Below are positions 1-64,000 of a stretch of 64,000 nt of DNA, in pieces. This stretch comes from a virus. The position numbers and the translations under genes were made by a program. The stretch is from IMG/VR virus record IMGVR_UViG_3300035670_000028, positions 62,001 to 126,000 of that record. One strand, written 5' to 3'. Numbering within the stretch: the first letter of the stretch is position 1; the number at the start of each line of letters is the position of its first letter. Under the pieces are notes generated by a model. The model saw only the letters and a list, made by a program, of their open reading frames with translations. It made no database searches and was not told the DNA's origin.

Positions 1-1
1 G

Positions 2-217
2 ATCCAGCAGGTTCTGCGGGAGGCCCACGGTGTGCACCTCTCCCTGAACGAGTGCCGGCGCTTCTGGGAGTGGAGATCGGGGCTGTGGGATGCTTCCTTC
101 CTCACGCTGGGAGGGGCGGATGAACCGGGCACCCGGAAGGAGATCCTCGAGTTCTTCACCGAGTGGCTGGATGAGCTGGATATCTGGGAGTGGAACACTG
201 CGGAAGAGGAGGATTGA
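2..217 (+). CDS. Hypothetical protein, 5' end cut off by window
   Basis: The frame is open from the left edge to a TGA at 215-217, so only the C-terminal 71 residues are visible. They are rich in Trp and acidic residues and end in a Glu-Asp tail. I do not recognise the family. An internal GTG at 32 could be a start, but the uninterrupted upstream frame makes a truncated longer gene more likely. The next gene starts two bases after this stop, so the two are probably co-transcribed. Confidence 0.5.
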   Translation: MQQVLREAHGVHLSLNECRRFWEWRSGLWDASFLTLGGADEPGTRKEILEFFTEWLDELDIWEWNTAEEED

Positions 218-218
218 G

Positions 219-677
219 ATGATCAAGAAGAGGAAGGGCTGGTTCAGGCACATTAAGCCGAGCTCCCCGGTGTGCCCGAGGAAGCCGGAGAGGATGCTGA
301 AGCGCGAGAGGCTAACGATCCTGTATGAACACTGCGGGAGCAGGATGAACCTATCAGAGATTCCCCTCCCCGAGGGGAAGGGCCTGGCTGATATCCAGCT
401 GAGCGCTAGCGGGGATGAGGATGGTGATATCACCCTCGAGTTCTACACCCGGGAGGAGTACGAGGAGGAGAACCCCCACTACGAGCGCGAGATGAAGCAC
501 TACAAGGCAGTGTACGCCAAGTACGAGCAGCTGAGGGATGAGTTCAAGGCCGAGCTAGCTGAGTGGAAGGCGTGGAATGCCGAGCAGGATGCTGCTGATG
601 TGAAGGAGCGCCTCGAGGCTGCAGAGAGGCTGCTCCGCCAGCACGGCCGGCTCCCTGGAGGCCCGAGTGTGGGCTGA
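219..677 (+). CDS. Hypothetical coiled-coil protein
   Basis: This 152-residue protein has a basic N-terminus (MIKKRKGW). Its C-terminal half is long and charged, rich in Glu, Lys, Ala and Leu, and should form a coiled coil. The ATG at 219 is chosen because GAGGAGG lies just upstream, inside the end of the preceding gene. An open frame back to 90 overlaps that gene and is less likely to be used. No family was recognised. Confidence 0.6.
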   Translation: MIKKRKGWFRHIKPSSPVCPRKPERMLKRERLTILYEHCGSRMNLSEIPLPEGKGLADIQLSASGDEDGDITLEFYTREEYEEENPHYEREMKHYKAVYAKYEQLRDEFKAELAEWKAWNAEQDAADVKERLEAAERLLRQHGRLPGGPSVG

Positions 678-969
678 TCCTGATCGGGCCATCCTAACCT
701 ACCCACTCTTTGCGGGAGGCACCCTGGAGTTCGGGTGGGCCCGCTCCGGTGGCGGCATGAGCGTGGGCACGAATCCCCTCATGGCCCGCGTGCTAGTGCC
801 ACCCTCTGGCGGCGAGTATCCCTCCGGCTGGTTCGTGGTGCAGGGCAAGCGCTCGCTCATCAAGGTGAAGGCCGAGTTCGATACCTACGGTGGTTTCATC
901 CCAGATTGGCTCCGCGCAGATATGTTCGAGCACCACTACAACCTCCTCAGGATAGGCACCAGTGCGTGA
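667..969 (+). CDS. Hypothetical protein
   Basis: A 100-residue protein starting at a GTG that overlaps the previous gene by 11 bases, a usual arrangement in this block. It is rich in Gly and aromatic residues and looks like a small globular beta protein. Its last bases (caccagtgcgtga) recur at the end of the 20-residue ORF at 1367-1429, and in both places a GDLV-type frame starts inside them. Confidence 0.5.
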   Translation: MWADPDRAILTYPLFAGGTLEFGWARSGGGMSVGTNPLMARVLVPPSGGEYPSGWFVVQGKRSLIKVKAEFDTYGGFIPDWLRADMFEHHYNLLRIGTSA

Positions 970-1051
970 TCTGGCTCGCGAGCTGAGGAGGGGAGATCTC
1001 GTGCGGATCACGCGGTGCATGGTTAAGTTGCAGCGTGGGGATTCAACCTAA
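962..1051 (+). pseudogene. Truncated GDLV-family remnant (29 codons)
   Basis: A GTG-started frame overlaps the preceding stop codon and encodes VRDLARELRRGDLVRITR followed by a short unrelated tail. Its start region closely matches the intact gene at 1422, which begins MRDLQAGDLVRITR, including the DNA around the GTG. It looks like a duplicate that lost its barrel after the first strand. A genuine micro-protein is possible but less likely. Confidence 0.45.
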
Positions 1052-1057
1052 TACTTA
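1051..1057 (+). promoter_or_regulatory. ATACTTA late-type promoter box
   Basis: ATACTTA lies five bases before the ATG at 1063 of a tag-bearing gene. It belongs to the ATA(T/C)TTA class found ahead of many structural genes here. So short a distance would give a very short leader. Confidence 0.45.
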
Positions 1058-1062
1058 TCACC

Positions 1063-1332
1063 ATGCGAATCACACTCAACGAGCTCCGCCTGATCATCAG
1101 GGAGGCGCTGGCTCAGCCCATGGAGTTCAAGCAGGCCGAGGAGCTCTACTCTGAACTGATCATGGGTGCCATGAGGGATAACCGCGGGAATGTTTCCGCC
1201 ATGCAGGCCGCCATGCGTGCCATCCCCGATCAGGTGCTCAAGCTCACCGGGTGGAGTGTGGAGGAGATCCAGGCAGGAACCGAGCGGGAAACCCGCGAGA
1301 GGATCGCGGCCATGAAGCAGGGCCGGCCCTGA
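1063..1332 (+). CDS. Small protein with N-terminal MRIT..LR..IRE tag
   Basis: An 89-residue protein that opens with MRITLNELRLIIREAL. This is the basic amphipathic helix shared by about 20 proteins in the window. The remainder is a helical, Met- and Arg-rich segment without a recognised domain. IRE|A could serve as a prohead-protease-like (L/I)xE site. An ATACTTA box sits immediately upstream. By analogy with T4 internal proteins I infer a small head protein or capsid-loaded peptide; the function itself is unknown. Confidence 0.6.
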   Translation: MRITLNELRLIIREALAQPMEFKQAEELYSELIMGAMRDNRGNVSAMQAAMRAIPDQVLKLTGWSVEEIQAGTERETRERIAAMKQGRP

Positions 1333-1357
1333 ACATTCCCGCCCACCCGGCTACAAT
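1329..1357 (+). promoter_or_regulatory. Weak sigma70-type promoter
   Basis: TACAAT at 1352-1357 has CTGAAC 17 bases upstream, a poor -35 box. It precedes the micro-ORF at 1367 and the GDLV gene at 1422. Confidence 0.35.
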
Positions 1358-1366
1358 TAGGCCAGG

Positions 1367-1429
1367 ATGAGCAAGATTATAATTCCAGAGGATTACTCGG
1401 CCCCAACCCGGATGAGCACCAGTGCGTGA
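1367..1429 (+). CDS. Micro-ORF, 20 residues
   Basis: The ATG follows CCAGG and encodes 20 residues (MSKIIIPEDY...). The frame ends in the same caccagtgcgtga segment that ends the gene at 667-969, and the GTG of the next GDLV gene lies inside it. It may act as a translated leader that couples translation into the next gene. No family was recognised. Confidence 0.35.
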   Translation: MSKIIIPEDYSAPTRMSTSA

Positions 1430-1712
1430 TCTGCAGGCAGGAGATCTCGTGCGGATCACCCGGCAGCCAACTGATGATCCCCGCGCTGGGTGCTCCCACT
1501 TCTGGTGCGAGGAGGCTGGGCTATCCCTCCCCATCCCCTGGGGCACCGGCTGCCTGGTGGTTGATGTTGATGGCAGGAGCTCGCTGGGTAACGAGCTCAT
1601 TCACTTCATACATGAGGAGCGCGTGTTCGCGATCACCAAGTACCAGGTTGACTACTCGCACCCAGCGGGCCGAGTGGTGAGGCACCTGTGGTGCGAGCTG
1701 GTGGGAGGCTGA
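1422..1712 (+). CDS. GDLV-family small beta-barrel-like protein
   Basis: A 96-residue protein that starts MRDLQAGDLVRITR, with further beta-strand patterns around CLVVDVDG and VFAITKYQVDY. The pattern (turn, GDLV, short strand, loop, hydrophobic VxDV strand) suggests a small SH3- or KOW-like barrel. It starts at a GTG overlapping the preceding micro-ORF. Function is unknown. One of about two dozen related small genes in this window. Confidence 0.65.
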   Translation: MRDLQAGDLVRITRQPTDDPRAGCSHFWCEEAGLSLPIPWGTGCLVVDVDGRSSLGNELIHFIHEERVFAITKYQVDYSHPAGRVVRHLWCELVGG

Positions 1713-1715
1713 GAG

Positions 1716-1952
1716 GTGAAAGAATTCAGCAGCACCATCAGGCCCGGCGATCTCGTTCGCCCGAACCACTCGCGCGAGCACAATAAGAACAATGTGGGGA
1801 TCGTTCTCGAGATCTGCCAGCATCCACTTGCTGAGAGCGAGTTCATGGCACTCGTAATGTGGCCAGCGAATCCACCGGTGGAGCCAGCCTGGTTCCGGGC
1901 AGGTGGGCTGGAGAGGGTATCCCGTGCAAATGGGATGGGAGATGGGGTATAG
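1716..1952 (+). CDS. GDLV-family small beta-barrel-like protein
   Basis: 78 residues from a GTG preceded by GAGAG. IRPGDLVRPN is followed by NNVGIVLEI and ALVMWPA, the same strand order as the family. It ends close to the promoter at 1925-1953, which overlaps its last codons and drives the next gene. No enzyme motif is visible. Confidence 0.65.
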   Translation: MKEFSSTIRPGDLVRPNHSREHNKNNVGIVLEICQHPLAESEFMALVMWPANPPVEPAWFRAGGLERVSRANGMGDGV

Positions 1953-1953
1953 T
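1925..1953 (+). promoter_or_regulatory. TGCAAA-17-TATAGT promoter
   Basis: TGCAAA at 1925-1930, a 17-base spacer and TATAGT at 1948-1953. The ATG at 1960 follows the -10 box by exactly six bases, as at 4024, 7212, 17759 and 41378, which suggests a leaderless mRNA. Confidence 0.65.
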
Positions 1954-1959
1954 GGTACC

Positions 1960-2172
1960 ATGGAGGAAGTGATGGCTGAGCCCAAGTGGAAGAAGTGCAG
2001 GAACCCGGATGATTGGTTCTGTGATGAGTGCCGGCACTGCACGGATCCCGAGTGCAAGAACTGCGGCCTGGATGGGCGCAGGAAGTGGATGAAGCACCTG
2101 GGTGATGATACTGCCCTGTGCGATCAGTGCTGGCCGGCCCACCACATGAAGTACGAGGGAGCCCCGCAGTGA
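1960..2172 (+). CDS. Small Cys-rich zinc-ribbon-like protein
   Basis: A 70-residue protein with nine cysteines in a CRNPDDWFCDECRHC...CKNC...CDQC arrangement, which suggests one or two structural zinc sites. The ATG at 1960 is exactly where a leaderless transcript from the TATAGT promoter would begin. An in-frame ATG at 1972 has GGAGG upstream and is an alternative start. Function is unknown; possibly nucleic-acid or protein binding. Confidence 0.6.
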   Translation: MEEVMAEPKWKKCRNPDDWFCDECRHCTDPECKNCGLDGRRKWMKHLGDDTALCDQCWPAHHMKYEGAPQ

Positions 2173-2393
2173 GGGTGCGCCCGATTCACGCTAATATTCA
2201 TCCCGGGTGCCTGTTCACACTGGGAGATTTTCCTCAGCCCTACCTGGCTGTGGATGTAGAGATATTGAATCCCGGTTCTACACTCGGGCCCACACACAGG
2301 ATTATTGCTGCTGAGTGCGGAAATAACGGAAAGCCGCGCCAGGTTACTCTGTACTACAGCGATCAGGTGGAGGTGATCGGTGAAGGTGGGTGA
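2169..2393 (+). CDS. Small beta protein of the GDLV neighbourhood
   Basis: 74 residues from a GTG that overlaps the previous TGA (GTGA). HPGCLFTLG, YLAVDVEI and VTLYYSDQVEVI look like a diverged version of the GDLV barrel. Its C-terminus (GEGG) is encoded by the same bases that start the next gene in another frame. Confidence 0.55.
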   Translation: MRVRPIHANIHPGCLFTLGDFPQPYLAVDVEILNPGSTLGPTHRIIAAECGNNGKPRQVTLYYSDQVEVIGEGG

Positions 2394-2574
2394 TCTCGTG
2401 GCCTACGTGCTCGATCCGGATCAAATCTACTTGATCGTAGATGGCGAGAGAATGCCTGATGAGAAGGGCGATCCAGATGGATACGCCACTATCTTTCGCC
2501 CAGGAGAAATGTTCAGGAGGATGAGGTACACTATTCTCGAAGCCAACTACAGGGTGGTAAGTGAAGGTGGGTGA
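2380..2574 (+). CDS. GDLV-family protein, tandem copy 1
   Basis: 64 residues: MKVGDLVAYVLDPDQIYLIVDG..., ending RVVSEGG. The GTG start lies inside the last codons of the upstream gene, and the same junction sequence is re-used at the next gene. The start lies 181 bases before the next copy's start. A small barrel-like protein of unknown function. Confidence 0.65.
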   Translation: MKVGDLVAYVLDPDQIYLIVDGERMPDEKGDPDGYATIFRPGEMFRRMRYTILEANYRVVSEGG

Positions 2575-2755
2575 TCTCGTGGTTTGGAATGGCCCGGCAT
2601 CCGGCAGTGCCTTCACCTACCTCCTGCTCGAGAGGCTGAGTGATATCCAGGATACCTCCATGGGCCTCATGCGCAGGTGGCGGGCACTATCCTGCATGGG
2701 CAGGTTCGAGGTGGTGTTCGAGGAGCACATGAGGGTGTACAGTGAAGGCAGGTGA
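2561..2755 (+). CDS. GDLV-family protein, tandem copy 2
   Basis: 64 residues beginning MKVGDLVVWNGPASG and ending MRVYSEGR. The strand pattern is TYLLLERL, RWRALSC, RFEVVFEEHMRVYSEG. Length and spacing match copy 1, but the sequence has diverged strongly outside the ends. The start overlaps the stop of copy 1. Confidence 0.65.
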   Translation: MKVGDLVVWNGPASGSAFTYLLLERLSDIQDTSMGLMRRWRALSCMGRFEVVFEEHMRVYSEGR

Positions 2756-2930
2756 TCTCGTGCGGTGGAAGAACACCCAGATCGGCAAGGAATCCACCTA
2801 CCTGGTGCTCCGCCCAGATCCTGCGCGCTCGGAGAGCTACCAATCCGAGTGCTGGCAGGCCCTCTCGTGCAGGGGTGCCCTGGTGATCGTGCACGCGGAT
2901 GCAATGGAGGTGATCAGTGAAGCCGGGTGA
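2742..2930 (+). CDS. GDLV-family protein, tandem copy 3
   Basis: 62 residues beginning MKAGDLVRWKNTQIGKE and ending MEVISEAG. The middle shares YLVLRP and WQALSCRGALVIVHADAMEVISE with copy 2 (WRALSCMGRFEVVFEEHMRVYSE), so copies 2 and 3 are clear paralogues. It starts inside the end of copy 2 and overlaps the following gene in the same way. Confidence 0.7.
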   Translation: MKAGDLVRWKNTQIGKESTYLVLRPDPARSESYQSECWQALSCRGALVIVHADAMEVISEAG

Positions 2931-3084
2931 ATTGGCCCGCGTGAGGATCCGCAACTCGATCTTCTACGGCAAGATCGCGCTGGTGGTGGGTGAGCCTAAT
3001 CGGGCCGGTGAAACCGATTACGTGCAGGTGATCTGTGATGGGATCAGGATGATGCCGCTACACTGGCTGGAGCCCGTGGAGTGA
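2917..3084 (+). CDS. GDLV-family protein, tandem copy 4 (divergent)
   Basis: A 55-residue frame, MKPGELARVRIRNSIFYG then KIALVVGEP and YVQVICDGIRMMPLHWLEPVE. It starts at a GTG inside the end of copy 3 and overlaps the next GTG start. It keeps the PGE/GDL turn and the valine-rich strand. It is short, but composition and overlaps at both ends support a real gene. Confidence 0.6.
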   Translation: MKPGELARVRIRNSIFYGKIALVVGEPNRAGETDYVQVICDGIRMMPLHWLEPVE

Positions 3085-3302
3085 GCCCACGTGCCGGAGA
3101 GCTCTGGGAGGTAACCGAAACCCAGCGGGTGGCTGTGGGCCAGAAGATCGCCACCTTCCTGATCTCCGGCCCTGCCCTCGTGCTGGAGGTGCACAGGAAC
3201 CATGATGGTGCGGGTGATTACTACACGATCCTGTGGGGCGGGCAGGTGAGGGAGATCATCGATTCTGCGCCCTGGAGGAGTTTCGGCGAGAGGATCTCGT
3301 GA
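3081..3302 (+). CDS. GDLV-like small protein (GELW variant)
   Basis: 73 residues, with GELWEVTETQRVAVG at the start, then TFLISGPALVLEVHRN and YYTILWGGQVREI. It fits the barrel pattern with the turn changed to GELW. The GTG overlaps the previous stop. It closes the array before a late-type promoter box. Confidence 0.6.
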   Translation: MSPRAGELWEVTETQRVAVGQKIATFLISGPALVLEVHRNHDGAGDYYTILWGGQVREIIDSAPWRSFGERIS

Positions 3303-3329
3303 TCTGCAGAACAGTTTGAGAAGCGCAGC

Positions 3330-3336
3330 ATATTTA
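3330..3336 (+). promoter_or_regulatory. ATATTTA late-type promoter box
   Basis: ATATTTA 25 bases before the ATG at 3362, with GAGGAGAG as ribosome binding site between. It precedes two tag-bearing genes. No -35 element is evident. Confidence 0.6.
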
Positions 3337-3361
3337 TACCAAGATTTGAGGAGAGAAACGT

Positions 3362-3667
3362 ATGAGAATCACGCAAGCGCAGCTCAGGAAGATCATCAAG
3401 GAAGAGGCAGCCCGGGCGAAGGGAAAGCGCCTAAACGAGGAGCTCGGGATGGGTGCCGGATCAGCTGAGCTGCAAACTGCTCTGGATGTGATCTGTGATG
3501 GCTGGAAGGCGCAGTTCGATCCAGGCGATCCTAGCATGGATGCTGCTGGCGGCCGGCCCGCTTGGGATGCCCAGTGTGAGGCAGCCTGCGAGGAGCTCGG
3601 CGCAAAGATCGAGGAGCTCGTAATGCAGATCGAGGATGATCTCTACAATGGTGATTACGGGTATTGA
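3362..3667 (+). CDS. Tag-bearing small protein
   Basis: 101 residues. The N-terminus MRITQAQLRKIIKEEAAR is a textbook copy of the shared tag helix, followed by RLNE|E, a good (L/I)xE site. The rest is acidic and helical, with four cysteines at most and no recognised domain. It is expressed from the ATATTTA box at 3330. I infer a head-internal or capsid-loaded protein. Confidence 0.65.
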   Translation: MRITQAQLRKIIKEEAARAKGKRLNEELGMGAGSAELQTALDVICDGWKAQFDPGDPSMDAAGGRPAWDAQCEAACEELGAKIEELVMQIEDDLYNGDYGY

Positions 3668-3669
3668 AC

Positions 3670-3951
3670 ATGCGAATCACTAAATCACAGCTCAGGAAGA
3701 TCATTCGCGAAGAGGTGGAGAAGGTATCCCGCCCAGGTTCTTTTGCCTTCGGTGAATCACCTGATCCTCAGACTATTCATGATGCATTCTTGAGATTGAG
3801 GGATTTTCGCGGTGAGGTTCCAATTCAAAAACTTGCGAATGAACTTGGAGTTCATGTGAACCGAATTGATTTCAACGGTACCGGTTTAAGAGTAGAGAAC
3901 ACTATTGTTACCGAACTTCTCGGTGATACTCCGTATCGAACAGGTAGGTAG
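3670..3951 (+). CDS. Tag-bearing small protein with HTH-like segment
   Basis: 93 residues beginning MRITKSQLRKIIREEVEK, nearly identical in its tag to the preceding protein. The later part, IQKLANELGVHVNRIDFNG, resembles a helix-turn-helix reading head, though this may be chance. The ATG at 3670 is chosen; TTG at 3664 is in frame but unnecessary. Its second half is more AT-rich than its neighbours. Confidence 0.6.
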   Translation: MRITKSQLRKIIREEVEKVSRPGSFAFGESPDPQTIHDAFLRLRDFRGEVPIQKLANELGVHVNRIDFNGTGLRVENTIVTELLGDTPYRTGR

Positions 3952-3952
3952 T

Positions 3953-3983
3953 GTTCCCCCACAAAAGGGAACCCTGAGTTCCC
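3953..3983 (+). promoter_or_regulatory. Mutually exclusive hairpins (attenuator-like)
   Basis: GTTCCC at 3953-3958, GGGAAC at 3967-3972 and GTTCCC at 3978-3983. The central arm can pair with either flank. There is no U tract, so it is not a standard terminator. It sits between the tag gene's stop and the promoter at 3989. Confidence 0.4.
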
Positions 3984-3988
3984 CTCCG

Positions 3989-4017
3989 TGTAAATCACCC
4001 AGGCTCTGTGTTATGGT
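3989..4017 (+). promoter_or_regulatory. TGTAAA-17-TATGGT promoter
   Basis: TGTAAA at 3989-3994 and TATGGT at 4012-4017, spacer 17. The ATG at 4024 follows the -10 box by exactly six bases, so the transcript is probably leaderless. Confidence 0.65.
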
Positions 4018-4023
4018 TAGGCC

Positions 4024-4236
4024 ATGGGCAATCTGAAGCCGGGCGATCTGGTGTGCAGGGTGAGGCTGGGATCTCGTGATAAGCGCGTGGGAAAGCCCCG
4101 CCTGCTCGGGATCCTGCTCGAGGAGCCCAAGTTCCCGCAGTGGGGAAACTACCCGAAGAGCTACACAGTTCTCACACCTGCGGGGATCCAGATTCTCCGC
4201 GATCAGCCCAGAACCCTGATCGAGGGGGTGCCGTGA
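4024..4236 (+). CDS. GDLV-family small beta-barrel-like protein
   Basis: 70 residues: MGNLKPGDLVCRVRLGSRD, then LLGILLEEP and SYTVLTPAGIQIL. No Shine-Dalgarno sequence is present, and the start coincides with the expected transcript start. The last codons overlap the next GTG (GTGA). It heads a run of five overlapping small genes. Confidence 0.65.
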   Translation: MGNLKPGDLVCRVRLGSRDKRVGKPRLLGILLEEPKFPQWGNYPKSYTVLTPAGIQILRDQPRTLIEGVP

Positions 4237-4451
4237 GAGAGTTTAAGCCGGGCGATCTCGTGCACGTGAAGAACTACTTCCGGAATGCTGTTCCGGTTGC
4301 AGGTGGCATTCACGCCATTGTGGTGCATGTTGAGAAGCGCCTCACGGGTTCTTTTTATATGCAGAAGAACCCGCTTGTTGAGGTTCTCACCGGGGATGGA
4401 TTCTTCAACTACTACACCGCCAGCAACCTGAAGCTACTGGAGCGCTCATGA
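4233..4451 (+). CDS. GDLV-family small beta-barrel-like protein
   Basis: 72 residues: MREFKPGDLVHVKNYF, then IHAIVVHVEKRL and LVEVLTGDGFFNYY. The GTG overlaps the upstream stop. The frame is open back to 4140, but that part overlaps the previous gene and is ignored. Confidence 0.65.
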   Translation: MREFKPGDLVHVKNYFRNAVPVAGGIHAIVVHVEKRLTGSFYMQKNPLVEVLTGDGFFNYYTASNLKLLERS

Positions 4452-4636
4452 TCCCCGGAGCCCTAATCAGGTACAGGGTGGAGTACAGGGAAATGCTGCC
4501 ACACCGAGAGAGCGAGATCTACCTTGTGCTCGATCAGATGAGGCTGGGGGGCGAGCAGTACCTGCAGGTTCTCGGCCGCGGTGAGCTCCTGCACTTCAGG
4601 TTCAACTCCCTGTTCATGTACGAGGAGGTGGAGTGA
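4448..4636 (+). CDS. GDLV-like small protein (PGALIRY variant)
   Basis: 62 residues: MIPGALIRYRVEYREM, then EIYLVLDQMRLG and YLQVLGRGELLHFRFNSLFMYEEVE. Same barrel-like strand order, with ATGA overlap upstream and TGATG overlap downstream. Confidence 0.6.
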   Translation: MIPGALIRYRVEYREMLPHRESEIYLVLDQMRLGGEQYLQVLGRGELLHFRFNSLFMYEEVE

Positions 4637-4878
4637 TGGGCAAGCACTGGTGGGAGGAGCACGTGCAGCCCGGAATGCTATTCGTGAGCAAGGTGCACCT
4701 GTACGCTGGATCCGCCAAGAACCCCGGAGCACCTGGATCGCTCGTGGAGCCCGGTGCCACTGCATTCGTGGTGGAGGTTGAGCCAATAGCAGGAAATGTA
4801 ACCTATGCGATCTGTGAGGAGCTGGGGAGGATTGATGCCACCTCATTCCTCTCGGTGTTCTCGCGTGTGGAGGAGTGA
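4636..4878 (+). CDS. Hypothetical small beta protein
   Basis: 80 residues. VQPGMLFVSKVHLYAG resembles the GDLV turn and strand, followed by GATAFVVEVEPIAG. ATG 4636 overlaps the previous stop (TGATG); a GTG one codon earlier is possible. No catalytic motif. Confidence 0.55.
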   Translation: MGKHWWEEHVQPGMLFVSKVHLYAGSAKNPGAPGSLVEPGATAFVVEVEPIAGNVTYAICEELGRIDATSFLSVFSRVEE

Positions 4879-5078
4879 TGGGAACCAGATCTGAAACACT
4901 GCACATGGGCTGGATCCAGTGCACCCAGTGTGGGTGGGGATCCGAGGTTAGCCGCTCCGAGGTGGAGGCAGGTGATTACACCGATCGCCAGGCCTGCGAT
5001 CACTGCGGGATCGGGCCCTGCAGGATCGATTGGGATTGGCCGGATGGCCCGGGGTGGAGATATGAGGAGAAGAGATGA
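4878..5078 (+). CDS. Small zinc-ribbon-like protein
   Basis: 66 residues with two CxxC pairs (CTQC and CDHC) plus a further Cys, typical of a small zinc ribbon. The C-terminus is Trp- and Asp-rich. Start and stop overlap both neighbours. Function is unknown. Confidence 0.55.
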   Translation: MGTRSETLHMGWIQCTQCGWGSEVSRSEVEAGDYTDRQACDHCGIGPCRIDWDWPDGPGWRYEEKR

Positions 5079-5248
5079 GTGATCAAATCTTTATTCCGGA
5101 TTTCATTATCACATCCGGATCAAGTATCGATATTATGAGAGAGCGTGATGATCTCATCTCATTTCTGCTCGCTGAAGCACAGGCAGAATTCGATCGTGAT
5201 ATTATCGAGGCACTAACAAACTCACACACAGCAGAGGAGAAGAGATGA
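5075..5248 (+). CDS. Hypothetical acidic small protein
   Basis: 57 residues (MSDQIFIPDFIITSG...), rich in Ile, Asp and Glu. The ATG overlaps the previous TGA, and the last codons overlap the next ATG. Codon use is more AT-rich than its neighbours. No family was recognised, but translational overlap on both sides supports it. Confidence 0.5.
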   Translation: MSDQIFIPDFIITSGSSIDIMRERDDLISFLLAEAQAEFDRDIIEALTNSHTAEEKR

Positions 5249-5442
5249 GAGTATCTAGAGAACAGTTCGATATGATCCGTGAAGTGCTAGCACTCCTGCG
5301 AGAGAAGCTACCAGGAGATACTGAGTACAAGTTGGCGCTCAGCCCAATCTGGGCCATCGAGAGGCCACCTCCTGAGCCCCACGAGTTTTCCAGACATATT
5401 TCTATCAATGGCTGTGTGCTGGAGGTGGAGGAGAAGAAATGA
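5245..5442 (+). CDS. Hypothetical protein
   Basis: 65 residues. A helical N-terminus (REQFDMIREVLALLREKL) is followed by a Pro-rich segment and a beta strand (SINGCVLEVEE). It overlaps its neighbours by four bases at both ends, with GAGGAG upstream. Unknown function. Confidence 0.5.
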   Translation: MRVSREQFDMIREVLALLREKLPGDTEYKLALSPIWAIERPPPEPHEFSRHISINGCVLEVEEKK

Positions 5443-5726
5443 ACGCTGATCAGATCGCTGGCATGCTCGTGCTTGGAGTTCCCTTCCTGCTCACACTCAT
5501 CTTCCTCATCTGGCTCTACGGGGAGAAGCGCAGGGATAGGCTCCGCGCGCAGAGGAGCGAGGAGCTCAGGCGGGAGGTGCAGGCACTCCACAATAGCGCC
5601 CTCGATCTCAAGGATTACCTCACCAGCAAGCGGGTTTTCTTCATCGATCTAGACAGATGGGATCCTGAGGCAGCGGAGCAGATCATCGAGATCGCGCGCG
5701 AGATACAGAGGAGTGATAAGAAGTGA
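5439..5726 (+). CDS. Single-pass membrane protein with coiled coil
   Basis: 95 residues. One transmembrane helix at about residues 8-26 (MLVLGVPFLLTLIFLIWLY) is followed by a strongly charged cytoplasmic-type coiled coil (RRDRLRAQRSEELRREVQ). A membrane-anchored accessory protein is likely, and an Rz-like role cannot be excluded. It overlaps both neighbours. Confidence 0.6.
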   Translation: MNADQIAGMLVLGVPFLLTLIFLIWLYGEKRRDRLRAQRSEELRREVQALHNSALDLKDYLTSKRVFFIDLDRWDPEAAEQIIEIAREIQRSDKK

Positions 5727-5929
5727 GAGTGTATGCTACTACAGATGAGGGCAGGAGGTTCCTGCACTCGATTCGCTGTGATGGGCCCGGGTGCGAATCC
5801 GAGATCAAGCCCAATCCTAACATCTCCCAATCCGGTTGGGTGTGGTATGGGCAGGATCACGGCCCAGGCACCACGAGATTAGAATGGGATCACTGCCCAG
5901 ATTGCGATCGGAGAAGAAGTGCCCATTGA
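5723..5929 (+). CDS. Small zinc-ribbon-like protein
   Basis: 68 residues. The pattern CDGPGC ... HCPDC gives two Cys pairs for one zinc. It starts at GTG overlapping the previous stop, and its end overlaps the next GTG. Unknown role. Confidence 0.5.
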   Translation: MRVYATTDEGRRFLHSIRCDGPGCESEIKPNPNISQSGWVWYGQDHGPGTTRLEWDHCPDCDRRRSAH

Positions 5930-6182
5930 GGTGTTAGGCCGCGATCACGAGGGAAGGGTTAGCTCCCAGCCCCCCATCAAGAGTGGCCCGAACCGCGGGC
6001 GGAGGAGGAGCGAGCCCAGGGGTGTTTGGGTGCCGGCAAGTGGCTACGCTTACGAGGAGCGGCAGGATGCCAAGTGTGCCCACTCTGGCTGGATCAAGGC
6101 AGTGCAGGAGCTAGGCCACCGGGTGGGATCCTGGGATTGCGATGGAGTGCGAAACTACTACGTGTTCAGGGAGGCGAGATGA
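5919..6182 (+). CDS. Hypothetical protein
   Basis: 87 residues from a GTG that overlaps the upstream gene by 11 bases. Basic and Gly-rich N-terminus, then AKCAHSGWIKAVQELGHRVGSWDC and NYYVFREA. Not recognised. Confidence 0.45.
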   Translation: MPIEVLGRDHEGRVSSQPPIKSGPNRGRRRSEPRGVWVPASGYAYEERQDAKCAHSGWIKAVQELGHRVGSWDCDGVRNYYVFREAR

Positions 6183-6397
6183 GGGAGAGCTGGAAGCAGA
6201 AGTATGATGAGCTATTCCGTATGTTGGAGAGCTACATCAAGCGGCTTCATACCGCCGAAGAAGAGAATAAGAGGCTCAAGGAGGCGCTGCATAAGATTGC
6301 AGATTGTAATTGCCCTCTTGTAGAAAATGAATATGGATACACCTCAGAACTTTCAGAGTGCCGCATGATCGCGAAGGCTGCGCTGAAGAGTGCATGA
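6179..6397 (+). CDS. Small coiled-coil protein
   Basis: 72 residues. Residues 1-45 form a strong heptad coiled coil (YDELFRMLESYIKRLHTAEEENKRLKEALHKI), followed by a Cys-containing tail (CNCPLVENEYGYTSELSECR). ATG 6179 overlaps the upstream stop. Confidence 0.55.
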   Translation: MRESWKQKYDELFRMLESYIKRLHTAEEENKRLKEALHKIADCNCPLVENEYGYTSELSECRMIAKAALKSA

Positions 6398-6621
6398 GCC
6401 GGTCCAGCGAGAGGTACGCTGAGATCTGCGAGGGAGATCTAATCGCCCTGCACCCGGTGGAGTGGCACTCAGGAACACCGCCCACCACCATGCTCGTGAT
6501 CTCAGCCCAGCCCTACGAAACACCGGTGCGCCCTCGGCCCACAGATCTCGTGGTGCTCACCTCCCGGGGAGAGATCATGCCCCTGCGCCTGGGTGCATTC
6601 CATCCGTACGTGAGGGTGTGA
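6394..6621 (+). CDS. GDLV-like small protein (GDLIALHP)
   Basis: 75 residues. AEICEGDLIALHPVEW, then MLVISAQPYETP and DLVVLTSRGEIMPL fit the family. ATG 6394 overlaps the previous TGA. Confidence 0.6.
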   Translation: MSRSSERYAEICEGDLIALHPVEWHSGTPPTTMLVISAQPYETPVRPRPTDLVVLTSRGEIMPLRLGAFHPYVRV

Positions 6622-6626
6622 GCTGA

Positions 6627-6633
6627 ATACTTA
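6627..6633 (+). promoter_or_regulatory. ATACTTA late-type promoter box
   Basis: ATACTTA 38 bases before the ATG at 6672, which has TAGGAG upstream. It precedes a membrane protein and a GDLV gene. Confidence 0.55.
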
Positions 6634-6671
6634 TTGGCAGCGCTATTAGAATCCGCGCGTAGGAGTTAAAA

Positions 6672-6944
6672 ATGAAAGTACCCCTTCTAAAGCAATCCGA
6701 TGGGCGGCCCTCCGCCTCCTTCACCATGATGATCATAGCGTTCACCGTGGTTACCCTGTGGCTCACTGTATCGATCGTTGAGCAGGCATGGGGTTTCCAC
6801 ATCCGCGAGTTCTCGGGAGCGGAGGCCATGAGCTACTTCACCCCGATCGCCACCCTCTACTTCTCGAGGCGCTGGACCGATTCGAAGGCGCCGGCAGCCG
6901 GTGGCAGCACTCCCAGCACGCCCCCGCCCTCTCCCGAGGAGTGA
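6672..6944 (+). CDS. Small membrane protein, possible holin
   Basis: 90 residues. A clear transmembrane helix at about residues 17-36 (FTMMIIAFTVVTLWLTVSIV) and a second weaker hydrophobic stretch (AMSYFTPIATLYFSRRWT) precede a Pro/Ser tail. Length, topology and a late-type promoter are compatible with a phage holin, but no diagnostic motif is present and no lysis gene is adjacent. Other small membrane proteins in the window are equally possible holins. Confidence 0.5.
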   Translation: MKVPLLKQSDGRPSASFTMMIIAFTVVTLWLTVSIVEQAWGFHIREFSGAEAMSYFTPIATLYFSRRWTDSKAPAAGGSTPSTPPPSPEE

Positions 6945-6957
6945 GCCGCTGATCAGC

Positions 6958-7152
6958 ATGCAGGTGGGTGATCTCGTCAGGTTCACATCCCGGCACCTCG
7001 CCTACGATTACGAAGAGCTGGCAGGCACTGTTGGCGTGCTGGTCAGGCCTATTGAGCTACCGCATGCTGATGGTGTGCTGTACCTGTACTGGGAGGCCCT
7101 GTGGCAGGGCAAGTTCATCGTGCTGCACGAGACTGATCTGGAGTGTGTGTGA
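6958..7152 (+). CDS. GDLV-family small beta-barrel-like protein
   Basis: 64 residues: MQVGDLVRFTSRH, then GTVGVLVRPIEL, LYLYWEALWQGKFIVLHETDLE. ATG 6958 is the natural start; the frame is open to 6901 but overlaps the membrane protein. The last gene before the polymerase. Confidence 0.65.
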   Translation: MQVGDLVRFTSRHLAYDYEELAGTVGVLVRPIELPHADGVLYLYWEALWQGKFIVLHETDLECV

Positions 7153-7176
7153 TGAGCCTCCTGTGATCTTCGTCCG

Positions 7177-7205
7177 TGTAAATGATGCTCTGGTCAGAGT
7201 ATAAT
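7177..7205 (+). promoter_or_regulatory. TGTAAA-17-TATAAT promoter of the polymerase gene
   Basis: TGTAAA at 7177-7182, 17-base spacer, TATAAT at 7200-7205. The polymerase ATG at 7212 follows by exactly six bases, with no ribosome binding site, so a leaderless message is likely. Confidence 0.75.
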
Positions 7206-7211
7206 TGGATC

Positions 7212-10200
7212 ATGAGCATCATTGATGTTAGGCCTCCCACTCGATTCACTGGTTTACATGCCCACTCAAGTTTCTCAAATTTTGACGGACTTGCATATCC
7301 AAAGTCACACATTGATTTTATCACCTCCGATGCCCAGGGCGGTGACTCCTGGGCGCTGACTGATCACGGCAACGGATCCGGACTCGCCCACGCTCGTTCA
7401 GCCGCTGTCAAGGTGCAGAAGTCAGGAAAGAAGTACCGCCAGCTGTACGGCGTCGAGTTCTACTTCGTTCCCTCCCTCGAGGAGTGGCAGCAGTCCATGG
7501 ACCGCCACCAGCAGTCCATCAAGGACGCAAAGTCCGCCAAGGAGATGCAGGAGATCGCCGAGGAGCCCACAGTCGTCAAGCCTCCCGACGAGGAGGACGA
7601 GCAGGGTGGCCACGTCGTCGAGAACGAGGAGGAGACGAAGGAGTCCAAGCCCGGCAAGCCCGAGTGGAAGAAGTACTACCACCTCGTCGTCGTGGCCAAG
7701 AATCGGGTCGGCCTCGGAAACCTGTTCACCCTCGTCAAGAAGTCGTTCAAGCACGGCTTCTACCGGTTCCCACGCATCGACTTCAAGATGCTCAAGGAGC
7801 ACGGCGAGGGACTCGTGGTGTCGACAGCGTGCGTCGGTGGCCTTGCATCCGGCCTCATCTACAGCGAGTTTCCCGACAGGAAGTTCTCTGAGCTGAGCCC
7901 ATCGCTGTTCACCGGTGAGGCAGCGGAGGCAGCGGTTCGGTCCATTCGAGGCAGGCTCGACAACATGGTGGACCGCTTCGTCGATGCCGTCGGCCGCGAC
8001 AACTTCTTCCTCGAGCTCCAGTTTAACGACCTCCCCGCTCAGCACCTCACGAACAGGTGCCTGATCGACGCGTCCGTCAGGAACGGCATTCCCCTCGTGG
8101 CGACGGCTGACTCCCACTTCCCCTCGCCTGACAAGTGGCAGGCGCGCGAGCTCTACAAGAAGCTCGGGTGGATTGGTGCCAAGCTCGACAAGACCATGCT
8201 CCCCAAGCTGGAGGACATGAAGACGATGCTGTATCCCAAGAACGCCACCCAGATGTGGGACGAGTTCAAGAAGGGCTACGAGCAGCACGACTTCTACCAC
8301 GGTCACGAGGAGCTCGTCCGCGACGCGATCGAGCGGACCCACGACATCGCCTGGGAGAAGTGCGAGGACACGTGGATCGACGTCTCAGGCAAGCTGCCCA
8401 AGTTCGGCACTCCCGAGAAGACGGCATTCTCAATGCTGTCAGACCTCGTGAAGGAGGGCCTCGTTCGCGAGGGTCTCGCTGACAAGCCTGAGTACGTCGC
8501 CCGCGCGAAGGAGGAGCTGTCTGACATCAAGTACCTCGGACACGAGGCATACTTCCTCGCGATGCAGAAGATCTTTCATCGTGCTGAGACACAGACACTG
8601 CTAGGGCCCGGTCGTGGATCGGGTGCAGGTTCACTGGTAAACTTCCTGCTAGGCATTACTCAGATTGACCCTATTCCGTATGGATTGCTGTGGAGCCGAT
8701 TCTTGGGAAGACATCGCTGTCTTCAAAAGGATACACTTGTTCTATCAGAGTCGGGCACAAAACCTATTAGTCGGCTGAATGTGGGTGAAAAAGTCCTCAC
8801 ATCAGGTGGAACATATGAGCGTGTTATTGACAAAGAAGATGATGTAAAGCACGATATTAACGCTCTCATCAAGACGTCCAAAGACAGTTTTTCATGTTCA
8901 CCGAATCATAGATGGCTTGTTAGACGCGATGGCGAAGTGCAAGAAGTGCTAACAACAGACCTCAGAAAAGGTGACAAGCTGCTGTTCATCAAGCAAAAGT
9001 CTCCGTGTGAGTTCGAAGAGGTCGAAATCGATGAAGTGGTCTTTAGTGATAGGCTCGAAGAGTATGTCGATATTGAGGTTGAGAATGACCACACGTTCTT
9101 TGTTTCGACCGCCGGTGACAACTTTGCGCTGACACACAACACTTCTTGGCCTGACATTGACACTGACGCGGGTGATCGCGACGTCCTCATCGACGCAGCC
9201 CGCGACCTATTCGGCGACGATGCCGTCATTCCGGTGTCCAACTTCAACACGCTCAAGCTCAAGTCCCTCATCAAGGACATCGCCAAGTTCTACGACGTTC
9301 CATTCGACGAGGTCAATGCCATGACTGGTCCACTGCAGGACGAGGTGATGGCCTTCGCCAAGGATGAGAACCAGGAGAAGTCCGTCTTCGTCCTCAAGCA
9401 CGAGGACTGCATGAAGTACTCCGAGGGGTACCGCAACTTCATGGAGAAGTATCCTGATGTTGCGGCGCATGTTGAGACCCTCTTCATGGAGAACCGCTCC
9501 ATCGGTCGACACGCCGGCGGCGTCATTATCGCTCCCGCCGAGGACCTCGAGCGGACAATGCCCATCATCAGTGTCCGCGGTGAGCTGCAGACCCCGTGGA
9601 CCGAGGGCATGAACTTCAGAAACCTTGAGGACAACGGCTTCCTAAAGTTCGACTTCCTCGGCCTCACGCTGCTCAAGGACGTCGAGAACTGCATCGCCCG
9701 AATCCTCAAGCGGCAGGGCAACCCGCGGCCCACGTTCGCGGACGTGAAGGCGTTCTTCGACAAGCACCTTAACTGCAGGTACGTCCTGCAGGACGACCCA
9801 AAGGTCTGGGAGCACGTCTATCACAATGCCCGATTTACAGGCGTATTCCAGTTCACTGCCGCGGGAGCCCGAAAGTTCTGCCTCGACGCGAAGCCGAGCT
9901 CAATCGAGGAGCTGGCGGCACTCACTGCGATCTACCGACCTGGTCCCCTCAAGGCGAACGTCCACAGGAAGTATGTCGAGGCGAAGAATAACGCCTCGCT
10001 CATCAAGTACGAGCACCCCGTGATCGAGAAGGTGCTCGGGCCTTCCTACAACTTCGTCGTTTTCCAGGAGCAGTTCATGACCCTGGCAGTCGAGCTAGCT
10101 GGATTCTCCCCCGGTGAGTCCGATCAGCTTCGAAAGACCCTGGTCAAGAAGTCCCTTGACACGATCGGCAAGAAGGGCGACGAGCGGGAGGCGGCCCGAC

Positions 10201-11279
10201 AGAAGTTCATCAAGGGCGCCAAGGAGCTCCACGGCGTCCCGGAGGACATCACTTCCGCCCTGTGGTCGACGATCGAAGCATTCTCGGTCTACGGCTTCAA
10301 CAAGTCACACGCTGTCGCCTACGCGATTGACTCCTACTACGCGGCGTGGCTTCACACCCACTACGAGACTGACTGGCTGGCCACGATCCTGCAGTCCGAG
10401 AACGGCAACCCCGACGGCCTCAAGAAGGCTATCACTGAGATCAAGGCGTACGGCTACCGGTTCCAGGAGGCAGACATTAACTACTCAGGCGATGTATGGA
10501 ACTACTCCGAGGAGCTGGAGGCCTTCGTGCCGCCCCTCTCCTCCATCAAGGGTGTTGGTGACACTGCCATGCAGGAGATCATGCACAATCGTCCGTACAA
10601 GTCGCTGGACGACCTGCTCTACGATCCCGACGGCGAGTGGCGGCACTCCAAGGTGAACAAGACAGCCCTTCGTGCCCTGTGCATGATCGAGGCACTGGGG
10701 TCACTGCAGGAGCTCAAGGACGGCACGATCCGAAACCACAGGCAGCTGCTGGCAATCCTCAGCGACGACAAGAACTACGAGACCCTGCGCAAGGGCAAGT
10801 GGGGCATGACCAAGTCCCAGGTTAAGAAGGCGCTGAAGGACGGCGGCGATCTCGCCACAATCACGACCCGCCTGATCGAGCAGTACCACGGCCTGCCCGA
10901 CTGGACGCGGACTGAGAAGATCATGAACCACGTGGAGATGACCTCGGACGCACCGCAGGACCTCGTGTTCCCGGCGGGCTTCGTCAAGCGTGTGACCGAG
11001 AAGGACGTGCCCTCAGTCTTCACGATCCCTGGTGGAGGCAAGGGTGTGGGCTGGTTCTGCGCCGCAGAGTCCATCCAGAAGACGACCAAGAAGGGCAAGG
11101 CGTTCCTGCGAATCCGCGCGATCGACAGCGACAACAACTCAGGGTGGATCCGCGTGTGGGGCAAGTTCGAGCAGCTTCCTGAGCCTTATACGCTGTGGAT
11201 CGGTGAGGTGGATAATGATGCGAACTGGGGCATGGCAACCACCTCGTGGAAGCTCAAGCAGATCAAGGCTTTCGAGTGA
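7212..11279 (+). CDS. dnaE: DNA polymerase III alpha subunit (DnaE-type) with intein
   Basis: 1355 codons encode a C-family replicative polymerase. A PHP domain starts the protein (TGLHAHSSF, ALTDHGN). An acidic Glu/Lys-rich insertion at about residues 105-145 is not usual. The finger and palm follow, with GPGRGSGAGSL and the catalytic PDIDTD at about residues 647-652. Later come RHAGG, the AxxY..GP and F..YGFNKSHAVAYA motifs and a C-terminal OB-like region (WIRVWGKFEQL). Residues 503-643 are a mini-intein, so the mature enzyme has about 1214 residues. A separate upstream ATG at 7182 lies inside the promoter and is rejected. T4-like phages normally carry B-family polymerases, so a DnaE-type enzyme is noteworthy. 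Confidence 0.95.
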   Translation: MSIIDVRPPTRFTGLHAHSSFSNFDGLAYPKSHIDFITSDAQGGDSWALTDHGNGSGLAHARSAAVKVQKSGKKYRQLYGVEFYFVPSLEEWQQSMDRHQQSIKDAKSAKEMQEIAEEPTVVKPPDEEDEQGGHVVENEEETKESKPGKPEWKKYYHLVVVAKNRVGLGNLFTLVKKSFKHGFYRFPRIDFKMLKEHGEGLVVSTACVGGLASGLIYSEFPDRKFSELSPSLFTGEAAEAAVRSIRGRLDNMVDRFVDAVGRDNFFLELQFNDLPAQHLTNRCLIDASVRNGIPLVATADSHFPSPDKWQARELYKKLGWIGAKLDKTMLPKLEDMKTMLYPKNATQMWDEFKKGYEQHDFYHGHEELVRDAIERTHDIAWEKCEDTWIDVSGKLPKFGTPEKTAFSMLSDLVKEGLVREGLADKPEYVARAKEELSDIKYLGHEAYFLAMQKIFHRAETQTLLGPGRGSGAGSLVNFLLGITQIDPIPYGLLWSRFLGRHRCLQKDTLVLSESGTKPISRLNVGEKVLTSGGTYERVIDKEDDVKHDINALIKTSKDSFSCSPNHRWLVRRDGEVQEVLTTDLRKGDKLLFIKQKSPCEFEEVEIDEVVFSDRLEEYVDIEVENDHTFFVSTAGDNFALTHNTSWPDIDTDAGDRDVLIDAARDLFGDDAVIPVSNFNTLKLKSLIKDIAKFYDVPFDEVNAMTGPLQDEVMAFAKDENQEKSVFVLKHEDCMKYSEGYRNFMEKYPDVAAHVETLFMENRSIGRHAGGVIIAPAEDLERTMPIISVRGELQTPWTEGMNFRNLEDNGFLKFDFLGLTLLKDVENCIARILKRQGNPRPTFADVKAFFDKHLNCRYVLQDDPKVWEHVYHNARFTGVFQFTAAGARKFCLDAKPSSIEELAALTAIYRPGPLKANVHRKYVEAKNNASLIKYEHPVIEKVLGPSYNFVVFQEQFMTLAVELAGFSPGESDQLRKTLVKKSLDTIGKKGDEREAARQKFIKGAKELHGVPEDITSALWSTIEAFSVYGFNKSHAVAYAIDSYYAAWLHTHYETDWLATILQSENGNPDGLKKAITEIKAYGYRFQEADINYSGDVWNYSEELEAFVPPLSSIKGVGDTAMQEIMHNRPYKSLDDLLYDPDGEWRHSKVNKTALRALCMIEALGSLQELKDGTIRNHRQLLAILSDDKNYETLRKGKWGMTKSQVKKALKDGGDLATITTRLIEQYHGLPDWTRTEKIMNHVEMTSDAPQDLVFPAGFVKRVTEKDVPSVFTIPGGGKGVGWFCAAESIQKTTKKGKAFLRIRAIDSDNNSGWIRVWGKFEQLPEPYTLWIGEVDNDANWGMATTSWKLKQIKAFE
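8718..9140 (+). other. Mini-intein within DnaE (141 residues)
   Basis: The element starts with Cys (CLQKDTLVL) and ends ALTHN, with Thr as the +1 extein residue, which fits a class 1 splicing intein. Block B is SCSPNHRWLV and block F EYVDIEVENDHTFFVS. At 141 residues it has no room for a homing endonuclease. It sits directly before the catalytic PDIDTD motif. Codon use is much more AT-rich than in the surrounding polymerase, and the change starts about 150 bases upstream, suggesting co-conversion during an earlier homing event. Confidence 0.9.
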
Positions 11280-11294
11280 TGATAAAGAGTTTCT

Positions 11295-11546
11295 ATGAAG
11301 TGCTATATCACCAAGTATGATGTGTCCGCTAAGCACATGTGCAAGAATCCCTACGACATATGGGTGCCCCGGCTTGTACAACACGAGTTGGCACCTGTAG
11401 GAATGGGATCTGCTGTGTACACCCCTCTCCCTGTGGGCACTATAGCGCTGCTGATCGATACGAAGAACATGCCAGGCAAGTGCATATACCTCTCAGGCGG
11501 TTTCACCGTGGAGCTGCATGATTCAGATTTGGAGCCCCTATCATGA
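11295..11546 (+). CDS. Hypothetical small beta protein
   Basis: 83 residues. LPVGTIALLIDTKNMPGKCIYLSGGFTVELHDSDLEPL resembles the strands of the GDLV family with the first turn altered. The start is 16 bases after the polymerase stop, and its end overlaps the next ATG. Confidence 0.55.
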   Translation: MKCYITKYDVSAKHMCKNPYDIWVPRLVQHELAPVGMGSAVYTPLPVGTIALLIDTKNMPGKCIYLSGGFTVELHDSDLEPLS

Positions 11547-11872
11547 GAAAGAAGGATCCTGTGGATCTGTGCGCAGGTGATCTCGCCTGGATCTGGTCCG
11601 CAACCGGCCCCCTCGCTGCCCTGGTTGTTGATATCGATCCCAGCAAGGAGGCACAAACATACTACCTCCTCTCCTGCCCGGACCGAGAGCCTGAGTGGCT
11701 CCCTGAATCGATGGTGTTCTCCTCACCGGAGGCCGTAACCCACCCCTGGCAGGCCCGGCAGGTATACCCATCCCTGATCGCCAATGAGATCGTATCCGTG
11801 CAGCCAATGCCCCAGGGCTGCCTCCCATTCTACCTCGATGAGGTCGAGCGCAGGGTTAAGGAAGATGAGTGA
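11543..11872 (+). CDS. GDLV-family protein (GDLAWIW)
   Basis: 109 residues. LCAGDLAWIWSATGP then LAALVVDIDPSKEAQTYYLLSCPD is the family core, and a longer C-terminal extension ends in a charged helix. It overlaps both neighbours by four bases or fewer. Confidence 0.6.
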   Translation: MRKKDPVDLCAGDLAWIWSATGPLAALVVDIDPSKEAQTYYLLSCPDREPEWLPESMVFSSPEAVTHPWQARQVYPSLIANEIVSVQPMPQGCLPFYLDEVERRVKEDE

Positions 11873-12177
11873 TGCTTAAAGTAGGTAAGCTCTATTCTTG
11901 CTCTAGATACTTTCTCCTGATCTATCCAGATAAGAAAACTGCCGCCTCCGCCGCTCTCCGATCCCGAGCCGCCGCCCCAGCCTCAGTCGTCGCAGGTTCC
12001 GCCTCTTATTGGAGTAAGCAGTTTGATAAGCCTGTAAGCTATTGCGAACCGGAAACTCCTCTTCTTGTTCTTGCAGTAGAGGAAAAATATGTTGAGGTTC
12101 TGGCAGGAGATCAAAAAGGTTGGATTATCAATAAGGACCGGTTGAATATTAAGGAGATTACCGATGATGCCGCTTGA
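11872..12177 (+). CDS. VGKLYS paralogue 1 with Ala-rich insert
   Basis: 101 residues. MLKVGKLYSCSRYFLLIYPDK, an Ala/Ser/Arg-rich stretch at about residues 24-44, then YW...PETPLLVLAVEEKYVEVLAGD. It is the twin of the next gene. Framework codons are AT-rich, but the insert (11940-12003) is made of GCC/GCA/CGA-rich codons, which implies that the insert evolves by its own slippage or replacement. The framework resembles the GDLV barrel (VGKLYS, LLVLAV, YVEVLAGD). Confidence 0.65.
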   Translation: MLKVGKLYSCSRYFLLIYPDKKTAASAALRSRAAAPASVVAGSASYWSKQFDKPVSYCEPETPLLVLAVEEKYVEVLAGDQKGWIINKDRLNIKEITDDAA

Positions 12178-12466
12178 AGTAGGTAAACTCTATTCTTGCT
12201 CTAAATACTTCCTTATGCTTTATCCAGATAGGGAAACCGCCACCCACGCCGCCGCCGCCCACGCCGCCGCCCACGACGCCGAGCGCCATGCCGCTTATTG
12301 GACAAAGAAACTCCAAAAGCCTGTAAGTTTTTGCAATCCCGAAACTCCTCTCCTTGTTCTTGCAGTAGAGGAAAAATATGTTGAGGTTCTTGCGGGAGAT
12401 AAAGTTGGCTGGGCTATTTGTCAGGATTGGTTAGAACTTAAGGAGATTGTTCATGAAGCGGCTTAA
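12164..12466 (+). CDS. VGKLYS paralogue 2 with Ala/His-rich insert
   Basis: 100 residues. MMPLEVGKLYSCSKYFLMLYPDR, a run of Ala and His at about residues 25-43, then YW...PETPLLVLAVEEKYVEVLAGD, which is identical to paralogue 1 over 20 residues. AAGGAG precedes the double ATG. The insert is encoded by GCC-CAC-GCC repeats, unlike the AT-rich framework. Confidence 0.65.
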   Translation: MMPLEVGKLYSCSKYFLMLYPDRETATHAAAAHAAAHDAERHAAYWTKKLQKPVSFCNPETPLLVLAVEEKYVEVLAGDKVGWAICQDWLELKEIVHEAA

Positions 12467-12635
12467 TCTATTTGGCTTCACCCTGTTCCGCGAGGAGCGG
12501 GGCGTGATCAGCCCAGGCCCGTGTTGGGTTTGCTTCTACGATTGCTACAGCTACATGCACGCGGATGAGAGCCTGCCCGGGCTCATTTGGAGCCTGATCG
12601 CGGAGTTCAGGGATGACCGGCACCTGGTTGGATGA
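12453..12635 (+). CDS. Hypothetical protein
   Basis: 60 residues beginning MKRLNLFGFTLFREERG, with a central WVCFYDCYSYMH. AAGGAG lies upstream; a TTG at 12447 is possible. It overlaps the end of the preceding paralogue. Not recognised. Confidence 0.5.
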   Translation: MKRLNLFGFTLFREERGVISPGPCWVCFYDCYSYMHADESLPGLIWSLIAEFRDDRHLVG

Positions 12636-12636
12636 T

Positions 12637-12915
12637 ATGTGGCTGAACGATCCAGATCAGCTGCGCCCGGGCCGGCTCTACGAGTGGCAGAAGAGAACCG
12701 TTCAGTGCTGGGTGCCTTGGTTCGATGAGATCGATAGGGGGAAGAACACCCACACCCAGAATGCAGTTGATGGGCCCCCGAATGGATCCGCACTAGTGTA
12801 CATAGGTAAGGGCCGCGAGGGCAGGCAGATAACTGGCTACTCGTTCCTCGTTCCAAACCGAGGCGTGCTAACTGTGTTCAACAGTGATGTTGTTTATGGG
12901 CTGAGAGAAATTTAA
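12637..12915 (+). CDS. GDLV-like small protein (PGRLYEW variant)
   Basis: 92 residues. LRPGRLYEWQKRTVQCWVPW, then SALVYIGKGREGRQITGYSFLVPNRGVLTVFNSDVVYGL fit the barrel pattern. ATG 12637 follows the preceding stop; an in-frame ATG at 12613 overlaps that gene and is an alternative. Confidence 0.5.
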   Translation: MWLNDPDQLRPGRLYEWQKRTVQCWVPWFDEIDRGKNTHTQNAVDGPPNGSALVYIGKGREGRQITGYSFLVPNRGVLTVFNSDVVYGLREI

Positions 12916-12922
12916 TAAGGAG

Positions 12923-13375
12923 ATGAAAATGACACCTGAACAGTTCGTGTATTGGCTCCAGGGTTTCCTGGAGGTGAGCGGGGCGAGTGAGATGAATGAG
13001 CAGCAGTTGAGGATCGTGCGCGATCACCTCGAGCTCGTGCTGAGCAAGAGAACTCCGGCATATGTGCAGCACGCCCAACCTGCCCCTATTGCCAAGTGGG
13101 AAACGGTTTCCGGCTTTCAGGGCACATATCCCACCGGCCCCAAGTGCGGAACGTGCGGTGTGGTGTGCTCGGATGAGGGTGGCACCTGCAGGAAGTGCCG
13201 CTCGGCTTCGAAGAGCCGCCTGGTGCACTGTGATGCCTGCGGGGAGCAGCGCCTCGAGGGGGAGCTCACAGGTATCAGCACTGAGAACCTGGCCGGTGTG
13301 GTGATCTGCAGCGTGTGTAAGAGTAAGTCGAAGAAGCTGCCCATCCTCGATGTTCCTCTGCACCTGACCTGCTGA
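12923..13375 (+). CDS. Zinc-ribbon protein
   Basis: 150 residues. The N-terminal half is helical (TPEQFVYWLQGFLEV...EQQLRIVRDHLELVL). The C-terminal half has four CxxC pairs (CGTC, CRKC, CDAC, CSVC), enough for two zinc ribbons. TAAGGAG precedes the ATG. It probably binds nucleic acid or a protein partner; the substrate is unknown. Confidence 0.65.
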   Translation: MKMTPEQFVYWLQGFLEVSGASEMNEQQLRIVRDHLELVLSKRTPAYVQHAQPAPIAKWETVSGFQGTYPTGPKCGTCGVVCSDEGGTCRKCRSASKSRLVHCDACGEQRLEGELTGISTENLAGVVICSVCKSKSKKLPILDVPLHLTC

Positions 13376-13382
13376 GGCGCAT

Positions 13383-13679
13383 GTGAACCCCGTAATCTCT
13401 GTCTCTGGGAATCAGCTCGGTACGAGGACGAGCAAGACGAGTGAACAGGATCTCTCGCCAGGCACCCTCGTTCAGACCCATGTGTCTGACAAGTGGATGT
13501 CGAAGCAGTACTGGGATGCCACAGAGAGCGAGTGGGTGGAACTTAATGTGGGCACTGTTGCCATGATCATTGACGTGAACGAGATGAACATCAAGTTTCT
13601 CGCCAAAGATCGAGTGTTCAGCATTCACAATTGCTATGCCTCCGAGACAGGAGTGCCCTTGTGGTGCAAGGCGCTGTAA
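13383..13679 (+). CDS. GDLV-like small protein (PGTLVQT variant)
   Basis: 98 residues. LSPGTLVQTHVSDKW, then VELNVGTVAMIIDVNEMNIKFLAKDRVFSIHN, closely follows the family strand order. GTG start eight bases after the previous stop. Its stop lies inside the promoter for the following nucleotide-metabolism block. Confidence 0.6.
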   Translation: MNPVISVSGNQLGTRTSKTSEQDLSPGTLVQTHVSDKWMSKQYWDATESEWVELNVGTVAMIIDVNEMNIKFLAKDRVFSIHNCYASETGVPLWCKAL

Positions 13680-13703
13680 ATTCTATGACCATTGAGCTAT
13701 TAT
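13675..13703 (+). promoter_or_regulatory. TGTAAA-17-TATTAT promoter
   Basis: TGTAAA at 13675-13680 and TATTAT at 13698-13703 with a 17-base spacer. It drives the nucleotide-metabolism cluster from 13728. Here a leader with CGGAG precedes the ATG. Confidence 0.65.
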
Positions 13704-13727
13704 TACGACAGAACGCATCGGAGACAT

Positions 13728-14663
13728 ATGCTTCAAATCAGGAACGTAACGCTAGAGGGTCCGGACTGCAGTGGTAAGTCGACCCTCTATAACAACATTC
13801 ACAAGGCGAGCAAGTTCAGGTGGAACATCCAGGACCGATCGCAGCTCAGCATGCTGTGCTACGCCCGACAGTTCGGTCGCGGTGACAGTGAGGTGGAGCG
13901 GTGGCGGCGCGAGCTCAGGTCCTTCCTCCTCGACCTGAACAACCGCCTCATTGTGCTGCTTCCGGACTTCCAGGTGATCGCGCAGCGGCTTTCCGAGCGT
14001 GGGGATGATGTTCAGGACATTCAGAGCCTGAAGACGCTGCACAGCATCTTCGAGGAGGAGGTGACCCGCCTAGGAAATCCTCCCAACCTCCTCGTGTTTC
14101 GAGAGGCGCTTCCGGTGGAGCAGCTCAGAGACGCGTGCGTCAAGTGGCTTAGCATGGCCGAGCTCCTCCAGCCGCTCGGTGCAGCACGCGAGGTGCTCGC
14201 CCTCGCGGAGTCCATGCCCAACCGCGAGGCAGTGGGGTGCAGGTTTCGCCTGACACTCGACCCAACGTCGCTGTCTGTGCCCGATGCCTCCATTCTCAGA
14301 CACCCACCCGAGGAGGTCTACTACGCGAAGATCCTATCAGGTGTCCTGCAGAATATTGATGATGAGCTCAAGGGCAAGAATGAGTACGGAGTGAAGCAGA
14401 ACCAGTATTACACTCGTCGCTTCATCTTCACGCAGGACTCTTGCATCTCTCTCGTTCACACAATTCTCAGGGGCGACAACCTAAACATGCGAGTGTATTG
14501 TCGCTCCTCCAACGCGAAGGACGTGTTCAGCTACGATGTGCAGTTCATCTGCTACCTGTTTAGCAGGATCTACGCTCGACTCGCCTCGCACAGCGGCTGG
14601 TCCTATCCTCCTCGCGGAAACTTCACCGTCGACGTGGAGCTCGGCTCCGCCCACGTGCTCTGA
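13728..14663 (+). CDS. P-loop (thymidylate-kinase-like) protein joined to thymidylate-synthase-like domain
   Basis: 311 residues. The N-terminus has a Walker A motif (LEGPDCSGKST) in a dTMP-kinase-like setting and continues to about residue 140. The C-terminal 110 residues match the core of thymidylate synthase: a Cys in DSCISL where TS has its PCH nucleophile, RVYCRSSNAKDVFSYDVQF for the TS phosphate-binding and PFNI region, and ELGSAHVL for the TS DxHxY segment. The TS Asn177 position appears to be Asp, as in dCMP-specific relatives. The TS N-terminal part is missing, so activity is uncertain. ATG 13728 follows CGGAG. Confidence 0.6.
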   Translation: MLQIRNVTLEGPDCSGKSTLYNNIHKASKFRWNIQDRSQLSMLCYARQFGRGDSEVERWRRELRSFLLDLNNRLIVLLPDFQVIAQRLSERGDDVQDIQSLKTLHSIFEEEVTRLGNPPNLLVFREALPVEQLRDACVKWLSMAELLQPLGAAREVLALAESMPNREAVGCRFRLTLDPTSLSVPDASILRHPPEEVYYAKILSGVLQNIDDELKGKNEYGVKQNQYYTRRFIFTQDSCISLVHTILRGDNLNMRVYCRSSNAKDVFSYDVQFICYLFSRIYARLASHSGWSYPPRGNFTVDVELGSAHVL

Positions 14664-14668
14664 GGACT

Positions 14669-15460
14669 ATGACTATCAACCTAGAGAATCGCGACTGCCT
14701 CGAGTATCTGGCCTCGCTGCCTGATGAGTCCATTGACATCGCACTACTTGATCCGCCCTACTTCATTGGCCACGACTCATGGGACAAGCAGTGGCCCACT
14801 GAGGAGAAGTACATGAAGTGGTGCGAGGCGTGGACTCGAGAGTCCGTTCGAGTCCTGCGCAGGAATCGCCCCATCTGCGTCTGGGGCACGATGAAGACTG
14901 ACACCTTCCTGCGGTACAAGCTCAACGTGCTCAACAAGGTCCCAGGCATCTACCCGCAGAATGAGATCGTGTGGTCCTACAACTGGGGCGGCAGGTCCAA
15001 GGGCAACTTCGCCCGAAAGCACGAGTACATGTGGGTGTACAGCAAGGGAGAGCTTCACTTCAACGCCGACGATGTCCGCATCGAGAGGAAGCAGAAGGTG
15101 AACATCAGGACGGGTCAGCCGTTTGCCCAGGGCACAATTCCCACCTGCGTGTGGGAGAAGAACAACCACACGACCTCTAAGGAGTACTGCGCGTGGCACA
15201 CGGCGCAGAAGCCCATCTCCCTGCTCGAGCGCATCATCAGGGCGTACACCAATCCGGGTGAGACAGTGATGGACTGCTTCAGTGGCGCGGGCTCCACAAT
15301 GATCGCCGCCCACAATGTGGGCCGCAACTTCACAGGCACCGAGCTGTACAGGGACTACTACGAGCAGTCGAAGGATCGATTTAAGACTCTCACAGGCTCA
15401 TCCGTGCTTGACTCAAAGGACTCAGCGCCCGGGGCGCAATATTTAACGGAGGAGACATGA
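14669..15460 (+). CDS. DNA methyltransferase, N6-adenine/N4-cytosine type
   Basis: 263 residues of the beta-group amino-methyltransferase order. DPPY at about residues 28-31 is followed by the target-recognition region, and the SAM-binding MDCFSGAGST lies near residues 198-207. Complete family motifs include the N-terminal NRDCLEYLASLPD. No restriction partner is adjacent, so it may be an orphan enzyme protecting phage DNA or regulating transcription. It overlaps the thymidine kinase start by four bases. Confidence 0.88.
   Translation: MTINLENRDCLEYLASLPDESIDIALLDPPYFIGHDSWDKQWPTEEKYMKWCEAWTRESVRVLRRNRPICVWGTMKTDTFLRYKLNVLNKVPGIYPQNEIVWSYNWGGRSKGNFARKHEYMWVYSKGELHFNADDVRIERKQKVNIRTGQPFAQGTIPTCVWEKNNHTTSKEYCAWHTAQKPISLLERIIRAYTNPGETVMDCFSGAGSTMIAAHNVGRNFTGTELYRDYYEQSKDRFKTLTGSSVLDSKDSAPGAQYLTEET
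15439..15445 (+). promoter_or_regulatory. ATATTTA late-type promoter box
   Basis: ATATTTA just inside the end of the methyltransferase gene, 11 bases before the thymidine kinase ATG, with GGAGGAG between. Confidence 0.45.
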
Positions 15461-16026
15461 GCAAGATGACGCAGCGGGATCCGGAGTTCATAATGTTCGT
15501 CGGGCCCATGTTCGGCTCGAAGACTTCAAGACTTCTTGCCACAGTCGAGCGCTATCGCTACCAGAGCAGGGGCATCCTCGTGTTCAAGCCGAGGATGGAC
15601 AATCGGTATGAGAGCGAGAAGATCGTCACCCACACGGGACTCAGCGTCAGTGCCCAGTGTGTGGGATACGGTCGTGAGATCATCGAGCAGGTCCTCGCGG
15701 CTCCCGACTGTGAGGTAGTTGCCGTGGACGAGGCGTTCATGATCGAGGGATCGGCCGAGGCTTGCCTGTCTCTGTTCAGGCGTGGCAAGACGATCGTGGT
15801 GTCGTCCATTCAGCTCTCAGCCTCAGGACTTCCATTCGACGAGGTGAAGGACATGATGCCCTACGCCACGCGGATCGAGGTGTGCTCGGCGGTCTGCCCA
15901 ATCACGGGCAGGGACGCCTACTACACAGAGAGAAAGAGGAGCGACCTTGGCGAGATTGCAGTGGGCGGCAAGGAGATGTACTCACCCGTCTGCTGGGAGC
16001 ACGCCAAGTTTATGCGAGGAGTGTGA
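15457..16026 (+). CDS. tdk: Thymidine kinase (type II)
   Basis: 189 residues. P-loop FVGPMFGSKTSRLL, the VDEAFM Mg/Walker B region, a lasso and thymidine-binding segment, and a zinc site (CSAVC near 140 and a late Cys in SPVCWEH). Length matches the family. The P-loop reads GSKT rather than the usual SGKT, a position swap. It salvages thymidine to dTMP and sits with other nucleotide enzymes. Confidence 0.9.
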   Translation: MSKMTQRDPEFIMFVGPMFGSKTSRLLATVERYRYQSRGILVFKPRMDNRYESEKIVTHTGLSVSAQCVGYGREIIEQVLAAPDCEVVAVDEAFMIEGSAEACLSLFRRGKTIVVSSIQLSASGLPFDEVKDMMPYATRIEVCSAVCPITGRDAYYTERKRSDLGEIAVGGKEMYSPVCWEHAKFMRGV

Positions 16027-16027
16027 T

Positions 16028-16864
16028 ATGGGAATGGATCCTTCGTCGGTCAACTGTGTCATCTACCACGGAGGGTGCACGGACGGGTTCGGTGCAGCAT
16101 TCTCCGCCTGGAAGTGCCTAGGAAACAGGGCCGAGTACTACGCCTGCAAGCACGGTGAGTCCCCTCCTGATGTTCGAGGAAAGAACGTCGTGATCCTGGA
16201 CTTTTCCTACGACAATGCGACGACGAAGAGGCTGATCTCTGAGGCCGCATCACTGCTCGTGATCGACCACCACAAGTCCGCGATGGTCGAGCTCCACGAT
16301 GTGAGCAACACGCACTTCGATATGAACCACTCGGGCGCCCGGCTCTCGTGGGACTTCTTCCACCCAGGGCACCCACCTCCCAAGCTCATCAACTACATCG
16401 AGGACCGTGACCTGTGGAAGTGGGAGCTGCCCTACTCGAAGGAGTTCAGTGCTGCCTTCGACATGGTGCCCTTCGAGTTTGAGGAGTTCGAGAAGTACGA
16501 GGACGACTCGGTCTTCGACGACGCTGTGAAGCGGGGATCCTACATCCTCGCCTACTCCAAGACCGTGATCAAGAAGGTGTGCGAGAAGGCGGCACTGAGG
16601 CGCTACCAGGGCATGGAGGTGATGGTGGTCAACTCCTCACACTGGATGTCCGAGATCGGAAATAGGCTCTCGCACGACTGTGACTTTGCGGTGATATGGT
16701 ACTACGACCACGAGGACCGCAAGAACAAGGTGAGCCTCCGCGCCTTCCACGACAACGTCGACGTCTCAGAGATCGCGAAGCGGTTCGGCGGCGGCGGCCA
16801 CAAGAAGGCTGCGGGATTTGCTCTGCCTGACGGAAAGCACATCGAGGAGATCTTCGACGTCTGA
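16028..16864 (+). CDS. DHH-family phosphoesterase
   Basis: 278 residues. GCTDGFGAAFSAW, ILDFSY, VIDHHKSA (the DHH motif) and the C-terminal DHHA1 signature FGGGGHKKAAG are all present. Members hydrolyse short oligoribonucleotides, pAp or cyclic dinucleotides, so a role in recycling nanoRNA or destroying a cyclic-dinucleotide signal is possible. ATG 16028 lies just after the thymidine kinase stop. Confidence 0.85.
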   Translation: MGMDPSSVNCVIYHGGCTDGFGAAFSAWKCLGNRAEYYACKHGESPPDVRGKNVVILDFSYDNATTKRLISEAASLLVIDHHKSAMVELHDVSNTHFDMNHSGARLSWDFFHPGHPPPKLINYIEDRDLWKWELPYSKEFSAAFDMVPFEFEEFEKYEDDSVFDDAVKRGSYILAYSKTVIKKVCEKAALRRYQGMEVMVVNSSHWMSEIGNRLSHDCDFAVIWYYDHEDRKNKVSLRAFHDNVDVSEIAKRFGGGGHKKAAGFALPDGKHIEEIFDV

Positions 16865-16869
16865 GCTTC

Positions 16870-16876
16870 ATATTTA
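16870..16876 (+). promoter_or_regulatory. ATATTTA late-type promoter box
   Basis: ATATTTA six bases before the ATG at 16883, a very short or absent leader. Confidence 0.5.
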
Positions 16877-16882
16877 CCAGAC

Positions 16883-17728
16883 ATGAGACCCAGAGTGCTT
16901 GAGGAGTGCATTGTCGTAGGTGGTGCCCTTAAGGGCGACAACTTCCTAGCCAAGTCCAGGGACCGCAACTACACGCCCCATGTGACGATATACCGTGAGC
17001 TGCTCGACAGCGGCATCGAGATCGTCTACATGCACGACGAGGACACCGACTACATGGAGGGCATGAACTCCGAGGGCATCGGCATCGTCAATGCGGCGCT
17101 GCTTGTCGGAGATGATGAGAAAGCGGTCAAGGGCAAGATCAAGTCCACCGACGGCAAGATCATGCGCGCTGCCCTAGAGTGCACAGACCTCAGGACCTGC
17201 ATTCAGACGCTCATCTCCACCGGCGGCGGCATCAAGGGCCACACGCTGGTCGGAAACAGTGACACCCTCTACACGATTGAGATGACGTCCAAGCACAATC
17301 CCGTCATCAACAAGGTGAAGGACACCTCGAAGACCCAGGTGAGGACCAACCACGGCCTCAAGCACGCCGGCGCCGGCTACACGGTTGATCGAAAGCCAGA
17401 CGACTACCTGAGCTCAAAGATCAGGCAGGCGACCGCCGAGGTCCAGGTCGCAGGCGCGGAGGACATCGGTGAGATCGCGCCGTCGCTCGCCCGCCAGACA
17501 TTCGATCCTGAGTCCAACTACAACATGAACCGCAAGACGGACAACATGTCTACCACCTCTCAGTGCGCGATGAACCTCTCCAAGCGCCACTTCAACTTCT
17601 ACTTCTTCCCCACACACTGCGAGTTCAACGGTGTGGTGGACAAGACCCCTGAGGACTACGACCCCCGAGTGAAGATCAACGTCTACAGGTACAAGACTCC
17701 GGGCAGAAAAGGCCTGAGCCTAAAGTAA
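16883..17728 (+). CDS. NTN-hydrolase-like protein (peptidase C45/acyltransferase type)
   Basis: 281 residues. The start MRPRVLEECIVVGG followed by FLAKSRDRNY matches the N-terminal Cys nucleophile and Arg/Asp region of NTN acyltransferases. EGMNSEGIGIVNAALL and TNHGLKHAG are further family-type segments. Cys9 would become the nucleophile after removal of eight residues. The substrate is unknown. Confidence 0.6.
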   Translation: MRPRVLEECIVVGGALKGDNFLAKSRDRNYTPHVTIYRELLDSGIEIVYMHDEDTDYMEGMNSEGIGIVNAALLVGDDEKAVKGKIKSTDGKIMRAALECTDLRTCIQTLISTGGGIKGHTLVGNSDTLYTIEMTSKHNPVINKVKDTSKTQVRTNHGLKHAGAGYTVDRKPDDYLSSKIRQATAEVQVAGAEDIGEIAPSLARQTFDPESNYNMNRKTDNMSTTSQCAMNLSKRHFNFYFFPTHCEFNGVVDKTPEDYDPRVKINVYRYKTPGRKGLSLK

Positions 17729-17752
17729 AAACTGCAGCTCCCAGGCTATAAT
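17724..17752 (+). promoter_or_regulatory. AGTAAA-17-TATAAT promoter
   Basis: AGTAAA at 17724-17729 and TATAAT at 17747-17752. The deaminase ATG at 17759 follows by exactly six bases, another leaderless arrangement. Confidence 0.65.
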
Positions 17753-17758
17753 GCCTCC

Positions 17759-18187
17759 ATGAGCGAGCGACCCACGTGGGACAGCGTCTGGATGGACACT
17801 GCCCGAACAATCTCACGCCGATCCTACGACCCACGACACCAGGTGGGGGCCATCGTGGTGACATCAGACAATACCCAGGTGCTCTCCGTTGGCTACAACG
17901 GTAATTACACAGGGGGCCCAAATGAGGTTGAATCTGCGAACCCTGGGGAGTCCGGAATGATACACAGCGAGATCAACGCGCTGCTGAAGATGGACTACAA
18001 CAACCCGAAGCGCAAGGTGATGTACGTCACATTGAGCCCTTGCCGTATGTGCGCGAAGGCGATCGTCAACGCCGGGATCAGCGAGGTCGTGTACGGCGAG
18101 GAGTACAGGGACGCCTCCGGCCTGGATATACTGCGGTCCGCAGGAGTGACAGTGAGGCCTATCAACGAGCCTTCAACTGGGTCGTGA
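17759..18187 (+). CDS. dCMP deaminase
   Basis: 142 residues of the zinc cytidine-deaminase fold. HSEINAL carries the HxE zinc and proton-shuttle pair, and LSPCRMCAKAI carries PCxxC. Length and the GAIVV...VGYNG pattern fit dCMP deaminases, which feed dUMP to thymidylate synthesis. This agrees with the neighbouring thymidine kinase and kinase/TS-like genes. Confidence 0.9.
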   Translation: MSERPTWDSVWMDTARTISRRSYDPRHQVGAIVVTSDNTQVLSVGYNGNYTGGPNEVESANPGESGMIHSEINALLKMDYNNPKRKVMYVTLSPCRMCAKAIVNAGISEVVYGEEYRDASGLDILRSAGVTVRPINEPSTGS

Positions 18188-18231
18188 GCGAGATACCTAT
18201 AGATAGCATTGCGCCTATTGCAGAGAACGAC

Positions 18232-19821
18232 ATGACACAACGTCACAAACACGAAAAGCTGATCCTCAAGCTCCTATCAGAGGATGATAGGATAGAATAT
18301 TGTCTCAATGAAGGAAGGCTAGATATTCTCTCAGAGGCACAGAAAATATCTGAGGAAGACATTCAAAATGTCGCGAAATCCGTTGAGAAGACTGAAAAGG
18401 AGCTTGCGATAATTGCCGCAGCCTCCAAAGACGCAGGTTTCGAAGCGTACTCTGTGTATTTTGATGCGATGCTCAAGCAGATGAAGACTGTCAAGAAGTA
18501 CATTGCGCAGGTGGGAATTGGTGGTATCAAGGATAATATGAGCATAGCACTGACTCTATTATCGCAAGCCATCGCAATGGAAGATTCAGCGACAAAGGCT
18601 GCAAACGGCCTTGAAAAGTCAATAACACTCTTTGCAAAAGAGTTGGCGCCTCTAATCGAAGATGATAAGAAAGACACACCACTAGAAGATCTAGCAACAG
18701 ATGAGAGCAATGGCCTACCATCAGTAGATGAGCTCACAAAAGGTCTGCAAAAGGCTTTCGAAGGAGCTGGTCTAACAAAGAAAGAAGAGCAAGGCGGTTT
18801 GTTTAGTAAGCTGATGTCCTTCGGTAAGAAGATGTACAAGAAGCTTACAGGATCTGATGCAGAGAAAGAAGAGATCAAGAAGGCTGAAAAAGTTGCTGCA
18901 GCTGTAAAGAAATTGCAAAATGACGCGAGACCAATGCCTGATCCAGGTGATGCCATTTCTGCAATCCTAAAAATGTCGTTAAATCAGCTTGAGAAATTTG
19001 TAGGCGGTCTGAAAAAAGCGAAAGCCAAGCCTCCCCCAAAGGGTGCTCTAAAAACACTAGCAGCAAAGGTTGAAGCCACACCACCCACAGGCGGTTCAGA
19101 AGAAGGTGGTAAGGACAAAAAAGCAGGAAGTGAGAAGACAGCAGCAGTCGCGTCAAAACTATCAGTCAAAGACCTTGAAGGTGAGTTGACCAAGGTTGTG
19201 GGCGATAATGAAGAGACAAAAAAGCTAATTCCTGGTGCAATTGCAGCAATTCGAGGTATTGATTCTCTCAAAGACATTATTGCAGACGCTAAAATTGCAT
19301 TGCACAAACAAAGCTTATCATATCTTCTTTTTGAAGCTGAGAGTGATCCTGCTCCTGAAGATAAGAAGACAGAAGATAAAGAGGCAAAAAAAGTTGAGTT
19401 TGAAACTGTGCTAAAAGCAGTTTCAGGTGCTGTCAAAAATGAAGAAGTTGCGAAGCAGCTAACAGCCGCGGCTTTTAAGTTCATGAAGGAAAAAGGAATC
19501 AGCGTAGGCGATTTGCCTGCTGATGTTACTGCTCAGCCTGACAGCAAACCAGATGACAAGTCTGGTGGTGGAATTGTTCCAGATGAAAAATTCAACGATG
19601 TCTTCAATAATAGTAAGCTATGGATTCAGACTCCCAAGAAAAGAAAGTCTATTCTGAATCCTACAAATCCCGCTAATAAACAAGCACGCCAAAACTGGAA
19701 AGATGAATTCAACAAATCAGCAGGAAAAAAAGTCTTTGAAAGAAAGCACATCGAAGACACATCAATCAGTGAAGGCGTTGACAGAATTCTTAAGCTCGCT
19801 GGCATAAAGGACGAGGAGTGA
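18232..19821 (+). CDS. Lys/Glu/Ala-rich internal head or scaffold-like protein
   Basis: 529 residues, highly charged and mostly helical, with a Gly/Pro/Lys linker around residue 290. It contains YLLFE|AESD, a strong prohead-protease-like site. The C-terminus ISEGVDRILKLAGIKDEE resembles the other ends in this block. AT-rich codons contrast with neighbours. I infer a scaffold or internal head protein. ATG 18232 is chosen; an in-frame GTG at 18184 overlapping the previous stop (GTGA) is a real alternative. Confidence 0.6.
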   Translation: MTQRHKHEKLILKLLSEDDRIEYCLNEGRLDILSEAQKISEEDIQNVAKSVEKTEKELAIIAAASKDAGFEAYSVYFDAMLKQMKTVKKYIAQVGIGGIKDNMSIALTLLSQAIAMEDSATKAANGLEKSITLFAKELAPLIEDDKKDTPLEDLATDESNGLPSVDELTKGLQKAFEGAGLTKKEEQGGLFSKLMSFGKKMYKKLTGSDAEKEEIKKAEKVAAAVKKLQNDARPMPDPGDAISAILKMSLNQLEKFVGGLKKAKAKPPPKGALKTLAAKVEATPPTGGSEEGGKDKKAGSEKTAAVASKLSVKDLEGELTKVVGDNEETKKLIPGAIAAIRGIDSLKDIIADAKIALHKQSLSYLLFEAESDPAPEDKKTEDKEAKKVEFETVLKAVSGAVKNEEVAKQLTAAAFKFMKEKGISVGDLPADVTAQPDSKPDDKSGGGIVPDEKFNDVFNNSKLWIQTPKKRKSILNPTNPANKQARQNWKDEFNKSAGKKVFERKHIEDTSISEGVDRILKLAGIKDEE

Positions 19822-19822
19822 C

Positions 19823-20242
19823 ATGGCAAAGCTGAATGAGTCAAAGATCGTTGAGGCCATGCGCCTCGCCTATCTCCGGAGGCTCCACGAGGTGATCGGT
19901 GAGACCGACGTGAAGGACAAGAGGGGTAATGTGGTGATCTCTCCCGGTCTCAAGGTCCGTCACAAGAAGTCACAGTTCGAGTACACTGTGTCATCTGTGA
20001 AGGAGGATCCGAAGTCAGGCGACGTGGTGATCACTCTCAAGAGCCCTGAGATGCCGCGTTTCACGCCTTCCGGTGGGCAGGAGTTCGTGGGCGAGGAGAC
20101 ACCTCTACTGACAGGCGCCGCTCCTACCTCGGGTCACGATGAGGAGCTCGCAGCAATGGCTCAGCCGGACGCTGTCGAGGGCGAGGAGACCGTCTTCATG
20201 GTGGATGAGAAGGAGTTCAAGAAGGACTACGAGGTGAAGTGA
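19823..20242 (+). CDS. Tag-bearing protein with KOW-like segment
   Basis: 139 residues. The N-terminus KLNE|SKIVEAMRLAYLRRLHE|V is a tag-type helix with two (L)xE sites. GLKVRHKKSQFEYTVSSVKED and VVITLKSPE look like a small barrel. A Glu/Asp-rich tail follows. It directly follows the scaffold-like gene and overlaps the next gene. Confidence 0.6.
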   Translation: MAKLNESKIVEAMRLAYLRRLHEVIGETDVKDKRGNVVISPGLKVRHKKSQFEYTVSSVKEDPKSGDVVITLKSPEMPRFTPSGGQEFVGEETPLLTGAAPTSGHDEELAAMAQPDAVEGEETVFMVDEKEFKKDYEVK

Positions 20243-20937
20243 TGCACATCGACGACGACATCAAGAAGGAGATCCGCCGCTCCCTAGGCCTTCCGGAGCG
20301 GAGGGCAGAGTCAAAGATCAATGAGGCGTACGTTGTTGAGCCCAAGTCCTACACGCTCAAGACCGACTTCCTGAGCGACAAGGCGAAGAAGGCCCGCATC
20401 GACGACTTCAGCGCGAACGCCAAGTCACTAAACGCTGTGAGCGCGAAGCTGGACACCGCCTCAAGGGACGATGCGGACGACCGCTCCTCGGAGTTCAGGT
20501 CGCTCAAGGTCGACGAGGCGCACTGCCTCAATGAGGCCTTCCTCAGGGCGCGCCACTTCGACAACATCGACGATCCCAGGAGCCAGATCTCCATGGACAC
20601 ACTTTCCTTCATGCGCCTCGAGCGGGACTTCGGCGGATTCGACGCGTGGCAGAAGGACTTCATAGCCTGCGGCATGTCGGCACGCAGTGGTTACGTTGTG
20701 ACCGCCTACAACATCCTGCTCGGCAGGTACATGAACCTCGTGGTCGACGCGGGAGGCTGCAACATACCGATCGGATGCATGCCCATCGTTGTTCTCGACG
20801 TCTCAGAGGGCGCGTACTACCGGGACTACATCGGTGATCGCAAGACCTACATCATCGCAATGATGAAGGAGCTCAACTGGGACGTCATCGAGGAGCGCGT
20901 CAAGAAGGCTGAGAGGATCGCGAAGGTGATGGCATGA
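20242..20937 (+). CDS. Superoxide-dismutase-fold protein with altered metal site, tag-bearing
   Basis: 231 residues. After a basic helix and KINE|AYVV, the body follows Fe/Mn superoxide dismutase: HCLNEAFLRARHF, GFDAWQKDFIACG, then VLDVSEGAYYRDYIGDRKTY and LNWDVIEERV. In the enzyme the last signature is DVWEHAYYLDY. Here the Asp is kept but the metal-ligand His is Gly, so normal catalysis is doubtful. It sits among head proteins, so a structural or cargo use of the fold is likely. ATG 20242 overlaps the previous TGA. Confidence 0.65.
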   Translation: MHIDDDIKKEIRRSLGLPERRAESKINEAYVVEPKSYTLKTDFLSDKAKKARIDDFSANAKSLNAVSAKLDTASRDDADDRSSEFRSLKVDEAHCLNEAFLRARHFDNIDDPRSQISMDTLSFMRLERDFGGFDAWQKDFIACGMSARSGYVVTAYNILLGRYMNLVVDAGGCNIPIGCMPIVVLDVSEGAYYRDYIGDRKTYIIAMMKELNWDVIEERVKKAERIAKVMA

Positions 20938-21875
20938 GACCCACATCAAAGACAGGACCGGTTCAGGCGACACAGCACGATCCCATGCATGGGCCAACAC
21001 CCACCTGGGTTCACGGAAAGGGTCGCCGCCCAGGCACGCTTCTCATCGGATCAAAGTCAGGCGCAGACACACGTGAAGTGCCTGCAAACAGCGTCAAGTT
21101 TAAGTTCGGCCCGGACACTGAGATGTTTGGGATTCCCTACACAGACCCATATGCGCAGAATGAGTCTGCCGGCTTCAAGCTCACTAGGGCACAGCTTCGT
21201 GCCATGATCCTCGAGGTTCTCACTGAGGGTGAGGACGAGGGCGGTGATGAAGGCGGCGATGATCTCTTTGGTGACGCCGAGGGCGGCGAAGACGAAGAGG
21301 GCGGAGATGAGGGCGGTGAGGAAGCGGGCGGCGAAGAGAGTGGAGATAAAGAGGGAGGAGATGAGGGTGGCGGCGAGGAAGGGGGTGACGAGGAAGAAGC
21401 TGCCGACGACAGCGAAAAGGACGAGGAAAAGGAGCCTGAGCCCACAGGCCCGGTTGGAGACGAGGTCGATATCGCCCTGAAGGACGTTATGGCTGACTTT
21501 GAGAAGCGCGCCCTGGACGCTGCAAAGGCGAAGGGAGAGCTCAAGCCTGTCGATGCGGTCAAGAAGGAGGGACGTGTGTCCCTTGCACGTCTACTGTTCG
21601 AGGAGGAGGAGACACCGCTCATGGACATGGGCACGTTCGCTGCAGATGTTGCTAGGCTCATCAGCAACTACGACTCCCTCATCGACATGGAGGCAGTGAT
21701 CTACACAAAGGCGAAGGATTTCCTGGAGAAGAAGTACGGCAAGGAGTACTCCGACCAGCTGGAGGATATACTCGCTCGTGAGTACAACATAGAATTCGAC
21801 CACGAGTATGACCCAGAGAAAGCAGAGCAGCCGATCTTCGCAGTCGGCGCCACAGCGGCGGCCGCAGGCGCCTGA
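20934..21875 (+). CDS. Acidic Gly/Asp/Glu-repeat head protein with internal tag
   Basis: 313 residues. An N-terminal 80-residue domain is followed by the tag FKLTRAQLRAMILEVLTE|GEDE, then about 75 residues of GGDE/GGEE repeats, then a helical domain with ARLLFE|EEET. Two good (L)xE sites flank the acidic repeat, so cleavage would free a highly acidic peptide. That recalls acidic internal peptides of T4 heads. ATG overlaps the previous stop. Confidence 0.6.
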   Translation: MRPTSKTGPVQATQHDPMHGPTPTWVHGKGRRPGTLLIGSKSGADTREVPANSVKFKFGPDTEMFGIPYTDPYAQNESAGFKLTRAQLRAMILEVLTEGEDEGGDEGGDDLFGDAEGGEDEEGGDEGGEEAGGEESGDKEGGDEGGGEEGGDEEEAADDSEKDEEKEPEPTGPVGDEVDIALKDVMADFEKRALDAAKAKGELKPVDAVKKEGRVSLARLLFEEEETPLMDMGTFAADVARLISNYDSLIDMEAVIYTKAKDFLEKKYGKEYSDQLEDILAREYNIEFDHEYDPEKAEQPIFAVGATAAAAGA

Positions 21876-22197
21876 TCTCAATCGTCGCCTGATCGACTAT
21901 CAGACTCGTAAGTCGATCCATATCACTCTCACAAAGTCCACGCACGCAGATCTCAGGACCCTGCTCTTCAAGCGCGGCCTGTCCATGCAGGAGGTATTCA
22001 ATCGGCTTGCGTCTCTCATCTGTGAGCAGAACCCACACCTTTCAAGGCTCCTCGACGGCATTGAGCTCGAGAAGAAGGAGCGGCAAATCAAGCAGGTTAC
22101 ACGCACAGACGCCGAGTCTATATTTGAGCTTATAGAGACAGCAAATCCCTTTGAGACTGAAGAGGACATAGAAGAGGAAGATGAGCACATCGATTAA
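21808..22197 (+). CDS. Small helical protein, possible ribbon-helix-helix fold
   Basis: 129 residues. RRLIDYQTRKSIHITLTKSTHADLRTLLFKRGLSMQEVFNRLASLI has a beta strand followed by two helices, as in CopG-type regulators. The tail is very acidic. The ATG at 21808 overlaps the previous gene by 68 bases, which is unusually long; a later non-ATG start is possible. Confidence 0.5.
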   Translation: MTQRKQSSRSSQSAPQRRPQAPDLNRRLIDYQTRKSIHITLTKSTHADLRTLLFKRGLSMQEVFNRLASLICEQNPHLSRLLDGIELEKKERQIKQVTRTDAESIFELIETANPFETEEDIEEEDEHID

Positions 22198-22552
22198 GAA
22201 AATAGTACTGGACATCATTGCGGGAGCAATTCAGCCTGTCTCAGGCTCGTCGCTGAGAATCGATGAGATGCAGAAGAAGATAGAGGACCTCAGCGAGGAG
22301 AACACTAAGCTCAAGCGTCTCTATCTGAAGACCACTGTTGACATGAACAGCATGCAGGAGATTGTGAAGGTCATGGCAATGAATCAGGCACAGCTGGCGT
22401 CTGATCTCCACACGATATACACAGCTGTCAGGGACGCGGGCATCATCGAGGAGCTTGATGAGGAGGCACCCATGGAGACTGCTTCTGAGGCAACCTCAAT
22501 GTGGGTCACGAGGTCAGGATCATTGGGCGGCACTGGCGGAATGCTAAACTGA
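22181..22552 (+). CDS. Coiled-coil protein
   Basis: 123 residues with a central heptad coiled coil (MQKKIEDLSEENTKLKRLYLKTTVDMNSMQEIVK). The C-terminus is Gly/Thr/Ser-rich. It overlaps the previous gene by 17 bases. Probably a virion or assembly component; not recognised. Confidence 0.5.
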   Translation: MSTSIKKIVLDIIAGAIQPVSGSSLRIDEMQKKIEDLSEENTKLKRLYLKTTVDMNSMQEIVKVMAMNQAQLASDLHTIYTAVRDAGIIEELDEEAPMETASEATSMWVTRSGSLGGTGGMLN

Positions 22553-22577
22553 TCGCATACCTAATCTTGAGGTGCTC

Positions 22578-22982
22578 ATGACAGAGATCAATCTGACAGG
22601 CCTCACGACTGCTACTAAGGGCACGTGGGCCTGGGTAAAAGAAAACTGGCTCACCCTGGTTCTTGCTGTTGCGCTCATTGGCTGTGCCTACGTAATGCTT
22701 TCTCAGAAGTCGGCAATGAATGCTGTGCTCGAGCAGTACAGGGCACAAATAACTGAGTCGCACAACGACATCACGCAGTTAGAGAGTGTCGTTGAGAGTG
22801 AGAGAACAGCCAGAGAGACAATGCAGCGTGAGTTCAATGAGAGGATCAATGAGATCGACGAGCGCTACACGAAGGCGATAAACGACATACGCAGGGATCG
22901 TGCACGACGGATCAGAGAGCTCATGGAAAACACTCCAGAGCTCGACAATCGATTCGGCGAAAGGTTTGGGATACCTGAATGA
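22578..22982 (+). CDS. Rz-like inner-membrane spanin candidate
   Basis: 134 residues. One N-terminal transmembrane helix at about residues 28-46 (LTLVLAVALIGCAYVML), then a long charged coiled coil (ARETMQREFNERINEIDERYTKAINDIRRDRARRIREL). This is the topology of i-spanins, which join the inner membrane to the outer-membrane lipoprotein during lysis. The lipoprotein gene that follows overlaps its stop by four bases. Assignment is by topology and gene order only. Confidence 0.6.
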   Translation: MTEINLTGLTTATKGTWAWVKENWLTLVLAVALIGCAYVMLSQKSAMNAVLEQYRAQITESHNDITQLESVVESERTARETMQREFNERINEIDERYTKAINDIRRDRARRIRELMENTPELDNRFGERFGIPE

Positions 22983-23563
22983 TGTTAGCAAAAAGAATAG
23001 TGTCGCTGCTGTGTGCCTGCACGCTCCTGGTGGGCTGCAATAGAACGCCACCCGTGAGTCCAGAGGCTAACTCAACATCTGGCGGTGAGGAGTCACTCCT
23101 CGCTCCCTTGGTCGAGGAAGCGCTCACAGAGCTGCCCCTCGTTGAGGCGCCCACCGTGGAGAGAAACACGTCAACCACAGCGAGGAGGTACCGTGTCACA
23201 CTCGGCATGCCTGCTCCCGCGTCAGGACTTCTGCTGAACGATGAGGCGGAGGCGTACGTGTTCGCTGAGTCAGAGGCGTTTGAGGCAAGGTGTAGAGCAG
23301 CAATAACGTCCCAACGAGATAGGGACGCTGTTCGCCTCAGCCTGGAAGTCGGTGAGCTGCGTCTCCAGATGAACTCAGATCGAGAGCGCTTTCGGATTAT
23401 TCTGGACGGCAGAGATAGGGAGATACAGCGTCTCATGAGCCTAAATGAGACCCTCTCCGGCAGCGCCGACGAGTTCCCCTTGGAGGAAGTGCTGCTTGGC
23501 ATTGGTGCCCTCGCCGTTGGCCTTGTGGGTGGCTTTGCTGTAGGTTTCCTCTACAATCCCTGA
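22979..23563 (+). CDS. Lipoprotein with C-terminal membrane helix, spanin candidate
   Basis: 194 residues. A lipobox signal peptide (ACTLLVGC, Cys at about residue 20) is followed by a Pro/Ser/Glu linker, a helical middle, and a C-terminal transmembrane helix (VLLGIGALAVGLVGGFAVGFLY). A lipoprotein N-terminus plus C-terminal helix is the layout of unimolecular spanins. Directly behind an i-spanin-like gene it could instead be the o-spanin partner. Confidence 0.6.
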   Translation: MMLAKRIVSLLCACTLLVGCNRTPPVSPEANSTSGGEESLLAPLVEEALTELPLVEAPTVERNTSTTARRYRVTLGMPAPASGLLLNDEAEAYVFAESEAFEARCRAAITSQRDRDAVRLSLEVGELRLQMNSDRERFRIILDGRDREIQRLMSLNETLSGSADEFPLEEVLLGIGALAVGLVGGFAVGFLYNP

Positions 23564-23583
23564 TCCTCCTGTAAATCATACGC

Positions 23584-23590
23584 ATATTTA
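23584..23590 (+). promoter_or_regulatory. ATATTTA late-type promoter box
   Basis: ATATTTA 31 bases before the GTG at 23622, with TGGAG between. It drives a tag-bearing structural gene. Confidence 0.6.
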
Positions 23591-23621
23591 GTAGAGTCCA
23601 CAGAACGGACTGGAGATCACC

Positions 23622-24971
23622 GTGAAACTGAAGCACAGCACGCTCGAGAAGGCGATACGCGCCGCACTCTTTGAGGACATCACATACCACATGCCTGACG
23701 TGGCCTACGGCATTCACGATAGGCCTGGCCCTAAAGAGGACACAGATCCTGACTTTAAGCCAACTGTTCCACCCCAGGTTCCACTTAAACCCACTGAGAT
23801 GATGTCGACCCAGCTAGCGGACGAGAAGCCGCCTGTTGAGGATGAGAACTACGCGCCCACCTCCGTGTCAGATCTCAGGCAGGCAGCCTCTGCTCTCGCT
23901 TCAATGGTTCCACCTGATAAGGTTGAGCAGTTCTACAGGCAGATGCACAAGATGCTGGATGACGCGAAGACAGCAGACGCGGACGGAAAGACAGTTCGCT
24001 CCAAGCAGGTCCAGTCCGAGATTGAGGGTGAGGATGAGGAGGAAGGCATGATTTTGCGCAAGGAATCAAGGAAGAGGAACCGTAAGGTTGACATGCGGCG
24101 TGTTGCCGAGTCTATCCGAAAGCTCGCCAAGGTGATCAAGGAGGGACGCTGGGGCGACGAGCCGCTGGGCGCAGGTGATGAGAGATCGAGGCTCCGGAGC
24201 CCATACGATCCCGAATACGCCAAGAGCAGGTACTACGATGAGCCTGAGTACCAGGACTTCAGCGACGTCGAGGAGGAGACAGCTCAGGAGGAGGTCGTTG
24301 AGGACGCTGATGAGTCGATCCTGAAGCAGCTCGCCCTTGAGTACGGCTTCGGCAAGGACGCCAACTCCATGAGGCAGGCGCTCCACAGGCTGTTCAAGCT
24401 GATGAACTACATGATCACAAAGATCGGCGCGAAGAACATCGACATCATGATGGGAACTGTTGTGCCAGAGTTCGTGAACACTGCAGTTGAGGCAGGTATA
24501 TTTGAGCCCGAGGACGCGACTGATCTAATGACCAATCCTGTTCACGTCAAGAAACTCGACTCGTTCAGGTTCTACTTCAATGAGCTCTATCGGCCCGTCT
24601 ACCAGAAGCTTCGAGCTGGTGCTGAGAAGTCTGCACGTGATAAGATCGCGTCCCTCGGCATTCCAAAGGCCATTCAGGACACTGTTTTCAATCAGGCCAC
24701 TGGTGGCGCTGAGAGGAAGATGTCGACCATCGTCAAGCGCCTCGAGAAGGCGGGGGTCTCAGCAGCTGATAAGCAGAAGGCGCTTGAGACAGTGCGTCAA
24801 AACTTCACAGCAATTCAGAAGGAGCTGAGCAACATTCCTGCAACCCTCTTGGACAGCGTGCACGATGAGGTCGACCGAATGGGAGACAAGAAGAAGCAAG
24901 AGATGATTCTCAAGGCATTTGGTCTCACCAAGGAGTGGCAGGAGGAAGAAGCAGCACGTGCCAAGAGGTAA
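23622..24971 (+). CDS. Large tag-bearing structural protein
   Basis: 449 residues from GTG. The N-terminus STLEKAIRAALFE|DI is a tag variant with an LFE site. The middle is acidic and helical, with a second basic helix (RRVAESIRKLAKVIKEGRWGDE) that looks like another copy of the tag. The C-terminal half is predicted helical. No enzyme motif. A probable head or core component. Confidence 0.6.
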   Translation: MKLKHSTLEKAIRAALFEDITYHMPDVAYGIHDRPGPKEDTDPDFKPTVPPQVPLKPTEMMSTQLADEKPPVEDENYAPTSVSDLRQAASALASMVPPDKVEQFYRQMHKMLDDAKTADADGKTVRSKQVQSEIEGEDEEEGMILRKESRKRNRKVDMRRVAESIRKLAKVIKEGRWGDEPLGAGDERSRLRSPYDPEYAKSRYYDEPEYQDFSDVEEETAQEEVVEDADESILKQLALEYGFGKDANSMRQALHRLFKLMNYMITKIGAKNIDIMMGTVVPEFVNTAVEAGIFEPEDATDLMTNPVHVKKLDSFRFYFNELYRPVYQKLRAGAEKSARDKIASLGIPKAIQDTVFNQATGGAERKMSTIVKRLEKAGVSAADKQKALETVRQNFTAIQKELSNIPATLLDSVHDEVDRMGDKKKQEMILKAFGLTKEWQEEEAARAKR

Positions 24972-24973
24972 CA

Positions 24974-25393
24974 ATGCGTCGATTGCTCAAAGAGATGATG
25001 GAGAACTACCTGGACGATCTCGAGAGCCACACGCCTCAGATTCCTGAAGTTCCAATGCTCAGTAGGATGCCTGGCTCTCAGCAGCTCCCTGTCAAGCCAC
25101 GCGCGACGACTTGGGTGGTCGACAAGAGCAAGAATTGCCTGCAGCGAACATTTGAGTTCGACTCTCACACTCGCATGTGCGACTTCGTTAGGGAGCTGCT
25201 CGACTATGAGATGTCGACGCAGCACTACGGCAGGATCCTGTGCGAGTTTCCAAGCGTGTCGATTGAGGTCCGGACCCACGATCTGGACGCAGTGACAGAG
25301 CTCGACAAGGAGTACGCTAGACACTGCGACATGATTTTTGACGATGTGATTCACTTCCGACAGAATGAGAACTTTATAGATGACGTCTACTAA
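24974..25393 (+). CDS. Pterin-carbinolamine-dehydratase-like (DCoH fold) protein
   Basis: 139 residues. A tag-like N-terminus (MRRLLKEMMENYLDDLE) is followed by LQRTFEFDSHTRMCDFVRELL, a His where the family has HHP (QHYG), VSIEVRTHDLDAVTELDKEYAR and a terminal helix. THD...TxxD is diagnostic of PCD/DCoH. The HHP triplet is degenerate, so catalysis is uncertain. A phenylalanine-hydroxylase-like gene lies at 62325, whose pterin product this family normally recycles. Confidence 0.65.
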   Translation: MRRLLKEMMENYLDDLESHTPQIPEVPMLSRMPGSQQLPVKPRATTWVVDKSKNCLQRTFEFDSHTRMCDFVRELLDYEMSTQHYGRILCEFPSVSIEVRTHDLDAVTELDKEYARHCDMIFDDVIHFRQNENFIDDVY

Positions 25394-25829
25394 AAAACAG
25401 AAGATCGATGACGAGTGGTCAAGAGTGTCGCAGAATCCTGACAACATGATTGTGAGCGATGTCATTAAGGAGAGCATAGACAAGCTGCTCAGTGTCAAGG
25501 ACACAGCGGTTTCATCAGTGCCACCAGTTGTCTCACTCTCTGGAGAGGGTATTGAGCTTAGCATGGAGATGAGCAGGATTGACATGGCACCCAATGGGTG
25601 GTCTGTGTCCTGCATTGCTGGGATGAGTGACGGATACTCTCTGATTGGCACAGATAGGAAGAAGTGGAAGAGGATAGCAGTCTGCGCTGAGCCAGGAGCA
25701 GCTCCTCTCTGGCAGGCAGACATAAGGGCTGATGTGATTCGCGTGGAGGTTGAATTCCCCGCAGCCACAGGTCTCAGCATTGTGAATCTGTCTTGCTCCA
25801 ACGAGCGTGAACAAACACGCGTACTGTGA
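25380..25829 (+). CDS. Hypothetical virion-associated protein
   Basis: 149 residues. Helical N-terminus, then beta-rich segments (VVSLSGEGIELSMEMSRI, RADVIRVEVEFPAATGLSIVNLS). It overlaps the DCoH-like gene by 14 bases. A beta-sandwich structural protein is plausible but unproven. Confidence 0.5.
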   Translation: MTSTKKQKIDDEWSRVSQNPDNMIVSDVIKESIDKLLSVKDTAVSSVPPVVSLSGEGIELSMEMSRIDMAPNGWSVSCIAGMSDGYSLIGTDRKKWKRIAVCAEPGAAPLWQADIRADVIRVEVEFPAATGLSIVNLSCSNEREQTRVL

Positions 25830-25836
25830 ATATTTA
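25830..25836 (+). promoter_or_regulatory. ATATTTA late-type promoter box
   Basis: ATATTTA right after the previous stop, 16 bases before the ATG at 25853, with CTGGAG between. Confidence 0.6.
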
Positions 25837-25852
25837 AGGGCTGGAGACCAAG

Positions 25853-26068
25853 ATGTCACACCCAGAAGATGATTATCAGGACGACCTAAATGAGTCAGAG
25901 ATGGCTCGAACCTTTCAGTTCGACAAGTTTGTCGAGGACCTCGAGCGTCGAGAGAGGCTCCGCCGAGAGATGTATGAGAACGTTCCGACAGACCACAACC
26001 AGCTGAACAGGCAGCGTGACGCTCAGAATCGAGAGCAGCTTCACAACAGAATTCGGTGGTCTCGATGA
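25853..26068 (+). CDS. Small charged protein
   Basis: 71 residues, very rich in Arg, Glu, Asp, Gln and Asn. DDLNE|SEM is a good (L)xE site. First gene behind the ATATTTA box; its end overlaps the next ATG. Probably a small head component. Confidence 0.55.
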   Translation: MSHPEDDYQDDLNESEMARTFQFDKFVEDLERRERLRREMYENVPTDHNQLNRQRDAQNREQLHNRIRWSR

Positions 26069-26832
26069 GCACCAAGGACATTAAGTCCCTCGACATCCTT
26101 GTTAAGACTCTCGCCTCTCGAGTGATCAAGGAGACCCTATCACCGCTCCAGGGCAAGGAGACCGAGGAGGACCGCCAGCACGTGATGGCCAAGGAGCTCC
26201 AGTCAATCCGCAAGGCGCCCAGGTCTAAGTCATCAAAGGACGAGGACCTCGAGGAGGCTGAGGACGAGGAGAAGAAGGAAGAGCCCTCAGATGATGAGGG
26301 TGAAGCTGAGTCTGCCCCTGAGGAGAAAAAGTCCTCTGAGTTCGTCTCCAAGAAGATTGCCACGGGCAAGGAGGAGCCAAAGAAGCCGAAGGCCGTGATT
26401 CCTGACCCCACAGAGATCAAGGACGTCACGTTCAATCAGGTCGTCAATATGATGAACATGATGCGATCAGGCAAGTCTGCGAAGGATCCTGACACCAAGA
26501 AGAAGCTTGACTCCTACTTCAAGAACCTGAATCCCGGAGAGAAGCAGGCGCTCTTCGTGCTGTTAAGCGGTCTGACCCAGATTCTTGCAGGTGGTGTCGA
26601 GGGAGATGAGGCGCCTGATCCTGGCAAGGTTGGAATCAAGATACGGCCCAAGCCCTCTGACAAGGACCGACCTGCAAAGACGCCTGAGAAGGTCATGAAG
26701 ACGCCCGGGTCACCTGCCTCCGTCACAAAGCCGACTCCTGCTGCCGATGAGAATCTTCCCATCATCGTGGGTGAGGCTGCTGATCGGTCAAATGTGCTGA
26801 ACAGGGTTAGAAAACTTATGGTGAGGTCATGA
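26065..26832 (+). CDS. Acidic/basic tag-bearing structural protein
   Basis: 255 residues. N-terminal helix LDILVKTLASRVIKETL resembles the tag. A long Glu/Lys/Asp-rich low-complexity part follows, then a compact helical domain (FNQVVNMMNMMRSGK...LNPGEKQALFVLLSGL), a Pro-rich linker and a C-terminal helix VLNRVRKLM. Probably an internal head protein. ATG 26065 overlaps the previous TGA. Confidence 0.55.
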   Translation: MSTKDIKSLDILVKTLASRVIKETLSPLQGKETEEDRQHVMAKELQSIRKAPRSKSSKDEDLEEAEDEEKKEEPSDDEGEAESAPEEKKSSEFVSKKIATGKEEPKKPKAVIPDPTEIKDVTFNQVVNMMNMMRSGKSAKDPDTKKKLDSYFKNLNPGEKQALFVLLSGLTQILAGGVEGDEAPDPGKVGIKIRPKPSDKDRPAKTPEKVMKTPGSPASVTKPTPAADENLPIIVGEAADRSNVLNRVRKLMVRS

Positions 26833-27152
26833 AGATCACTAAGAAGCAGCTTAGGATGCTCATAGAGCAGGCGGTCGTTGAGAGTGTGACCGGCGAGAGA
26901 ATGCACCGGTGCTTCCACGGTAATTTAGTCCCATGGGGCACGCAGGAGTGTGTTGACGATATCTCAGCGCGCATGGACGACGCGCGGGCAGTTCGAGACG
27001 AGTGCGACAACCGCACTGACAAGCGTGATTACTACAACGGCGTGCTCAAGGTGCTCCGGCGCGAGCTCCGTGACGCTCAGAAGGTGCTAGGTCTCAACGT
27101 CGAGTCCGATCAGCCCGAGGACGACAACATCCTGCTGGACGACGAGGTCTGA
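26829..27152 (+). CDS. Tag-bearing small protein
   Basis: 107 residues beginning MKITKKQLRMLIE|QAVVES, a strict copy of the tag. The body has three Cys and a charged helix (YYNGVLKVLRRELRDAQKVL). The start overlaps the preceding gene. Unknown function; probably capsid-directed. Confidence 0.65.
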   Translation: MKITKKQLRMLIEQAVVESVTGERMHRCFHGNLVPWGTQECVDDISARMDDARAVRDECDNRTDKRDYYNGVLKVLRRELRDAQKVLGLNVESDQPEDDNILLDDEV

Positions 27153-27153
27153 C

Positions 27154-28437
27154 ATGGGCGGCGTAGCAGGACACCTCTCGCACCTCCATGAGTCAATGGA
27201 CCTCACGTTCGGTGAGATCAAGAGCATCCTTCAGGATGTTGCCACGGCGAACATCAGCGCGCTCGAGAAGGTGGACGGACAGAACATCTTCTTTGGCTGG
27301 GACGCGAAGACAGGCCAGGTCCGCACTGCTAGAAACTCCGGAGACATCGCGAAGGGCGGCATGACCCCCAAGGAGTACGCGGACAAGTGGAAGGGTCACC
27401 CAGCTGAGTCTGCGTTCATGAGCGGTTTCTCAGCGATTGAGCAGGCCATCAAGAGCATGAGCAAGAAGGACCTGACCGCGATCTTCGGCAAGAACAATGA
27501 CAGGTACGTCAACGCTGAGATCATGTACAGCGGCAATCCCAACATGATCCAGTACGATGGAAACTACATCGTGGTGCACAACCTACAGTCATTCGCCGGC
27601 GGTGAGCAGGGAGTCGTCGACACGGGAGAGTTCGACCAGCTTGTCGCCGCAATTGAGGGCTTCGATGCGAAGGTGTCTCGGCAGAAGTGGAAGGTGCACG
27701 GACCACAGCTCGTGGCGCTTAGGGACATCAGCGAGGGAAAGCACTACGACAGCCTAGTGGCAGCCCTTGATAGGGCATCAGGTGGAATGTCCGACAGCGC
27801 GACAATCGGCGACTTTGTGGCTGAGAAGCTTCGTGCAGGCGCTGTGGGAAAACTGAAGATGCCCGAGGAGCGCAAGGAGCGGCTCATCGCACGCATCATC
27901 GGCCTCACGCGCGGCGATGATCCAAAGTCCCTACCTGACCTCCGTGAGCTCAAGCAGGGACTGGACAAGGCGACGCAGGTCAAGATCTCTGAGATGGCCT
28001 CCACATCCTCTGCCCGAGGCACAGCATCGGTGGTCGTTGCGCCCATTGAGCGTGCAATCAGTGACTTCGCCATTGAGGTGCTCAGGGGAATGCAGTCGTT
28101 CTTCGTCTCCGACCACGACACCGAGGTGCAGAGGCTGCGCGCTGAGCTCGAGGACGCAGTCAAGAAGCTGCAGTCCGCGAAGGGCGCCGACGCGAAGACA
28201 ATAGGCGACATGCTTGTGAGGCATCTCGAGAAGCTGGGACACGTCGAGAACGTCGCGCAGTCCATCGAGGGTGTTGTCTTCGAGTATCCTCCTGGCAGCA
28301 AGCAGCTCTACAAGCTTACAGGATCGTTCGCCATGGTCAATCAGATCATAGGACGTGCTCGACGGATGAGTGAGGGCGACGCACCTGTAACCGAGTCACG
28401 TAGTCGCGGATACTTAGCTGCATTCCTCCTAGGATGA
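27154..28437 (+). CDS. Ligase-type nucleotidyltransferase
   Basis: 427 residues. LEKVDGQNIFFGW contains the KxDG nucleotide-attachment motif of the DNA/RNA ligase and capping superfamily. TARNSGD fits motif Ia/II, VNAEIMYSG and IVVHN fit motif III, IEGVVFEYPPG is motif IV, and KLTGSF is the motif V lysine. There is no OB-fold signature. The C-terminus (VTESRSRGYLAAFLLG) resembles other ends in the block. Placement among head proteins suggests a packaged enzyme; the substrate is unknown. Confidence 0.7.
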   Translation: MGGVAGHLSHLHESMDLTFGEIKSILQDVATANISALEKVDGQNIFFGWDAKTGQVRTARNSGDIAKGGMTPKEYADKWKGHPAESAFMSGFSAIEQAIKSMSKKDLTAIFGKNNDRYVNAEIMYSGNPNMIQYDGNYIVVHNLQSFAGGEQGVVDTGEFDQLVAAIEGFDAKVSRQKWKVHGPQLVALRDISEGKHYDSLVAALDRASGGMSDSATIGDFVAEKLRAGAVGKLKMPEERKERLIARIIGLTRGDDPKSLPDLRELKQGLDKATQVKISEMASTSSARGTASVVVAPIERAISDFAIEVLRGMQSFFVSDHDTEVQRLRAELEDAVKKLQSAKGADAKTIGDMLVRHLEKLGHVENVAQSIEGVVFEYPPGSKQLYKLTGSFAMVNQIIGRARRMSEGDAPVTESRSRGYLAAFLLG

Positions 28438-28440
28438 CTC

Positions 28441-29640
28441 ATGCCCTACACAATCAAGAAAGAGAAGTGCAAGAAGTCAGACGGAGGCAGCGGCAGTCAC
28501 AGGCTTCGATACACGGATAAGAGCGGAAAGAAGCACAGCTCCTGTCACTCATCCAAGAAGAGCGCGCAGGGATCAATTGCAGCGATAGAGATGCGTCGAG
28601 AGGAAGACGAGATGAGTGTTAGGGAGGAAGTAATGTCTGAGATCTTATTGAGAGAGTCTATTCGTGTAATTTTAAGTGAAGCAGGCAATCTGTCAGCACG
28701 AGAAATGCAGAATAGAGCAAAGCGTTGGGATATCTTTCTACAAAAGATGAAAGAGAAGTCTCCGTTTTTTGATCTTGAAGACAATCAGTTTGTAATACCT
28801 GTCGCAGGAAATAAAGCACTTGTTTCAGCTCTCAAAACACAGGATCCTGATGCATACAATGCTGCATTTCAAAGTGGAATTACAACGATTCCTCCTGGAT
28901 CGATTTCGACTCCTTCTAATCTTAAGAAAACACCAGAGTTTGGAGGGCTGGCATCGGGTGCTAGACTAGCAAAAGAGCAAGGACAAATCGATCAAATACA
29001 GGCAGCACTTGACTTAGTTTCTCCTGTCAATGTGTTTGTTGGAAACAAGAAGGCAAAAAATGTTGTTGCAGTTCAAAAAGTAGAAGGTACTCCAAAAGCA
29101 GATGCAGTTTTAGTCGATGAAGCAGGTAAAAAGGTTGCAGCTATATCTCTAAAAGATGCAGATACTCCTACACAGATGCAGCAGTGGGGAGGAATCGATA
29201 ACTACGCTGATCATCCTGAAGTTATTGATTTCGTAAATGATCTTAAGGCAGTGCATGCAAATTCGCCCACAGGCAGAATTGAAACTGCATATTTTCGAAA
29301 GCTGAATGATCCTGAATTAGCTAGAAAAATATGTTATGGAAATGGCACAAGCTTTGAAAACAATTGTGACATGATTATTGCGTCCCAGGCACCAATTCAG
29401 ATTAGTAGTTCAGGAAAAATAACAGCAACGAATATATTCTATGCGCCAGAAATACCGTCTGGTGAATGGGCACCTACTTTTTGGGCAACTTGGCGCACTG
29501 GCCGTGGTAAAAATCTGGGTCTAACAGATATTCGAGTTGGAGTTTATCCTCTTGCCTGGGGAAGCACAAGAGCAAACGAGCCGCTCCCATCATCTAAAAA
29601 ATCTGCACGTACGACTAGATCAAGTAAAACCTCTAGATAA
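28441..29640 (+). CDS. Fusion-like protein: small basic module plus tag-bearing AT-rich domain
   Basis: 399 residues. Residues 1-60 form a small basic module (MPYTIKKEKCKKSDG...HSSCHSSKKSAQGSIAAIE). The tag SIRVILSE|AGNLSAREM follows and then about 300 residues of unknown fold. Codon use switches from GC-rich to AT-rich near 28620, exactly between the modules, so this looks like a mosaic fusion. An ATG at 28612 (MSVREEV) could start the second part separately. Confidence 0.55.
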   Translation: MPYTIKKEKCKKSDGGSGSHRLRYTDKSGKKHSSCHSSKKSAQGSIAAIEMRREEDEMSVREEVMSEILLRESIRVILSEAGNLSAREMQNRAKRWDIFLQKMKEKSPFFDLEDNQFVIPVAGNKALVSALKTQDPDAYNAAFQSGITTIPPGSISTPSNLKKTPEFGGLASGARLAKEQGQIDQIQAALDLVSPVNVFVGNKKAKNVVAVQKVEGTPKADAVLVDEAGKKVAAISLKDADTPTQMQQWGGIDNYADHPEVIDFVNDLKAVHANSPTGRIETAYFRKLNDPELARKICYGNGTSFENNCDMIIASQAPIQISSSGKITATNIFYAPEIPSGEWAPTFWATWRTGRGKNLGLTDIRVGVYPLAWGSTRANEPLPSSKKSARTTRSSKTSR

Positions 29641-29659
29641 ACACAGCGAGTAGCTACAA

Positions 29660-29929
29660 ATGAAAAATTCATTAAGAACATCGATAAGAACAATTCTCAA
29701 GGAAGAGATCACCTCTGCCGACAAGAAGGAGATCGAGAAGATCGCCCGAAAGCAGGCAGAACTTACTCTCAGCCGCGAGCTTGGCCCGGACGTCATGAAG
29801 ACCATTCGCGCTGAGGTCGAGAAGGTGACTGAGAAGACGCTCGGCGGCAAGGAGTCCCAGGCTCAGATCGAGGAGCTCGTGGTGGCAGTTGTCAAGCGCC
29901 TCTACAAGGACATCACGGTCGGCAGGTGA
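29660..29929 (+). CDS. Tag-bearing small helical protein
   Basis: 89 residues beginning MKNSLRTSIRTILKE|EITSAD, tag plus (L)xE site. The rest is helical and charged. Codon use is AT-rich for the tag and GC-rich after it, suggesting that the tag was joined as a unit. It ends overlapping a micro-ORF. Confidence 0.6.
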   Translation: MKNSLRTSIRTILKEEITSADKKEIEKIARKQAELTLSRELGPDVMKTIRAEVEKVTEKTLGGKESQAQIEELVVAVVKRLYKDITVGR

Positions 29930-30012
29930 CCAAGGAAGACCTCAAGTGGCCGCTAGGCCTCGTGCTCATGCTGTATATGCTGGGCTTCGCCCTGTACAGC
30001 AAGTTGTGCTGA
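29926..30012 (+). CDS. Micro membrane protein, 28 residues
   Basis: A GTG overlapping the previous stop (GTGA) encodes a single hydrophobic helix (WPLGLVLMLYMLGFALY) with a charged N-terminus and a terminal Cys. Composition and coupling support expression. Possible lysis or membrane-remodelling peptide. Confidence 0.5.
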   Translation: MTKEDLKWPLGLVLMLYMLGFALYSKLC

Positions 30013-30098
30013 TGCCAGAGGTCCTATAGGACATCCGATTGCCGACCATGGTTATACCCATTCGTCGGATTCGAATCAATCTGTGATCATTCTGGGGG
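30013..30098. other. Convergent intergenic segment
   Basis: 86 bases between convergent genes. It contains gtcctataggac (a palindrome) and an ATCCGA...TCGGAT inverted repeat but no clear U-tract hairpin. A bidirectional stop of transcription is likely here, though not demonstrable by eye. Confidence 0.3.
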
Positions 30099-30929
30099 TT
30101 ACAGAATCGATCTGATGAGGGCTCGAAGCAGGGCCTCCGACTGCACCTTTGCTCCGCGCCGCTCGAGTGGGCAGCCGGCTGCGATCGATTGTGAGAGGAT
30201 CGTGCCGATCTCCCGCTTGGCAGCGTCGGACATTGGTGGGAGAAGAGCTGAGAATCCCTTGATGTCGCCCTTGCACAGCATGTCTCTCATCTTGGTGCCG
30301 CTGATCTCCACGGTTGCAGTCCTGGGTATACCAACTCCTTGGATGCAGGGTGCCTCGCAGTCAGCTCCCACGCCAGCCCACAGGTCACCGAACTGCGCCC
30401 TCATCGCCTCGTCCGGATAGTTGCCCACGATGTCCACACTGTCGGAGTAGATGCTGATCACAGTCTCGTCGACCCGTGCCGTCACATTGAGGTAGGGCAC
30501 TCTAAATGACTCACTTCCTGCGTCATATGCAGCCTTGAATGCCTCACACACCTCGAACACGTTCCTCACCGGTGCTGGGCCCACGCCGTCGTCTGGAGTG
30601 AGCAGCCTCACGCTGCTGGGAAGGTCGAGATTCGGTTTGAGAATGTTGGTCCAGATGTACTTCATGTCCGCCCCGAACACAGGGGTCTCACCGGGAGCGG
30701 GCACCTCAATCTTGCGGCCACCCTTTGTGAGAGGCCTCTTATCTGATGGGTCCTTGACCGACTTTGTGCCGCGACCAGAGTAGGAGATGAACACACCCAC
30801 CACGTCGTTCTCAGGAAGGGCTAGCTCCTTCGCAGCCTCTGTGACCCTTAGCCCTGCTGAGATCTGCACCAGCATGTGGTGCCCCGCGTGGTAGGGCTTC
30901 GCGCTCATAGGTACCAGACCAATTTTCAT
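30099..30929 (-). CDS. Cytidylyltransferase/NMNAT-like nucleotidyltransferase
   Basis: 276 residues on the minus strand. MKIGLVPMSAKPYHAGHHML carries the HxGH signature, and EISGTKMRDML carries the ISxTxxR-type motif of HIGH-family nucleotidyltransferases. The C-terminal helix VQSEALLRALIRSIL resembles the tag, but at the other end. One of only two minus-strand genes in the window, so it is transcribed separately. The substrate (NMN, nicotinate mononucleotide or other) cannot be told. Confidence 0.65.
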   Translation of the reverse strand: MKIGLVPMSAKPYHAGHHMLVQISAGLRVTEAAKELALPENDVVGVFISYSGRGTKSVKDPSDKRPLTKGGRKIEVPAPGETPVFGADMKYIWTNILKPNLDLPSSVRLLTPDDGVGPAPVRNVFEVCEAFKAAYDAGSESFRVPYLNVTARVDETVISIYSDSVDIVGNYPDEAMRAQFGDLWAGVGADCEAPCIQGVGIPRTATVEISGTKMRDMLCKGDIKGFSALLPPMSDAAKREIGTILSQSIAAGCPLERRGAKVQSEALLRALIRSIL

Positions 30930-30946
30930 GTGTTCTCTCCGGAGTA

Positions 30947-30953
30947 TACTTAG
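30947..30953 (+). promoter_or_regulatory. ATACTTA late-type promoter box
   Basis: ATACTTA 45 bases before the ATG at 30999, in the divergent gap between the minus-strand nucleotidyltransferase and the next + strand head protein. Confidence 0.5.
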
Positions 30954-30998
30954 CTGTGACAGCCATAACTATACTCCTGACCTGTCAAGAGATAACAG

Positions 30999-32279
30999 AT
31001 GAACGAGAGGCAGCTAAGAGGTGTGATACGACAGATTCTGCATGAGCAGAAAAGTCGAAGGACTCTTCTAGAGTACGGAGACGATGGCGATGGCGATGGC
31101 GGTGCACTCTATAAAGCATTTGTATCTCCATTTGTTGATGTCCTTCAGGCAACTAAACTCGCGAGTCAAGGCATTCTCAACTCGATCAAGCTTGTTTTTA
31201 AGACACTAATCACGCTAAGTCCAAAGAAGCTTGTTGAGGCTCGAAATGACTACACAAAAGTCAAAGACACTCTAGACAAGGAATGGGGGCCTCTCATGAA
31301 GAAGGCCAGAGACTCTGTCGAGAACAGCGACTTTGGTCTTGTCACATTTGCAGTTGCTCCGAATCTATTTTTCGGGTATCAGCTTGCAAAGTTTGGAGCT
31401 GACGCGCCAGGAACCGTTGTTGATTATTTTGAGGGTGCTGGGTGGGACGTTCCTCTGGGTGAGTGGATAAGAAAGACACCCGATGAGAGAGACTCAAGTG
31501 GTAGAGGCGGAGGAGGACGTGACGATGATGAAAGTGAGGGTGGCATAATGAAGTCCCTCCGAACGTTCTTCTTTGGTGAGGGTGTTAGTAGCAAGATTGG
31601 ACCTGACGGAAGACTGCTAAGCGAGGCAGAAGAGGATGAGAAAAAGCAAGACAAATCAGGCCTCTCTAAGTCCAACATCAATGAGAAGATTAACGAATAC
31701 TTTGCAGAGACGGGCTTCGATAAGACGCTCGATGATCTAGCCGATCAGTTTGTGAAAGCAAAGCAAAATCACGCTGATAAGCTTGTTGCAGCCTCTAAGC
31801 AGCAGACAGACACTCTCAAGGCATTCGCAGCTGCGAAGGACATCCCTGAGTTCGAGAAGGTTATTGAGTCCTCAAAGAAGCTCGGCGCTGATGTCTCAGA
31901 AATACAGAAGAAAATTGATGAGCTCAAGAGAGACATCACAAAGAAGTCTGAGGATCTGCTCGAAGATCCAAAGTTCAAGGAAGACATCAAGAAGAAAGCA
32001 AAGGGAAAAGAGCTTTCAGATGCCGACATGAAAAAGGCTACAGAAAATGCAGCAGCTAAGGCTGCTGAAGAGGCCATTGGTGAGCTCAAGAAAAGCGTGA
32101 GTGATGCCCTTAAAGAGTCATTCGACCAGATAAAAAAGCAGATACGAGATGAGCTGACAGATGACATGCCAGATCAAAAGAGCCCATTCTACAAGGCATT
32201 TGCCGCATCACCTCGCGGTAAAGAGATTCTTGCAATAGTCGATAAAGCAGTCAACTCTGTGGGTCCCACCGGTGGATGA
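30999..32279 (+). CDS. Tag-bearing internal head protein
   Basis: 426 residues. MNERQLRGVIRQILHE|QKSRRTLLE|YGDD has the tag and two sites, and GRLLSE|AEEDEK occurs near residue 210. The N-terminal half is globular with hydrophobic segments (TLITLSP, VTFAVAPNLFFGY). The C-terminal half is a long Lys/Glu/Asp coiled-coil region. A multi-site internal protein cut during head maturation is the best inference. Confidence 0.65.
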   Translation: MNERQLRGVIRQILHEQKSRRTLLEYGDDGDGDGGALYKAFVSPFVDVLQATKLASQGILNSIKLVFKTLITLSPKKLVEARNDYTKVKDTLDKEWGPLMKKARDSVENSDFGLVTFAVAPNLFFGYQLAKFGADAPGTVVDYFEGAGWDVPLGEWIRKTPDERDSSGRGGGGRDDDESEGGIMKSLRTFFFGEGVSSKIGPDGRLLSEAEEDEKKQDKSGLSKSNINEKINEYFAETGFDKTLDDLADQFVKAKQNHADKLVAASKQQTDTLKAFAAAKDIPEFEKVIESSKKLGADVSEIQKKIDELKRDITKKSEDLLEDPKFKEDIKKKAKGKELSDADMKKATENAAAKAAEEAIGELKKSVSDALKESFDQIKKQIRDELTDDMPDQKSPFYKAFAASPRGKEILAIVDKAVNSVGPTGG

Positions 32280-32472
32280 TCTCCGCCTAATCATTCGTGA
32301 GATTCTGCTCGAGGAGTTCATCGGCAACAAGGGCGGAGTGAACTACTACCAGATGGGTGGCTCTATCGGAAAACCTGAGCTCTACAATCTAGACTCCAAG
32401 GGAAGGCCCACAAGAGATCCGGGCGTCCCAGGACTCAAAAAGCGTAAGAGAAACAGAAAACGCAAAGAGTGA
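32272..32472 (+). CDS. Tag-bearing small basic protein
   Basis: 66 residues. MDDLRLIIREILLE|EF is the tag. The body is Gly/Lys-rich and ends in a very basic tail (KKRKRNRKRKE) that could bind DNA. GTG start overlaps the preceding gene. It recalls small basic internal proteins that neutralise packaged DNA. Confidence 0.6.
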   Translation: MDDLRLIIREILLEEFIGNKGGVNYYQMGGSIGKPELYNLDSKGRPTRDPGVPGLKKRKRNRKRKE

Positions 32473-32477
32473 CTCAA

Positions 32478-32484
32478 ATATTTA
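32478..32484 (+). promoter_or_regulatory. ATATTTA late-type promoter box
   Basis: ATATTTA followed by AGGAAAG, 11 bases before the ATG at 32496. Confidence 0.6.
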
Positions 32485-32495
32485 GGAAAGACGCC

Positions 32496-33422
32496 ATGAA
32501 TAGAAGAGAAGAGCAGGTAATCCGCGATTACGTTCGAATGCAGTTGATAGAGCAGCGTCTACACGAGGCGTCGCAGGGAATGCTAACAAAAGCACTCGAG
32601 ACTGTCACTGATAAGATTGAGTCCGTTCTGAGCAATCTCAGGCAGCTAGGCGGCGATCGCAAAGAGCTACTAGACACGCTCAAGAAGAACGATGGAACTG
32701 AAGCCCTGTCTGCTATTCAGAAACAGGGTGGTGATCTCACAAAACTTGTGAGTGTCCTAAAGACTGCTACACCTGAGCTCAAGGAGGGCACGAGAGCCCA
32801 CCGACGTCACCTCCTCGCAGAGGCTAGAATGCGAGTAACAGACAGGAGGGTGCTCATCAATGAGTCACTGACACTTTTTGCTGCAACAGGGCTAGTGTTT
32901 GCAATCATTGGTGGAATTCCACTTGTGCTTAAAGCACTGGGATGGATTGTTGGTAAGACAAAGTTTAAGTCAGCAGCAGAGAAGATAAACAAGGCAGCTG
33001 AGTTCTTCCATCACCTCGAAGAGGCGTGGATGAGTCTCATTCCAAATAAGCCGCTCTACGCTGTCTACATAATGCTCGAGAGTAAAAATGAACCGGAGCG
33101 TGTTGCGAATCTCAAGATATATGAAGAGGATCCAGAGAATCCTGTTAAGGGCGGCGTTGGATCCAGATCAATGACATTTGAGGAATTTGAAAAGTCAAAG
33201 CTGAAAGTTAAGTACGAGAAGTACGCTTACGCAATCATTATGCTGCCGTGGCTCATAAGCGGTCTCACACAGCTCCATCATGCACTGCATGGGTGGCTTG
33301 GTGCGGTGGAAGCCGCTGCCACCGCTGAGAAGACGTTGTTTGTGGGCACTGCCACTGCCGATGTTGTGACAAAGGGTGCTGCAGAGCTATCTGCTGCTGC
33401 TAAAGCGCTGTCTTCTGTCTGA
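32496..33422 (+). CDS. Tag-bearing membrane-active head protein candidate
   Basis: 308 residues. EEQVIRDYVRMQLIE|QRLHE|ASQG is a tag with two sites; HLLAE|AR and VLINE|SL follow near residues 110-130. Two hydrophobic stretches (LFAATGLVFAIIGGIPLVLKAL and YAYAIIMLPWLISGL) look like membrane helices. After cleavage at LINE the first helix would be at a new N-terminus. A protein released into the cell membrane during infection is an attractive inference. Confidence 0.6.
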   Translation: MNRREEQVIRDYVRMQLIEQRLHEASQGMLTKALETVTDKIESVLSNLRQLGGDRKELLDTLKKNDGTEALSAIQKQGGDLTKLVSVLKTATPELKEGTRAHRRHLLAEARMRVTDRRVLINESLTLFAATGLVFAIIGGIPLVLKALGWIVGKTKFKSAAEKINKAAEFFHHLEEAWMSLIPNKPLYAVYIMLESKNEPERVANLKIYEEDPENPVKGGVGSRSMTFEEFEKSKLKVKYEKYAYAIIMLPWLISGLTQLHHALHGWLGAVEAAATAEKTLFVGTATADVVTKGAAELSAAAKALSSV

Positions 33423-33450
33423 TTTACAGATCTTCTGCGCACATTACTAT
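33423..33450 (+). promoter_or_regulatory. TTTACA-16-TACTAT promoter
   Basis: TTTACA at 33423-33428 and TACTAT at 33445-33450 precede the ATG at 33480, with CTGGAGAG as ribosome binding site. Confidence 0.55.
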
Positions 33451-33479
33451 TCTCTGAGATTTCTATCCTGGAGAGCGTA

Positions 33480-33845
33480 ATGTCGAAGACTGGCAAATCA
33501 AAGAAGTGGGTCCCACAAATTGAGTATGAGGAGGCAGAGAACGGCCTCACGTCCAACATACCATTTATCACTGTTCCAGACGGTGAGGAGATGCCTAGGA
33601 TGCTCTTCGTCTTTGAGTCAAGGGACACGGGCGAGATCGAGCCAGGTCCGGAGGGTGAGGATGTGCCTGTGGTCGAGCTCAACCTGCATCAGTACGTGAA
33701 CATGGTAAACCTGAAGATGGGTCTCACACCTGCTGAGTACGATAGAGTGCGGTTTGTTCTCGGCCTCGATCCCCTGAAGAAGGCTGAAGAGGCGGGCAAG
33801 AAGATAACAGATGCGGTTCGAAAGAAGGTTGAAGGATCTAACTGA
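33480..33845 (+). CDS. Hypothetical protein
   Basis: 121 residues. MLFVFESRDTGEIEPGPEGEDVPVVELNLHQYVNMVNLKMGL is well ordered in appearance; the rest is charged. It has its own early-type promoter and is flanked by another, so it is expressed separately from the head genes. Not recognised. Confidence 0.55.
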   Translation: MSKTGKSKKWVPQIEYEEAENGLTSNIPFITVPDGEEMPRMLFVFESRDTGEIEPGPEGEDVPVVELNLHQYVNMVNLKMGLTPAEYDRVRFVLGLDPLKKAEEAGKKITDAVRKKVEGSN

Positions 33846-33851
33846 CTTCAA

Positions 33852-33879
33852 TGTAAACGATGCGAACTTCACATATAAT
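33852..33879 (+). promoter_or_regulatory. TGTAAA-16-TATAAT promoter
   Basis: TGTAAA at 33852-33857, TATAAT at 33874-33879. It drives the nuclease-like gene at 33907; CAAGGAA lies before the GTG. Confidence 0.65.
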
Positions 33880-33906
33880 TCCTTGCGGCTCTAGCAAGGA
33901 ATACTA

Positions 33907-34569
33907 GTGGCATCAATTACAAGAGATATTGCAGTAAAGTCAATTCAGAGAATGACGCAGTTTCACAAAGAGACGAATGATCTCTTTGAGAAGTATGGCA
34001 TGGATCTACTCTCTGATCTCGGAAGAAGAAATACTCTACTCTCTACTGCGCAAGAAAAATTCTTTAGTGATTCACTGAGAGAATCAGGCTATACTGTTTC
34101 CAGCGATGGTAGACCAGGACAGCCTGATATCATTGTGACAGATCCTGTAACAGGTCACACTTCTGAGCTAGAGTGCAAGCTAACAACTAGAAACTCGTCA
34201 GGCGGTGTTGTTCTTCAGACAGATTATGAGACGCTGCAGAAGAAAGGGACACTCGACTACCTCTACGTGATTGCCAGCCCTGAGTTCACAGAGTTCTGTG
34301 TGCTATACTTCACAGGACTCACGTCGGATGACTTCAGGGTGCCGGCTGCTGGCTCTAGAGGCAAGGCGGGCATGGTCAAGCACCGGTGCTACAACAAAGC
34401 AACTGTTCTTATGGGTGAGTACAGGAGCCTGAGAGCTGATAATCTGTCACGCCTCGAATCGCTCATGGCGTCCAAAATTCCTCCGTGGAAGAGAAAAAAG
34501 TGTGAGAAGTCTCTAGAGTATTGGCGTTCAGCACCCGATCGGCATAGTGTTGTGCTGGAAACAATCTGA
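33907..34569 (+). CDS. PD-(D/E)xK nuclease-like protein
   Basis: 220 residues from a GTG. GQPDIIVTD followed by ELECKLT gives the PD...(D/E)xK catalytic pattern (Asp in PD, then Glu-x-Lys as ECK). Strand and helix order around it fit a restriction-endonuclease-like fold. AT-rich codons in the first half suggest separate ancestry. It could be a host-DNA-degrading or free-standing mobile nuclease. Confidence 0.6.
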   Translation: MASITRDIAVKSIQRMTQFHKETNDLFEKYGMDLLSDLGRRNTLLSTAQEKFFSDSLRESGYTVSSDGRPGQPDIIVTDPVTGHTSELECKLTTRNSSGGVVLQTDYETLQKKGTLDYLYVIASPEFTEFCVLYFTGLTSDDFRVPAAGSRGKAGMVKHRCYNKATVLMGEYRSLRADNLSRLESLMASKIPPWKRKKCEKSLEYWRSAPDRHSVVLETI

Positions 34570-34614
34570 CAACACGCATAGTTAGATTGGACACCAATAT
34601 ACTGGAGAATTTCT

Positions 34615-35115
34615 ATGAAGTTTGACGCAGATCGTTTCGCAAAGCTCGCAGGCCTTCCAGCTAGTGACAAGGCTGGGGCAGCTGCACCAAAGTCCTCCGC
34701 CTCGCGCTCTGTTATGACTGAGGGCCGCCGCGCTGCAAGGGCAAAGGCTCCCGTGCTCAATGAGTCTGCAGAGGTTCAGAAGCTTCGTGCTATCATTCGC
34801 AGAGAGACTCTCTCTGTCATCAAGGAGATGCGCGAGGGCGCACTCAGCAGGGTTCAGGGGAAGAAGTCTCTGAACGAGGCGGTCACAATGGGCTTCTACG
34901 GTCCAGGGTTCGGTGGCAAGTCCTTTATCCTCGGCGGTCCAATGACCTCAGCTTCTCGTTTCGCCAGCCTCAAGGAAGTTGACGAGATGGACGAGGTCGA
35001 CGAGATGGACGAGGTCGACGAGATGGACGAGGTCGACGAGATGGACGAGGTCGACGAGATGGACGAGGCAGACGACAAGCATGAGATGGACGAGGCAGAC
35101 GACGACGAAGAGTGA
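34615..35115 (+). CDS. Tag-bearing protein with VDEMDE tandem repeat
   Basis: 166 residues. MKFDADRFAKLAGL begins it. VLNE|SAEVQKLRAIIRRETLSVIKEM is an internal tag with its site in front, and SLNE|AVTM follows. A Gly-rich middle is followed by an acidic repeat of VDEMDE (five copies) and a DDDEE tail. It resembles an acidic internal head peptide precursor. Confidence 0.6.
   Translation: MKFDADRFAKLAGLPASDKAGAAAPKSSASRSVMTEGRRAARAKAPVLNESAEVQKLRAIIRRETLSVIKEMREGALSRVQGKKSLNEAVTMGFYGPGFGGKSFILGGPMTSASRFASLKEVDEMDEVDEMDEVDEMDEVDEMDEVDEMDEADDKHEMDEADDDEE
34978..35067 (+). repeat. 18-bp in-frame tandem repeat, five copies
   Basis: gtcgacgagatggacgag is repeated five times (the first copy with gtt), encoding VDEMDE. 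Near-perfect identity indicates recent slippage or expansion. Coding, not CRISPR. Confidence 0.9.
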
Positions 35116-35136
35116 TCTGATCTAGTTACATCTGCT

Positions 35137-35183
35137 TATACAATCGACTCACCTCCGAGTACAATATTGCTTGAGGTGAGTCG
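35137..35183 (+). promoter_or_regulatory. Promoter overlapped by 11-bp perfect inverted repeat
   Basis: TATACA at 35137-35142 and TACAAT at 35160-35165 (spacer 17). CGACTCACCTC at 35145-35155 and GAGGTGAGTCG at 35173-35183 form a perfect 11-bp inverted repeat spanning the -10 box. The right arm contains the GAGGTGA ribosome binding site of the gene at 35186. It could be an operator, or an RNA hairpin masking the site in read-through transcripts. Confidence 0.6.
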
Positions 35184-35185
35184 AA

Positions 35186-35590
35186 ATGCATAGTGTAGGT
35201 GATATTGTATTCATCGTCTCGAACAAGAAACGCCAGGTCTTTCCTGTGCAGGTCGTCGAGCAGGTGATTAGAAAGACACTTGAGGGTGAGCAGGTCACCT
35301 ACAAGGTGAAGATTCCTGGTGCAGACACCAAGCCTGTCGATCTGCACGCAATCGATGGTACCGTTCACTTGTCACTCAAGGCTGTGCGGGAGTTCCTGTA
35401 CTCTCAGGCGACAAGTGCAATCGATGAAGTCGTTAGCACTGCCCAGGAGCTGTGTGCCTCATTTGGGGGCGAACCTGACAACGGTCATGTGACTGAGGCA
35501 GCTGCACACGAGAACGGCGCGTCCAACAAGGTAAAAGTGAAGCTAAGTGACGGGACCAGTGCAACGGTGACCCTACCTGATGTACAGTGA
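35186..35590 (+). CDS. GDIV-type barrel protein, possibly autoregulated
   Basis: 134 residues. SVGDIVFIVSNKKRQVFPVQVVEQVI is a GDLV-like barrel start, followed by VTYKVKIPG and VHLSLKAVREFL, then a second beta segment NKVKVKLSDGTSATVTL. It is preceded by the strongest operator-like repeat in the window. Not otherwise recognised. Confidence 0.6.
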   Translation: MHSVGDIVFIVSNKKRQVFPVQVVEQVIRKTLEGEQVTYKVKIPGADTKPVDLHAIDGTVHLSLKAVREFLYSQATSAIDEVVSTAQELCASFGGEPDNGHVTEAAAHENGASNKVKVKLSDGTSATVTLPDVQ

Positions 35591-35594
35591 TAAC

Positions 35595-36413
35595 ATGGCA
35601 GAACGCAAGACTCGAGTGCTCCTGATCGACGGTTACAACATGCTCCACCGCTCACGGAGCGGCTGGACAAAGGGCGAGAATCCCATCATCTTCAACTTCT
35701 TCAGGTCCTTCCGTGCTGTCGTGGACAAGTTCAAGCCTGACGTCACCTACTTCGTCCTCGAGGGGCGACCTGTCAAGCGGCTCGAGACGATGGCCGAGTA
35801 CAAGGGGCAGCGCGAGTACCACGACCGCGACGACTTCAAACGACAGCGCAAGTGGATCATCCAGAAGCTCAAGGAACGCTTCCCGGTTCGTGTGGTTCGG
35901 CACCCCCACTACGAGTGCGACGACGTCCTCGCCGCGCTTGCAACAGTGCGTCACCCTGACGCCGACTGTGTCGTGGTGTCCTCTGACACCGACTTCCACC
36001 AGCTCCTCCAGAGCCACAAGAGCCTCAAGCTGTTCAATCCCGTCAAGAAGGAGTTTGTTCAGACGCCGGAGCACGACTACGTGGTCTGGAAGGCCCTCCG
36101 CGGTGACTCGTCCGACAACATTCCCGGCTTCAAGGGTATCGGTGACAAGCGCGCCCTGCAGCTCGTTTCCGATCCTGCTGCCCTCGAGGAGTTTCTCGCC
36201 GAGCCCGGCAATCGCGAGCTGTTCGACCGCAATATCAGCATGATCAGGTTCCACGACCTCAGCGCAGAGCTGTCTGCTCTCGAGACGCACTTCTGCGACG
36301 CCGAGGTCGACTGGCAGTCTGTTCGGACTGACTTCAATGACATGAAGTTCTTCTCCATCACGACTCCCAAGTCCTGGGACAAGTTCGTCAAGACATTCGA
36401 CAGCCTCACCTGA
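35595..36413 (+). CDS. 5'-3' exonuclease / flap endonuclease
   Basis: 272 residues of the FEN/RNase H (T4 Rnh, T5 D15) family. LLIDGYNMLHRS holds the first metal-binding Asp, YFVLEGR and YECDDVLAAL/VSSDTDF hold the central acidic residues, and GDSSDNIPGFKGIGDKRAL is the helix-hairpin-helix and last acidic cluster. It removes RNA primers at the fork. ATG 35595 is chosen over 35580, which overlaps the upstream gene. Confidence 0.9.
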   Translation: MAERKTRVLLIDGYNMLHRSRSGWTKGENPIIFNFFRSFRAVVDKFKPDVTYFVLEGRPVKRLETMAEYKGQREYHDRDDFKRQRKWIIQKLKERFPVRVVRHPHYECDDVLAALATVRHPDADCVVVSSDTDFHQLLQSHKSLKLFNPVKKEFVQTPEHDYVVWKALRGDSSDNIPGFKGIGDKRALQLVSDPAALEEFLAEPGNRELFDRNISMIRFHDLSAELSALETHFCDAEVDWQSVRTDFNDMKFFSITTPKSWDKFVKTFDSLT

Positions 36414-36441
36414 TTTACCCAGCGCAGCGTGCAGATAGGAT
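36414..36441 (+). promoter_or_regulatory. TTTACC-16-TAGGAT promoter
   Basis: TTTACC at 36414-36419 and TAGGAT at 36436-36441, before the two-gene chaperonin unit. Confidence 0.5.
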
Positions 36442-36464
36442 TTCTGCATTCCACGGAGGTATGT

Positions 36465-36659
36465 ATGACAGCTCGTAAGCCGGTGAGTGACCGGGATCTT
36501 GTATCACTTAGACAGCGCGGCCTGATCCTCGCTGAAGAGACTGCTTTCTGGCAGGACGGCGTTCTAACAGTAGAAAACCTTATCAATAAGCAGCAGAGGC
36601 TACTGACAGTCGATGTCAGCACTCTACTAGAGTCAAATAGAAGGGTGCTAAAGGGCTGA
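36465..36659 (+). CDS. Small protein upstream of GroEL
   Basis: 64 residues, mostly helical (DRDLVSLRQRGLILAEETAFWQDGVLTVENLINKQQRLL). ACGGAGG precedes ATG 36465, and its stop overlaps the chaperonin ATG. It is not a GroES by sequence: no mobile-loop or barrel pattern is visible. Function unknown. Confidence 0.6.
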   Translation: MTARKPVSDRDLVSLRQRGLILAEETAFWQDGVLTVENLINKQQRLLTVDVSTLLESNRRVLKG

Positions 36660-38296
36660 TGACTGCATTTAAGAACCTCACGTTCGGGGATGAGGCCCGA
36701 GAGAAGATCCAGCGTGGCGTCAATATTCTCTCCGACGCTGTGAAGGTCACAATGGGTCCTCGAGGCCGCAACGTGATCATCGAGAGGGAGTCTGGCCCAC
36801 CGCACCTGACGAAGGACGGCGTGACAGTCGCCCAGGCAATCGACCTCAGGGACAGGTTCGAGAATCTCGGAGCGCAGATGGTGAAGGAGGCCGCACAGCG
36901 GAGCGCCGAGATCGCAGGCGACGGCACCACGACCTCCACAGTCCTCGCCCAGGAGATCTACAACGAGGGCCTCAAGATGATCTCTGCGGGATTCGAGCAG
37001 TCAGAGGTGTGCAAGGGCATCACGGACGCCGCGGCCGCCGTGATTCAGTCCGTGTCAGAGATCTCACGCCCCATTGTGAGCGATGAGGACATCGTGCACG
37101 TCGGAACAATTTCCGCCAACGGGGACCGAGAGATCGGTGAGCTCATTGCTCGGGCCCTGTCATCGGTGGGTCGTGATGGCACGGTCACTGTCGAGGAGGC
37201 GAAGGGATTTGAGTCGACCCTCGACGTGGTCGACGGCACCCAGATTCCGCGCGGCTACCTCTCACCCTACTTCGTCACCAACCACGACAAGCTCCTGTGC
37301 GAGCTCGACAACCCGTACATCATTCTCGTCAACAAGACCATTTCCTCCATCAAGGAGCTGCTCCCGTTGCTCGAGCGCCTGCACAATGAGAAGCGATCTG
37401 CCCTTCTCATATCTGACGACCTCGACGCCGAGGCACTGCAGGCACTTGCTGTCAATAAGTTGAAGGGCATCCTGTCCATCTGCGCAATCAAGGCCCCGGA
37501 GTTTGGGGACACGCGGGTCCACACGTTCGACGACCTGTCGCTTCTCACCGGCGCGTCTGTGATCAATGCAGCGACACTTGACTCAGGCAAGGCATTTGAC
37601 ACACTCACACTCACCGCCTGCAAGAAGGCCATTGTCACCAAGACGTCGACTACGCTAGTGGGCTGCAAGCCACCCAGCGCCGACCTCCTCACAGAGCGTG
37701 TGAAGTCCCTCAGGGAGAAGCTCAGCGACCCCTCGCTGCAGGGTCCAGAGAGGGAAGTGACGCAGCGTCGGCTCTCAAGGATATCCGGAGGAGTCGCTGT
37801 GCTTCGTGTCGGTGGATCCACGGAGATTGAACTGAAGGAGCGCAAGGACAGGGTCGATGACGCACTCCACGCAACCCAGGCTGCAATCGAGGAGGGCATT
37901 GTTCCTGGTGGTGGAACTGCCTTGATCCGCGCCTCGAAGTGCTTGGATAAGCTTGTACAAAGGGATGAGGACAGCTACAATTGTGGAGTTAGAATCATGA
38001 GGACAGCGTGTGAGGCTCCCATGAGGCAGATTATTCTTAACTCCGGCGTGTCACCAGACATTATTCTGGAGCGTGTAAAGAAGATGAAGGGAAGCCAGGG
38101 CTATGACGCTCGAGGCGAGACATACAAGGACCTGATCGCTGTGGGAATCATTGATCCCACGAAGGTCGTCAAGTCAGCTGTGAAGCACGCAGCTTCCGTT
38201 GCGTGCAACCTTCTGTCCATCGGTGCTGCTGTCACTTACGATGTGAGAGAAGCTTCTGACGACATGTCACAAGATAGTTCGCTTTTGTTCGGTTAA
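36659..38296 (+). CDS. groEL: Chaperonin GroEL (Cpn60)
   Basis: 545 residues, full family length. KVTMGPRGRNVIIE and HLTKDGVTVAQAI form the nucleotide pocket, AGDGTTTSTVLA carries the ATPase Asp, and GGGTALIRA is the late signature. It lacks the GGM-type C-terminal tail and shows many substitutions (e.g. CKGITDAAAAVI). Phage GroELs can fold capsid proteins without host help; no GroES gene is seen in the window, so it may work alone or borrow the host lid. Confidence 0.93.
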   Translation: MTAFKNLTFGDEAREKIQRGVNILSDAVKVTMGPRGRNVIIERESGPPHLTKDGVTVAQAIDLRDRFENLGAQMVKEAAQRSAEIAGDGTTTSTVLAQEIYNEGLKMISAGFEQSEVCKGITDAAAAVIQSVSEISRPIVSDEDIVHVGTISANGDREIGELIARALSSVGRDGTVTVEEAKGFESTLDVVDGTQIPRGYLSPYFVTNHDKLLCELDNPYIILVNKTISSIKELLPLLERLHNEKRSALLISDDLDAEALQALAVNKLKGILSICAIKAPEFGDTRVHTFDDLSLLTGASVINAATLDSGKAFDTLTLTACKKAIVTKTSTTLVGCKPPSADLLTERVKSLREKLSDPSLQGPEREVTQRRLSRISGGVAVLRVGGSTEIELKERKDRVDDALHATQAAIEEGIVPGGGTALIRASKCLDKLVQRDEDSYNCGVRIMRTACEAPMRQIILNSGVSPDIILERVKKMKGSQGYDARGETYKDLIAVGIIDPTKVVKSAVKHAASVACNLLSIGAAVTYDVREASDDMSQDSSLLFG

Positions 38297-38300
38297 TATG

Positions 38301-38328
38301 TGCAAAGTTCGCTCTAACGTGGTAGGAT
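38301..38328 (+). promoter_or_regulatory. TGCAAA-16-TAGGAT promoter
   Basis: TGCAAA at 38301-38306 and TAGGAT at 38323-38328, 38 bases before the gene at 38367. It drives the sigma-factor operon. Confidence 0.6.
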
Positions 38329-38366
38329 GAATCAACCCCTGCAATCAATGCTAGGAGATACTTGAG

Positions 38367-38708
38367 ATGAGTAACAGACACAATAACGCAAACAGAGACC
38401 GGCACCAGGATAATGACGACGTTGTTGTCGACAACACCTATGACGTGACCGGTAATACCTACACACGCCAGACGCTAGAAGCCCTCAGCGAGGGAGAGCT
38501 CGGACACATCGAGACCACGATGATTAGACACATCAATTCACTGCGTTCGAAGGGCAAGAAGACGTATCCTTACGAGGTGGAGCTCTGCTACGTTCAGGAC
38601 GAGATCAATCGGCGGGCTGATATGATTGCTGCAGCCGCCGAGTACGCGAAGCGTCACAACCCGGGCTGGAGTCTTCAGGGCGATCAGGCCGGAGTTGACG
38701 CAGAATGA
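38367..38708 (+). CDS. Hypothetical protein of the sigma operon
   Basis: 113 residues. Asn/Asp/Arg-rich N-terminus, then TRQTLEALSEGELGHIETTMIRHINSLRSKGKKTYPYEVELCYVQDEINRRADM, a helical domain. TAGGAGATA precedes the ATG. It overlaps the sigma gene by four bases, which suggests coupled expression and possibly a linked role in transcription. Confidence 0.55.
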   Translation: MSNRHNNANRDRHQDNDDVVVDNTYDVTGNTYTRQTLEALSEGELGHIETTMIRHINSLRSKGKKTYPYEVELCYVQDEINRRADMIAAAAEYAKRHNPGWSLQGDQAGVDAE

Positions 38709-39484
38709 AGGACACTCTCGAATCATTCTTCCAGCAGGTTGGCAAGACTGATCTGCTTACACGTGACCAGGAGATCGAACTGTCCAAGCTCATCGAGTCG
38801 GGCGACAAGAGAGCCCGTGACAAGATGATCAAGGCCAACCTCCGGCTAGCCATCAGCATCGCCAAGCAGTACCAGAACAAGGGCTGCGACATGGAGGACC
38901 TGATCCAGGAGTCCTCCATCGGCCTGATCAAGGCGATCGATCGATTCGATTGGCGCCGCGGCTTCAAGTTCTCAACCTACGCCTGCTGGTGGATCAAGCA
39001 GTCCGTGCGTCGGCACATCGCTTCCCACAGTGCCTCCTTCAAGCTGCCTGCCTACGCGAAGAACATGATGTTCAAGATCCAGCAGGCGGCCGCCGAGTAC
39101 GAGGAGGAGTTCGGTCAGCGACCCACGCAGCAGGAGATCGCAGATCTCCTCGGCGTCTCCACTGACATGATCAGCTCCATGATCGACTGCGCGATGCCCA
39201 CCGTGTCCATCGACAAGGCGATCGGTGCGGATGGCAGTGGCAACACCAAGACCCTGCGTGACGTCCTTCCTGATGACTCCGACCCTGTGGACGTCGTGAT
39301 GGACAAGCAGAAGATTGTTGGTGTTCTGCGTCACGCGCTGAGCACACTCACTCCCCGTGAGGAGCGCATTGTTCGCCTTCGGTTTGGAATCGCCGAGGAC
39401 GACAACGACACTGATAACTTTCCGATCACTGAGACAGAGTACAATGCACTTCTCGTTGAGAAGGCAGCTAAGGAGAAGCGCTGA
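38705..39484 (+). CDS. RNA polymerase sigma factor lacking region 4.2
   Basis: 259 residues. Region 1.2 (LLTRDQEIELSKLIESGD), region 2 (ANLRLAISIAKQYQNKGCDMEDLIQE, FKFSTYACWWIKQSVRRHI), region 3 (GQRPTQQEIADLLGV) and region 4.1 (LSTLTPREERIVRLRFGI) are present. The -35-binding helix-turn-helix of region 4.2 is replaced by a short acidic tail. It should therefore read only -10-like elements, which fits the lone ATA(T/C)TTA boxes in this genome, much as T4 gp55 reads late promoters. It overlaps the next gene by one base. Confidence 0.9.
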   Translation: MKDTLESFFQQVGKTDLLTRDQEIELSKLIESGDKRARDKMIKANLRLAISIAKQYQNKGCDMEDLIQESSIGLIKAIDRFDWRRGFKFSTYACWWIKQSVRRHIASHSASFKLPAYAKNMMFKIQQAAAEYEEEFGQRPTQQEIADLLGVSTDMISSMIDCAMPTVSIDKAIGADGSGNTKTLRDVLPDDSDPVDVVMDKQKIVGVLRHALSTLTPREERIVRLRFGIAEDDNDTDNFPITETEYNALLVEKAAKEKR

Positions 39485-39777
39485 TGAGCATGCCCAAGGG
39501 TTTCAAGTCTCGAAAGGGTTACGCGACCATCACGGAGATTCCGGGTGGCATGGACTACCGGAGAATCGCGGAGCGAATGTCCGCTGACGGCGACAAGATG
39601 AACCACGCGACCGCACGCAACGTCTTCCTCAAGGCGATGATGAAGATCGCTGGACCCATCCACGAGCTGTATCAGATGGACACCTCTGAGGATTCCGTGA
39701 TGAGAACTGCGAAGGATCCGGAGTTTCAGGCAGGCGTTGTTGACATGCTGGATGAGTACGGTCCCAGCAAGATCTAG
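39484..39777 (+). CDS. Helix-turn-helix protein, candidate detached sigma region 4
   Basis: 97 residues. MDYRRIAERMSADGDKMNHATARNVFLKAMMKIAGPIHEL has helix-turn-helix geometry close to sigma region 4.2 (compare the usual A..LG.s..tvR....rAl.KL). It starts on the stop codon of the sigma gene that lacks exactly this part. I infer that it completes the factor as a separate subunit, comparable in role to T4 gp33, or acts as a regulator of it. MPKGF at 39490 is an alternative start. Confidence 0.65.
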   Translation: MSMPKGFKSRKGYATITEIPGGMDYRRIAERMSADGDKMNHATARNVFLKAMMKIAGPIHELYQMDTSEDSVMRTAKDPEFQAGVVDMLDEYGPSKI

Positions 39778-39785
39778 GAGAGCAC

Positions 39786-40139
39786 ATGGCAAGAGGTCTT
39801 AAAATCGAGTGGCGGGTCTACAGTGCTCGCCGTCGAATTTCGGTGAAAGCGCTAATTGAGCAAGGCATCGTAACTGACTATGGCAGCTTTGTCGCCTACT
39901 GTGAGACGATGTCAGTCATTCCAATGTCGGAGTCTGACTTTAACGCAGAGGCTAGCCTTCACGTTAGAGTCTCTGTTGCTGAAGAAGCAGCGAACAAGGA
40001 TGAGAAGTCTACTGATGCTCCTGCTAATGTGATTGAAGCCACTGTGTGGCTGGCGGGTGTAAAGGAGGAATTGCCGCCTGCACCTGAGGAGAAGAAGACG
40101 AGCAAGAAGCCCAAGAAGCAGGAAATCTCGCAGGACTGA
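39786..40139 (+). CDS. Hypothetical protein
   Basis: 117 residues. LKIEWRVYSARRRISVKALIEQGIVTDYGSFVAYCETMSVIPMS is the ordered part, and the tail is Lys/Glu/Pro-rich. Third gene of the sigma operon, eight bases downstream. Possibly another transcription accessory; not recognised. Confidence 0.5.
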   Translation: MARGLKIEWRVYSARRRISVKALIEQGIVTDYGSFVAYCETMSVIPMSESDFNAEASLHVRVSVAEEAANKDEKSTDAPANVIEATVWLAGVKEELPPAPEEKKTSKKPKKQEISQD

Positions 40140-40141
40140 TA

Positions 40142-40363
40142 ATGAGTCCGTTTATTAAGCGTGTGGTGTTCGGATGCACAATTGTGCTCAACACTGTTCT
40201 ATTCGCTTATAACCTGCTTGAGAGGGAGGACATTCCCTCCGCAGCCCTCAATGTCTGCGTGTGCATCATCTCATGGATAGGCATCTACTTTGTGAATGCC
40301 GCTGAACAACTGGATAAGCAACTAGGAAACACAACAGGAGAATACGATGACGACGATGAATAA
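40142..40363 (+). CDS. Small two-helix membrane protein
   Basis: 73 residues with two hydrophobic helices (VVFGCTIVLNTVLFAYNLL and ALNVCVCIISWIGIYFV) and a strongly acidic tail (EYDDDDE). Size and topology fit a holin or other inner-membrane phage protein. It overlaps the next gene by 17 bases. Confidence 0.55.
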   Translation: MSPFIKRVVFGCTIVLNTVLFAYNLLEREDIPSAALNVCVCIISWIGIYFVNAAEQLDKQLGNTTGEYDDDDE

Positions 40364-40598
40364 GGAAATCATTCACGAGCTGGTTGAGAAGGTGATCGAC
40401 CTGGAGCACGAGATCAAGACCCTCCAGGAGAATCGCAAGGACATCCTTGACGAGTACAAGGACAAGATCGATCTCAAGGTGTTCAACGCAGCCCTCAAGA
40501 TCGCCCGCATCAAGGCGAAGCTGGCGCAGACCTCCGATGAGTCCCTCGACGAGGTGCTCGATGCGGTCGAGGACAAGATCTGCGTCAACGTGGGCTGA
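40347..40598 (+). CDS. GapR/DUF2312-like coiled-coil protein
   Basis: 83 residues. IHELVEKVIDLEHEIKTLQENRKDILDEYKDKIDLKVFNAALKIARIKAKL follows the GapR-type pattern (VERIERLE.E...L..DIKDVYAEAK...D...LR). GapR family members bind overtwisted DNA as tetramers. The match is by pattern only. An internal ATG at 40356 is possible. Confidence 0.55.
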   Translation: MTTMNKEIIHELVEKVIDLEHEIKTLQENRKDILDEYKDKIDLKVFNAALKIARIKAKLAQTSDESLDEVLDAVEDKICVNVG

Positions 40599-40600
40599 AG

Positions 40601-41284
40601 ATGACTACACGAAAGGTCCTCAGCTATCCTGACCCCCGTCTCAGGGAGATCTCTGAGCCTGTCACGCAGTTCGACGACGAGCTCAAGACGATCGTCCAGG
40701 ACATGGTGGACACCATCGAGGTGATGGGCGGGGCAGGTCTCGCAGCTCCGCAGATCGGTGTGCACAAGCGTGTCCTCGTGATCAAGAGCAAGCTCTTCGT
40801 CGAGGAGAGCCCCGACGCCTCCTACAGCCCAGAGACGTGGGTCCTGGTTAATCCTGTGATTCGTGCCTCTGGCAGCACCCAGCGTTGGTCCGAGGCGTGC
40901 CTCTCTGTGCCACTAGGCAGCGGCAATGTCGATCGGCACGAGGACGTCGAGGTGAAGTACCAGCGCCTCGACGGCACTGAGAACACTGTCACTGTGAAGT
41001 GGCCCCTGTCAGGCGCCCTTCAACACGAGGCAGACCACCTGAACGGCATCCTCTACATCGACCACTTGGGTACCCTCGAGCGATCGCTCGTGGTCAGAAA
41101 GGTGGAGAAGATGCACAAGCGCCTGAGTGAGCTCGCCGAGGCGAAGAAGGAGCAGGAGATCCTGGACCTCAGGGGGTCAAAGGCTCTCCTCAAGTACAGG
41201 GCAGAGAAGGCTGGACAGGCGGTTCCCGAGAAGCGCCGCGACAAGCCCGGCAAGAAGTTCGGAAGACTAAAGAAGCGCAAGTGA
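40601..41284 (+). CDS. def: Peptide deformylase
   Basis: 227 residues. All three family motifs are present: GGAGLAAPQIG (motif 1), EACLSVP (motif 2, with Ala for the usual Gly, keeping the metal Cys) and QHEADHLNG (motif 3, HExxH). A basic 60-residue C-terminal extension is longer than in bacterial enzymes. It removes formyl groups from nascent chains; phage forms are known from marine viruses. Confidence 0.92.
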   Translation: MTTRKVLSYPDPRLREISEPVTQFDDELKTIVQDMVDTIEVMGGAGLAAPQIGVHKRVLVIKSKLFVEESPDASYSPETWVLVNPVIRASGSTQRWSEACLSVPLGSGNVDRHEDVEVKYQRLDGTENTVTVKWPLSGALQHEADHLNGILYIDHLGTLERSLVVRKVEKMHKRLSELAEAKKEQEILDLRGSKALLKYRAEKAGQAVPEKRRDKPGKKFGRLKKRK

Positions 41285-41296
41285 GACTTGTGGTCG

Positions 41297-41340
41297 ACCA
41301 GCAGCACTCGACGAAAAAGAGTGCCGCTGGTTTGCCGTTT
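41297..41340 (+). terminator. Intrinsic-terminator-like hairpin
   Basis: Arms ACCAGC-a-GCACTC (41297-41309) and GAGTGC-c-GCTGGT (41319-41331) pair over 12 bp around a loop with AAAAA, followed by TTGCCGTTT. It follows the deformylase stop and precedes the next promoter. Confidence 0.7.
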
Positions 41341-41343
41341 AAG

Positions 41344-41371
41344 TGCAATCCTAGATCAGACGGTGTAGTAT
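41344..41371 (+). promoter_or_regulatory. TGCAAT-16-TAGTAT promoter
   Basis: TGCAAT at 41344-41349 and TAGTAT at 41366-41371. The ATG at 41378 follows the -10 box by exactly six bases. Confidence 0.6.
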
Positions 41372-41377
41372 TGAACC

Positions 41378-41542
41378 ATGGCTAAGGCAAAGAAGATCAA
41401 CAAGCGAGGCATCGCCCGGTCGCACTTCTTTGCCACGGTGGGCGACCTTGCACGGTGGCGCGGTCGCACGGCTATTTTCAAGGACCAACGACTTGAGGCA
41501 GACCGCAGGGCGTGTCGTGTGAGGGTGACAGACCATGAGTGA
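41378..41542 (+). CDS. Small basic protein, leaderless
   Basis: 54 residues, very basic (MAKAKKINKRGIARSH, RWRGRTAIF, RRACRVRV). It starts where a leaderless transcript would, and its end overlaps the next ATG. Possibly a nucleic-acid-binding early protein. Not recognised. Confidence 0.55.
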   Translation: MAKAKKINKRGIARSHFFATVGDLARWRGRTAIFKDQRLEADRRACRVRVTDHE

Positions 41543-41804
41543 CATGAAGATGTTTGAGATATACATGTTCTCCGATCAGGTGAACAAGAGCGGCCACGGT
41601 GGCCACGTTCGATTCGTCGCCGCCAAGGACGAGCACGATGCTAGCCACAAGGTGGCCTTCGTGTGGGGACACTGGTGGCGCACGTGCGGCATCCGAGAGG
41701 TGGACATGCACTACTGGTGTGACACCCACTCCACCCTGGTGGAGGGCAAGTCTGCGCACTCACTGTCACTGCAGGCGTACAACGAGTACTGTGGAAAGGT
41801 CTGA
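41535..41804 (+). CDS. Hypothetical protein
   Basis: 89 residues. FEIYMFSDQVNKSGHGGHVRFVAAKDEHDASHKVAFVWGHWW is His- and Trp-rich. It overlaps the basic protein by eight bases and lies just before DNA ligase. Unknown. Confidence 0.5.
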   Translation: MSDMKMFEIYMFSDQVNKSGHGGHVRFVAAKDEHDASHKVAFVWGHWWRTCGIREVDMHYWCDTHSTLVEGKSAHSLSLQAYNEYCGKV

Positions 41805-41814
41805 GGAGAGTCAC

Positions 41815-43041
41815 ATGCTGGTGAGCGAGATCCTGGAGAGTGTTCAGAATGAGTCGGGCTCCAACGCGAAGATGGAGATCCTCCGACGACACAAGGGCAA
41901 CAAGATCCTCGTGAAGGCACTTCGAATGGGGCACGACCCGTTCACGCCCTTTCACGTGGTGAAGGTTCCCGCTGTCACCAAGAAGCAGCGCGCCGCACTC
42001 TCCCAGGAGTCAGACCGCTGGGGAGGCTTCTTCACTGCGGCTGGCAAGTGTGCTGCCCGCAAGGTGACAGGCAACGCCGCAGTGGAGACGATCCATGCTG
42101 CCCTGTGCGGCGCCACGGAGGCTGAGGAGAAGTGGATGCGCAAGATCCTCAAGAAGCACATGGCGATCGGTGCGTCCGAGAAGACCATCAACAAGGTGAT
42201 GCCGGGCACCGTGCCCACCTTCGACGTGCAGCTCGCCCAGAAGTTCGAGGAGAAGCGCCTCGCGGGCCGAAAGCAGGTTGCTGTGGAACCCAAGCTGGAC
42301 GGCATCCGGTGCTTCGCCGTGGTCCGAGACGGCAACGCCACCCTGTTCGCCCGCAGCGGCAAGCAGATCACCAACTTCGACGACACGATCGGCGCGGAGC
42401 TCGCCACACTCGAGGACGGGTGCTACGACGGCGAGATCATGGGCAAGGACTTCACTGCCCTCATGCAGCAGGCCTACCGGAAGGACGACGTTGACGTCAG
42501 GGACACTTACCTCGCCCTGTTTGATTATCTACCCATCGAGGAGTGGGATAGCAAGGAGACGGCCCTGGGCTGCTCCAAGAGGTACGCCGCCCTGAGCACC
42601 CGACTGAAGCCCGGGCTGAAGCACCTGCGCCTCGTGCCCCGCACCCTCACGGAGCCGAGCTACGGGCCGATCAAGGCGCTGCACGACACGTACGTCTCCC
42701 AGGGCTACGAGGGCGCGATGGTGAAGGACGTCGAAGCGCCCTACCTTTTCGGCCGCGGTCACGAGGTGATGAAGCTCAAGGCCTTCCACGACGCCGACCT
42801 CCGGATCGAGGGGTTCATCGAGGGCACGGGCAAGCACGAGGGCAAGCTGGGATCTGTCCTGGTCGACTACGAGGGCGTGCAGGTGCAGGTGGGCTCCGGG
42901 TTCAGCGATGAGCTTCGAGAGCAGATCTGGGCTGACCAGAAGTCCTTCCTCGGCCGGATGATCGAGGTGCGGTACCAGGAGGTGACTCCGGACGGCTCGC
43001 TGCGGTTTCCCACCTTCAAGTGCTTCCGAAATGATCGCTGA
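41815..43041 (+). CDS. ATP-dependent DNA ligase
   Basis: 408 residues. VEPKLDGIRCFAVV contains the KxDG adenylation lysine, LFARSGKQITNFD is the RxG motif, YDGEIMG is motif III, YEGAMVKD motif IV and VMKLKAF motif V. The C-terminal OB fold (GSVLVDYEG, IEVRYQEVTPDGSLRFPTF) ends as usual. An N-terminal helical domain of about 140 residues matches the phage T4/T7-type layout. ATG 41815 follows GAGGAGAG. Confidence 0.93.
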   Translation: MLVSEILESVQNESGSNAKMEILRRHKGNKILVKALRMGHDPFTPFHVVKVPAVTKKQRAALSQESDRWGGFFTAAGKCAARKVTGNAAVETIHAALCGATEAEEKWMRKILKKHMAIGASEKTINKVMPGTVPTFDVQLAQKFEEKRLAGRKQVAVEPKLDGIRCFAVVRDGNATLFARSGKQITNFDDTIGAELATLEDGCYDGEIMGKDFTALMQQAYRKDDVDVRDTYLALFDYLPIEEWDSKETALGCSKRYAALSTRLKPGLKHLRLVPRTLTEPSYGPIKALHDTYVSQGYEGAMVKDVEAPYLFGRGHEVMKLKAFHDADLRIEGFIEGTGKHEGKLGSVLVDYEGVQVQVGSGFSDELREQIWADQKSFLGRMIEVRYQEVTPDGSLRFPTFKCFRNDR

Positions 43042-43063
43042 CTGACTGATTACGCTGTCAACT

Positions 43064-43094
43064 CTCCGCTAGGCTCATACTTATGCTAGCGGAG
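43064..43094 (+). promoter_or_regulatory. Late-type box ATACTTA inside a 9-bp inverted repeat
   Basis: ATACTTA at 43077-43083 lies in the loop between CTCCGCTAG (43064-43072) and CTAGCGGAG (43086-43094). The right arm is also close to the ribosome binding site of the structural gene at 43105. The hairpin may end upstream transcription or modulate the late promoter. Confidence 0.55.
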
Positions 43095-43104
43095 CAGGGT
43101 ATAA

Positions 43105-43500
43105 ATGACAGCAAACAATCAGTACTACATGGGTGAGAACTTTGTGCCGGCGTATCAAATGTCGGCAACGCCCTTCGTCACATCTTCAAACGTGACGCTT
43201 GGACAGACGAAGGAGATAGCGTTCGGAAACGTGACCCGTTTCCTGATCGTCAAGAACACCGGCGCCTCGAGCACGATGTTGGCGGTGGGGTTCACACAGA
43301 ACGGCCTCAAGCCTGCCAACTCCAACTACTTCCTGCTCAGCGGCTCCGAGGCATTCTCAGCTGAGCTTCGTGTGGACAGGGTGTTCATCTCTGGCAGCGC
43401 CGGCGCCCCGAACTTCACAGTCGTGGCGGGCCTCACAGGCGTTGATCCTAGCAGGTTCCTCCTGGTCACCTCCTCAAACGGATTCAACGGAGTAGGTTGA
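43105..43500 (+). CDS. Virion decoration-type structural protein
   Basis: 131 residues, beta-rich and Ser/Thr/Gly-rich. YYMGENFVPAYQMSATPFVTSS and FGNVTRFLIVKNTGASSTMLAVGFTQNG resemble proteins found in capsids of marine T4-like phages. No signal peptide. Late-type promoter upstream. The specific location in the virion is inferred. Confidence 0.65.
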   Translation: MTANNQYYMGENFVPAYQMSATPFVTSSNVTLGQTKEIAFGNVTRFLIVKNTGASSTMLAVGFTQNGLKPANSNYFLLSGSEAFSAELRVDRVFISGSAGAPNFTVVAGLTGVDPSRFLLVTSSNGFNGVG

Positions 43501-43506
43501 GTCGAT

Positions 43507-44268
43507 ATGGCGGACAATGGCTTCGCCACCGGGTTTGGAACGAGCTTTGGTCCAGGTGGATTTGGCGCAGGATTCGCTGCAGCACCTGAAACTGCAGGTC
43601 CTATCTTGACTGGCCTTGTGCTGCAGTATGACATCGGCAATGCGACATCCTATCCTGGGTCTGGCAACACAGTGTACGATCTACAGGGAAACAGCAATGC
43701 CACACTGGTGAATTCACCCACGTACTCCAGCGGTTACTTACAGTTCGACGGCACGAACGAATACCTGATGACGAACACATCGCTCGCATCCAAGGTGACG
43801 ACCGATATCACATCGATCTCGATGTGGGCATATCCAATGGACAACGGTGTACTCCTCAGCGAGCAAGGATCAACTTCTCTCAATGCTGGCTGGCACGACT
43901 CGCAGATGGAGATGGTGGCCGGCACGATGAATTTTGGAATGTGGAATGGCACGGGCATCACATCGATAACCTCAGCGATCGCCACACCCCTCAACGCCTG
44001 GTACAACTTCACCATGGTGTACAATGGCACGAAGCTCACTGCCTACGTCAACGGTGCCAACGCAGGAGAAGTGACTTTTGCCCGCGTTAATCCAATCGAG
44101 GGTGGAACCGGAATACACTACGCGATCGCAGCGGAGGACTCTACTGATATGGGTGACGGTAGCTACGCCAACATGCGTCTAGGCCAGTTCCTAGTGTACA
44201 GTGTGGCACTCACAGCGGATCAAGTGCTGGAGAACTTCAACGCCACGAGAACCACCTATGGGATTTAA
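43507..44268 (+). CDS. LamG/concanavalin-like fibre or adhesin protein
   Basis: 253 residues. A short Gly/Phe repeat (GFGTSFGPGGFGAGF) is followed by a laminin-G-like sandwich: LVLQYDIGNATSYPG, TVYDLQGNSNATLVN, YLQFDGTNEYLMT, ISMWAYPMD, WYNFTMVYNGTKLTAYVNG, LGQFLVYSVALTADQVLENF. Such domains bind sugars in phage fibres and decoration proteins. It follows the decoration-type gene by six bases. Confidence 0.75.
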   Translation: MADNGFATGFGTSFGPGGFGAGFAAAPETAGPILTGLVLQYDIGNATSYPGSGNTVYDLQGNSNATLVNSPTYSSGYLQFDGTNEYLMTNTSLASKVTTDITSISMWAYPMDNGVLLSEQGSTSLNAGWHDSQMEMVAGTMNFGMWNGTGITSITSAIATPLNAWYNFTMVYNGTKLTAYVNGANAGEVTFARVNPIEGGTGIHYAIAAEDSTDMGDGSYANMRLGQFLVYSVALTADQVLENFNATRTTYGI

Positions 44269-44291
44269 GTGAGCGAAGACCCTGTCGAGTG

Positions 44292-44320
44292 TGCAAATTG
44301 ACTCATTCGTGTGTTATACT
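44292..44320 (+). promoter_or_regulatory. TGCAAA-17-TATACT promoter
   Basis: TGCAAA at 44292-44297 and TATACT at 44315-44320, spacer 17; a leader with GGAGAAG precedes the ATG at 44340. Confidence 0.65.
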
Positions 44321-44339
44321 GTTGACATAGGAGAAGCGC

Positions 44340-44723
44340 ATGAGCTCAACGTACGAGAGAAACAGGATGATCGCCCAGCTTAAGCTCCTCGAGGCCGGTG
44401 TGGTACCAGTCGATCGAGGCTTCCTCGCCTCTATCGCGAAGGGGCCTGCTAGACCCCTTAAGGTCGTTCGCGACAGCCTCTCGTCCCTCTCGCCGGAGGA
44501 ACGTCGAAAGTCGACTCGCAAGTTCCGCAAGCTGCACCGCAAGGTTGCGAAGGAGCTCATGAAGAAGGCCAATCGCGTGGAGAAGGCTCGAGCCCGAGGA
44601 ATGCAGGAGTTCCTTGCTGCGAGCGAAAAGGGCCCCTCGAGGCCCACACCCAAGTGCCATGATGCCAGAAACCGCGAGGTGTGGCAGTACTTCATGCACC
44701 TCGCCGCAACCGGAAAGATCTGA
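44340..44723 (+). CDS. Hypothetical basic helical protein
   Basis: 127 residues, rich in Arg/Lys (RRKSTRKFRKLHRKVAKELMKKANRVEKARARG). Probably nucleic-acid- or ribosome-associated by charge; not recognised. It has its own early-type promoter. Confidence 0.5.
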   Translation: MSSTYERNRMIAQLKLLEAGVVPVDRGFLASIAKGPARPLKVVRDSLSSLSPEERRKSTRKFRKLHRKVAKELMKKANRVEKARARGMQEFLAASEKGPSRPTPKCHDARNREVWQYFMHLAATGKI

Positions 44724-44728
44724 GGCGC

Positions 44729-44735
44729 ATACTTA
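44729..44735 (+). promoter_or_regulatory. ATACTTA late-type promoter box
   Basis: ATACTTA 23 bases before the ATG at 44759; AGGAG lies between. Confidence 0.55.
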
Positions 44736-44758
44736 TTGACATTGTCAGGAGTCAGCTG

Positions 44759-45016
44759 ATGGATCAGAGAACAATGAAGGCGAAGGAAGAGCTCGCGGTG
44801 TACAAGGCGATTAGCAGACTGCCCATGCAGGTCGAGGAGATGACCCTCCTACTCAAGAAGGACTTCGGACAGCTTGTGGTCGAGCACGAGCTTGACCTCT
44901 GCCAGGGAAACATGATGCGTGCCTGGCTCATGTCCGAGGTGCGCCGGCACAAGATGCAGCACCTGAGTGGAAATCGAAGCCAAGAGGTTCAGGACCTCCT
45001 CGATCGCATGCTCTGA
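44759..45016 (+). CDS. Hypothetical helical protein
   Basis: 85 residues, all helical in appearance (MKAKEELAVYKAISRLPMQVEEMTLLLKKDFG). ATG 44759 has AGGAG upstream; the frame is open to 44681, but that part overlaps the previous gene. Unknown. Confidence 0.55.
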   Translation: MDQRTMKAKEELAVYKAISRLPMQVEEMTLLLKKDFGQLVVEHELDLCQGNMMRAWLMSEVRRHKMQHLSGNRSQEVQDLLDRML

Positions 45017-45068
45017 TACAAATCGATTCTCCTGGCAATAATTGCCTCTGTTCCTAGAAGGAGGACAA

Positions 45069-45386
45069 ATGGCAGGATCTGATAGCACAAACGCACCTGG
45101 GCGTCCATGGACGATTGTAGGCACATTCTCAACGTACGAGGCTGCTTCCGCAAAGGCAGCCCAGCACAAGGGCCCGAGGAACGTCGAGGTGAAGATCAAG
45201 AAGCTGTCGACAGGCTTCACGGTTCGAACTCGTCAGGAGGAGCGTGCGGCATCTCCTGTTCATCAGGAGTCCGCGCCCTCAGGCGCAGTGAAGAAGACCA
45301 AGATGAAGGCGAAGGAGCGGCGTGCTCTGGAGCGCAGCGCCAGCGCTGAGGACTCTCTTGATTCGCCTGCTGAAAAAACTTCCTAA
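45069..45386 (+). CDS. Small SPOR-like/charged protein
   Basis: 105 residues. WTIVGTFSTYEAASAKAAQHKGPRNVEVKIKKLSTGFTVRTR has the beta-alpha-beta look of small SPOR-like folds, followed by a basic disordered tail. GAAGGAGG precedes the ATG. Its last 65 bases overlap tilS in another frame. Confidence 0.5.
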   Translation: MAGSDSTNAPGRPWTIVGTFSTYEAASAKAAQHKGPRNVEVKIKKLSTGFTVRTRQEERAASPVHQESAPSGAVKKTKMKAKERRALERSASAEDSLDSPAEKTS

Positions 45387-45966
45387 CACCGTATACGTGG
45401 CAGTGTCAGGTGGTGTTGACTCGATGGCAGCACTTGACTTCGCCCGCCGCGGCAAGCGGGCAGTTCACGTGCTTCACTTCGACCACGGCACAAAACACGG
45501 CTCCGAGGCGAGAAAGTTCATCGAGGCGTACTGCTCATCGGAGCGTATTCCTCTGACAATCTCATCACTGCAGCGTCCCAGGGATCCCAGTGAGTCACTA
45601 GAGGAGTACTGGCGCAATGAGAGGATCAGGTTCTTTAGGGAGCACACTGACGCTCCGATTGTGACAGCGCACCACTTGGACGATGCAGTTGAGTGGTGGA
45701 TCTTCACCTCTCTTCACGGATCGCCTAGGCTCATGTCGTACAGTAATGACGCGACGGGTGTGATCAGGCCCTTCCTCGCGACGCCAAAGGACGAGCTTGT
45801 CTCGTGGTGTGAGAGGAAGGGTGTGCCGCACGTGAGCGATCCCAGCAATGAGTCGAGAAATCACAGCAGGAATAGGATTCGTCACGATATTGTGCCGCAT
45901 GCCCTCGTAGTCAATCCTGGGCTTCGGACTGTAATCAAGAAGAAGATTGTGGAGGAGCTAGGATGA
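45322..45966 (+). CDS. tilS: tRNA(Ile)-lysidine synthetase-like (TilS N-terminal domain)
   Basis: 214 residues. PP-loop VAVSGGVDSMAAL, HFDHGTKHGSEARKFIEAYC, IVTAHHLDDAVEWW and the TilS-diagnostic DPSNESRNHSRNRIRHDIVP are all conserved. TilS converts C34 of a CAU-anticodon tRNA to lysidine so that it reads AUA. The C-terminal domains of full-length TilS are absent, so the enzyme is minimal. It starts at a GTG with AAGGAGCG, inside the previous gene. A CAU-anticodon tRNA is encoded 1.9 kb downstream. Confidence 0.85.
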   Translation: MLWSAAPALRTLLIRLLKKLPNTVYVAVSGGVDSMAALDFARRGKRAVHVLHFDHGTKHGSEARKFIEAYCSSERIPLTISSLQRPRDPSESLEEYWRNERIRFFREHTDAPIVTAHHLDDAVEWWIFTSLHGSPRLMSYSNDATGVIRPFLATPKDELVSWCERKGVPHVSDPSNESRNHSRNRIRHDIVPHALVVNPGLRTVIKKKIVEELG

Positions 45967-46271
45967 CTGACAAGAAGATATTCTATATTGTTGAGGCATT
46001 GCGGTGGGGTGATCGCGAGAGTCACTCATACATTGTTGGACTGTACAGTGAGCTCGACCGTGCGAAAGCCGCAGCCGATGCGCACTCAGAGTACCGCGGA
46101 GGTAAGTACTCTTGCCAGGTGTTCCAGTGCGCTGTTGATGAGGAAGTTGACACTGACTGGAATGCGTCACTTCTGTATGAGTCCAAGTGTGCATTTGAGA
46201 TAGACAAGGACGCAGCAGACTTCAGGTCAATTCTTGAGACGCTCTCAAAGCGTGCAAAGGAGCGCCAGTGA
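45963..46271 (+). CDS. Hypothetical protein (DUF7336-like pattern)
   Basis: 102 residues. KIFYIVEALRWGDRESHSYIVGLYSELDRAKAAADAHSEYRGGKYSCQVFQCAVDE has the small alpha/beta pattern found in uncharacterised phage proteins of this kind. ATG overlaps the tilS stop; the last codons overlap the next GTG. Confidence 0.5.
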   Translation: MTDKKIFYIVEALRWGDRESHSYIVGLYSELDRAKAAADAHSEYRGGKYSCQVFQCAVDEEVDTDWNASLLYESKCAFEIDKDAADFRSILETLSKRAKERQ

Positions 46272-46534
46272 ACGATAAGTCAGAATCAGGTCTTAAAATC
46301 TCGCTGGCGATCTCCGGCATCATCTTGCTATTGGGCGCCATCTACCTAGCGTTCACCAGGGAGCAGAGATCCGCTGTGGAGAGAGTAGAGGCCCTTCGAA
46401 GACGGTGCGAGTCGACAGGCGGAGTGTACATTGAGGGCACATCTGGACCCTATGGCGGCGACACGCAGTTCTCCCTCTGCATTCCTGAGCGCGCATTCGA
46501 GTGCATCGACTCCGAGATAGTGGATGTCGAGTGA
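46268..46534 (+). CDS. Single-pass membrane protein with Cys-containing exterior
   Basis: 88 residues. One helix (ISLAISGIILLLGAIYLAF), then a charged stretch and an outside domain with three cysteines (RRRCESTGGVYIEG, LCIPERAFECID). It could be disulphide-bonded in the periplasm. Unknown role. Confidence 0.5.
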   Translation: MNDKSESGLKISLAISGIILLLGAIYLAFTREQRSAVERVEALRRRCESTGGVYIEGTSGPYGGDTQFSLCIPERAFECIDSEIVDVE

Positions 46535-46713
46535 TGGATGAAAAGGCCCACATTGATAGTATCGTCGTCGCGATCCGTCAGAGGATGCGGGCCCGATGGC
46601 CAAAATTGCAAATTCTTCAGGAGCTTGGTAAACAAGTGCCCATGGACCTGCTATTCATATGCTACAAGGCAGCTGCCCTGATGGAGCGCGATTACGGCAG
46701 GAGAATGGACTGA
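46534..46713 (+). CDS. Hypothetical small helical protein
   Basis: 59 residues. MDEKAHIDSIVVAIRQRMRARWPKLQILQELGKQVPMDLLFICYKAAALM. ATG 46534 overlaps the previous TGA. It ends 10 bases before the tRNA-Ser. Unknown. Confidence 0.5.
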   Translation: MDEKAHIDSIVVAIRQRMRARWPKLQILQELGKQVPMDLLFICYKAAALMERDYGRRMD

Positions 46714-46723
46714 TCTTACTTAT

Positions 46724-46812
46724 AGAGGGGTGCGTGAGTGGTTGAAACGGCGGCACTGGAAATGCCGTGTGCCCGCAAAAGGGCACCGGAGGTTCGAATC
46801 CTCTCCTCTCTG
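46724..46812 (+). tRNA. tRNA-Ser(GGA)
   Basis: 89 bases. Acceptor AGAGGGG pairs with CCTCTCT. D stem CGT/ACG; anticodon stem CGGCA/TGCCG with loop CTGGAAA (anticodon GGA at 46758-46760, reading UCC/UCU). The long variable arm TGCCC/GGGCA marks a class II tRNA, and the T loop is TTCGAAT. Discriminator G, no encoded CCA. Confidence 0.92.
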
Positions 46813-46830
46813 CTAGAGACAGGGTGACGC

Positions 46831-46837
46831 ATATTTA
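46831..46837 (+). promoter_or_regulatory. ATATTTA late-type promoter box
   Basis: ATATTTA seven bases before the ATG of the 27-residue membrane peptide at 46845. Confidence 0.5.
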
Positions 46838-46844
46838 ACGATTC

Positions 46845-46928
46845 ATGCGATCACCACTTGATACCAAGGTAGTATGGGTGATGATAATCACCACAGGACT
46901 AGTCATTTACTTCAGCATTTTTAGGTGA
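46845..46928 (+). CDS. Micro membrane protein, 27 residues
   Basis: MRSPLDTKVVW followed by a hydrophobic helix (VMIITTGLVIYFSIF) and a terminal Arg. It has a late-type box upstream and is five bases from the next gene. A lysis-timing or envelope peptide is possible. Confidence 0.5.
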   Translation: MRSPLDTKVVWVMIITTGLVIYFSIFR

Positions 46929-46932
46929 TAAC

Positions 46933-47193
46933 GTGATCTGGAACTATAGAATCATAAGACACCACAGTTCTCACACAGGTGACACAGGTGATGTTTGGTT
47001 CGCTGTGCACGAGGTGTACTACGATGAATCAGACAATCCTGTTGGCATCACTGAGCGACCGATCGCACCGCAGGGTCAGACGTTAGAGGAGGTGCTGAAG
47101 GACATGGAGCTCATGAAAGCAGCTGCAGATAAGCCCACGTTGGATTACACGCTATTCTCTGACACGGAACGAGGTAACAATGACGGTGAGTAG
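46933..47193 (+). CDS. Hypothetical protein
   Basis: 86 residues from GTG. WNYRIIRHHSSHTGDTGDVWFAVHEVYYDESDNPVGITERPIAPQGQTLEEVLKDMELM looks like a small compact beta fold with a C-terminal helix. Similar short proteins occur in other phages, without known function. Confidence 0.5.
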   Translation: MIWNYRIIRHHSSHTGDTGDVWFAVHEVYYDESDNPVGITERPIAPQGQTLEEVLKDMELMKAAADKPTLDYTLFSDTERGNNDGE

Positions 47194-47242
47194 AAAGTGT
47201 CCCTGTGATCATCTGTGTGCCTTCTGTGGAGTAGTCTTGTGA
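47180..47242 (+). CDS. Cys-rich micro-protein, 20 residues
   Basis: MTVSRKCPCDHLCAFCGVVL has four Cys and one His, enough for a zinc knuckle. Start overlaps the preceding gene, and its TGA overlaps the next GTG (GTGA), the coupling pattern used throughout this genome. Confidence 0.5.
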   Translation: MTVSRKCPCDHLCAFCGVVL

Positions 47243-47472
47243 GCGGTGTGTACATGCATATGCAGGACGGACAGCTCTACCTGCTCAGGTGGGCACAAAG
47301 AGTCCTCACCTCACCGGCGCAGCTCGAGGCGATCGCCTACAATCAGCCTGGCCTTCGTGTGATTCAGGACGTCAATAGGATTGACTTTGTCACGCTGAGT
47401 CCTGAGGCGCTTCGCAGGCCCTCAGTTCCTCCAGTTGATCCCGCTTCCTCACCCCGGGGAGTTGACGAGTGA
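47239..47472 (+). CDS. Hypothetical protein
   Basis: 77 residues. MSGVYMHMQDGQLYLLRWAQRVLTSPAQLEAIAYNQPGLRVIQDVNRIDFVTLSPEALRRP and a Pro/Ser tail. GTG 47239 couples to the Cys-rich micro-protein. Unknown. Confidence 0.5.
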   Translation: MSGVYMHMQDGQLYLLRWAQRVLTSPAQLEAIAYNQPGLRVIQDVNRIDFVTLSPEALRRPSVPPVDPASSPRGVDE

Positions 47473-47654
47473 TCGCGCTTTATTACGGCATTCTCATCTC
47501 CTTGCTAATTCTTCCGCCGGCTGTCGCGATCAAATGCGATACCTATGTCAAGGAGGTTGTGTATGAACAATCGTCTGCTAATGATAAAGGTGTTCCTGTG
47601 GCGGCTGGTGTCAATTCCGATATCAGCTATCGCGACCTATGTCTACACCGGTGA
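47469..47654 (+). CDS. Possible small membrane or secreted protein
   Basis: 61 residues from GTG overlapping the previous stop. The first 22 residues are hydrophobic (ALYYGILISLLILPPAVAI), but the remainder overlaps the DUF2061 gene for 92 bases in another frame and has no conserved look. It may be real only in its N-terminal part, or may be a coupling leader. Confidence 0.3.
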   Translation: MIALYYGILISLLILPPAVAIKCDTYVKEVVYEQSSANDKGVPVAAGVNSDISYRDLCLHR

Positions 47655-47781
47655 GATGAGGAGCTCGATCGAGCTCACAGTGATCCTCACCATTGTCCTC
47701 ACCACATGTCAGTTTGTGTACGAGAAGATGTGGCGCGCGTTCTTGGTGGATAGGCTGAAAAAGGTTCTAAAGAAATTGTAA
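47563..47781 (+). CDS. DUF2061-type membrane protein
   Basis: 72 residues. LLMIKVFLWRLVSIPISAIATYVYTGEMRSSIELTVILTIVLTTCQFVYEKMW matches the DUF2061 layout of two membrane helices with a conserved Lys/Trp-rich edge. AAGGAGG precedes ATG 47563. Found in bacteria and phages, function unknown. Confidence 0.65.
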   Translation: MNNRLLMIKVFLWRLVSIPISAIATYVYTGEMRSSIELTVILTIVLTTCQFVYEKMWRAFLVDRLKKVLKKL

Positions 47782-47804
47782 AGACACCTGACGCAATCTA
47801 TAAT
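47777..47804 (+). promoter_or_regulatory. TGTAAA-16-TATAAT promoter
   Basis: TGTAAA at 47777-47782 and TATAAT at 47799-47804. It drives the CAU-anticodon tRNA and probably the GMPR/IMPDH-like gene. Confidence 0.7.
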
Positions 47805-47817
47805 ATAAACATACTTC

Positions 47818-47900
47818 GGGCCGTTGGCGGAATTGGTCAAACGCAGTCGCCTCATAAGCGATCGCCTTCGGGTTTGGGGGTTCGAGTCCCTCACGGCCTA
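47818..47900 (+). tRNA. Class II, Leu-like tRNA with CAU anticodon
   Basis: 83 bases. Acceptor GGGCCGT/ACGGCCT, D stem GCG/CGC with a Leu-type D loop (AATTGGTC). Anticodon stem GTCGC/GCGAT with loop CTCATAA: U33 precedes CAU at 47853-47855. The 13-base variable arm has a CC-UUCG-GG hairpin. T loop TTCGAGT, discriminator A, no CCA. The body looks like tRNA-Leu, but the anticodon is CAU, as in tRNA-Met and tRNA-Ile2. With TilS encoded nearby it could carry lysidine and read AUA; the amino acid it carries is uncertain. Confidence 0.88.
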
Positions 47901-47920
47901 CTAATTGTTGATTGAAAGAT

Positions 47921-48955
47921 ATGGAAACAGCTCTAAGTTTTGATGATGTGTTGCTGCTGCCGCAGCACTCCGATATCGCGCACAGGGGAGACATTGACAT
48001 CAGCGTCGACCTCAAGAGATTCGGAAAGATTCGAAGCCCCATCATCTCCTCACCGATGGACACGGTGACAGGTGGACGTCTAGCAAAGATGATGTGGCAC
48101 TTGGGAGGCCTAGGCATCATTCACCGCTACAACTCAGTGACATCACAGTGCGATGAGGTGGATACTGCCTGCACTACTTCAGGTGTCTCAAATCCCACAC
48201 ACCACTGCGGTGCTGCTGTGGGTGTGACAGGCGACTACCTTGAGCGCGCTGTGAGGCTTGTTGAGAAGGGCGCGTGCCTCATTTGCGTCGATGTCGCACA
48301 CGGCGACCACTCACAGGTGGTGTACGCAGTCGAGAGAATCCGCAAGGAAGTGGGAAGCAGAGTCCACATCATGGCGGGCAATGTGGCGACTCGAGAGGGA
48401 TTTGACCTGCTTGTCAGGTCGGGCGCGGACAGTGTTCGTGTTGGAATTGGCGGCGGATCGATCTGCAGCACACGCACACAGACAGGTCACGGCGCACCGA
48501 CCCTGTGGTCCATCATTGAGTGCGCGAAGTCGGAGAACTCAGGCGAGGCAGCCATCATCGCAGACGGCGGCATTAAGACATCAGGTGACGCTGTCAAAGC
48601 TCTCGCGGCAGGAGCTGATGCTGTCATGCTGGGATCAATGCTGTCTGGAACTGATGAGACTCCGGGCGATCCTGTCTGGATGAACCTGCGGTCCTACAAG
48701 AAGTACAGGGGCATGGCCTCAGTGGAGGCACAGGTTTCCTGGAGGGGACACGCAGCCTCAGAGGAGGGTGTCACTGCATGGGTGCCCTGCAAGGGTCCGC
48801 TTCACGAGGTGCTCGGATCGATCGAGCGTGGAATTCGTAGCGGCCTCTCCTATTCCGGAGCAGTCAGCATCGCAAACCTGCAGGCAAAGGCGAAGTTTAT
48901 GAGAATCACGCCTGCAGGTATACTAGAGAGCACTACACACATCAACAACATCTGA
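47921..48955 (+). CDS. GMP reductase / IMP dehydrogenase family enzyme
   Basis: 344 residues. [54 protein letters not shown] (catalytic Cys) and [27 protein letters not shown] are all family motifs. CBS domains are absent, and the length equals bacterial GMP reductase; the tail [12 protein letters not shown]...[10 protein letters not shown] also resembles GuaC. GMP reductase returns GMP to IMP. GuaB without CBS domains is the alternative. ATG 47921 preferred over TTG 47912. Confidence 0.85.
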
Positions 48956-48961
48956 GGTCAC

Positions 48962-49198
48962 ATGGATAATCAAGAGACAGCGACTAGCACTTCCTCACTT
49001 CTTGTCACTGCGCTGCAGAGCCACTTCAAGGCAAAGCGCGATCAGGCGGTGGCACACCTGAGCGTTTACATCAACAATCCGGTGGGAGTGGGCGACCACC
49101 AAAATCTCCTCAAGGAGTGTGTGGACCTAGTTGACCAGATCAGCGCAGCAGAGGAAAACATGCGTGTTGTTCAGAAGCTCTTCGTGAGGAAGGACTGA
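48962..49198 (+). CDS. Hypothetical helical protein
   Basis: 78 residues, helical (LLVTALQSHFKAKRDQAVAHLSVYINNPVGVGDHQNLLKECVDLVDQISAAEENMRVV). It follows the GMPR-like gene by six bases. Comparable small helical proteins in phages are uncharacterised. Confidence 0.5.
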   Translation: MDNQETATSTSSLLVTALQSHFKAKRDQAVAHLSVYINNPVGVGDHQNLLKECVDLVDQISAAEENMRVVQKLFVRKD

Positions 49199-49201
49199 GT
49201 C

Positions 49202-49417
49202 ATGCCCTCCATTAGAACAGGTGACAAGGTCTGCTTCATCATGAATATGAGCATGAAGGGCACAGTCGTTGAGACCTACGAGAGACGGCACAACACAATG
49301 ATGGTGGATGGCCCCCTCTCCACGTCAATATACGCGCGAGTTAGGCTGACTAATCCACGTCCGGGTGTCGATCCCCTCATCGAGTGCAGACTTCAGGATC
49401 TCATGCGAGATGACTGA
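49202..49417 (+). CDS. GDLV-like small protein (GDKVCFI)
   Basis: 71 residues. IRTGDKVCFIMNMSMKGTVVETYERRHNTMMVDGPL then ARVRLTNPRPG follows the KOW/SH3-like pattern best of all copies. It overlaps the GIY-YIG gene by eight bases. Confidence 0.6.
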   Translation: MPSIRTGDKVCFIMNMSMKGTVVETYERRHNTMMVDGPLSTSIYARVRLTNPRPGVDPLIECRLQDLMRDD

Positions 49418-49691
49418 CTCCGCATGGTGGCTCTATGTGGTTGAGTGCTCAGACGGCACTCTCTACTGTGGAGTCACCACGAGCATTTCGCGGCGAGTGA
49501 GTGAGCACAACACTTCTCAACGTGGAGCGAAGTACACAAGATCACGGAGGCCTGTGAGCCTCGTCTACTCTGAGCAGTGCAGCAGCAGGTCAGACGCGCT
49601 CAGGAGGGAGGCCGCCTTCAAACGGATGACACGCAGGCAGAAATTGCACCTGATTCATCAATACGGTGCTGTTCTTTGTGCGATTCCATAG
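49410..49691 (+). CDS. GIY-YIG domain protein, UPF0213/YhbQ-like
   Basis: 93 residues. WLYVVECSDGTLYCGVTTSISRRVSEHN has the GIY-YIG strand pair (here YVV...YCG) and catalytic Arg; GAKYTRSRRPVSLVYSE and ALRREAAFKRMTRRQK are typical of the YhbQ group. A small stand-alone nuclease-like protein, full length for the family. Confidence 0.8.
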   Translation: MTDSAWWLYVVECSDGTLYCGVTTSISRRVSEHNTSQRGAKYTRSRRPVSLVYSEQCSSRSDALRREAAFKRMTRRQKLHLIHQYGAVLCAIP

Positions 49692-49698
49692 TTACAAT
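49670..49698 (+). promoter_or_regulatory. Weak TACAAT promoter
   Basis: TACAAT at 49693-49698 with TGTTCT 17 bases upstream. It precedes the gene at 49725, which has GGGAGGTGATC. Confidence 0.35.
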
Positions 49699-49724
49699 TG
49701 ACGTGACATCCACGGGAGGTGATC

Positions 49725-50288
49725 ATGAGAGTGTTAGTTATCTCTGGCGAAGTTTCCCTTCCGCGTCCGTTCGCCTACGGACTCACTGGTGCCTCCGATG
49801 TGAAAACCATCGGAATCGTTGATCAGGACTTTCTAGCGCTATGTGAGAAATATGGAGACTCGAGGAGCATCTCATCGTCTGAGATGCAGAGCTTCATGAA
49901 GAGTGCAGTTGAGCACACAACAAGTGTTGTTCGAAACACAGACATTGATGTTGTCGTCGGCGTAGGATATGGTGCCCAGGTCCTATCGAACCTCAACAAT
50001 GCATATGAGTGGAGGGGCCCCTCTGTGTTTGTCTACTCTGAGGGCACTACACGTGTGAGTGTCACATCTAGGCCACTGCCGGAAGAGGTTGACTTTGACA
50101 CTCGACCAGTTCGTTCAGTTGTAGTTGTTGTTGATGACTCCACACAGAAGATTGGCTCATCGGTCAAGAGAATATCTCAGGATCTAGACGTTGTCATGCA
50201 CCTGAATGTGAGCTCAAAGATGTGGGACAGCTTGTTCTATAAACATGGAGTGATTTCAAGCTGTGTGCATTCAATTGCACTTCCGTAG
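49725..50288 (+). CDS. Hypothetical alpha/beta protein
   Basis: 187 residues. MRVLVISGEVSLPRPFAY, DIDVVVGVGYGAQVLSNL and FDTRPVRSVVVVVDDSTQKIGSSV suggest an alpha/beta fold with a hydrolase-like nucleophile elbow position (GYGAQ) but no Ser. It may be a non-catalytic alpha/beta-hydrolase relative. Strong ribosome binding site. Confidence 0.5.
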   Translation: MRVLVISGEVSLPRPFAYGLTGASDVKTIGIVDQDFLALCEKYGDSRSISSSEMQSFMKSAVEHTTSVVRNTDIDVVVGVGYGAQVLSNLNNAYEWRGPSVFVYSEGTTRVSVTSRPLPEEVDFDTRPVRSVVVVVDDSTQKIGSSVKRISQDLDVVMHLNVSSKMWDSLFYKHGVISSCVHSIALP

Positions 50289-50289
50289 G

Positions 50290-50892
50290 TCACTCGTATG
50301 TAATGTACAATCCCTCTAAAGTTGCTGTGACATCATCTGTGGCTGTTGATGTTGCAGATATCTCCACTTCAATCCACGATCCTGTTGGATCTGACGATGA
50401 GACGTATGGTGCGTTTACAAACACATAGCCATTCGAATCTGTTATTGCTGTAAATGTTCCTAGTGTTGTTACCACGCCTATCGTCTTGAGACTCACAGTG
50501 CAGCTCACTTCTGTCAAGCCTGCGCCTGATGTCATGTAAATGAGTGCAGAAGCATCTGAACCTACGGTGCCTGCTGGCATGTAGAGATATCCTGCCGTCG
50601 ACGTGGTTGTATTTGGACTTGCATTAGCTGTCTTAGCTGTCACTGTCTCCGTGATGCTTACATTAGGACCCATGGGCGCGTCACGTGGTAATTGACAAGT
50701 CTGAACTATTCTGTCGTATAGAGACGTAACTGTCTCTGACGTGAAATATGAAGTTCCGTCACTTAGCCTGACAACAGTTTCACTTGTATTTGGATCCTGC
50801 TTGACTTCTAAAATTTCTGTGCAGTTGACATACACAGGAAGGAGACGATTTACACGCTGCTTGTCTTTTGCATTTACTAGTACTAGTGTCAT
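50290..50892 (-). CDS. Virion-type beta protein on the minus strand
   Basis: 200 residues, Thr/Ser/Val-rich and beta-structured. NRLLPVYVNCTEILEVKQDPNTSETVVRLSDGTSYFTSETV begins it, and the C-terminus is like a decoration or fibre domain (SWIEVEISATSTATDDVTATLEGLYITYE). A late-type box lies upstream on the same strand. Convergent with the preceding gene, two bases apart. Confidence 0.6.
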   Translation of the reverse strand: MTLVLVNAKDKQRVNRLLPVYVNCTEILEVKQDPNTSETVVRLSDGTSYFTSETVTSLYDRIVQTCQLPRDAPMGPNVSITETVTAKTANASPNTTTSTAGYLYMPAGTVGSDASALIYMTSGAGLTEVSCTVSLKTIGVVTTLGTFTAITDSNGYVFVNAPYVSSSDPTGSWIEVEISATSTATDDVTATLEGLYITYE

Positions 50893-50900
50893 GATGCAAC

Positions 50901-50907
50901 TAAGTAT
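50901..50907 (-). promoter_or_regulatory. ATACTTA late-type box on the minus strand
   Basis: The minus strand reads ATACTTA eight bases before the ATG at 50892. Finding the box in the right orientation ahead of a minus-strand gene supports it as a promoter element. Confidence 0.6.
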
Positions 50908-50968
50908 AGAACCGTGTATAAAATCATATAGGCGTGGCTAAACTAGACTAGGAGGTTAGATATGCCGA

Positions 50969-51325
50969 GTGTACTATCGGGCACGTGATCGGGCCATGAA
51001 GAATGGGCTGCCCTTTCACGTTGCAGCGGTCCTGAGACGGGCGGGTCAGATCGTCCGAATCGGCGTCAATTCCTTCAAGACGCATCCAAAGTTCATGCGC
51101 ACTTACCCAGACGGCAGTAACGCAGCGCACATGCACGCCGAGATGGATGTCCTGCGTTTTGCGGAGCCTGGCGACGAGCTCGAGGTGATGCGATTCCGAA
51201 AGTGCGGTGAGTTTGGGATGGCAAAGCCCTGCAAGTACTGCATGCAGCACATCCTCGAATCTGGTGTGCGCAAGGTGAAGTACACAGATGAGTCTGGTGT
51301 CTGGAAGACTATTAAGATCAAGTGA
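50969..51325 (+). CDS. Cytidine-deaminase-fold protein
   Basis: 118 residues. HMHAEMDVLRF gives the HxE zinc/proton pair and AKPCKYCMQHILESGVRKVKYTDE gives PCxxC, as in free-standing zinc deaminases. The substrate could be a nucleotide, nucleoside or tRNA base. The GTG start lies 13 bases from AGGAGG, while an ATG at the ideal distance (50962) opens a frame of only eight codons in another register. Confidence 0.7.
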   Translation: MYYRARDRAMKNGLPFHVAAVLRRAGQIVRIGVNSFKTHPKFMRTYPDGSNAAHMHAEMDVLRFAEPGDELEVMRFRKCGEFGMAKPCKYCMQHILESGVRKVKYTDESGVWKTIKIK

Positions 51326-51343
51326 TGCTTAGAATGGAGACTT

Positions 51344-51556
51344 ATGAATAATCTAGAAAAAGCAGACGAAGCGAGAGTGGGTGACATCTGCAACTACTGG
51401 AACAAGACAGTGATTGTCCACAAGCTGGGACCTGAGCCTGGATGGGCTGAGGTTCTCAAGATCAAGAATCCCAACATTCCAAGCCAAGTTTCAGGCGTGC
51501 CATTTTCAGTTCGTCTCACACAGCTGAATATTGTGAAGCGGGCACGGACGTCTTAA
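51344..51556 (+). CDS. GDLV-like small protein (GDICNYW)
   Basis: 70 residues. ARVGDICNYWNKTVIVHKLGPEPGWAEVLKIKN then FSVRLTQLNIVKR has the barrel strand order. TGGAGA precedes the ATG. It is immediately followed by another member. Confidence 0.55.
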   Translation: MNNLEKADEARVGDICNYWNKTVIVHKLGPEPGWAEVLKIKNPNIPSQVSGVPFSVRLTQLNIVKRARTS

Positions 51557-51557
51557 T

Positions 51558-51836
51558 GTGGCCATCAAGTCTGGAGACGCTGTCCAACTCAATCCTACGT
51601 CGATTTCATCACACTTTTTTGACCTACGACGCTTCTTTCCTGACGATGATGATTGGAATTTTATCAGCTCACTTCCAAGCACTGTGGGACTTGTTGTTAG
51701 AGTTCGGACAAGGGAGATGAGCTTTCCCACAATTGCTAGAGGGGTTGAGGAGGTAAGAGTTATTCAGACAGCAGAGGTTGTGTGGCCCAGTGGAAGGGTG
51801 AACAACTGCCCAGTTGAATTTTTGAATAGGGTCTGA
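51558..51836 (+). CDS. GDLV-like small protein (SGDAVQL)
   Basis: 92 residues from GTG. AIKSGDAVQLNPTSISSHFFD, then TVGLVVRVRTREM and RVIQTAEVVWPSGRVNNCPVEFL fit the family with a longer central loop. One base after the previous stop. Confidence 0.55.
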   Translation: MAIKSGDAVQLNPTSISSHFFDLRRFFPDDDDWNFISSLPSTVGLVVRVRTREMSFPTIARGVEEVRVIQTAEVVWPSGRVNNCPVEFLNRV

Positions 51837-51842
51837 TATACT

Positions 51843-52079
51843 ATGCCAGTGGAGAAGCTCATCACAATCAGCCTTCCTGAGAGGTCCATCGCGACACTTC
51901 TCAACATCGTCGAGCAGAACGTGAGAGATGCCGAGCAGGAGCTAAGCGTAGGTCTTCAGCACGAGGACACCAGCGTGATCGCTGACTCAGAGGCTACTCT
52001 TCGTGCGCTGGATCCAATTTATCGTGAGCTAGCGCGGCTAGGAACCACAGAGGCGCGTCAAGGAGAGAAATACAGATGA
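51843..52079 (+). CDS. Hypothetical helical protein
   Basis: 78 residues. KLITISLPERSIATLLNIVEQNVRDAEQELS resembles a beta-helix opening, and the rest is helical. It overlaps the metalloprotease-like gene by four bases. Unknown. Confidence 0.5.
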   Translation: MPVEKLITISLPERSIATLLNIVEQNVRDAEQELSVGLQHEDTSVIADSEATLRALDPIYRELARLGTTEARQGEKYR

Positions 52080-52771
52080 CTCAGGAATCGATTGAGATGC
52101 CACCACTAGTGGCAAAGTTTTTAAGCGAGGTTGTTCTAAAGATTAATCCTGACTTTCGAATCAGGAACAAGGCAAAGCCGGTTGGTCTTTACTCGTGGGT
52201 GAGGCCAATTGCAAAGATCTTCAACAAAGGATTTGACACTAGATACATCACTGTCATCAATGGCGAGTGTTGGTTTCCCGCGTCATACTTCGACAAGGAT
52301 GGCACAAAGTTCATCGGTGACGATCGAAGAACTGTGGAGATTCTCGCGCATGAGGCTATTCACGAATTCGATCGTAAGCGACTGGGAACGATTCCTTTCA
52401 CTTGCATGTATTTATTCCCACAGATACTCGCTGTGTTCTCTCTTCTTTCTGTTCTTGCTGTGTGGAACATGTGGTGGCTTCTCTGCCTCCTCTTCCTCTT
52501 ATTTCTAGCACCCATTCCTGCACCTGGTCGTACTTGGATCGAGGTGCGCGGCTACAAGACCAACATGACCTTCAGCAGGATGAGTGGTTGGGATCCTTAT
52601 CTTGTGTCATTTGGAATCATTGACACAAACTTTGTAGGTCCAAACTACTACTACATGATGCCCTTTCGCGACTGGGTCGCTAGGCGACTGCTTGACTTCT
52701 CACATGAATCTGAGCCCATTTACGCGTCAATGATTGCCTGGTATAGGAAGAACATGATGGTGTCACCATGA
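52076..52771 (+). CDS. Membrane HExxH metalloprotease-like protein
   Basis: 231 residues. VEILAHEAIHEFDRKRLG contains HExxH with a following Asp, and two adjacent hydrophobic helices follow (FPQILAVFSLLSVLAVWNMWWLLCLLFLLFLA). The layout recalls membrane-bound zincins, but a third metal ligand is not obvious; candidates lie in WIEVRGYKTN. Possibly attacks host envelope proteins or acts in lysis. Confidence 0.6.
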   Translation: MTQESIEMPPLVAKFLSEVVLKINPDFRIRNKAKPVGLYSWVRPIAKIFNKGFDTRYITVINGECWFPASYFDKDGTKFIGDDRRTVEILAHEAIHEFDRKRLGTIPFTCMYLFPQILAVFSLLSVLAVWNMWWLLCLLFLLFLAPIPAPGRTWIEVRGYKTNMTFSRMSGWDPYLVSFGIIDTNFVGPNYYYMMPFRDWVARRLLDFSHESEPIYASMIAWYRKNMMVSP

Positions 52772-53127
52772 GTGGCGAGAAGAAGTATCAGGAGATTGCT
52801 GAGGAGATCGGTCGCCTCGTGCAGGAGAAGAACGAGGCGTACGGAGACTCATTCGGGCAGGCGTGCAGGATCCTCGAGGTACTGTACCCCTGGGGAATCC
52901 AGCCGACGCAGTACAGGGACGCGCTAGCAATCACTCGAGTGATCGATAAGCTCTTCAGGCTGGCAAACAAGAAGGATGCCTTCGGAGAGTCTCCGTGGCG
53001 TGACATATGCGGCTACGCCATTCTTGGCGTGGCAAATGACGCTCGCGTAAATGAGAGCACAGATCTGCAGCGCTCCCAGTACATCGACCCGTTCGAGGTC
53101 GTTGAAATTGTGAGGGAAGAAAAGTGA
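52768..53127 (+). CDS. Nucleotide-modification-associated / MazG-like protein
   Basis: 119 residues. QEIAEEIGRLVQEKNEAYGDSFGQACRILEVL, then ALAITRVIDKLFRLANKKDAFGESPWRDICGYAILG, is the all-helical pattern of the DUF1599/Nmad1 group (KN.xYGxS, R...K..R, D..GYA). Related MazG-type enzymes hydrolyse nucleoside triphosphates. Overlaps both neighbours. Confidence 0.65.
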   Translation: MSGEKKYQEIAEEIGRLVQEKNEAYGDSFGQACRILEVLYPWGIQPTQYRDALAITRVIDKLFRLANKKDAFGESPWRDICGYAILGVANDARVNESTDLQRSQYIDPFEVVEIVREEK

Positions 53128-53597
53128 CAGTAGGATTCACATGCGGATCATTTGATCTCCTTCACGCTGGTCATGCCCTCATGCTTGAGGAGGCAAGAAG
53201 TCACTGCGATAAGCTAATTGTGGGCCTACAGACAGACCCCACCATCGATCGTCCTGAGAAGAACAAGCCTATCATGAGCCTCTCAGAGCGGCTCATTTTG
53301 CTCAGGTCAATTCGATGGGTGGATGAAGTGTGCACGTACAGCACAGAGGCTGAGCTCTTCACTCTTCTCAAGAGCCTTATGCCTGATGTGAGGATCATCG
53401 GCGCTGATTGGAAGGGAAAGCAGTTCACTGGGTGGGAGCTGCCAATTCGCGTGGTCTTCAACACACGAGACCACGAGTACTCAACGTCATCGCTCAGGCA
53501 GAGAGTCGCCGGCGCCGAGCTCGAGCGAGCTGCTTCAGATGCCCTTGCGCCCTACATGAAGGATGTGACAAAGCTACCTCAGAAGCAGCGACAGTGA
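53124..53597 (+). CDS. Cytidylyltransferase (TagD/HldE-like)
   Basis: 157 residues. FTCGSFDLLHAGHALMLEEAR has the HxGH motif, and STSSLRQRV is the ISxTxxR-type signature. IIGADWKGKQFTG matches glycerol-3-phosphate or ADP-heptose synthase-like nucleotidyltransferases. It transfers CMP or AMP to a small phosphate. A role in surface or cofactor chemistry is inferred. GTG start overlaps the previous stop. Confidence 0.8.
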   Translation: MTVGFTCGSFDLLHAGHALMLEEARSHCDKLIVGLQTDPTIDRPEKNKPIMSLSERLILLRSIRWVDEVCTYSTEAELFTLLKSLMPDVRIIGADWKGKQFTGWELPIRVVFNTRDHEYSTSSLRQRVAGAELERAASDALAPYMKDVTKLPQKQRQ

Positions 53598-53635
53598 CAC
53601 CAGAATAATAGCTGTTCCTCCTCCGCACTGTCGAC

Positions 53636-53642
53636 ATATTTA
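53636..53642 (+). promoter_or_regulatory. ATATTTA late-type promoter box
   Basis: ATATTTA 26 bases before the ATG at 53669, with GCGGAGAGAG between. Opens the second head-protein block. Confidence 0.6.
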
Positions 53643-53668
53643 CTAGTGTTCCGCGGAGAGAGTGTCGC

Positions 53669-54499
53669 ATGCATCATTCTGGAGCAACTTATCAATCACA
53701 CACATGGGAGCCTGTGTTAGGCGACAGCGTTGTCAACACGAATCCGGGCTGCAAGCACAAGGGATCAGAGGGAATTGTTGTAGACATTGCAGACCTCCCT
53801 AAGGACGCTGGAAAGACAGTTACCTACTGCTGCACAAACTCAGGTGACAATTGGTACAAGGGTGACTTTCTCACCAAGACGATGGATCAGCTCTCGCCTC
53901 TCGGCGGCGCTGTAACTGAGGGCGCATCCTACCACGTTCACAAGGGAGTGGGCGTCGACAGGCCCATTTATCGTCCAGGCACTCCAAAGTTCTTTCAGCT
54001 CATGACTGAGATGCGGGCTCTCACCAATGCCGGCGTCTACGTGCCGAGGAGCGGGTGGGAGTCAGAGCTCCTATCGACAGACATTGGAAGGTGGGCAACT
54101 TTTGAGGGCAAGCGTGTGCCACTCGACTTTCCCATCCTGGAGAGATCAGGAGACTGGGACGGACCCTGCGAGAAGTGCAAGGAAGAGGTCGAGGCTGAGG
54201 AGAGTGTCCTGCCCGAGGCGAAGTACAAGGGCAAGGAGGTCGAGCTCGGGAAGCCCAAGAAGGGTTCCGGAGGCAAGGCGTACGTATACGTTAGGGATGA
54301 TAAGACAGGCAATGTAAAGAAGGTCTCGTTTGGATCTTCCATGCCCGACGCCATGGGTGACTCTGACGCTGCTAAAAAGCGTCGCAAGGCTTTCGGCGAT
54401 CGACATAACTGCTCGGATAAGAAGGACAGAACGAAGCCGGGATATTGGGCATGCCGCGCGACCAAGTTCTTTGGTCGTAATATTTCAGGATGGTGGTGA
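53669..54499 (+). CDS. Virion-associated protein with C-terminal basic domain
   Basis: 276 residues. An N-terminal KOW-like region (LGDSVVNTNPGCKHKGSEGIVVDIADL) leads to a central domain, then VLPE|AKYKG, a possible cleavage site. A C-terminal module follows (KKVSFGSSMPDAM...AFGDRHNCSDKKDRTKPGYWACRATKFFG) of a type common in marine myovirus structural genes. It heads the late transcription unit. Confidence 0.6.
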   Translation: MHHSGATYQSHTWEPVLGDSVVNTNPGCKHKGSEGIVVDIADLPKDAGKTVTYCCTNSGDNWYKGDFLTKTMDQLSPLGGAVTEGASYHVHKGVGVDRPIYRPGTPKFFQLMTEMRALTNAGVYVPRSGWESELLSTDIGRWATFEGKRVPLDFPILERSGDWDGPCEKCKEEVEAEESVLPEAKYKGKEVELGKPKKGSGGKAYVYVRDDKTGNVKKVSFGSSMPDAMGDSDAAKKRRKAFGDRHNCSDKKDRTKPGYWACRATKFFGRNISGWW

Positions 54500-54502
54500 C
54501 AC

Positions 54503-54958
54503 ATGCCTCGTCGAGCAGCACAAACAGCCGCGGTCAAGAAGCCTCGTAGAAGCTCTTCTAAACCCAAGCAGAAGAAGTCGACAGGTGGCGACTGCTACGA
54601 AGCAGCCGCTAACTTCATCATGCGCAGATCGACACTGCACATGATGTCAGGCGGTAAGGTGGGCGGAAGCGCCGAAGAGGTTGCGAATTTCATCGTTGTT
54701 CACGCTGAGGTGATGGGTCAGGGCCCACTCGAGGGAACATCATTCGGTCACGCTTTCGTTATTGATACTGCATCTGACACGGTGATCGATCAGTCCAACG
54801 GTAGAGACATCAGACTTCCTAGAATGATTTACTACGCGATCGGCGCAATTGAGGAGATAGGCAACTATCACGAGTACACGCCGGAAGAGGTCATGGAGAA
54901 CCTCATCAAGTACAAGCACTATGGCCCCTGGGATCTCAAGACCTCCAGTGGACTTTGA
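54503..54958 (+). CDS. Cysteine-peptidase-like / papain-fold-like protein
   Basis: 151 residues. A basic N-terminus precedes GDCYEAAANFIMRR, FIVVHAEVMGQGPLEGTSFGHAFVIDTASDTVIDQSNGRDIRLPR and YTPEEVMENLIKYKHYGPWD. Cys in DCY, His in GHAF and Asp in VIDQ are in the order of papain-like catalytic triads. The substrate is unknown, and prohead maturation or envelope attack are both possible. Confidence 0.55.
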   Translation: MPRRAAQTAAVKKPRRSSSKPKQKKSTGGDCYEAAANFIMRRSTLHMMSGGKVGGSAEEVANFIVVHAEVMGQGPLEGTSFGHAFVIDTASDTVIDQSNGRDIRLPRMIYYAIGAIEEIGNYHEYTPEEVMENLIKYKHYGPWDLKTSSGL

Positions 54959-54970
54959 GGAGAACCTGTG

Positions 54971-55351
54971 ATGGACAAGGACAACATTTTTACGATGGCC
55001 TCTGTGAAGGGTGCCTCCGTTAGCGCTGATGATCTCGCGACTGCTGAGGAAGCGCTGGCGGGTGCAGAAGTGTCTGAGGCTGTGTACGAGCGAGTCAGGC
55101 GTGCAGTTCGAAAGACGCTGAGAGAGGACATCGGTAAGGTGTGGATGGACTACGGTCACTATGGCAGTGACACTGACGCGCCTCCCGACCACGACACATC
55201 CTCCTGGTCTCCCTTGGATGACGTTGAGGACGACGCGCGAGAAGTTCTCTCAGCACCCTATGTGAGTAGGAATAGGACAGTGGAGGCGAAGCTCCGTCTC
55301 AGAATTCGTGCAATCATGAAAGAGTCTAATCACCGCAGCAGGAAGTCATGA
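54971..55351 (+). CDS. Protein with C-terminal tag helix
   Basis: 126 residues. VYERVRRAVRKTLRE|DIGKVW is tag-like near the centre, and TVEAKLRLRIRAIMKE|SN repeats the pattern at the C-terminus. Acidic elsewhere. GAGGAGAACC precedes ATG 54971. Another probable capsid-directed protein. Confidence 0.55.
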   Translation: MDKDNIFTMASVKGASVSADDLATAEEALAGAEVSEAVYERVRRAVRKTLREDIGKVWMDYGHYGSDTDAPPDHDTSSWSPLDDVEDDAREVLSAPYVSRNRTVEAKLRLRIRAIMKESNHRSRKS

Positions 55352-56850
55352 GACATCCTTTTAGCGAGACTCGTCTATCTGAGACGAAGTGGATTCGAAC
55401 CTTTGCACGGAGCACACAGTCCAGTGAGCTCGTGTGGCATCGTGATCGAGAGGACAGAATTGTTCGGGTTGTTGAGGGAAGCGGCTGGATGCTCCAGATG
55501 GATGGACAGCTCCCGATAGACCTCAAGCCTGGATCCATTCACAGGATTCCTGCTCGATCTTGGCACCGCGTGATCATGGGTGAGAGCGCATCTGGTCTCA
55601 CTGTGCTCGTTGAGAAGCTGAAGAAGGGTGATAAGGTAAAGGTCGACGGCAAGAAGGCAACAGTCAAAGTGCCTGACGGTCGAGGAGATCTTATCGGTGT
55701 GGACTTCGACGACCCTGATGACATGGAGATGGTTCCCTCGAAGGACGTCAAGAAGCTCAAGGAAGATAAGATAGGTTTTGGAAGCTATGATACCTGGTCT
55801 GATCCAAGTGTGGCTTTCAAGGACAGCGACCTCAATGTTACAGACAAAGCGCAGAAGTTCGCCATGCTTATGGACAAGGTCGCTGAGGAGCTGGGTCTAC
55901 CTGAGCCTGTGATCACGAGCGGCCTGCGCCCGCCAGATCGTCAAGTAAAAGCGATGCTAAATCTCTGGAAGAACCACGGATCGCAGTACGTGATCGATCT
56001 CTACGCTCAGAAGTGCAAGAGCTGCAGCGACGCTGCAGGACAGGTTGCTGAGGAGTTGGTCGCTCTTTGGGATGAGAACAAGATTCCTCTACTTGGTGGT
56101 GTGCCCAAGAGTGTTTTTAAGCAATCCATGGAAATAGTTGCAGGCAGTCCTATTTCTGAGCACCAGAACGGCAACGCGCTAGACTACGGTATCAAGACAA
56201 ACCCGGGTGACAACATCAAGAGAATGGTCGACCACATAGGAGGGAAGGGACTCGCCACGTACGAGCTTATCGATGAGACGCAGGGCCAGGCCCCACACTG
56301 GCACGTCAGCGTCTACTCAATTACGCCTTCGGGCATCAAGTACTTGGAGACACCAAACATGTCAGAGGCCAAGAAGAAAAAGATGCCGGGCGAGCCTGAG
56401 TATTACGTTGGCGACAAGTCAAAGAAGACCAAGAGCAACAAGCAGATGGCGCAGGAGATCAATAAGTGTGCCAAGGAGCCTCGTCCCAAGAGCTGCTACG
56501 ACGAGTGGTCTGCCGACAAGACGTACAAGAAAAAGAAGAATGAGTCAGCTGACCTGGTGGATGATGTGCTCGACGAGGCGCTCGACGACATGTTAGACGA
56601 TATCCTGACAGAGAAGATCAGCGAGAAGACCAGGAAGACGCTCAAGAAGAAGGCTGAGAAGGCCAACATGCCCCTCGGAGCGCTCACAGGCGTGTATAGG
56701 AAGGGACTTGCAGCGTGGCTCTCAGGACACAGACAGGGAGTGTCTCAGCATGCCTGGGCAATGGGAAGAACGAACAGTTTTATAAGGGGCGGCAAGGCTC
56801 GCAAGGTTGACAAGTCAGAGTGGAAAAAGGTCCAGAAGCACAGGAAGTGA
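55348..56850 (+). CDS. Multidomain protein: cupin, M15-type peptidase and DUF5872-like end
   Basis: 500 residues. A cupin-type barrel runs to about residue 95 (RIVRVVEGSGWMLQM, LKPGSIHRIPARSWHRV). A KOW-like charged linker (KKGDKVKVDG) is followed by a zinc D,D-peptidase-like domain (VITSGLRPPDRQV, SEHQNGNALDYGI, APHWHVSVY), which supplies the HxxxxxxD and HxH ligands of family M15. An acidic stretch with DILTE|KISE|KTRK precedes a final domain (LGALTGVYRKGLAAWLSGHRQGVSQHAWAMGR) of the DUF5872 type. It could cut peptidoglycan on entry. Confidence 0.7.
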   Translation: MRHPFSETRLSETKWIRTFARSTQSSELVWHRDREDRIVRVVEGSGWMLQMDGQLPIDLKPGSIHRIPARSWHRVIMGESASGLTVLVEKLKKGDKVKVDGKKATVKVPDGRGDLIGVDFDDPDDMEMVPSKDVKKLKEDKIGFGSYDTWSDPSVAFKDSDLNVTDKAQKFAMLMDKVAEELGLPEPVITSGLRPPDRQVKAMLNLWKNHGSQYVIDLYAQKCKSCSDAAGQVAEELVALWDENKIPLLGGVPKSVFKQSMEIVAGSPISEHQNGNALDYGIKTNPGDNIKRMVDHIGGKGLATYELIDETQGQAPHWHVSVYSITPSGIKYLETPNMSEAKKKKMPGEPEYYVGDKSKKTKSNKQMAQEINKCAKEPRPKSCYDEWSADKTYKKKKNESADLVDDVLDEALDDMLDDILTEKISEKTRKTLKKKAEKANMPLGALTGVYRKGLAAWLSGHRQGVSQHAWAMGRTNSFIRGGKARKVDKSEWKKVQKHRK

Positions 56851-56851
56851 C

Positions 56852-57163
56852 ATGAGCAAGCACCTGAGACAGCTTATACGTGAGGAACTGCGTCGCCAGC
56901 AGCTCAATGAGTCAAAAATTGAAGCCGGCGCTGAGTACGATCGGACAAAGGAAGCACCGAAGAGGGCATTTGAGGCCATCCTGAAGCGAAAAGCCGCTGA
57001 GATGGGACCTAACATGCTCGGCCAGATGCGCCCAGGATCACCGGATCACCTGCGGCTCATCGAGGACGCGCTGGATGAGGCAGGAATTGCTGACGCAGGC
57101 CTTCGGGGGCTCATCAGTGGCCCTTTCAAGATGATACCACCCCACTTCCTGCTTCGAATCTGA
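56852..57163 (+). CDS. Tag-bearing small protein
   Basis: 103 residues. MSKHLRQLIREELRRQQLNE|SKIEAG has the tag and a clear LNE|S site. The helical body KRAFEAILKRKAAEMG and HLRLIEDALDEAGIADAG is unknown. The ATG lies one base after the upstream stop. Confidence 0.6.
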   Translation: MSKHLRQLIREELRRQQLNESKIEAGAEYDRTKEAPKRAFEAILKRKAAEMGPNMLGQMRPGSPDHLRLIEDALDEAGIADAGLRGLISGPFKMIPPHFLLRI

Positions 57164-57183
57164 TATTTGCCCGCTGAGAAGTG

Positions 57184-57190
57184 ATATTTA
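57184..57190 (+). promoter_or_regulatory. ATATTTA late-type promoter box
   Basis: ATATTTA 32 bases before ATG 57223, with TGGAG between. Confidence 0.6.
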
Positions 57191-57222
57191 GACCGGTGTA
57201 CAACTGATTGGAGTGCTTTAAG

Positions 57223-57891
57223 ATGAGGAATCGCTCTTCTAACACAGCAGAGACAAGGAAGATGCGCGATCTGCGCCTCTCCATCCGCCGCGCAATCAAA
57301 GAGTGCGGCATGGATGACACAATGCCCCACCCAGACGACTCAGCGATGATGTCCGATGAGCCCGCAGAGATGCACGGTCCCGAAGAGACAGGTGCCTTCG
57401 ACGCGCCTGACGAGGAGCATCCCGGCTACATGCTGCTGGGCAACCTGAAGAAGCTAGCAGTCAAATCTGCTGAGCTGGCTGATCTCGCATCACCCTGGGA
57501 TGATGCCGAGCCCTGGATTGAGAGCAAGGTGAACTCTGCAGCACAGCACATCGACGCGATCCACGACTACATCATGTACAGCGTCCTCGATCAGGACTTC
57601 GATGCCGAGGGGCACGAGGACATGATGCATGAGTGCGGCGAGATGATGGGCGACATGATGACAGAGCCTATGGGCCGCAATATGGGTGATGGCGGTCCTG
57701 CGACGATGGCACGGGGCCAGCTGTTCCAGATCGCTAAGAAGTCACAGTCACTTTCCGATCGGCTCACAGACGCTGACACCCTTCCGGAGTGGCTGCAGTC
57801 GAAGGTCGCCATGGCGTACCAGACGATCGCGACTGTAAGCGATTATCTCGACTACAAGATGATGAGAAATGACAGCGGTGATCCTGTCTAG
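57223..57891 (+). CDS. Tag-bearing protein with duplicated helical domain
   Basis: 222 residues. MRDLRLSIRRAIKECGMDD is the tag. Two related four-helix units follow: GNLKKLAVKSAELADLASPWDDAEPWIESKVNSAAQHIDAIHDYIMY and GQLFQIAKKSQSLSDRLTDADTLPEWLQSKVAMAYQTIATVSDYLDY. A Met/Gly/Asp-rich linker joins them. Similar WxxSKI...I..V.DYL units occur in structural proteins of marine myoviruses. Confidence 0.6.
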   Translation: MRNRSSNTAETRKMRDLRLSIRRAIKECGMDDTMPHPDDSAMMSDEPAEMHGPEETGAFDAPDEEHPGYMLLGNLKKLAVKSAELADLASPWDDAEPWIESKVNSAAQHIDAIHDYIMYSVLDQDFDAEGHEDMMHECGEMMGDMMTEPMGRNMGDGGPATMARGQLFQIAKKSQSLSDRLTDADTLPEWLQSKVAMAYQTIATVSDYLDYKMMRNDSGDPV

Positions 57892-57901
57892 GAGACATGA
57901 A

Positions 57902-58471
57902 ATGACGAAGCTTACTAAGACACAGCTACAGAGAGTAATCAAGGAGGAGCTAGCTGCTGTTCTCTCCATGGACACACTTCCCTTGTCGTTGGAGTCGGGC
58001 ATGGGCGCCGACGTCTCCCTTGAGGAGGAGATGATGGGCCTTCTCGCTTGTCTCCGCTGCGCAGGTGTGTGGTTCCACGCCGCGCACCACGTCACGAAGG
58101 GCACGGGCTTCATTGGCGACCACAAGGATCTGTATGGAGAGATCTACGGCGCTCTCAATGACGACTACGACGGCGCAGCTGAGAAGGCTGTGGGTCTCAC
58201 TGGCAACGAGGACGTTGTCTGCCCACACTCAGTCATGGCCTTGGCGATCGACAAGATGGGCAAGTACCCCTCACCCTCAGGCGCCTCCGCGGCCTCAATT
58301 GCCTCGACGGGCCTCGAGATCATGCGTGACCTGAACGATCACGTTGAAACAGTCTTCAAGAATCTTGAGGAGACAGGCCAGCTTGCACTAGGACTCAATG
58401 ACTTCCTCGCTGCCGCTGCCAACGACTACACGAAGTACATTTACCTCCTTCAGCAGAGAGCAAAGGGATGA
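57902..58471 (+). CDS. Tag-bearing Dps/ferritin-like protein
   Basis: 189 residues. MTKLTKTQLQRVIKEELAAVL is the tag. The body contains VWFHAAHHVTKGTGFIGDHKDLYGEIYGALNDDYDGAAEKAVGL, which follows the Dps ferroxidase segment position by position. The first His, second His, later Asp and the Glu in AE are kept, while the usual Asp after the second His is Tyr. Dps proteins bind DNA and oxidise iron. A capsid-loaded Dps-like protein could protect or organise DNA, or act on entry. Confidence 0.7.
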   Translation: MTKLTKTQLQRVIKEELAAVLSMDTLPLSLESGMGADVSLEEEMMGLLACLRCAGVWFHAAHHVTKGTGFIGDHKDLYGEIYGALNDDYDGAAEKAVGLTGNEDVVCPHSVMALAIDKMGKYPSPSGASAASIASTGLEIMRDLNDHVETVFKNLEETGQLALGLNDFLAAAANDYTKYIYLLQQRAKG

Positions 58472-58474
58472 ACT

Positions 58475-59251
58475 ATGTCAATAAGTGACTACATACACAA
58501 GAGAATGTTGAAGCATGCCGGTCTGCTCAGTGAGAGTGCCACCGCTGAGAACTATAAGAAGGAGTGGGAGACTGCATTCAATCAGTACAGTGATCTCTAC
58601 AAAGATCTAAATCAAGTAAGACCTCGTGGAGTGAGCATGCAGAACATGTCAGTCGAGGATCTCAACGCTGAGATCGAAGACATGCGAGAGAGAATAAGTG
58701 CAAAGATTGCTGCGAAAGAGGCCGGCCTACCTGATCCTGAAGAGGAGTACAATAGACAGGGTGGCTACGGACAGTACGAGTCAAAGGGAACGAAACTGTC
58801 TCGCGGCAGCCTGCAGCAGATCATCAAGGAAGAGGTGTCTCGAGTCCTCTCTGAGATGGAGATCGTCAATGCGGACTCGGGAGAGATTCTCACAGTCGAT
58901 AAGCTCCCACCAAAGTATGCCGGCCGCCTAACGAAGGCTGACGGCTACGATGCCCTCTACGATCCGGACTTTGAGGCGCTGCGAAAGGATCTCACTCTTG
59001 ATCCAGATACCGCACTGGATATGCTCGAGGAAGAGGCCGCAGAGATGTACGGAGATGTCCAGGGTGACCTAGGCACCGCGATCGATATGGCCATGGGCCT
59101 CAAGATGTCGTTCCCCAAGGAGTGGGCAGCAGCGCTCACCACCAGAAGAATCAAGGACATGTACTACGATGACATGGGACCAGACGGTGGTCCTGAGTAC
59201 GATTCTCTGGACGATGCGTTGGCACGGTTCCTCGCAGAGCGCATGGGATGA
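58475..59251 (+). CDS. Protein with two tag-like segments
   Basis: 258 residues. MSISDYIHKRMLKHAGLLSE|SATAEN at the start, and KLSRGSLQQIIKEEVSRVLSE|MEIV near residue 115, a full internal tag with LSE sites. The C-terminal acidic domain ends LDDALARFLAERMG. It looks like two precursor modules in one chain that a prohead protease could separate. Confidence 0.6.
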   Translation: MSISDYIHKRMLKHAGLLSESATAENYKKEWETAFNQYSDLYKDLNQVRPRGVSMQNMSVEDLNAEIEDMRERISAKIAAKEAGLPDPEEEYNRQGGYGQYESKGTKLSRGSLQQIIKEEVSRVLSEMEIVNADSGEILTVDKLPPKYAGRLTKADGYDALYDPDFEALRKDLTLDPDTALDMLEEEAAEMYGDVQGDLGTAIDMAMGLKMSFPKEWAAALTTRRIKDMYYDDMGPDGGPEYDSLDDALARFLAERMG

Positions 59252-59266
59252 TTTATACAATAGACA

Positions 59267-59273
59267 ATACTTA
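59267..59273 (+). promoter_or_regulatory. ATACTTA late-type promoter box
   Basis: ATACTTA 41 bases before the ATG at 59315. The leader contains AAAGGG. Confidence 0.55.
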
Positions 59274-59314
59274 TAGCCAGTGATATCTCGATAAATTATC
59301 TGAAAGGGTTAACA

Positions 59315-60361
59315 ATGCGTCTTACAGAGAGCCAGCTTAGATCGATTATCAGAAGAGCAGTCCTTCTCAACAGTAGAATAAGTGAGGGAACAGACGATGC
59401 AGTCGATCCTGCTGTTTCAGATAATATTAAGAAGGGACTAGATATAACTGCAGGTCCTTCTGATGTTATCAAGTATCTCAACGGCCCGGGAGTAGATCCT
59501 CGTGTGAGAGCTGTTCTTTCCATGGGATCAAAAGATGGTGAACCCGGCGATGAGAAAGCTTCACCAAAGACAACTAGTGTAAAGATCGGCAGTCTAATAC
59601 CCACACAGCGAGAGATTGAGCTTACAAAGTCCATTTCATATCCTCTCTCTAGTGTTAAGTCAATGAAGAAGATGTCAAGTGGTGGAACACAGCGTGTGGG
59701 ACCTCCTGGGAATGATTTTATCGTTATCAACGGAAATTTGATTATCGATGGTCACCATCGCTGGTCTTCACTATTCGCTGCTGCAGGACCCGATGCAGAG
59801 ATCGCTGCAATCGACTTAGGAATGCCTGAGTCGAGCGCCGCTGAAGTTTTAGCTGCAGTGCAGGTCGCGATCGCTTCTACACTTAAGGGTGGCGAGAAGG
59901 TACCTGAGGCAAAAGCAGGGGGTAAGAATATTCTTGGCCAAAGTGCTGATGGAATCAAGTCTCTCATTGAATCTTCCGTGGGTGAAACAACAGAGGCAGG
60001 AGAGCTCCTTTCAGACGATTTTGTTAAGCAATGCATGGAAGACGAAAAGCTTTCAAAGCACTTGGGAATTTCTGACGCCGGTGCAGATTCTGTTGAGTCT
60101 GCACGTGAAGCCATTATTGGTAAGGTTTCTGAATTTCTTTCTCAAATGAACCAGCCAGCAGATGGCTCACCTCCCCGCGTAGACATGCCACAGATTGATA
60201 AGGCGGGCGGTGGTGTAAAGGGTGTTATGAACGCGCTAGCGTCTGGAGATGTCAACTATAAGCCGCCCTTTGTCTCAAAGGAGTCTAGAACGCGCCCAAG
60301 AAATGATGATCAGATCGTCCTCGAGCGCTGGCAGAAGCTGGCCGGCCTGATTAAGGGCTGA
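59315..60361 (+). CDS. Tag-bearing ParB/Srx-like protein
   Basis: 348 residues. MRLTESQLRSIIRRAVLLNSRISE|GTDD is tag plus site. Later, IGSLIPTQREIELTKSI and VINGNLIIDGHHRWSSLFAAAGPDAEIAAIDLG carry the DGHHRW signature of the ParB/sulfiredoxin fold, which includes nucleases and CTPases. The C-terminus VLERWQKLAGLIKG is of the common LAGL type. A packaged enzyme of this fold is inferred. Confidence 0.65.
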   Translation: MRLTESQLRSIIRRAVLLNSRISEGTDDAVDPAVSDNIKKGLDITAGPSDVIKYLNGPGVDPRVRAVLSMGSKDGEPGDEKASPKTTSVKIGSLIPTQREIELTKSISYPLSSVKSMKKMSSGGTQRVGPPGNDFIVINGNLIIDGHHRWSSLFAAAGPDAEIAAIDLGMPESSAAEVLAAVQVAIASTLKGGEKVPEAKAGGKNILGQSADGIKSLIESSVGETTEAGELLSDDFVKQCMEDEKLSKHLGISDAGADSVESAREAIIGKVSEFLSQMNQPADGSPPRVDMPQIDKAGGGVKGVMNALASGDVNYKPPFVSKESRTRPRNDDQIVLERWQKLAGLIKG

Positions 60362-60362
60362 G

Positions 60363-60369
60363 ATATTTA
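60363..60369 (+). promoter_or_regulatory. ATATTTA late-type promoter box
   Basis: ATATTTA three bases before the GTG at 60373, which implies that transcription starts inside the gene. It may instead serve a slightly later start or the next gene. Confidence 0.4.
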
Positions 60370-60372
60370 GCT

Positions 60373-60711
60373 GTGGAAGCTCACCTGTATACATATAGGG
60401 CACATGTGAGTGCCGTGTACGACGGTGACACGCTGACTGCTGACATTGATCTGGGCTTCTCTGTCGTGCTCCGTAGACAGTCCATTCGTCTCGCGCGTAT
60501 TAATGCGCCCGAGGTGAGGGGCACGTCAGCTGAGATGGGAATTAGAAGCAGGGACGCCCTTAGGGACCGCGTCCTCGGCAAGGACGTCCTACTGCGCACA
60601 ATCAAGGACTCACGCGAGAAGTACGGCAGGTGGCTCGGCGAGGTGTGGGTAGATGGCGTGTGTGTGAACGACTGGCTCCTTTCAGAAGGACTCGCTTTAA
60701 AATACACCTGA
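60373..60711 (+). CDS. Thermonuclease-like (SNase) protein
   Basis: 112 residues. VSAVYDGDTLTADIDLG, IRLARINAPEVRG, SRDALRDRVLGKDVLLRTIKDSREKYGRWLGEV hold the catalytic Asp, Arg and Glu positions of staphylococcal nuclease. No signal peptide is present, unlike secreted homologues. It may degrade host DNA. GTG start. Confidence 0.85.
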   Translation: MEAHLYTYRAHVSAVYDGDTLTADIDLGFSVVLRRQSIRLARINAPEVRGTSAEMGIRSRDALRDRVLGKDVLLRTIKDSREKYGRWLGEVWVDGVCVNDWLLSEGLALKYT

Positions 60712-60729
60712 TACCGGACCGGGCGCACG

Positions 60730-60736
60730 ATATTTA
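60730..60736 (+). promoter_or_regulatory. ATATTTA late-type promoter box
   Basis: ATATTTA 40 bases before ATG 60777, with TGAGGAGG as ribosome binding site. Drives the two lysis-type enzymes. Confidence 0.6.
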
Positions 60737-60776
60737 GCCTCGTAAACTCTCTATTTGCGGTATGAGGAGGCTTATC

Positions 60777-61589
60777 ATGAACCTGGGCATATGGGTGGAT
60801 GATCCTGTGAAGGACGTTCAGACGTCAAAGTTCTGGGATAGCGTCAAGGAGCACGGCTTCACGACAGCTGCACTCATGCTTGAGAGCTCGAGTGATGGAT
60901 TTGATCCCAAGTATAACGAGAGGACACTCGAGCTTGTGAAGGGAAGGGCACTGATTCGTGACATCGAGCTGGTGCTCACCGTGTGGCCCGAGCCCAACAG
61001 GAAGTACCTGCAGGAGTTTGAGGCGAAGATCGGAAGGCTGCTGTCCGCGTCAGGTGCTGCAGGCCTCGAGTTCGACTGCGAGGGCAACTGGCTGAAGTCG
61101 AAGGTGAGAGGCTTCTCTTCACTTGACAAGGCAGGCGATGAGCTCGTTGCAGTTTTCAGCAGGGTCTCAGACAAGCACGAAGTGCGGACAGAGCTCACGA
61201 CATATCCCTATCACGCAGAGAACAGTCGCGCCGCCGATGTCGCGCCGCACTGCAACAGGATCCTCCCGCAGGCATACAGCGTCAGGGGAAGGTCCGAGGG
61301 TGAGGTGCCCTGGGATGACAGGCTGGGCCCTGGAAACATGCAGAGACTGACTCTGGATAGGGCTCTGCAGGTTCCAGGTGTCGGAGGCCATGGTGGACCA
61401 CTCGTCTCATGCGCCCTCGCTGCCTACGATCAGGAGTGGCCTGGACACACAGGCGAGGAGGCGATGAGGGTCGCTTACGACGCCGCTATGAAGTACAACC
61501 CAATGGAGATCAGATTCTGGAGCTCCAAGTGGGTGTTCGGTGTGAAGGCTAACGGATACGCTTCGAGATTCATAAAAGGAATTAGGTGA
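60777..61589 (+). CDS. TIM-barrel glycosidase-like protein
   Basis: 270 residues. NLGIWVDDPVKDVQTSKFWDSVKEHGFTTAALML, AAGLEFDCEGNW and ILPQAYSV...MEIRFWSSKWVFG follow a beta/alpha barrel with an acidic pair (EFDCEG) where glycosidases place catalysis. It is directly upstream of an amidase, so a cell-wall role is likely. The exact family is not certain. ATG 60777 has GAGGAGG; an upstream in-frame ATG at 60762 is less likely. Confidence 0.55.
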   Translation: MNLGIWVDDPVKDVQTSKFWDSVKEHGFTTAALMLESSSDGFDPKYNERTLELVKGRALIRDIELVLTVWPEPNRKYLQEFEAKIGRLLSASGAAGLEFDCEGNWLKSKVRGFSSLDKAGDELVAVFSRVSDKHEVRTELTTYPYHAENSRAADVAPHCNRILPQAYSVRGRSEGEVPWDDRLGPGNMQRLTLDRALQVPGVGGHGGPLVSCALAAYDQEWPGHTGEEAMRVAYDAAMKYNPMEIRFWSSKWVFGVKANGYASRFIKGIR

Positions 61590-61593
61590 CAAT

Positions 61594-62283
61594 ATGACAC
61601 GTGCGATTAGACACTTGGACCTGTGCGGCGAGCAGAAGAATCCTCCTCCACCCAAGGTGGGGCCGAAGGGCAAGGTGAATATTGCCCTCGTCAGGGCGGG
61701 AAAGGTTGTTGTCAGGAATCCTGCAACAGTCACAGGCATTGGAATCCACCAGACAGCCTGCGTGTTTGGGCCCTCTGCTGATCCTGAGAAGCGGTATAGG
61801 CGCGCACTAAATGTGCCCTGCCACGCCCTCGCTTTCAGGGACGGCGTGTTCGCCACTGCGTTCCCACTAGAGTGGTACATGTACCACGGTAATGAGCTCA
61901 ACGCGTTCTCTCTGGGCCTAGAGATTGAGGGTCACTACCCAGGCGTGCCTGATGATCCAGCCACACCCAAGCGCGAGGACATTCAGAGCACGTGGGGCGG
62001 AAATCCCACACCGTTCGATGATCTGGCAATCGAGACATCACGTGCCGCTCTCAAGCATCTTGTTGAGACTGGCAGAAACAAGAACATGCCCATCCAGTAC
62101 ATCTGGGCGCACAGGCAGAGCAACGGTCAGAAGCCCAGTGACCCGGGCTACCAGATCTGGAAGCACGTGGTCCTCGAGTACGGCTGCACGCAGCTAGGCC
62201 TCAAGACCCAGTGCTCGAAGACGTGGCGCAACGGCAAGGCGATCCCAGCAGTGTGGGATCCCACTGCGACTGCCAAGTACTGA
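61594..62283 (+). CDS. N-acetylmuramoyl-L-alanine amidase-like endolysin
   Basis: 229 residues. VTGIGIHQTA, LNVPCHALAFRDG, SLGLEIEGHYPG and QYIWAHRQSNGQKPSDPGYQIW give the zinc His, His and Asp/Cys-type positions and the catalytic Glu of the amidase_2/PGRP fold. It hydrolyses the bond between MurNAc and L-Ala. No signal peptide, so it needs a holin. It lies in one unit with the glycosidase-like gene. Confidence 0.8.
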   Translation: MTRAIRHLDLCGEQKNPPPPKVGPKGKVNIALVRAGKVVVRNPATVTGIGIHQTACVFGPSADPEKRYRRALNVPCHALAFRDGVFATAFPLEWYMYHGNELNAFSLGLEIEGHYPGVPDDPATPKREDIQSTWGGNPTPFDDLAIETSRAALKHLVETGRNKNMPIQYIWAHRQSNGQKPSDPGYQIWKHVVLEYGCTQLGLKTQCSKTWRNGKAIPAVWDPTATAKY

Positions 62284-62290
62284 TGCTCCG

Positions 62291-62319
62291 TGTAAAATAA
62301 AGAGGGTCCAGGCTACAAT
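62291..62319 (+). promoter_or_regulatory. TGTAAA-17-TACAAT promoter
   Basis: TGTAAA at 62291-62296 and TACAAT at 62314-62319, spacer 17. The likely GTG start at 62325 follows by five bases, close to leaderless. Confidence 0.65.
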
Positions 62320-62324
62320 TGTCT

Positions 62325-63125
62325 GTGCTCGACGTAAATCACCCGGGTTTCCACGATCCTGAGTACAGGAGACGCCGCGATCAAATCGCCGAGTCCGCGA
62401 GGAGGTACGTGTTCCCCGGCCCCGTCGAGAGAGTCCAGTACACCTCGGCGGAGCAGGGAGTGTGGTCAAGCATCAATCAGATACTGCGACCCATGCACGA
62501 TGAGCTCGCGTGCGACATGTATCTCAGGTCGCGTCCAATAGCGCAGCTTGACCCAGAGAGAATTCCTCAGCTTGACAGCATCAATAAGCGGCTGCTCTGG
62601 GAGACGGGCTTTCACCTCACACCTGTCGATGGGCTCGTGACGCCGCGCCTGTTCCTGTCCACACTGGCGGAGGGACGCATGCTCTGCACGCAGTACATCA
62701 GGCACCACAGCGTGCCCTTGTACACACCTGAGCCTGATGTCGTCCACGAGCTGCTGGGTCACGTTGTCATGTTCTTTGACCGCGACTACTGTGACTTGAA
62801 TAGGGACATCGGCAAGGCAGCGCGCGTGCTCTCAGATGACTCCCTGATTGAGCTTGAGAGGCTGTATTGGTATTCAATTGAGTTCGGCCTCGTGAGGGAT
62901 CTGGGGGTCACCAGGGCGTTCGGAGCAGGGCTTCTGAGCTCGGCGGGTGAGATGGGCGCGATGGGCTCTGTGACCCACAGGCCCTTTGTCCCTGAGGAGA
63001 TCGTCAGCACGCCGTACGACACTATGCACATGCAGAGCGCGCTGTTCTGCGCAGACTCTGTGGACCACATGTTTAGAGAGATCAGGAGGTACATTGGACA
63101 CCTCCGCAGGAGGGAGAATGTCTGA
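62325..63125 (+). CDS. Phenylalanine-4-hydroxylase-like aromatic amino acid hydroxylase
   Basis: 266 residues, full length for the bacterial enzyme. YTPEPDVVHELLGHV carries the two iron His ligands, and YWYSIEFGLV carries the Glu. WETGFHLTPVDGLVTPRLFLSTLAEGRMLC corresponds to the pterin- and substrate-pocket region, and GAGLLSSAGEM to a conserved later loop. It uses tetrahydropterin and oxygen. A DCoH/PCD-like protein, the usual pterin-recycling partner, is encoded at 24974. Start GTG 62325; TTG 62319 is possible. Confidence 0.85.
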   Translation: MLDVNHPGFHDPEYRRRRDQIAESARRYVFPGPVERVQYTSAEQGVWSSINQILRPMHDELACDMYLRSRPIAQLDPERIPQLDSINKRLLWETGFHLTPVDGLVTPRLFLSTLAEGRMLCTQYIRHHSVPLYTPEPDVVHELLGHVVMFFDRDYCDLNRDIGKAARVLSDDSLIELERLYWYSIEFGLVRDLGVTRAFGAGLLSSAGEMGAMGSVTHRPFVPEEIVSTPYDTMHMQSALFCADSVDHMFREIRRYIGHLRRRENV

Positions 63126-63390
63126 AGAAGTGAGAGAGCTGTGCGGTCTCAAGGTGGGTGACCACGTCTGGTTTGTGCTCAAGGACGGACTTGCCCGCGT
63201 TGGGAAAGTGAGTGGATTCTTTCTGGAGGAGGGTCGTGAGCCTGCCGTGCACGTGTTTGACATGACCGACCAGCGACACCGCTACATGGAGGCAGGTCAG
63301 CTTTCCTCTAAACCCCTGACCGACGCGAAGAAGAAACGCCACCGGAAGACGAAGGAGAAACCGCAGAGAAAAAGCACAAAGGTGTTTTAA
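63118..63390 (+). CDS. GDLV-like small protein (VGDHVWFV)
   Basis: 90 residues. LKVGDHVWFVLKDGLARVGKVSGFFLEEGREPAVHVFDMTDQRHRYM is a clean SH3/KOW-like pattern, with a strongly basic tail (KKKRHRKTKEKPQRKSTK). GGAGGGAG precedes the ATG, which overlaps the hydroxylase gene. The basic tail suggests nucleic-acid binding. Confidence 0.6.
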   Translation: MSEEVRELCGLKVGDHVWFVLKDGLARVGKVSGFFLEEGREPAVHVFDMTDQRHRYMEAGQLSSKPLTDAKKKRHRKTKEKPQRKSTKVF

Positions 63391-63395
63391 GGCCG

Positions 63396-63423
63396 TGCAA
63401 AGTTGGTTCATACGTGATATTGT
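63396..63423 (+). promoter_or_regulatory. TGCAAA-16-TATTGT promoter
   Basis: TGCAAA at 63396-63401 and TATTGT at 63418-63423, 40 bases before the ATG at 63464. Confidence 0.6.
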
Positions 63424-63463
63424 GAGCATGTGGCTGCAGCCACCGAGACAAGGAGCAATTAGA

Positions 63464-63697
63464 ATGTCACCCCATCACATCGCACTACAGACCATTGCAT
63501 GCTACGGTAGAGTTCGAACTGGCAACTTTCCAGACGACTCGCATCAGGCGCTCAGTGACTTGTGTGAAAATGGTGCCCTTGATATTATTGAAGACGACTC
63601 AGGCGACACATGGTTCAAGCTGTCCGATCACGGCAAGGACCAGCTGCTCGAGCTGAACTGCCTCTTCAACTCCAACAACGCTGCGCAATTGAACTGA
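63464..63697 (+). CDS. Small winged-helix-like protein
   Basis: 77 residues. HHIALQTIACYGRVRTGNFPDDSHQALSDLCENGALDIIEDDSGDTWFKLSDHGKDQL has a helix, helix, wing pattern (KLSDHGKDQLLEL as the last helix). AAGGAG lies before ATG 63464; the longer frame from GTG 63395 includes the promoter and is rejected. Possibly DNA binding. Confidence 0.55.
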   Translation: MSPHHIALQTIACYGRVRTGNFPDDSHQALSDLCENGALDIIEDDSGDTWFKLSDHGKDQLLELNCLFNSNNAAQLN

Positions 63698-63698
63698 T

Positions 63699-63950
63699 AT
63701 GGCACTAGTCTCTCGCGCTCACGGCAAGCTTCTTGCAGCGGGGTTCCTGCCTTCACAGCAGACAGAGGACTACGAGCGATGGATCGACGCATCACGCCGT
63801 GGAGACGACATCTCTTTCTACAAGAGTGGTAAATCTACAGACGTCTTCAGAGTTCACGGCCGTGAGCAGGACAAACCTGAGTTCGATGAGTTCAACAGCT
63901 ATTACACACAAAATCTGTCAGAGGCAATTCGAGTCAGCAGGTTCAAATGA
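63699..63950 (+). CDS. Hypothetical protein
   Basis: 83 residues. MALVSRAHGKLLAAGFLPSQQTEDYERWIDASRRGDDISFYKSGKSTDVFRVHGREQDKPEFDEFNSYYTQNLSEAIRVSRFK looks like a small compact alpha/beta protein. One base after the previous stop; overlaps the next gene. Unknown. Confidence 0.5.
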   Translation: MALVSRAHGKLLAAGFLPSQQTEDYERWIDASRRGDDISFYKSGKSTDVFRVHGREQDKPEFDEFNSYYTQNLSEAIRVSRFK

Positions 63951-64000
63951 CAACACGCGCAAAGTGCAGTGAATGTGGCAGCTTCTTCTCCCCGCGGCGC
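63947..64000 (+). CDS. Zinc-ribbon-like protein, 3' end cut off by window
   Basis: The ATG overlaps the previous TGA and starts MTTRAKCSECGSFFSPRR, with a CxxC pair typical of a zinc ribbon. Only 18 residues are visible. Confidence 0.4.
   Translation, partial: MTTRAKCSECGSFFSPRR

What the first reader, a model, noticed from the sequence alone, without database searches (positions are those of the whole stretch)
20242..20937. Superoxide-dismutase fold re-used in a head-protein block with a lost metal ligand
DVSEGAYYRDY replaces the enzyme signature DVWEHAYYLDY, so the last His metal ligand is Gly while the fold signature persists. KINE|A precedes the domain. This looks like an enzyme fold turned into a structural or cargo protein.
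Basis: partly seen in the sequence, partly recalled or inferred. Interest (0 to 1): 0.7.

Follow-up and report, generated by a model that had tools for sequence, protein, structure and literature searches.

The report
Phage SOD-fold protein without metal site
A family of large uncultivated phages keeps one superoxide-dismutase-shaped protein that looks as if it is trimmed by the enzyme that matures the virus head, and in several lineages including this one the protein has lost its metal site, which suggests the phage needs the shape rather than the enzyme activity.

Summary
The ORF (20242-20937, 231 aa) has the Fe/Mn-SOD fold (Pfam E 2.7e-14; AF2 pLDDT 85; best PDB match Aquifex Fe-SOD, TMq 0.78). 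All three metal histidines are gone (R52, R102, G190); only Asp186 remains.

It belongs to a single-copy, syntenic family in uncultivated phages related to T4. Of 90 distinct family proteins compared, 67 keep all ligands, 21 lost all three His and 2 lost one or two. On a tree of 83 of them, built without these columns, complete loss needs four changes; one rests on a long branch (L027). Outside the site the 18 ligand-less proteins on that tree keep 653 of 702 conserved cells.

Every N-terminal extension ends in xE| (Glu in 90 of 90; [LIV] at P3 in 88), the kind of site cut by T4-type prohead protease. Of 20 records searched, 10 of the 11 of at least 140 kb encode that protease; the exception is the window's own, a fragment.

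Best reading: a head-targeted, protease-processed SOD-fold protein whose assembly or cargo role outlives catalysis. Cleavage and virion location are inferred, not shown. New variant of a known kind.

The parts
20242..20937 (+). SOD-fold gene, 231 aa plus stop; the ATG shares one base with the stop of the upstream gene (TGATG)
20242..20325 (+). putative 28-aa propeptide: predicted helix at residues 5-15, then a linker with pLDDT under 50 at residues 21-29, ending KINE
   Evidence: AF2; Glu at P1 in 83 of 83 and 7 of 7 further family proteins; cleavage itself inferred
20314..20328 (+). putative prohead-protease site KINE|A, cut between codons 28 and 29
   Evidence: T4 consensus recalled; role of gp21 from passages of PMC5694885
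20326..20934 (+). putative mature SOD-fold protein, residues 29-231
20395..20397 (+). codon 52, Arg in place of metal ligand His26
20545..20547 (+). codon 102, Arg in place of metal ligand His73/74
20752..20754 (+). codon 171, Gly in place of the second-shell His (Gln143 in human MnSOD)
20797..20811 (+). codons 186-190 DVSEG: ligand Asp kept, Trp to Ser, Glu kept, ligand His to Gly
19823..20242 (+). upstream partner gene, 139 aa; N-terminal helix then an invariant Glu ([LI]xE) in 8 aligned members; followed by the SOD gene in 39 of 39 loci found with it
   Evidence: AF2 poor, pLDDT 63
20934..21875 (+). downstream partner gene with an acidic stretch; its cluster is found in 39 of 40 loci, directly after the SOD gene in 38

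Best explanation
The gene encodes a head-targeted protein of a T4-related phage that uses an Fe/Mn-SOD fold. It is made with an N-terminal propeptide (a short helix plus a flexible linker) that brings it into the prohead core; the phage's gp21-type protease cuts after KINE and leaves a 203-aa mature SOD-fold protein in the head. The ancestor probably bound Fe or Mn and may have dismutated superoxide. The conserved job is an assembly or cargo role of the fold, because the metal site has been given up at least three or four times while the rest of the protein stayed conserved. In the window's lineage the pocket is filled by other residues (R52 and R102 beside D186; usually E171 in sister proteins), so canonical Fe/Mn binding and SOD activity are not expected. 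Shown: fold, loss of ligands, repeated loss, conservation outside the site, conserved Glu site, synteny. Inferred: cleavage, protease responsible, place in the virion, loss of activity.
For: Fold. Ligands: of 83 distinct phage proteins 63 keep three His, 18 have none, 1 has two, 1 has one; 7 more add 4 with all and 3 with none. Tree of 88 rows without the site columns: 'lost' needs 4 changes, 4 also the least that starred branches force; the window sits in a clade of 10 ligand-less proteins, 100/97. Retention: of 45 columns at least 95% conserved in ligand-bearing proteins, five site columns are kept in 0 of 18 and the Asp in 9 of 18, while the 39 others keep 653 of 702 cells; of 10 such columns absent from cellular SODs, 9 are kept in at least 17 of 18 and one (D91) in 9 of 18. 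Cleavage site: P1 Glu 83 of 83, P3 [LIV] 81 of 83, P1' A, S, G or N 83 of 83, and 7 of 7 for all three; none of 5 bacterial relatives has Glu there. Protease and gp23-type capsid protein: 10 and 11 of 20 records. Capsid-protein N-termini carry L[RK]E at the corresponding place in 8 of 8 loci, and the gene after the protease has a helix then [LI]xE|G in 7 of 8 (by eye). Core gene: one SOD match in each of 34 records.
Against: No virion or cleavage data. The protease and capsid genes were not found in the window's own 147-kb record, which may be a fragment. The SOD gene is not beside the capsid gene in relatives (tens of kb away: L004 at about 126 kb and capsid at about 68 kb in G003). Neighbours are not recognisable head proteins. 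L027, one of the four losses, is a long branch whose place is unsure, and L015 is weakly placed (84/21). dN/dS could not be measured: no ligand-less pair was below saturation. P1' is Gln in 3 of the 8 capsid proteins, outside the recalled T4 consensus.
Confidence: 0.62

Rival explanations
1. Packaged enzyme: the family is a virion-borne SOD cargo that protects the genome or the early infected cell, and the ligand-less lineages are losing the trait.
For: 67 of 90 distinct proteins keep the four inner-sphere ligands, and 37 of 63 also keep the outer-sphere set that I defined. Giant-virus virions carry an SOD, a Cu,Zn enzyme, by the passages of PMC9405923.
Against: Ligand-less proteins stay conserved (653 of 702 cells) and form whole clades, not scattered decayed genes (L147, L167/L168 and L177). 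20 of 63 ligand-bearing proteins have Gln for the Glu of the dimer-interface pair, always with Val or Ala for its Arg.
Confidence: 0.2
2. Infected-cell protein: an auxiliary SOD-like protein acting in the host cytoplasm, whose xE|A junction is only a linker.
For: No virion evidence; neighbours include nucleotide-metabolism-like genes (read by eye from the ORFs).
Against: Glu at the junction in 90 of 90 while the upstream sequence varies in length from 21 to 61 aa (lengths depend on my choice of first ATG); absent from 5 of 5 bacterial relatives; one place and one copy in every record examined, unlike a typical auxiliary gene.
Confidence: 0.15
3. Rebuilt metal or other chemistry: the ligand-less proteins use a different site, for example H105 with D186 and E171.
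For: H105 is His in 8 of 18 ligand-less and 1 of 63 ligand-bearing proteins (Fisher p 1.1e-5, tested after seeing it and not corrected for relatedness).
Against: H105 is absent in 10 of 18; the mature window protein has only two His, 94 and 105; the pocket residues differ between the ligand-less clades (RRED-like in clade A, N-S/T-S-R in clade B).
Confidence: 0.06

Closest known systems
Fe/Mn superoxide dismutase, nearest solved Aquifex pyrophilus Fe-SOD (1coj)
   Same: Whole fold (TMq 0.78, rmsd 1.7), SOD C-terminal profile, Asp ligand, dimer-interface Glu
   Different: Three His ligands, second-shell His and Trp lost; phage N-terminal extension; nine or ten phage-specific conserved columns
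T4 internal proteins and Alt with a capsid targeting sequence cut by gp21
   Same: Short N-terminal extension ending in xE| before a folded domain; T4-type protease in relatives. Works-like comparison from passages of PMC5694885 and PMC3012670
   Different: Extension longer (21-61 against 10-20 residues) and not alike in sequence; no experimental cleavage or packaging
'superoxide dismutase' of uncultured Caudovirales phages, A0A6J5L953 and A0A6J5L7W0
   Same: Only two significant fold matches among predicted viral structures
   Different: Named as enzymes by annotation; 501 and 182 residues; I did not examine their ligands or N-termini
SOD-fold subunits of other machines: PAP4/FSD3 and PAP9/FSD2 chains in the PDB; mitoribosomal mS42/mS43 (recalled, not confirmed)
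   Same: SOD fold built into a large complex (their roles are recalled)
   Different: Eukaryotic; not phage, no prohead-type site

Membership tests
Fe/Mn superoxide dismutase | SOD fold and C-terminal domain profile | tested here: met
   PF02777 E 2.7e-14; Foldseek 1coj E 5.2e-12
Fe/Mn superoxide dismutase | N-terminal domain profile | tested here: inconclusive
   Only the C-terminal Pfam domain is listed at E up to 1, but the model has the two N-terminal helices and the family profile matches 1coj from position 42
Fe/Mn superoxide dismutase | Inner-sphere ligands His26, His74, Asp159, His163 (human numbering, PMC5836015 passages) | tested here: not met
   R52, R102, D186, G190: one of four. 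Met in 67 of 90 relatives
Fe/Mn superoxide dismutase | Superoxide dismutation with bound metal | not testable with these tools
   Needs purified protein
Phage head protein with a T4-type capsid targeting propeptide | N-terminal extension ending in [LI]xE|[AGS] (consensus recalled) | tested here: met
   KINE|A here; P1 Glu 90 of 90, P3 [LIV] 88 of 90
Phage head protein with a T4-type capsid targeting propeptide | Genome encodes a T4-type prohead protease (Peptidase_S77) | tested here: inconclusive
   10 of 20 records, 10 of the 11 of at least 140 kb; not found in the window's own record, possibly a fragment
Phage head protein with a T4-type capsid targeting propeptide | Cut form present in the virion | not testable with these tools
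   Needs virion proteomics
Auxiliary metabolic gene (phage SOD enzyme) | Catalytic site intact | tested here: not met
   For the window protein

The most novel reading that the evidence does not exclude
In a broad group of T4-related large phages an SOD-fold protein is a standard head-core or packaged component. Its metal site is an optional extra that has been discarded in several lineages, so an ancient metalloenzyme has become a building block or carrier of the phage head, with ligand-bearing members possibly acting as a packaged dismutase.
Probability: 0.4. Interest if true: 0.8.

Novelty: new variant of a known kind. Interest (0 to 1): 0.62.

Why it matters
It offers a natural series from metal-complete through partly lost (L001, L063) to metal-free SODs inside one conserved phage gene, which makes the question of whether a fold or its chemistry is under selection directly testable. 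If the protein is packaged, it would be an unusual head component and, in ligand-bearing members, possibly an antioxidant enzyme delivered with the genome. Records naming it 'superoxide dismutase' would need care.

Tried and rejected
Rejected: a single-ligand loss (all three His are gone); a recent pseudogene (open frame, conserved outside the site, whole clades); an alternative His site as the main reading. The phage record MW462191, whose SOD matches at 33%, looks like an ordinary enzyme beside bacterial-type genes; the other weak match, MT839568, was not examined.

Led nowhere: dN/dS of ligand-less pairs, all saturated; family scans of neighbours; fold of the upstream partner, pLDDT 63, not searched further; one neighbour (cluster 5 protein of L004) against annotated phages, no match. 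The N-terminal motif test and the C-terminal one used patterns written after seeing the sequences. The family sample is not random: one search kept the best 80 of 180 relatives, ranked by likeness to the ligand-less window protein.

Literature: searches (3 papers; 5; 31, 20 listed; 195 held three of five terms, 15 listed; 0) showed me no listing on a phage head SOD; apart from passages of PMC9405923 I saw listings only. The library lacks most subscription papers.

Full report
What is there. The ORF at 20242-20937 encodes 231 aa. Pfam finds only the SOD C-terminal domain, E 2.7e-14; PHROGs finds nothing. The closest solved chain is Aquifex pyrophilus SOD, 1.1e-19 with the single sequence and 7.1e-34 with the family profile. 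The AF2 model has pLDDT 85.0 and pTM 0.76, with a free helix at residues 5-15 and a linker of pLDDT under 50 at 21-29. In Foldseek's PDB search the 50 listed hits are SODs, 1coj first. Among predicted viral structures only two match significantly, both named superoxide dismutase of uncultured phages.

The metal site. Human MnSOD binds Mn through His26, His74, His163 and Asp159 (passages of PMC5836015). In an alignment of 83 distinct phage relatives and 8 cellular SODs the window protein has R52, R102, G190 and D186. Counting His at the three positions, 63 of 83 proteins have three, 1 has two (L063), 1 has one (L001) and 18 have none. Seven further distinct proteins add four with three and three with none. 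In the 18 proteins without His, the second-shell His and the Trp before the Glu are also lost in all, and the Asp in 9. In clade A, with the window, the replacements are mostly Arg, Arg, Glu, Asp and Gly; in clade B Asn, Ser or Thr, Asn, Ser and Arg. A salt-bridge network in place of the metal is my inference; no coordinates were at hand.

How often it was lost. A maximum-likelihood tree of 83 phage and 5 bacterial proteins, with the site columns left out, needs four changes for the fully lost state, and four are forced by well-supported branches; the two partial proteins form a further clade. The window lies in a clade of 10 ligand-less proteins (100/97). Clade B of 6 is nested beside ligand-bearing L009 and L014. 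L015 is weakly placed (84/21), though L167/L168 and L177 show the same replaced residues. L027 is a long branch of unsure place, so three losses is the cautious number. Counts of changes do not give direction; the bacterial outgroup and the deepest phage branches are ligand-bearing, so loss is the natural reading.

The rest is kept. Of 45 columns at least 95% conserved among ligand-bearing proteins, 39 lie outside the site, and in the 18 ligand-less proteins 653 of 702 cells are unchanged. Ten of these columns are not shared with cellular SODs; nine are kept in at least 17 of 18 and one, D91, in 9 of 18. A direct dN/dS test failed through saturation. Even ligand-bearing members vary: 20 of 63 have Gln for the interface Glu, always together with Val or Ala for the paired Arg, and 37 of 63 keep the complete outer-sphere set that I defined.

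The N-terminal site. In 83 of 83 proteins Glu stands at the P1 position, [LIV] at P3 in 81 and Ala, Ser, Gly or Asn at P1'; the seven further proteins agree. The stretch before it varies from 21 to 61 aa, partly by my choice of first ATG. None of the five bacterial relatives has the Glu. [quoted passage not shown] also PMC3012670). The exact T4 consensus is recalled. Of 20 records searched, 11 have a gp23-type capsid protein and 10 a Peptidase_S77 protease; of the 11 records of at least 140 kb, 10 have both and the window's own has neither. By eye, the capsid proteins of 8 loci all have L[RK]E at the likely cut, with Gln after it in three, and the gene after the protease, in the place of T4 gp22, has a helix then [LI]xE|G in 7 of 8.

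Gene context. One SOD match per record in 34 of 34 records. In 40 loci, some of them near-copies, the downstream partner is present in 39 and adjacent in 38. Searching with the upstream partner found 39 loci, all 39 with the SOD gene next to it. That partner also has an N-terminal helix followed by an invariant Glu in 8 aligned members. No neighbour scanned matches a known head family, and in relatives the gene is tens of kb from the capsid gene. So 'head-protein block' is an inference from the processing pattern.

Who carries it. Viral contigs: 39 loci and 180 relatives of which the best 80 were kept. Bacterial genome contigs: one 306-kb contig binned with a Methylococcaceae MAG that carries a family member (L137) and five bacterial SODs. 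The capsid protein of a relative matches T4-superfamily capsids, best 43.6% identity over 72%.

Reading. The simplest account is a prohead-targeted, protease-processed protein with an SOD fold. The metal site was there in the ancestor and is optional; the fold and phage-specific residues are not. Whether ligand-bearing members act as a packaged dismutase is open. One oddity remains: position 105 is His in 8 of 18 ligand-less and 1 of 63 ligand-bearing proteins, so a partly rebuilt site in some members is not excluded.

Scores. Fold and loss of ligands are close to certain; repeated loss is strong; targeting and cleavage are likely; virion location is inferred. Interest 0.62.

Noticed in passing
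Loci L001-L136 and window 59264 onward (+ strand): A C-terminal motif [RK]W..LAG[LI] near the stop is shared by proteins of very different size: 51 distinct tails among 8437 stop-to-stop frames, 80 occurrences on the + strand and 4 on the -, 1 in shuffled tails (pattern written after seeing it, loci overlap). It also ends the small protein upstream of the capsid gene. It may be a head-core docking signal.
   Followed up: partly
window 3362, 3670, 26829, 29660, 30999, 56852, 57223, 57902, 59315: N-termini like LRxIIxE in 9 of 90 window genes of at least 75 aa, against about 1 in internal stretches (pattern written after seeing it). Possibly a shared prohead targeting helix.
   Followed up: partly
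alignment position 105 of the SOD family (window codon 20554-20556): His in 8 of 18 ligand-less but 1 of 63 ligand-bearing proteins. Unexplained.
   Followed up: partly
ligand-bearing SOD relatives, positions 189 and 200: The interface Glu/Arg pair is replaced by Gln/Val (18) or Gln/Ala (2) together in 20 of 63 proteins.
   Followed up: no
window 36659-38296: Chaperonin of the Cpn60/GroEL family (Pfam 5.5e-68; PHROG 1.6e-144).
   Followed up: no

What the first reader, a model, noticed from the sequence alone, without database searches (positions are those of the whole stretch)
47818..47900. Leu-like class II tRNA carrying a CAU anticodon
The body has Leu-type D arm, long variable arm and A73, but U33 is followed by CAU and the anticodon stem supports no other register. 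CAU belongs to Met and Ile2 tRNAs, which are class I. If leucylated it would place Leu at AUG, or at AUA if C34 is modified to lysidine. This could recode AUA or act as a decoy.
Basis: partly seen in the sequence, partly recalled or inferred. Interest (0 to 1): 0.85.

Follow-up and report, generated by a model that had tools for sequence, protein, structure and literature searches.

The report
Phage class II tRNA-Ile2 with TilS
A bacterial virus carries an isoleucine-type transfer RNA built on a leucine-type body, together with its own small copy of the enzyme (TilS) that converts such tRNAs to read the rare codon AUA; this breaks the rule that isoleucine tRNAs have the short (class I) form and points to a widespread, little-studied phage module for reading AUA.

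Summary
The tRNA is real (Rfam 54.2 bits, ARAGORN anticodon CAU). It is a class II, Leu-like body with A73, kept with compensatory stem changes in two related phages. On the same strand, 1.85 kb upstream, the phage encodes a 214-aa TilS (tRNA-Ile lysidine synthetase) made of the catalytic domain only; TIGR02432, PDB sequence search and an AlphaFold/Foldseek comparison agree. This mini-TilS belongs to a family with members on at least 574 viral contigs, and CAU tRNAs cluster beside its gene (18 of 31 tRNAs within 200 bp against 8 of 133 farther off, p = 4e-10). Usually the partner is a class I Ile2-like tRNA. In at least three, probably four or more, lineages it is a class II tRNA instead. No cellular genome of about 85,000 species matched the Leu-type class II CAU pattern, apart from one chance match in a coding gene. 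AUA codons in this phage align with isoleucine, including in virion genes, not leucine or methionine. Best reading: a class II tRNA-Ile2 that phage TilS modifies to lysidine-34, charged with Ile, aiding AUA-rich late genes. Modification and charging are inferred. I found no earlier paper pairing phage TilS with class II tRNAs.

The parts
47818..47900 (+). class II tRNA gene with CAU anticodon, Leu-like body, A73, no encoded CCA; proposed tRNA-Ile2
   Evidence: ARAGORN, Rfam RF00005 54.2 bits, homologues with compensatory changes in L001/L003
47853..47855 (+). anticodon C34 A35 U36; C34 is the proposed lysidine site
   Evidence: ARAGORN register, Rfam alignment
45322..45966 (+). mini-tilS: 214-aa tRNA(Ile)-lysidine synthetase catalytic domain only (no CTD1/CTD2); exact start codon uncertain
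   Evidence: PF01171 E=3.9e-34; TIGR02432 117.4 bits over cut-off 93.6; the only PDB sequence hits are three TilS structures; AlphaFold pLDDT 92.5, best Foldseek hits TilS
47776..47804 (+). promoter-like site TTGTAA-17 nt-TATAAT, 13 nt upstream of the tRNA
   Evidence: consensus scan, 10 of 12 matches; no such site found in L001
46724..46812 (+). tRNA-Ser(GGA), the only other tRNA on the 147-kb contig; kept near the CAU tRNA in relatives

Best explanation
The gene encodes an AUA-reading isoleucine tRNA (tRNA-Ile2) in class II form. It is transcribed with C34. The phage's mini-TilS, and possibly host TilS, converts C34 to lysidine, which changes codon reading from AUG to AUA and at the same time blocks MetRS and recruits IleRS. 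The tRNA then delivers isoleucine to AUA codons, which this phage uses mostly in large tail and virion genes. The body is Leu-type, probably of the Leu(UAA) kind with G1.U72, but it has lost the LeuRS element A20a and gained Ile-like features (Y20a, C29-G41, and C4-G69 in this lineage). Shown here: the tRNA, the TilS family and fold, the association of mini-tilS with CAU tRNAs, repeated replacement of class I by class II partners, AUA meaning Ile, and AUA bias to tail genes. Inferred: lysidine formation, isoleucylation, and the benefit to late translation.
For: (1) The phage encodes TilS upstream on the same strand, and this tRNA is the only CAU tRNA on its 147-kb contig. (2) Mini-TilS and CAU tRNAs are associated: 18 of 31 tRNAs within 200 bp of distinct tilS genes are CAU, against 8 of 133 farther away, p = 3.6e-10. 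Among 16 larger contigs of phages sharing the tail sheath, two have tilS and CAU tRNAs were found only on those two. (3) Scans that ignored TilS found intact Leu-like class II CAU tRNAs in five phage lineages; four have TilS on the same contig. (4) In a tree of 68 phage TilS proteins, class II partners need 4 changes, at least 3 forced by well-supported branches, and are nested among class I partners: window and L003 with L030, and L036 and L037 with L050. (5) AUA aligns with Ile. (6) 20a is A in 32 of 34 phage Leu tRNAs but in none of 5 tilS-linked class II CAU lineages. (7) AUA is 41 of 200 Ile codons in tail genes against 4 of 244 in replication and nucleotide genes, p = 1e-11.
Against: No modification, charging or expression data exist. 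LeuRS does not read the anticodon, and A73, A15-U48 and G18G19 remain, so some leucylation is possible. About half of the mini-tilS loci (44 of 80) have no CAU tRNA in the fetched stretch, so the enzyme may also serve host tRNA-Ile2. In the window the two genes are 1.85 kb apart, not adjacent. The L014 relative has U73. C4-G69 and C29-G41 are not shared by all class II lineages.
Confidence: 0.76

Rival explanations
1. The tRNA is lysidinylated but charged by LeuRS, wholly or partly, so AUA is read as Leu or ambiguously in the infected cell.
For: Class II Leu-type body, A73, A15-U48 and G18G19; bacterial LeuRS ignores the anticodon (PMC9976931).
Against: AUA sites in close relatives: Ile 0.73, Leu below 0.01, while true Leu codons give Leu 0.64-0.80. 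In virion genes the AUA profile equals AUC/AUU. A20a, essential for leucylation in E. coli, is absent in all five lineages. Low-level ambiguity cannot be excluded.
Confidence: 0.1
2. C34 stays unmodified and MetRS charges it: an extra elongator Met tRNA for AUG.
For: CAU is the main MetRS identity element, and tRNA-Val given CAU is charged by MetRS as well as tRNA-Met (PMC9976931).
Against: It does not explain the co-encoded TilS or the tight association of mini-tilS with CAU tRNAs. Phage AUG sites are ordinary Met sites.
Confidence: 0.07
3. It is a pseudo-tRNA or a decoy (for example, for a tRNA-cutting host defence) with no decoding role.
For: Phage tRNAs can counter tRNA-targeting defences (discussed in PMC10865867); CCA is not encoded.
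Against: Compensatory stem changes and an invariant anticodon loop across relatives; pairing with TilS; four or so independent class II origins beside TilS. A decoy would not need TilS.
Confidence: 0.05
4. It is an initiator-like tRNA, suggested at first by weak 1:72 pairs (G.U or C x A) in several class II CAU tRNAs.
For: G1.U72 in three lineages and C1xA72 in a fourth group.
Against: G1.U72 is simply common in phage Leu tRNAs (23 of 36 class II, 10 of 11 shorter calls). The G29-31:C39-41 initiator stem is absent in the window tRNA.
Confidence: 0.02

Closest known systems
Bacterial tRNA-Ile2 (CAU, lysidine-34) with chromosomal TilS
   Same: CAU anticodon, CUCAUAA loop, A73, dependence on TilS, AUA = Ile
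   Different: Class II Leu-type body with long variable arm, phage-encoded, with a phage-encoded enzyme. The Leu-type class II CAU pattern was not found in about 85,000 cellular genomes (the one hit of a second pattern lies in a coding gene)
TilS type I and type II enzymes (E. coli MesJ 1ni5, Geobacillus 3a2k, Aquifex 1wy5/2e21)
   Same: PP-loop SGGxDS, HHxxD..E and DxSN...RN.IRH motifs, fold
   Different: 195-241 aa: catalytic domain only. CTD1 and CTD2, which contact the tRNA and tell Ile2 from Met (PMC12514573), are missing
Phage TilS of Pseudomonas phages MIJ3/PA5oct (PMC6892783) and pelagimyophages (PMC7029224)
   Same: Same mini-TilS family for MIJ3/PA5oct (PA5oct 44% identical); the pelagimyophage protein was not compared
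   Different: Partner CAU tRNAs in PA5oct/MIJ3 are class I. Those papers give no tested role; MIJ3's authors speculate it keeps the host viable
T4-like vibriophage tRNA(CAU) carrying lysidine (cited in review PMC13191261)
   Same: A phage tRNA(CAU) shown to carry lysidine-34
   Different: The review suggests host enzymes modify those phage tRNAs; no phage TilS and no class II body are mentioned in the passages read
Phage tRNA-Leu(UAA)
   Same: Class II body, D arm, G1.U72, A73
   Different: Anticodon, and 20a is a pyrimidine instead of A

Membership tests
tRNA-Ile2 (AUA-reading) | CAU anticodon with A37 and A38 | tested here: met
tRNA-Ile2 (AUA-reading) | C34 converted to lysidine | not testable with these tools
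   a TilS gene is present on the same contig; the modification itself cannot be seen in sequence
tRNA-Ile2 (AUA-reading) | charged with isoleucine | not testable with these tools
   indirect: AUA aligns with Ile
tRNA-Ile2 (AUA-reading) | class I structure with short variable arm | tested here: not met
   13-nt variable arm. I therefore call it a class II variant that works like tRNA-Ile2, not an ordinary member
tRNA-Ile2 (AUA-reading) | E. coli TilS/IleRS elements C4-G69, C5-G68, C29-G41, A73 | tested here: met
   all four in the window; 5-68 is U.G in L001/L003, and not all are present in the other class II lineages
tRNA-Leu | Leu anticodon (NAG or YAA) | tested here: not met
   CAU
tRNA-Leu | A73, A15-U48, G18G19 | tested here: met
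   sequence
tRNA-Leu | A20a in the D loop | tested here: not met
   C20a in window and L001, U20a in L003; A in 32 of 34 phage Leu tRNAs
initiator tRNA-fMet | 1:72 mismatch and G29-31:C39-41 stem | tested here: not met
   G1.U72 wobble and GTCGC/GCGAT stem
TilS | PP-loop catalytic domain with TilS-specific motifs, above the curated score | tested here: met
   TIGR02432 over cut-off in all five phage proteins tested; TtcA far below its cut-off; invariant S29 G30 G31 D33 S34 R101 H117 D121 E124 N176 R183 N184 R187
TilS | C-terminal domain(s) CTD1 with or without CTD2 | tested here: not met
   protein ends after the catalytic domain; the next ORF, 45963-46271, has no Pfam match
TilS | lysidine synthetase activity | not testable with these tools
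   needs an in vitro assay

The most novel reading that the evidence does not exclude
The mini-TilS and the class II tRNA form an orthogonal pair. The long variable arm replaces the missing C-terminal domains as the recognition handle, so the phage enzyme avoids host tRNA-Met, and the tRNA escapes host control or host anticodon nucleases. In addition, residual LeuRS charging could make AUA ambiguous (Ile/Leu) in late virion proteins.
Probability: 0.15. Interest if true: 0.9.

Novelty: new variant of a known kind. Interest (0 to 1): 0.72.

Why it matters
tRNA-Ile is expected to be class I in bacteria. Here class II bodies have taken over the tRNA-Ile2 role several times, each time in a phage that also carries a stripped-down TilS. 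That gives natural experiments on how TilS, IleRS, LeuRS and MetRS sort CAU tRNAs, a minimal lysidine synthetase for biochemistry, and a widespread phage route for reading AUA that annotation programs hide as 'tRNA-Met'. The same mini-TilS occurs in cultured Pseudomonas phages (PA5oct, MIJ3) with class I partners, so its biochemistry is open to test.

Tried and rejected
Initiator-like tRNA from weak 1:72 pairs: rejected because G1.U72 is common among phage Leu tRNAs. AUA or AUG recoded to Leu: rejected by codon-column profiles in non-structural and virion genes. PF01171 hit being TtcA or another PP-loop enzyme: rejected by TIGR02432, PDB sequence and fold rankings. First relative search with window protein 30999-32276 found nothing. 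Blastn of the region against annotated phages gave only short weak matches. The single bacterial genome hit (Bacillus timonensis) lies in sequence without a tRNA and is a chance match. Pattern hits L002, L004, L005 and L118 are degenerate, oddly arranged or not clearly Leu-type class II and were not counted. The genome scans cover Leu-type D loops of two spacings only; the L036/L037 types were not searched in cellular genomes. I did not identify the host.

Full report
What is there. The window is bases 62001-126000 of a 147,186-base virus record. It encodes DNA polymerase III alpha, a GroEL-like chaperonin, a DNA ligase and IMP dehydrogenase, and the rest of the record has two tail-sheath genes, so it is a myovirus-like tailed phage. 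ARAGORN and Rfam agree on a tRNA at 47818-47900 with CAU in an unambiguous register. Acceptor, D, anticodon and T stems are complete; the 13-nt variable arm makes it class II; the discriminator is A73; CCA is not encoded. A TTGTAA-17-TATAAT promoter-like site ends 13 nt upstream, but no such site was found in L001, so expression is only suggested.

It is a maintained gene. Two contigs of the same phage group (L001, L003) hold the same tRNA beside tRNA-Ser(GGA), in synteny with window genes that encode proteins mostly 45-90% identical. Stem differences keep pairing, two pairs by changes on both sides, while the anticodon loop and variable arm are unchanged.

The missing partner. ORF 45322-45966 on the same strand, 1.85 kb upstream, is a tRNA(Ile)-lysidine synthetase catalytic domain. 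The evidence is PF01171 E = 3.9e-34, TIGR02432 (TilS equivalog domain) above its cut-off, PDB sequence hits to three TilS structures and nothing else, and an AlphaFold model with pLDDT 92.5 whose best fold matches are TilS. The PP-loop and the HHxxD..E and RN.IR motifs are invariant or nearly so in 38 phage proteins. It is 214 aa and lacks the C-terminal domains that in cellular TilS contact the tRNA and separate Ile2 from Met (PMC12514573).

A phage module. A scan with seven such proteins found at least 574 viral contigs with relatives; the best 80 were kept. In 36 of the 80 loci a CAU tRNA is present, often 6-65 bp from tilS. Among 61 distinct tilS genes, 18 of 31 tRNAs within 200 bp are CAU, against 8 of 133 farther away (Fisher p = 3.6e-10). 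Most partners are class I with Ile2-like D arms. In an independent slice, 16 larger contigs of phages sharing the tail sheath, two carry tilS and CAU tRNAs were found only on those two.

Class II partners arose repeatedly. Class II CAU tRNAs occur with TilS in the window group, in L036/L038/L119, in L037, in L008/L018 and in the 284-kb phage of L014. In a tree of 68 TilS proteins the class II label needs 4 changes, at least 3 forced by well-supported branches, and nests among class I partners. Phages L037 (class II) and L050 (class I) even share identical acceptor and T arms around different cores. One further group (L006-L017) has class II CAU tRNAs with C1xA72 and no TilS on contigs of 205-362 kb; it is a different, unexplained case. 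The Leu-type class II CAU pattern had no match in about 85,000 cellular genomes; a second spacing gave one chance hit inside a coding gene. The same pattern does match the phage loci.

Which amino acid. For each AUA codon of this phage I tallied the residue at the aligned position in other phages. Close relatives, 31 sites: Ile 0.73, Val 0.13, Leu below 0.01; true Leu codons give Leu 0.64-0.80 and AUG gives Met 0.64 (first pass). In structural genes, 38 sites against up to 79 relatives: Ile 0.38, Val 0.16, Leu 0.14, matching AUC/AUU (Ile 0.41-0.45, Leu 0.12-0.14) and unlike Leu codons (Leu mostly 0.47-0.53). So AUA means Ile and no recoding is visible. In identity terms the tRNA keeps some Leu elements (A73, A15-U48, G18G19). 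It has lost A20a, present in 32 of 34 phage Leu tRNAs and in none of five tilS-linked class II CAU lineages (the Leu sequences are not fully independent). It has C29-G41 and C4-G69, minor Ile elements in E. coli (PMC9976931). Lysidine is known to block MetRS and promote IleRS (PMC9976931).

Why a phage would want it. AUA is 41 of 200 Ile codons in annotated tail genes but 4 of 244 in replication and nucleotide genes, 0 of 68 in DnaE. Late, AUA-rich virion genes would benefit most from extra tRNA-Ile2 and extra TilS. That link is inference.

What is shown and what is not. Shown by computation: the tRNA, its conservation, TilS family and fold, the association, multiple class II origins, AUA = Ile and the AUA bias. 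Not shown: expression, lysidine, charging, and use of the class II body as a recognition handle. The weakest points are that LeuRS charging cannot be excluded from sequence, and that many mini-tilS loci lack a CAU tRNA nearby.

Comparison. Phage TilS is known from MIJ3/PA5oct and pelagimyophages without an assigned role (PMC6892783, PMC7029224), and lysidine has been found on a vibriophage tRNA(CAU) (cited in PMC13191261). In the open-access literature searched I found no class II tRNA-Ile2, no tilS-tRNA(CAU) phage module and no catalytic-domain-only TilS described; subscription papers and preprints were not searched.

Noticed in passing
L006, L007, L009, L010, L012, L013, L015, L016, L017 (e.g. 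L006 7532-7620 -): Phages with up to 45 tRNAs, some with a CUA tRNA, carry a class II CAU tRNA with a C1xA72 mismatch and A73, plus a class I CAU tRNA about 0.8 kb away in most, but no TilS on 205-362 kb contigs. Its role is unexplained.
   Followed up: partly
L004 about 5850-5965 (- strand): A T arm, acceptor 3' strand, TTCG, acceptor 5' strand, D arm and CAU anticodon arm in that order: looks like a circularly permuted Leu-like tRNA or a tRNA remnant.
   Followed up: no
viral contigs L029-L108: A family of catalytic-domain-only TilS proteins (195-241 aa) on at least 574 viral contigs; one clade of 15 has no CAU tRNA in the fetched stretch, suggesting it serves host tRNA-Ile2.
   Followed up: partly
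G000 (window and L109-L113): AUA is strongly concentrated in large tail-region genes (up to 36 of 81 Ile codons) and nearly absent from replication genes (0 of 68 in DnaE).
   Followed up: yes
window 36659-38296, 47912-48955, 20239-20937; L111 2549-3148: Host-like genes in the phage: GroEL-like chaperonin, IMP dehydrogenase immediately after the tRNA (absent at this place in L001/L003), Fe/Mn superoxide dismutase domain, Clp protease.
   Followed up: no
L109 7330-10437 and 10484-13540: Two adjacent tail-sheath paralogues; AUA is 10 of 50 Ile codons in the first and 2 of 45 in the second.
   Followed up: no
L033, L042, L044, L045, L052: A tRNA-Leu(UAA) with G1.U72 lies 42-78 bp downstream of mini-tilS and no CAU tRNA is seen; a possible source of the Leu-type body of the class II CAU tRNAs.
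   Followed up: partly
L036 5260-6290: About 1 kb of AT-rich sequence separates the class II tRNA from tilS, whereas the near-identical sister L037 has the tRNA 14 bp before tilS; probably an insertion (not identified).
   Followed up: no
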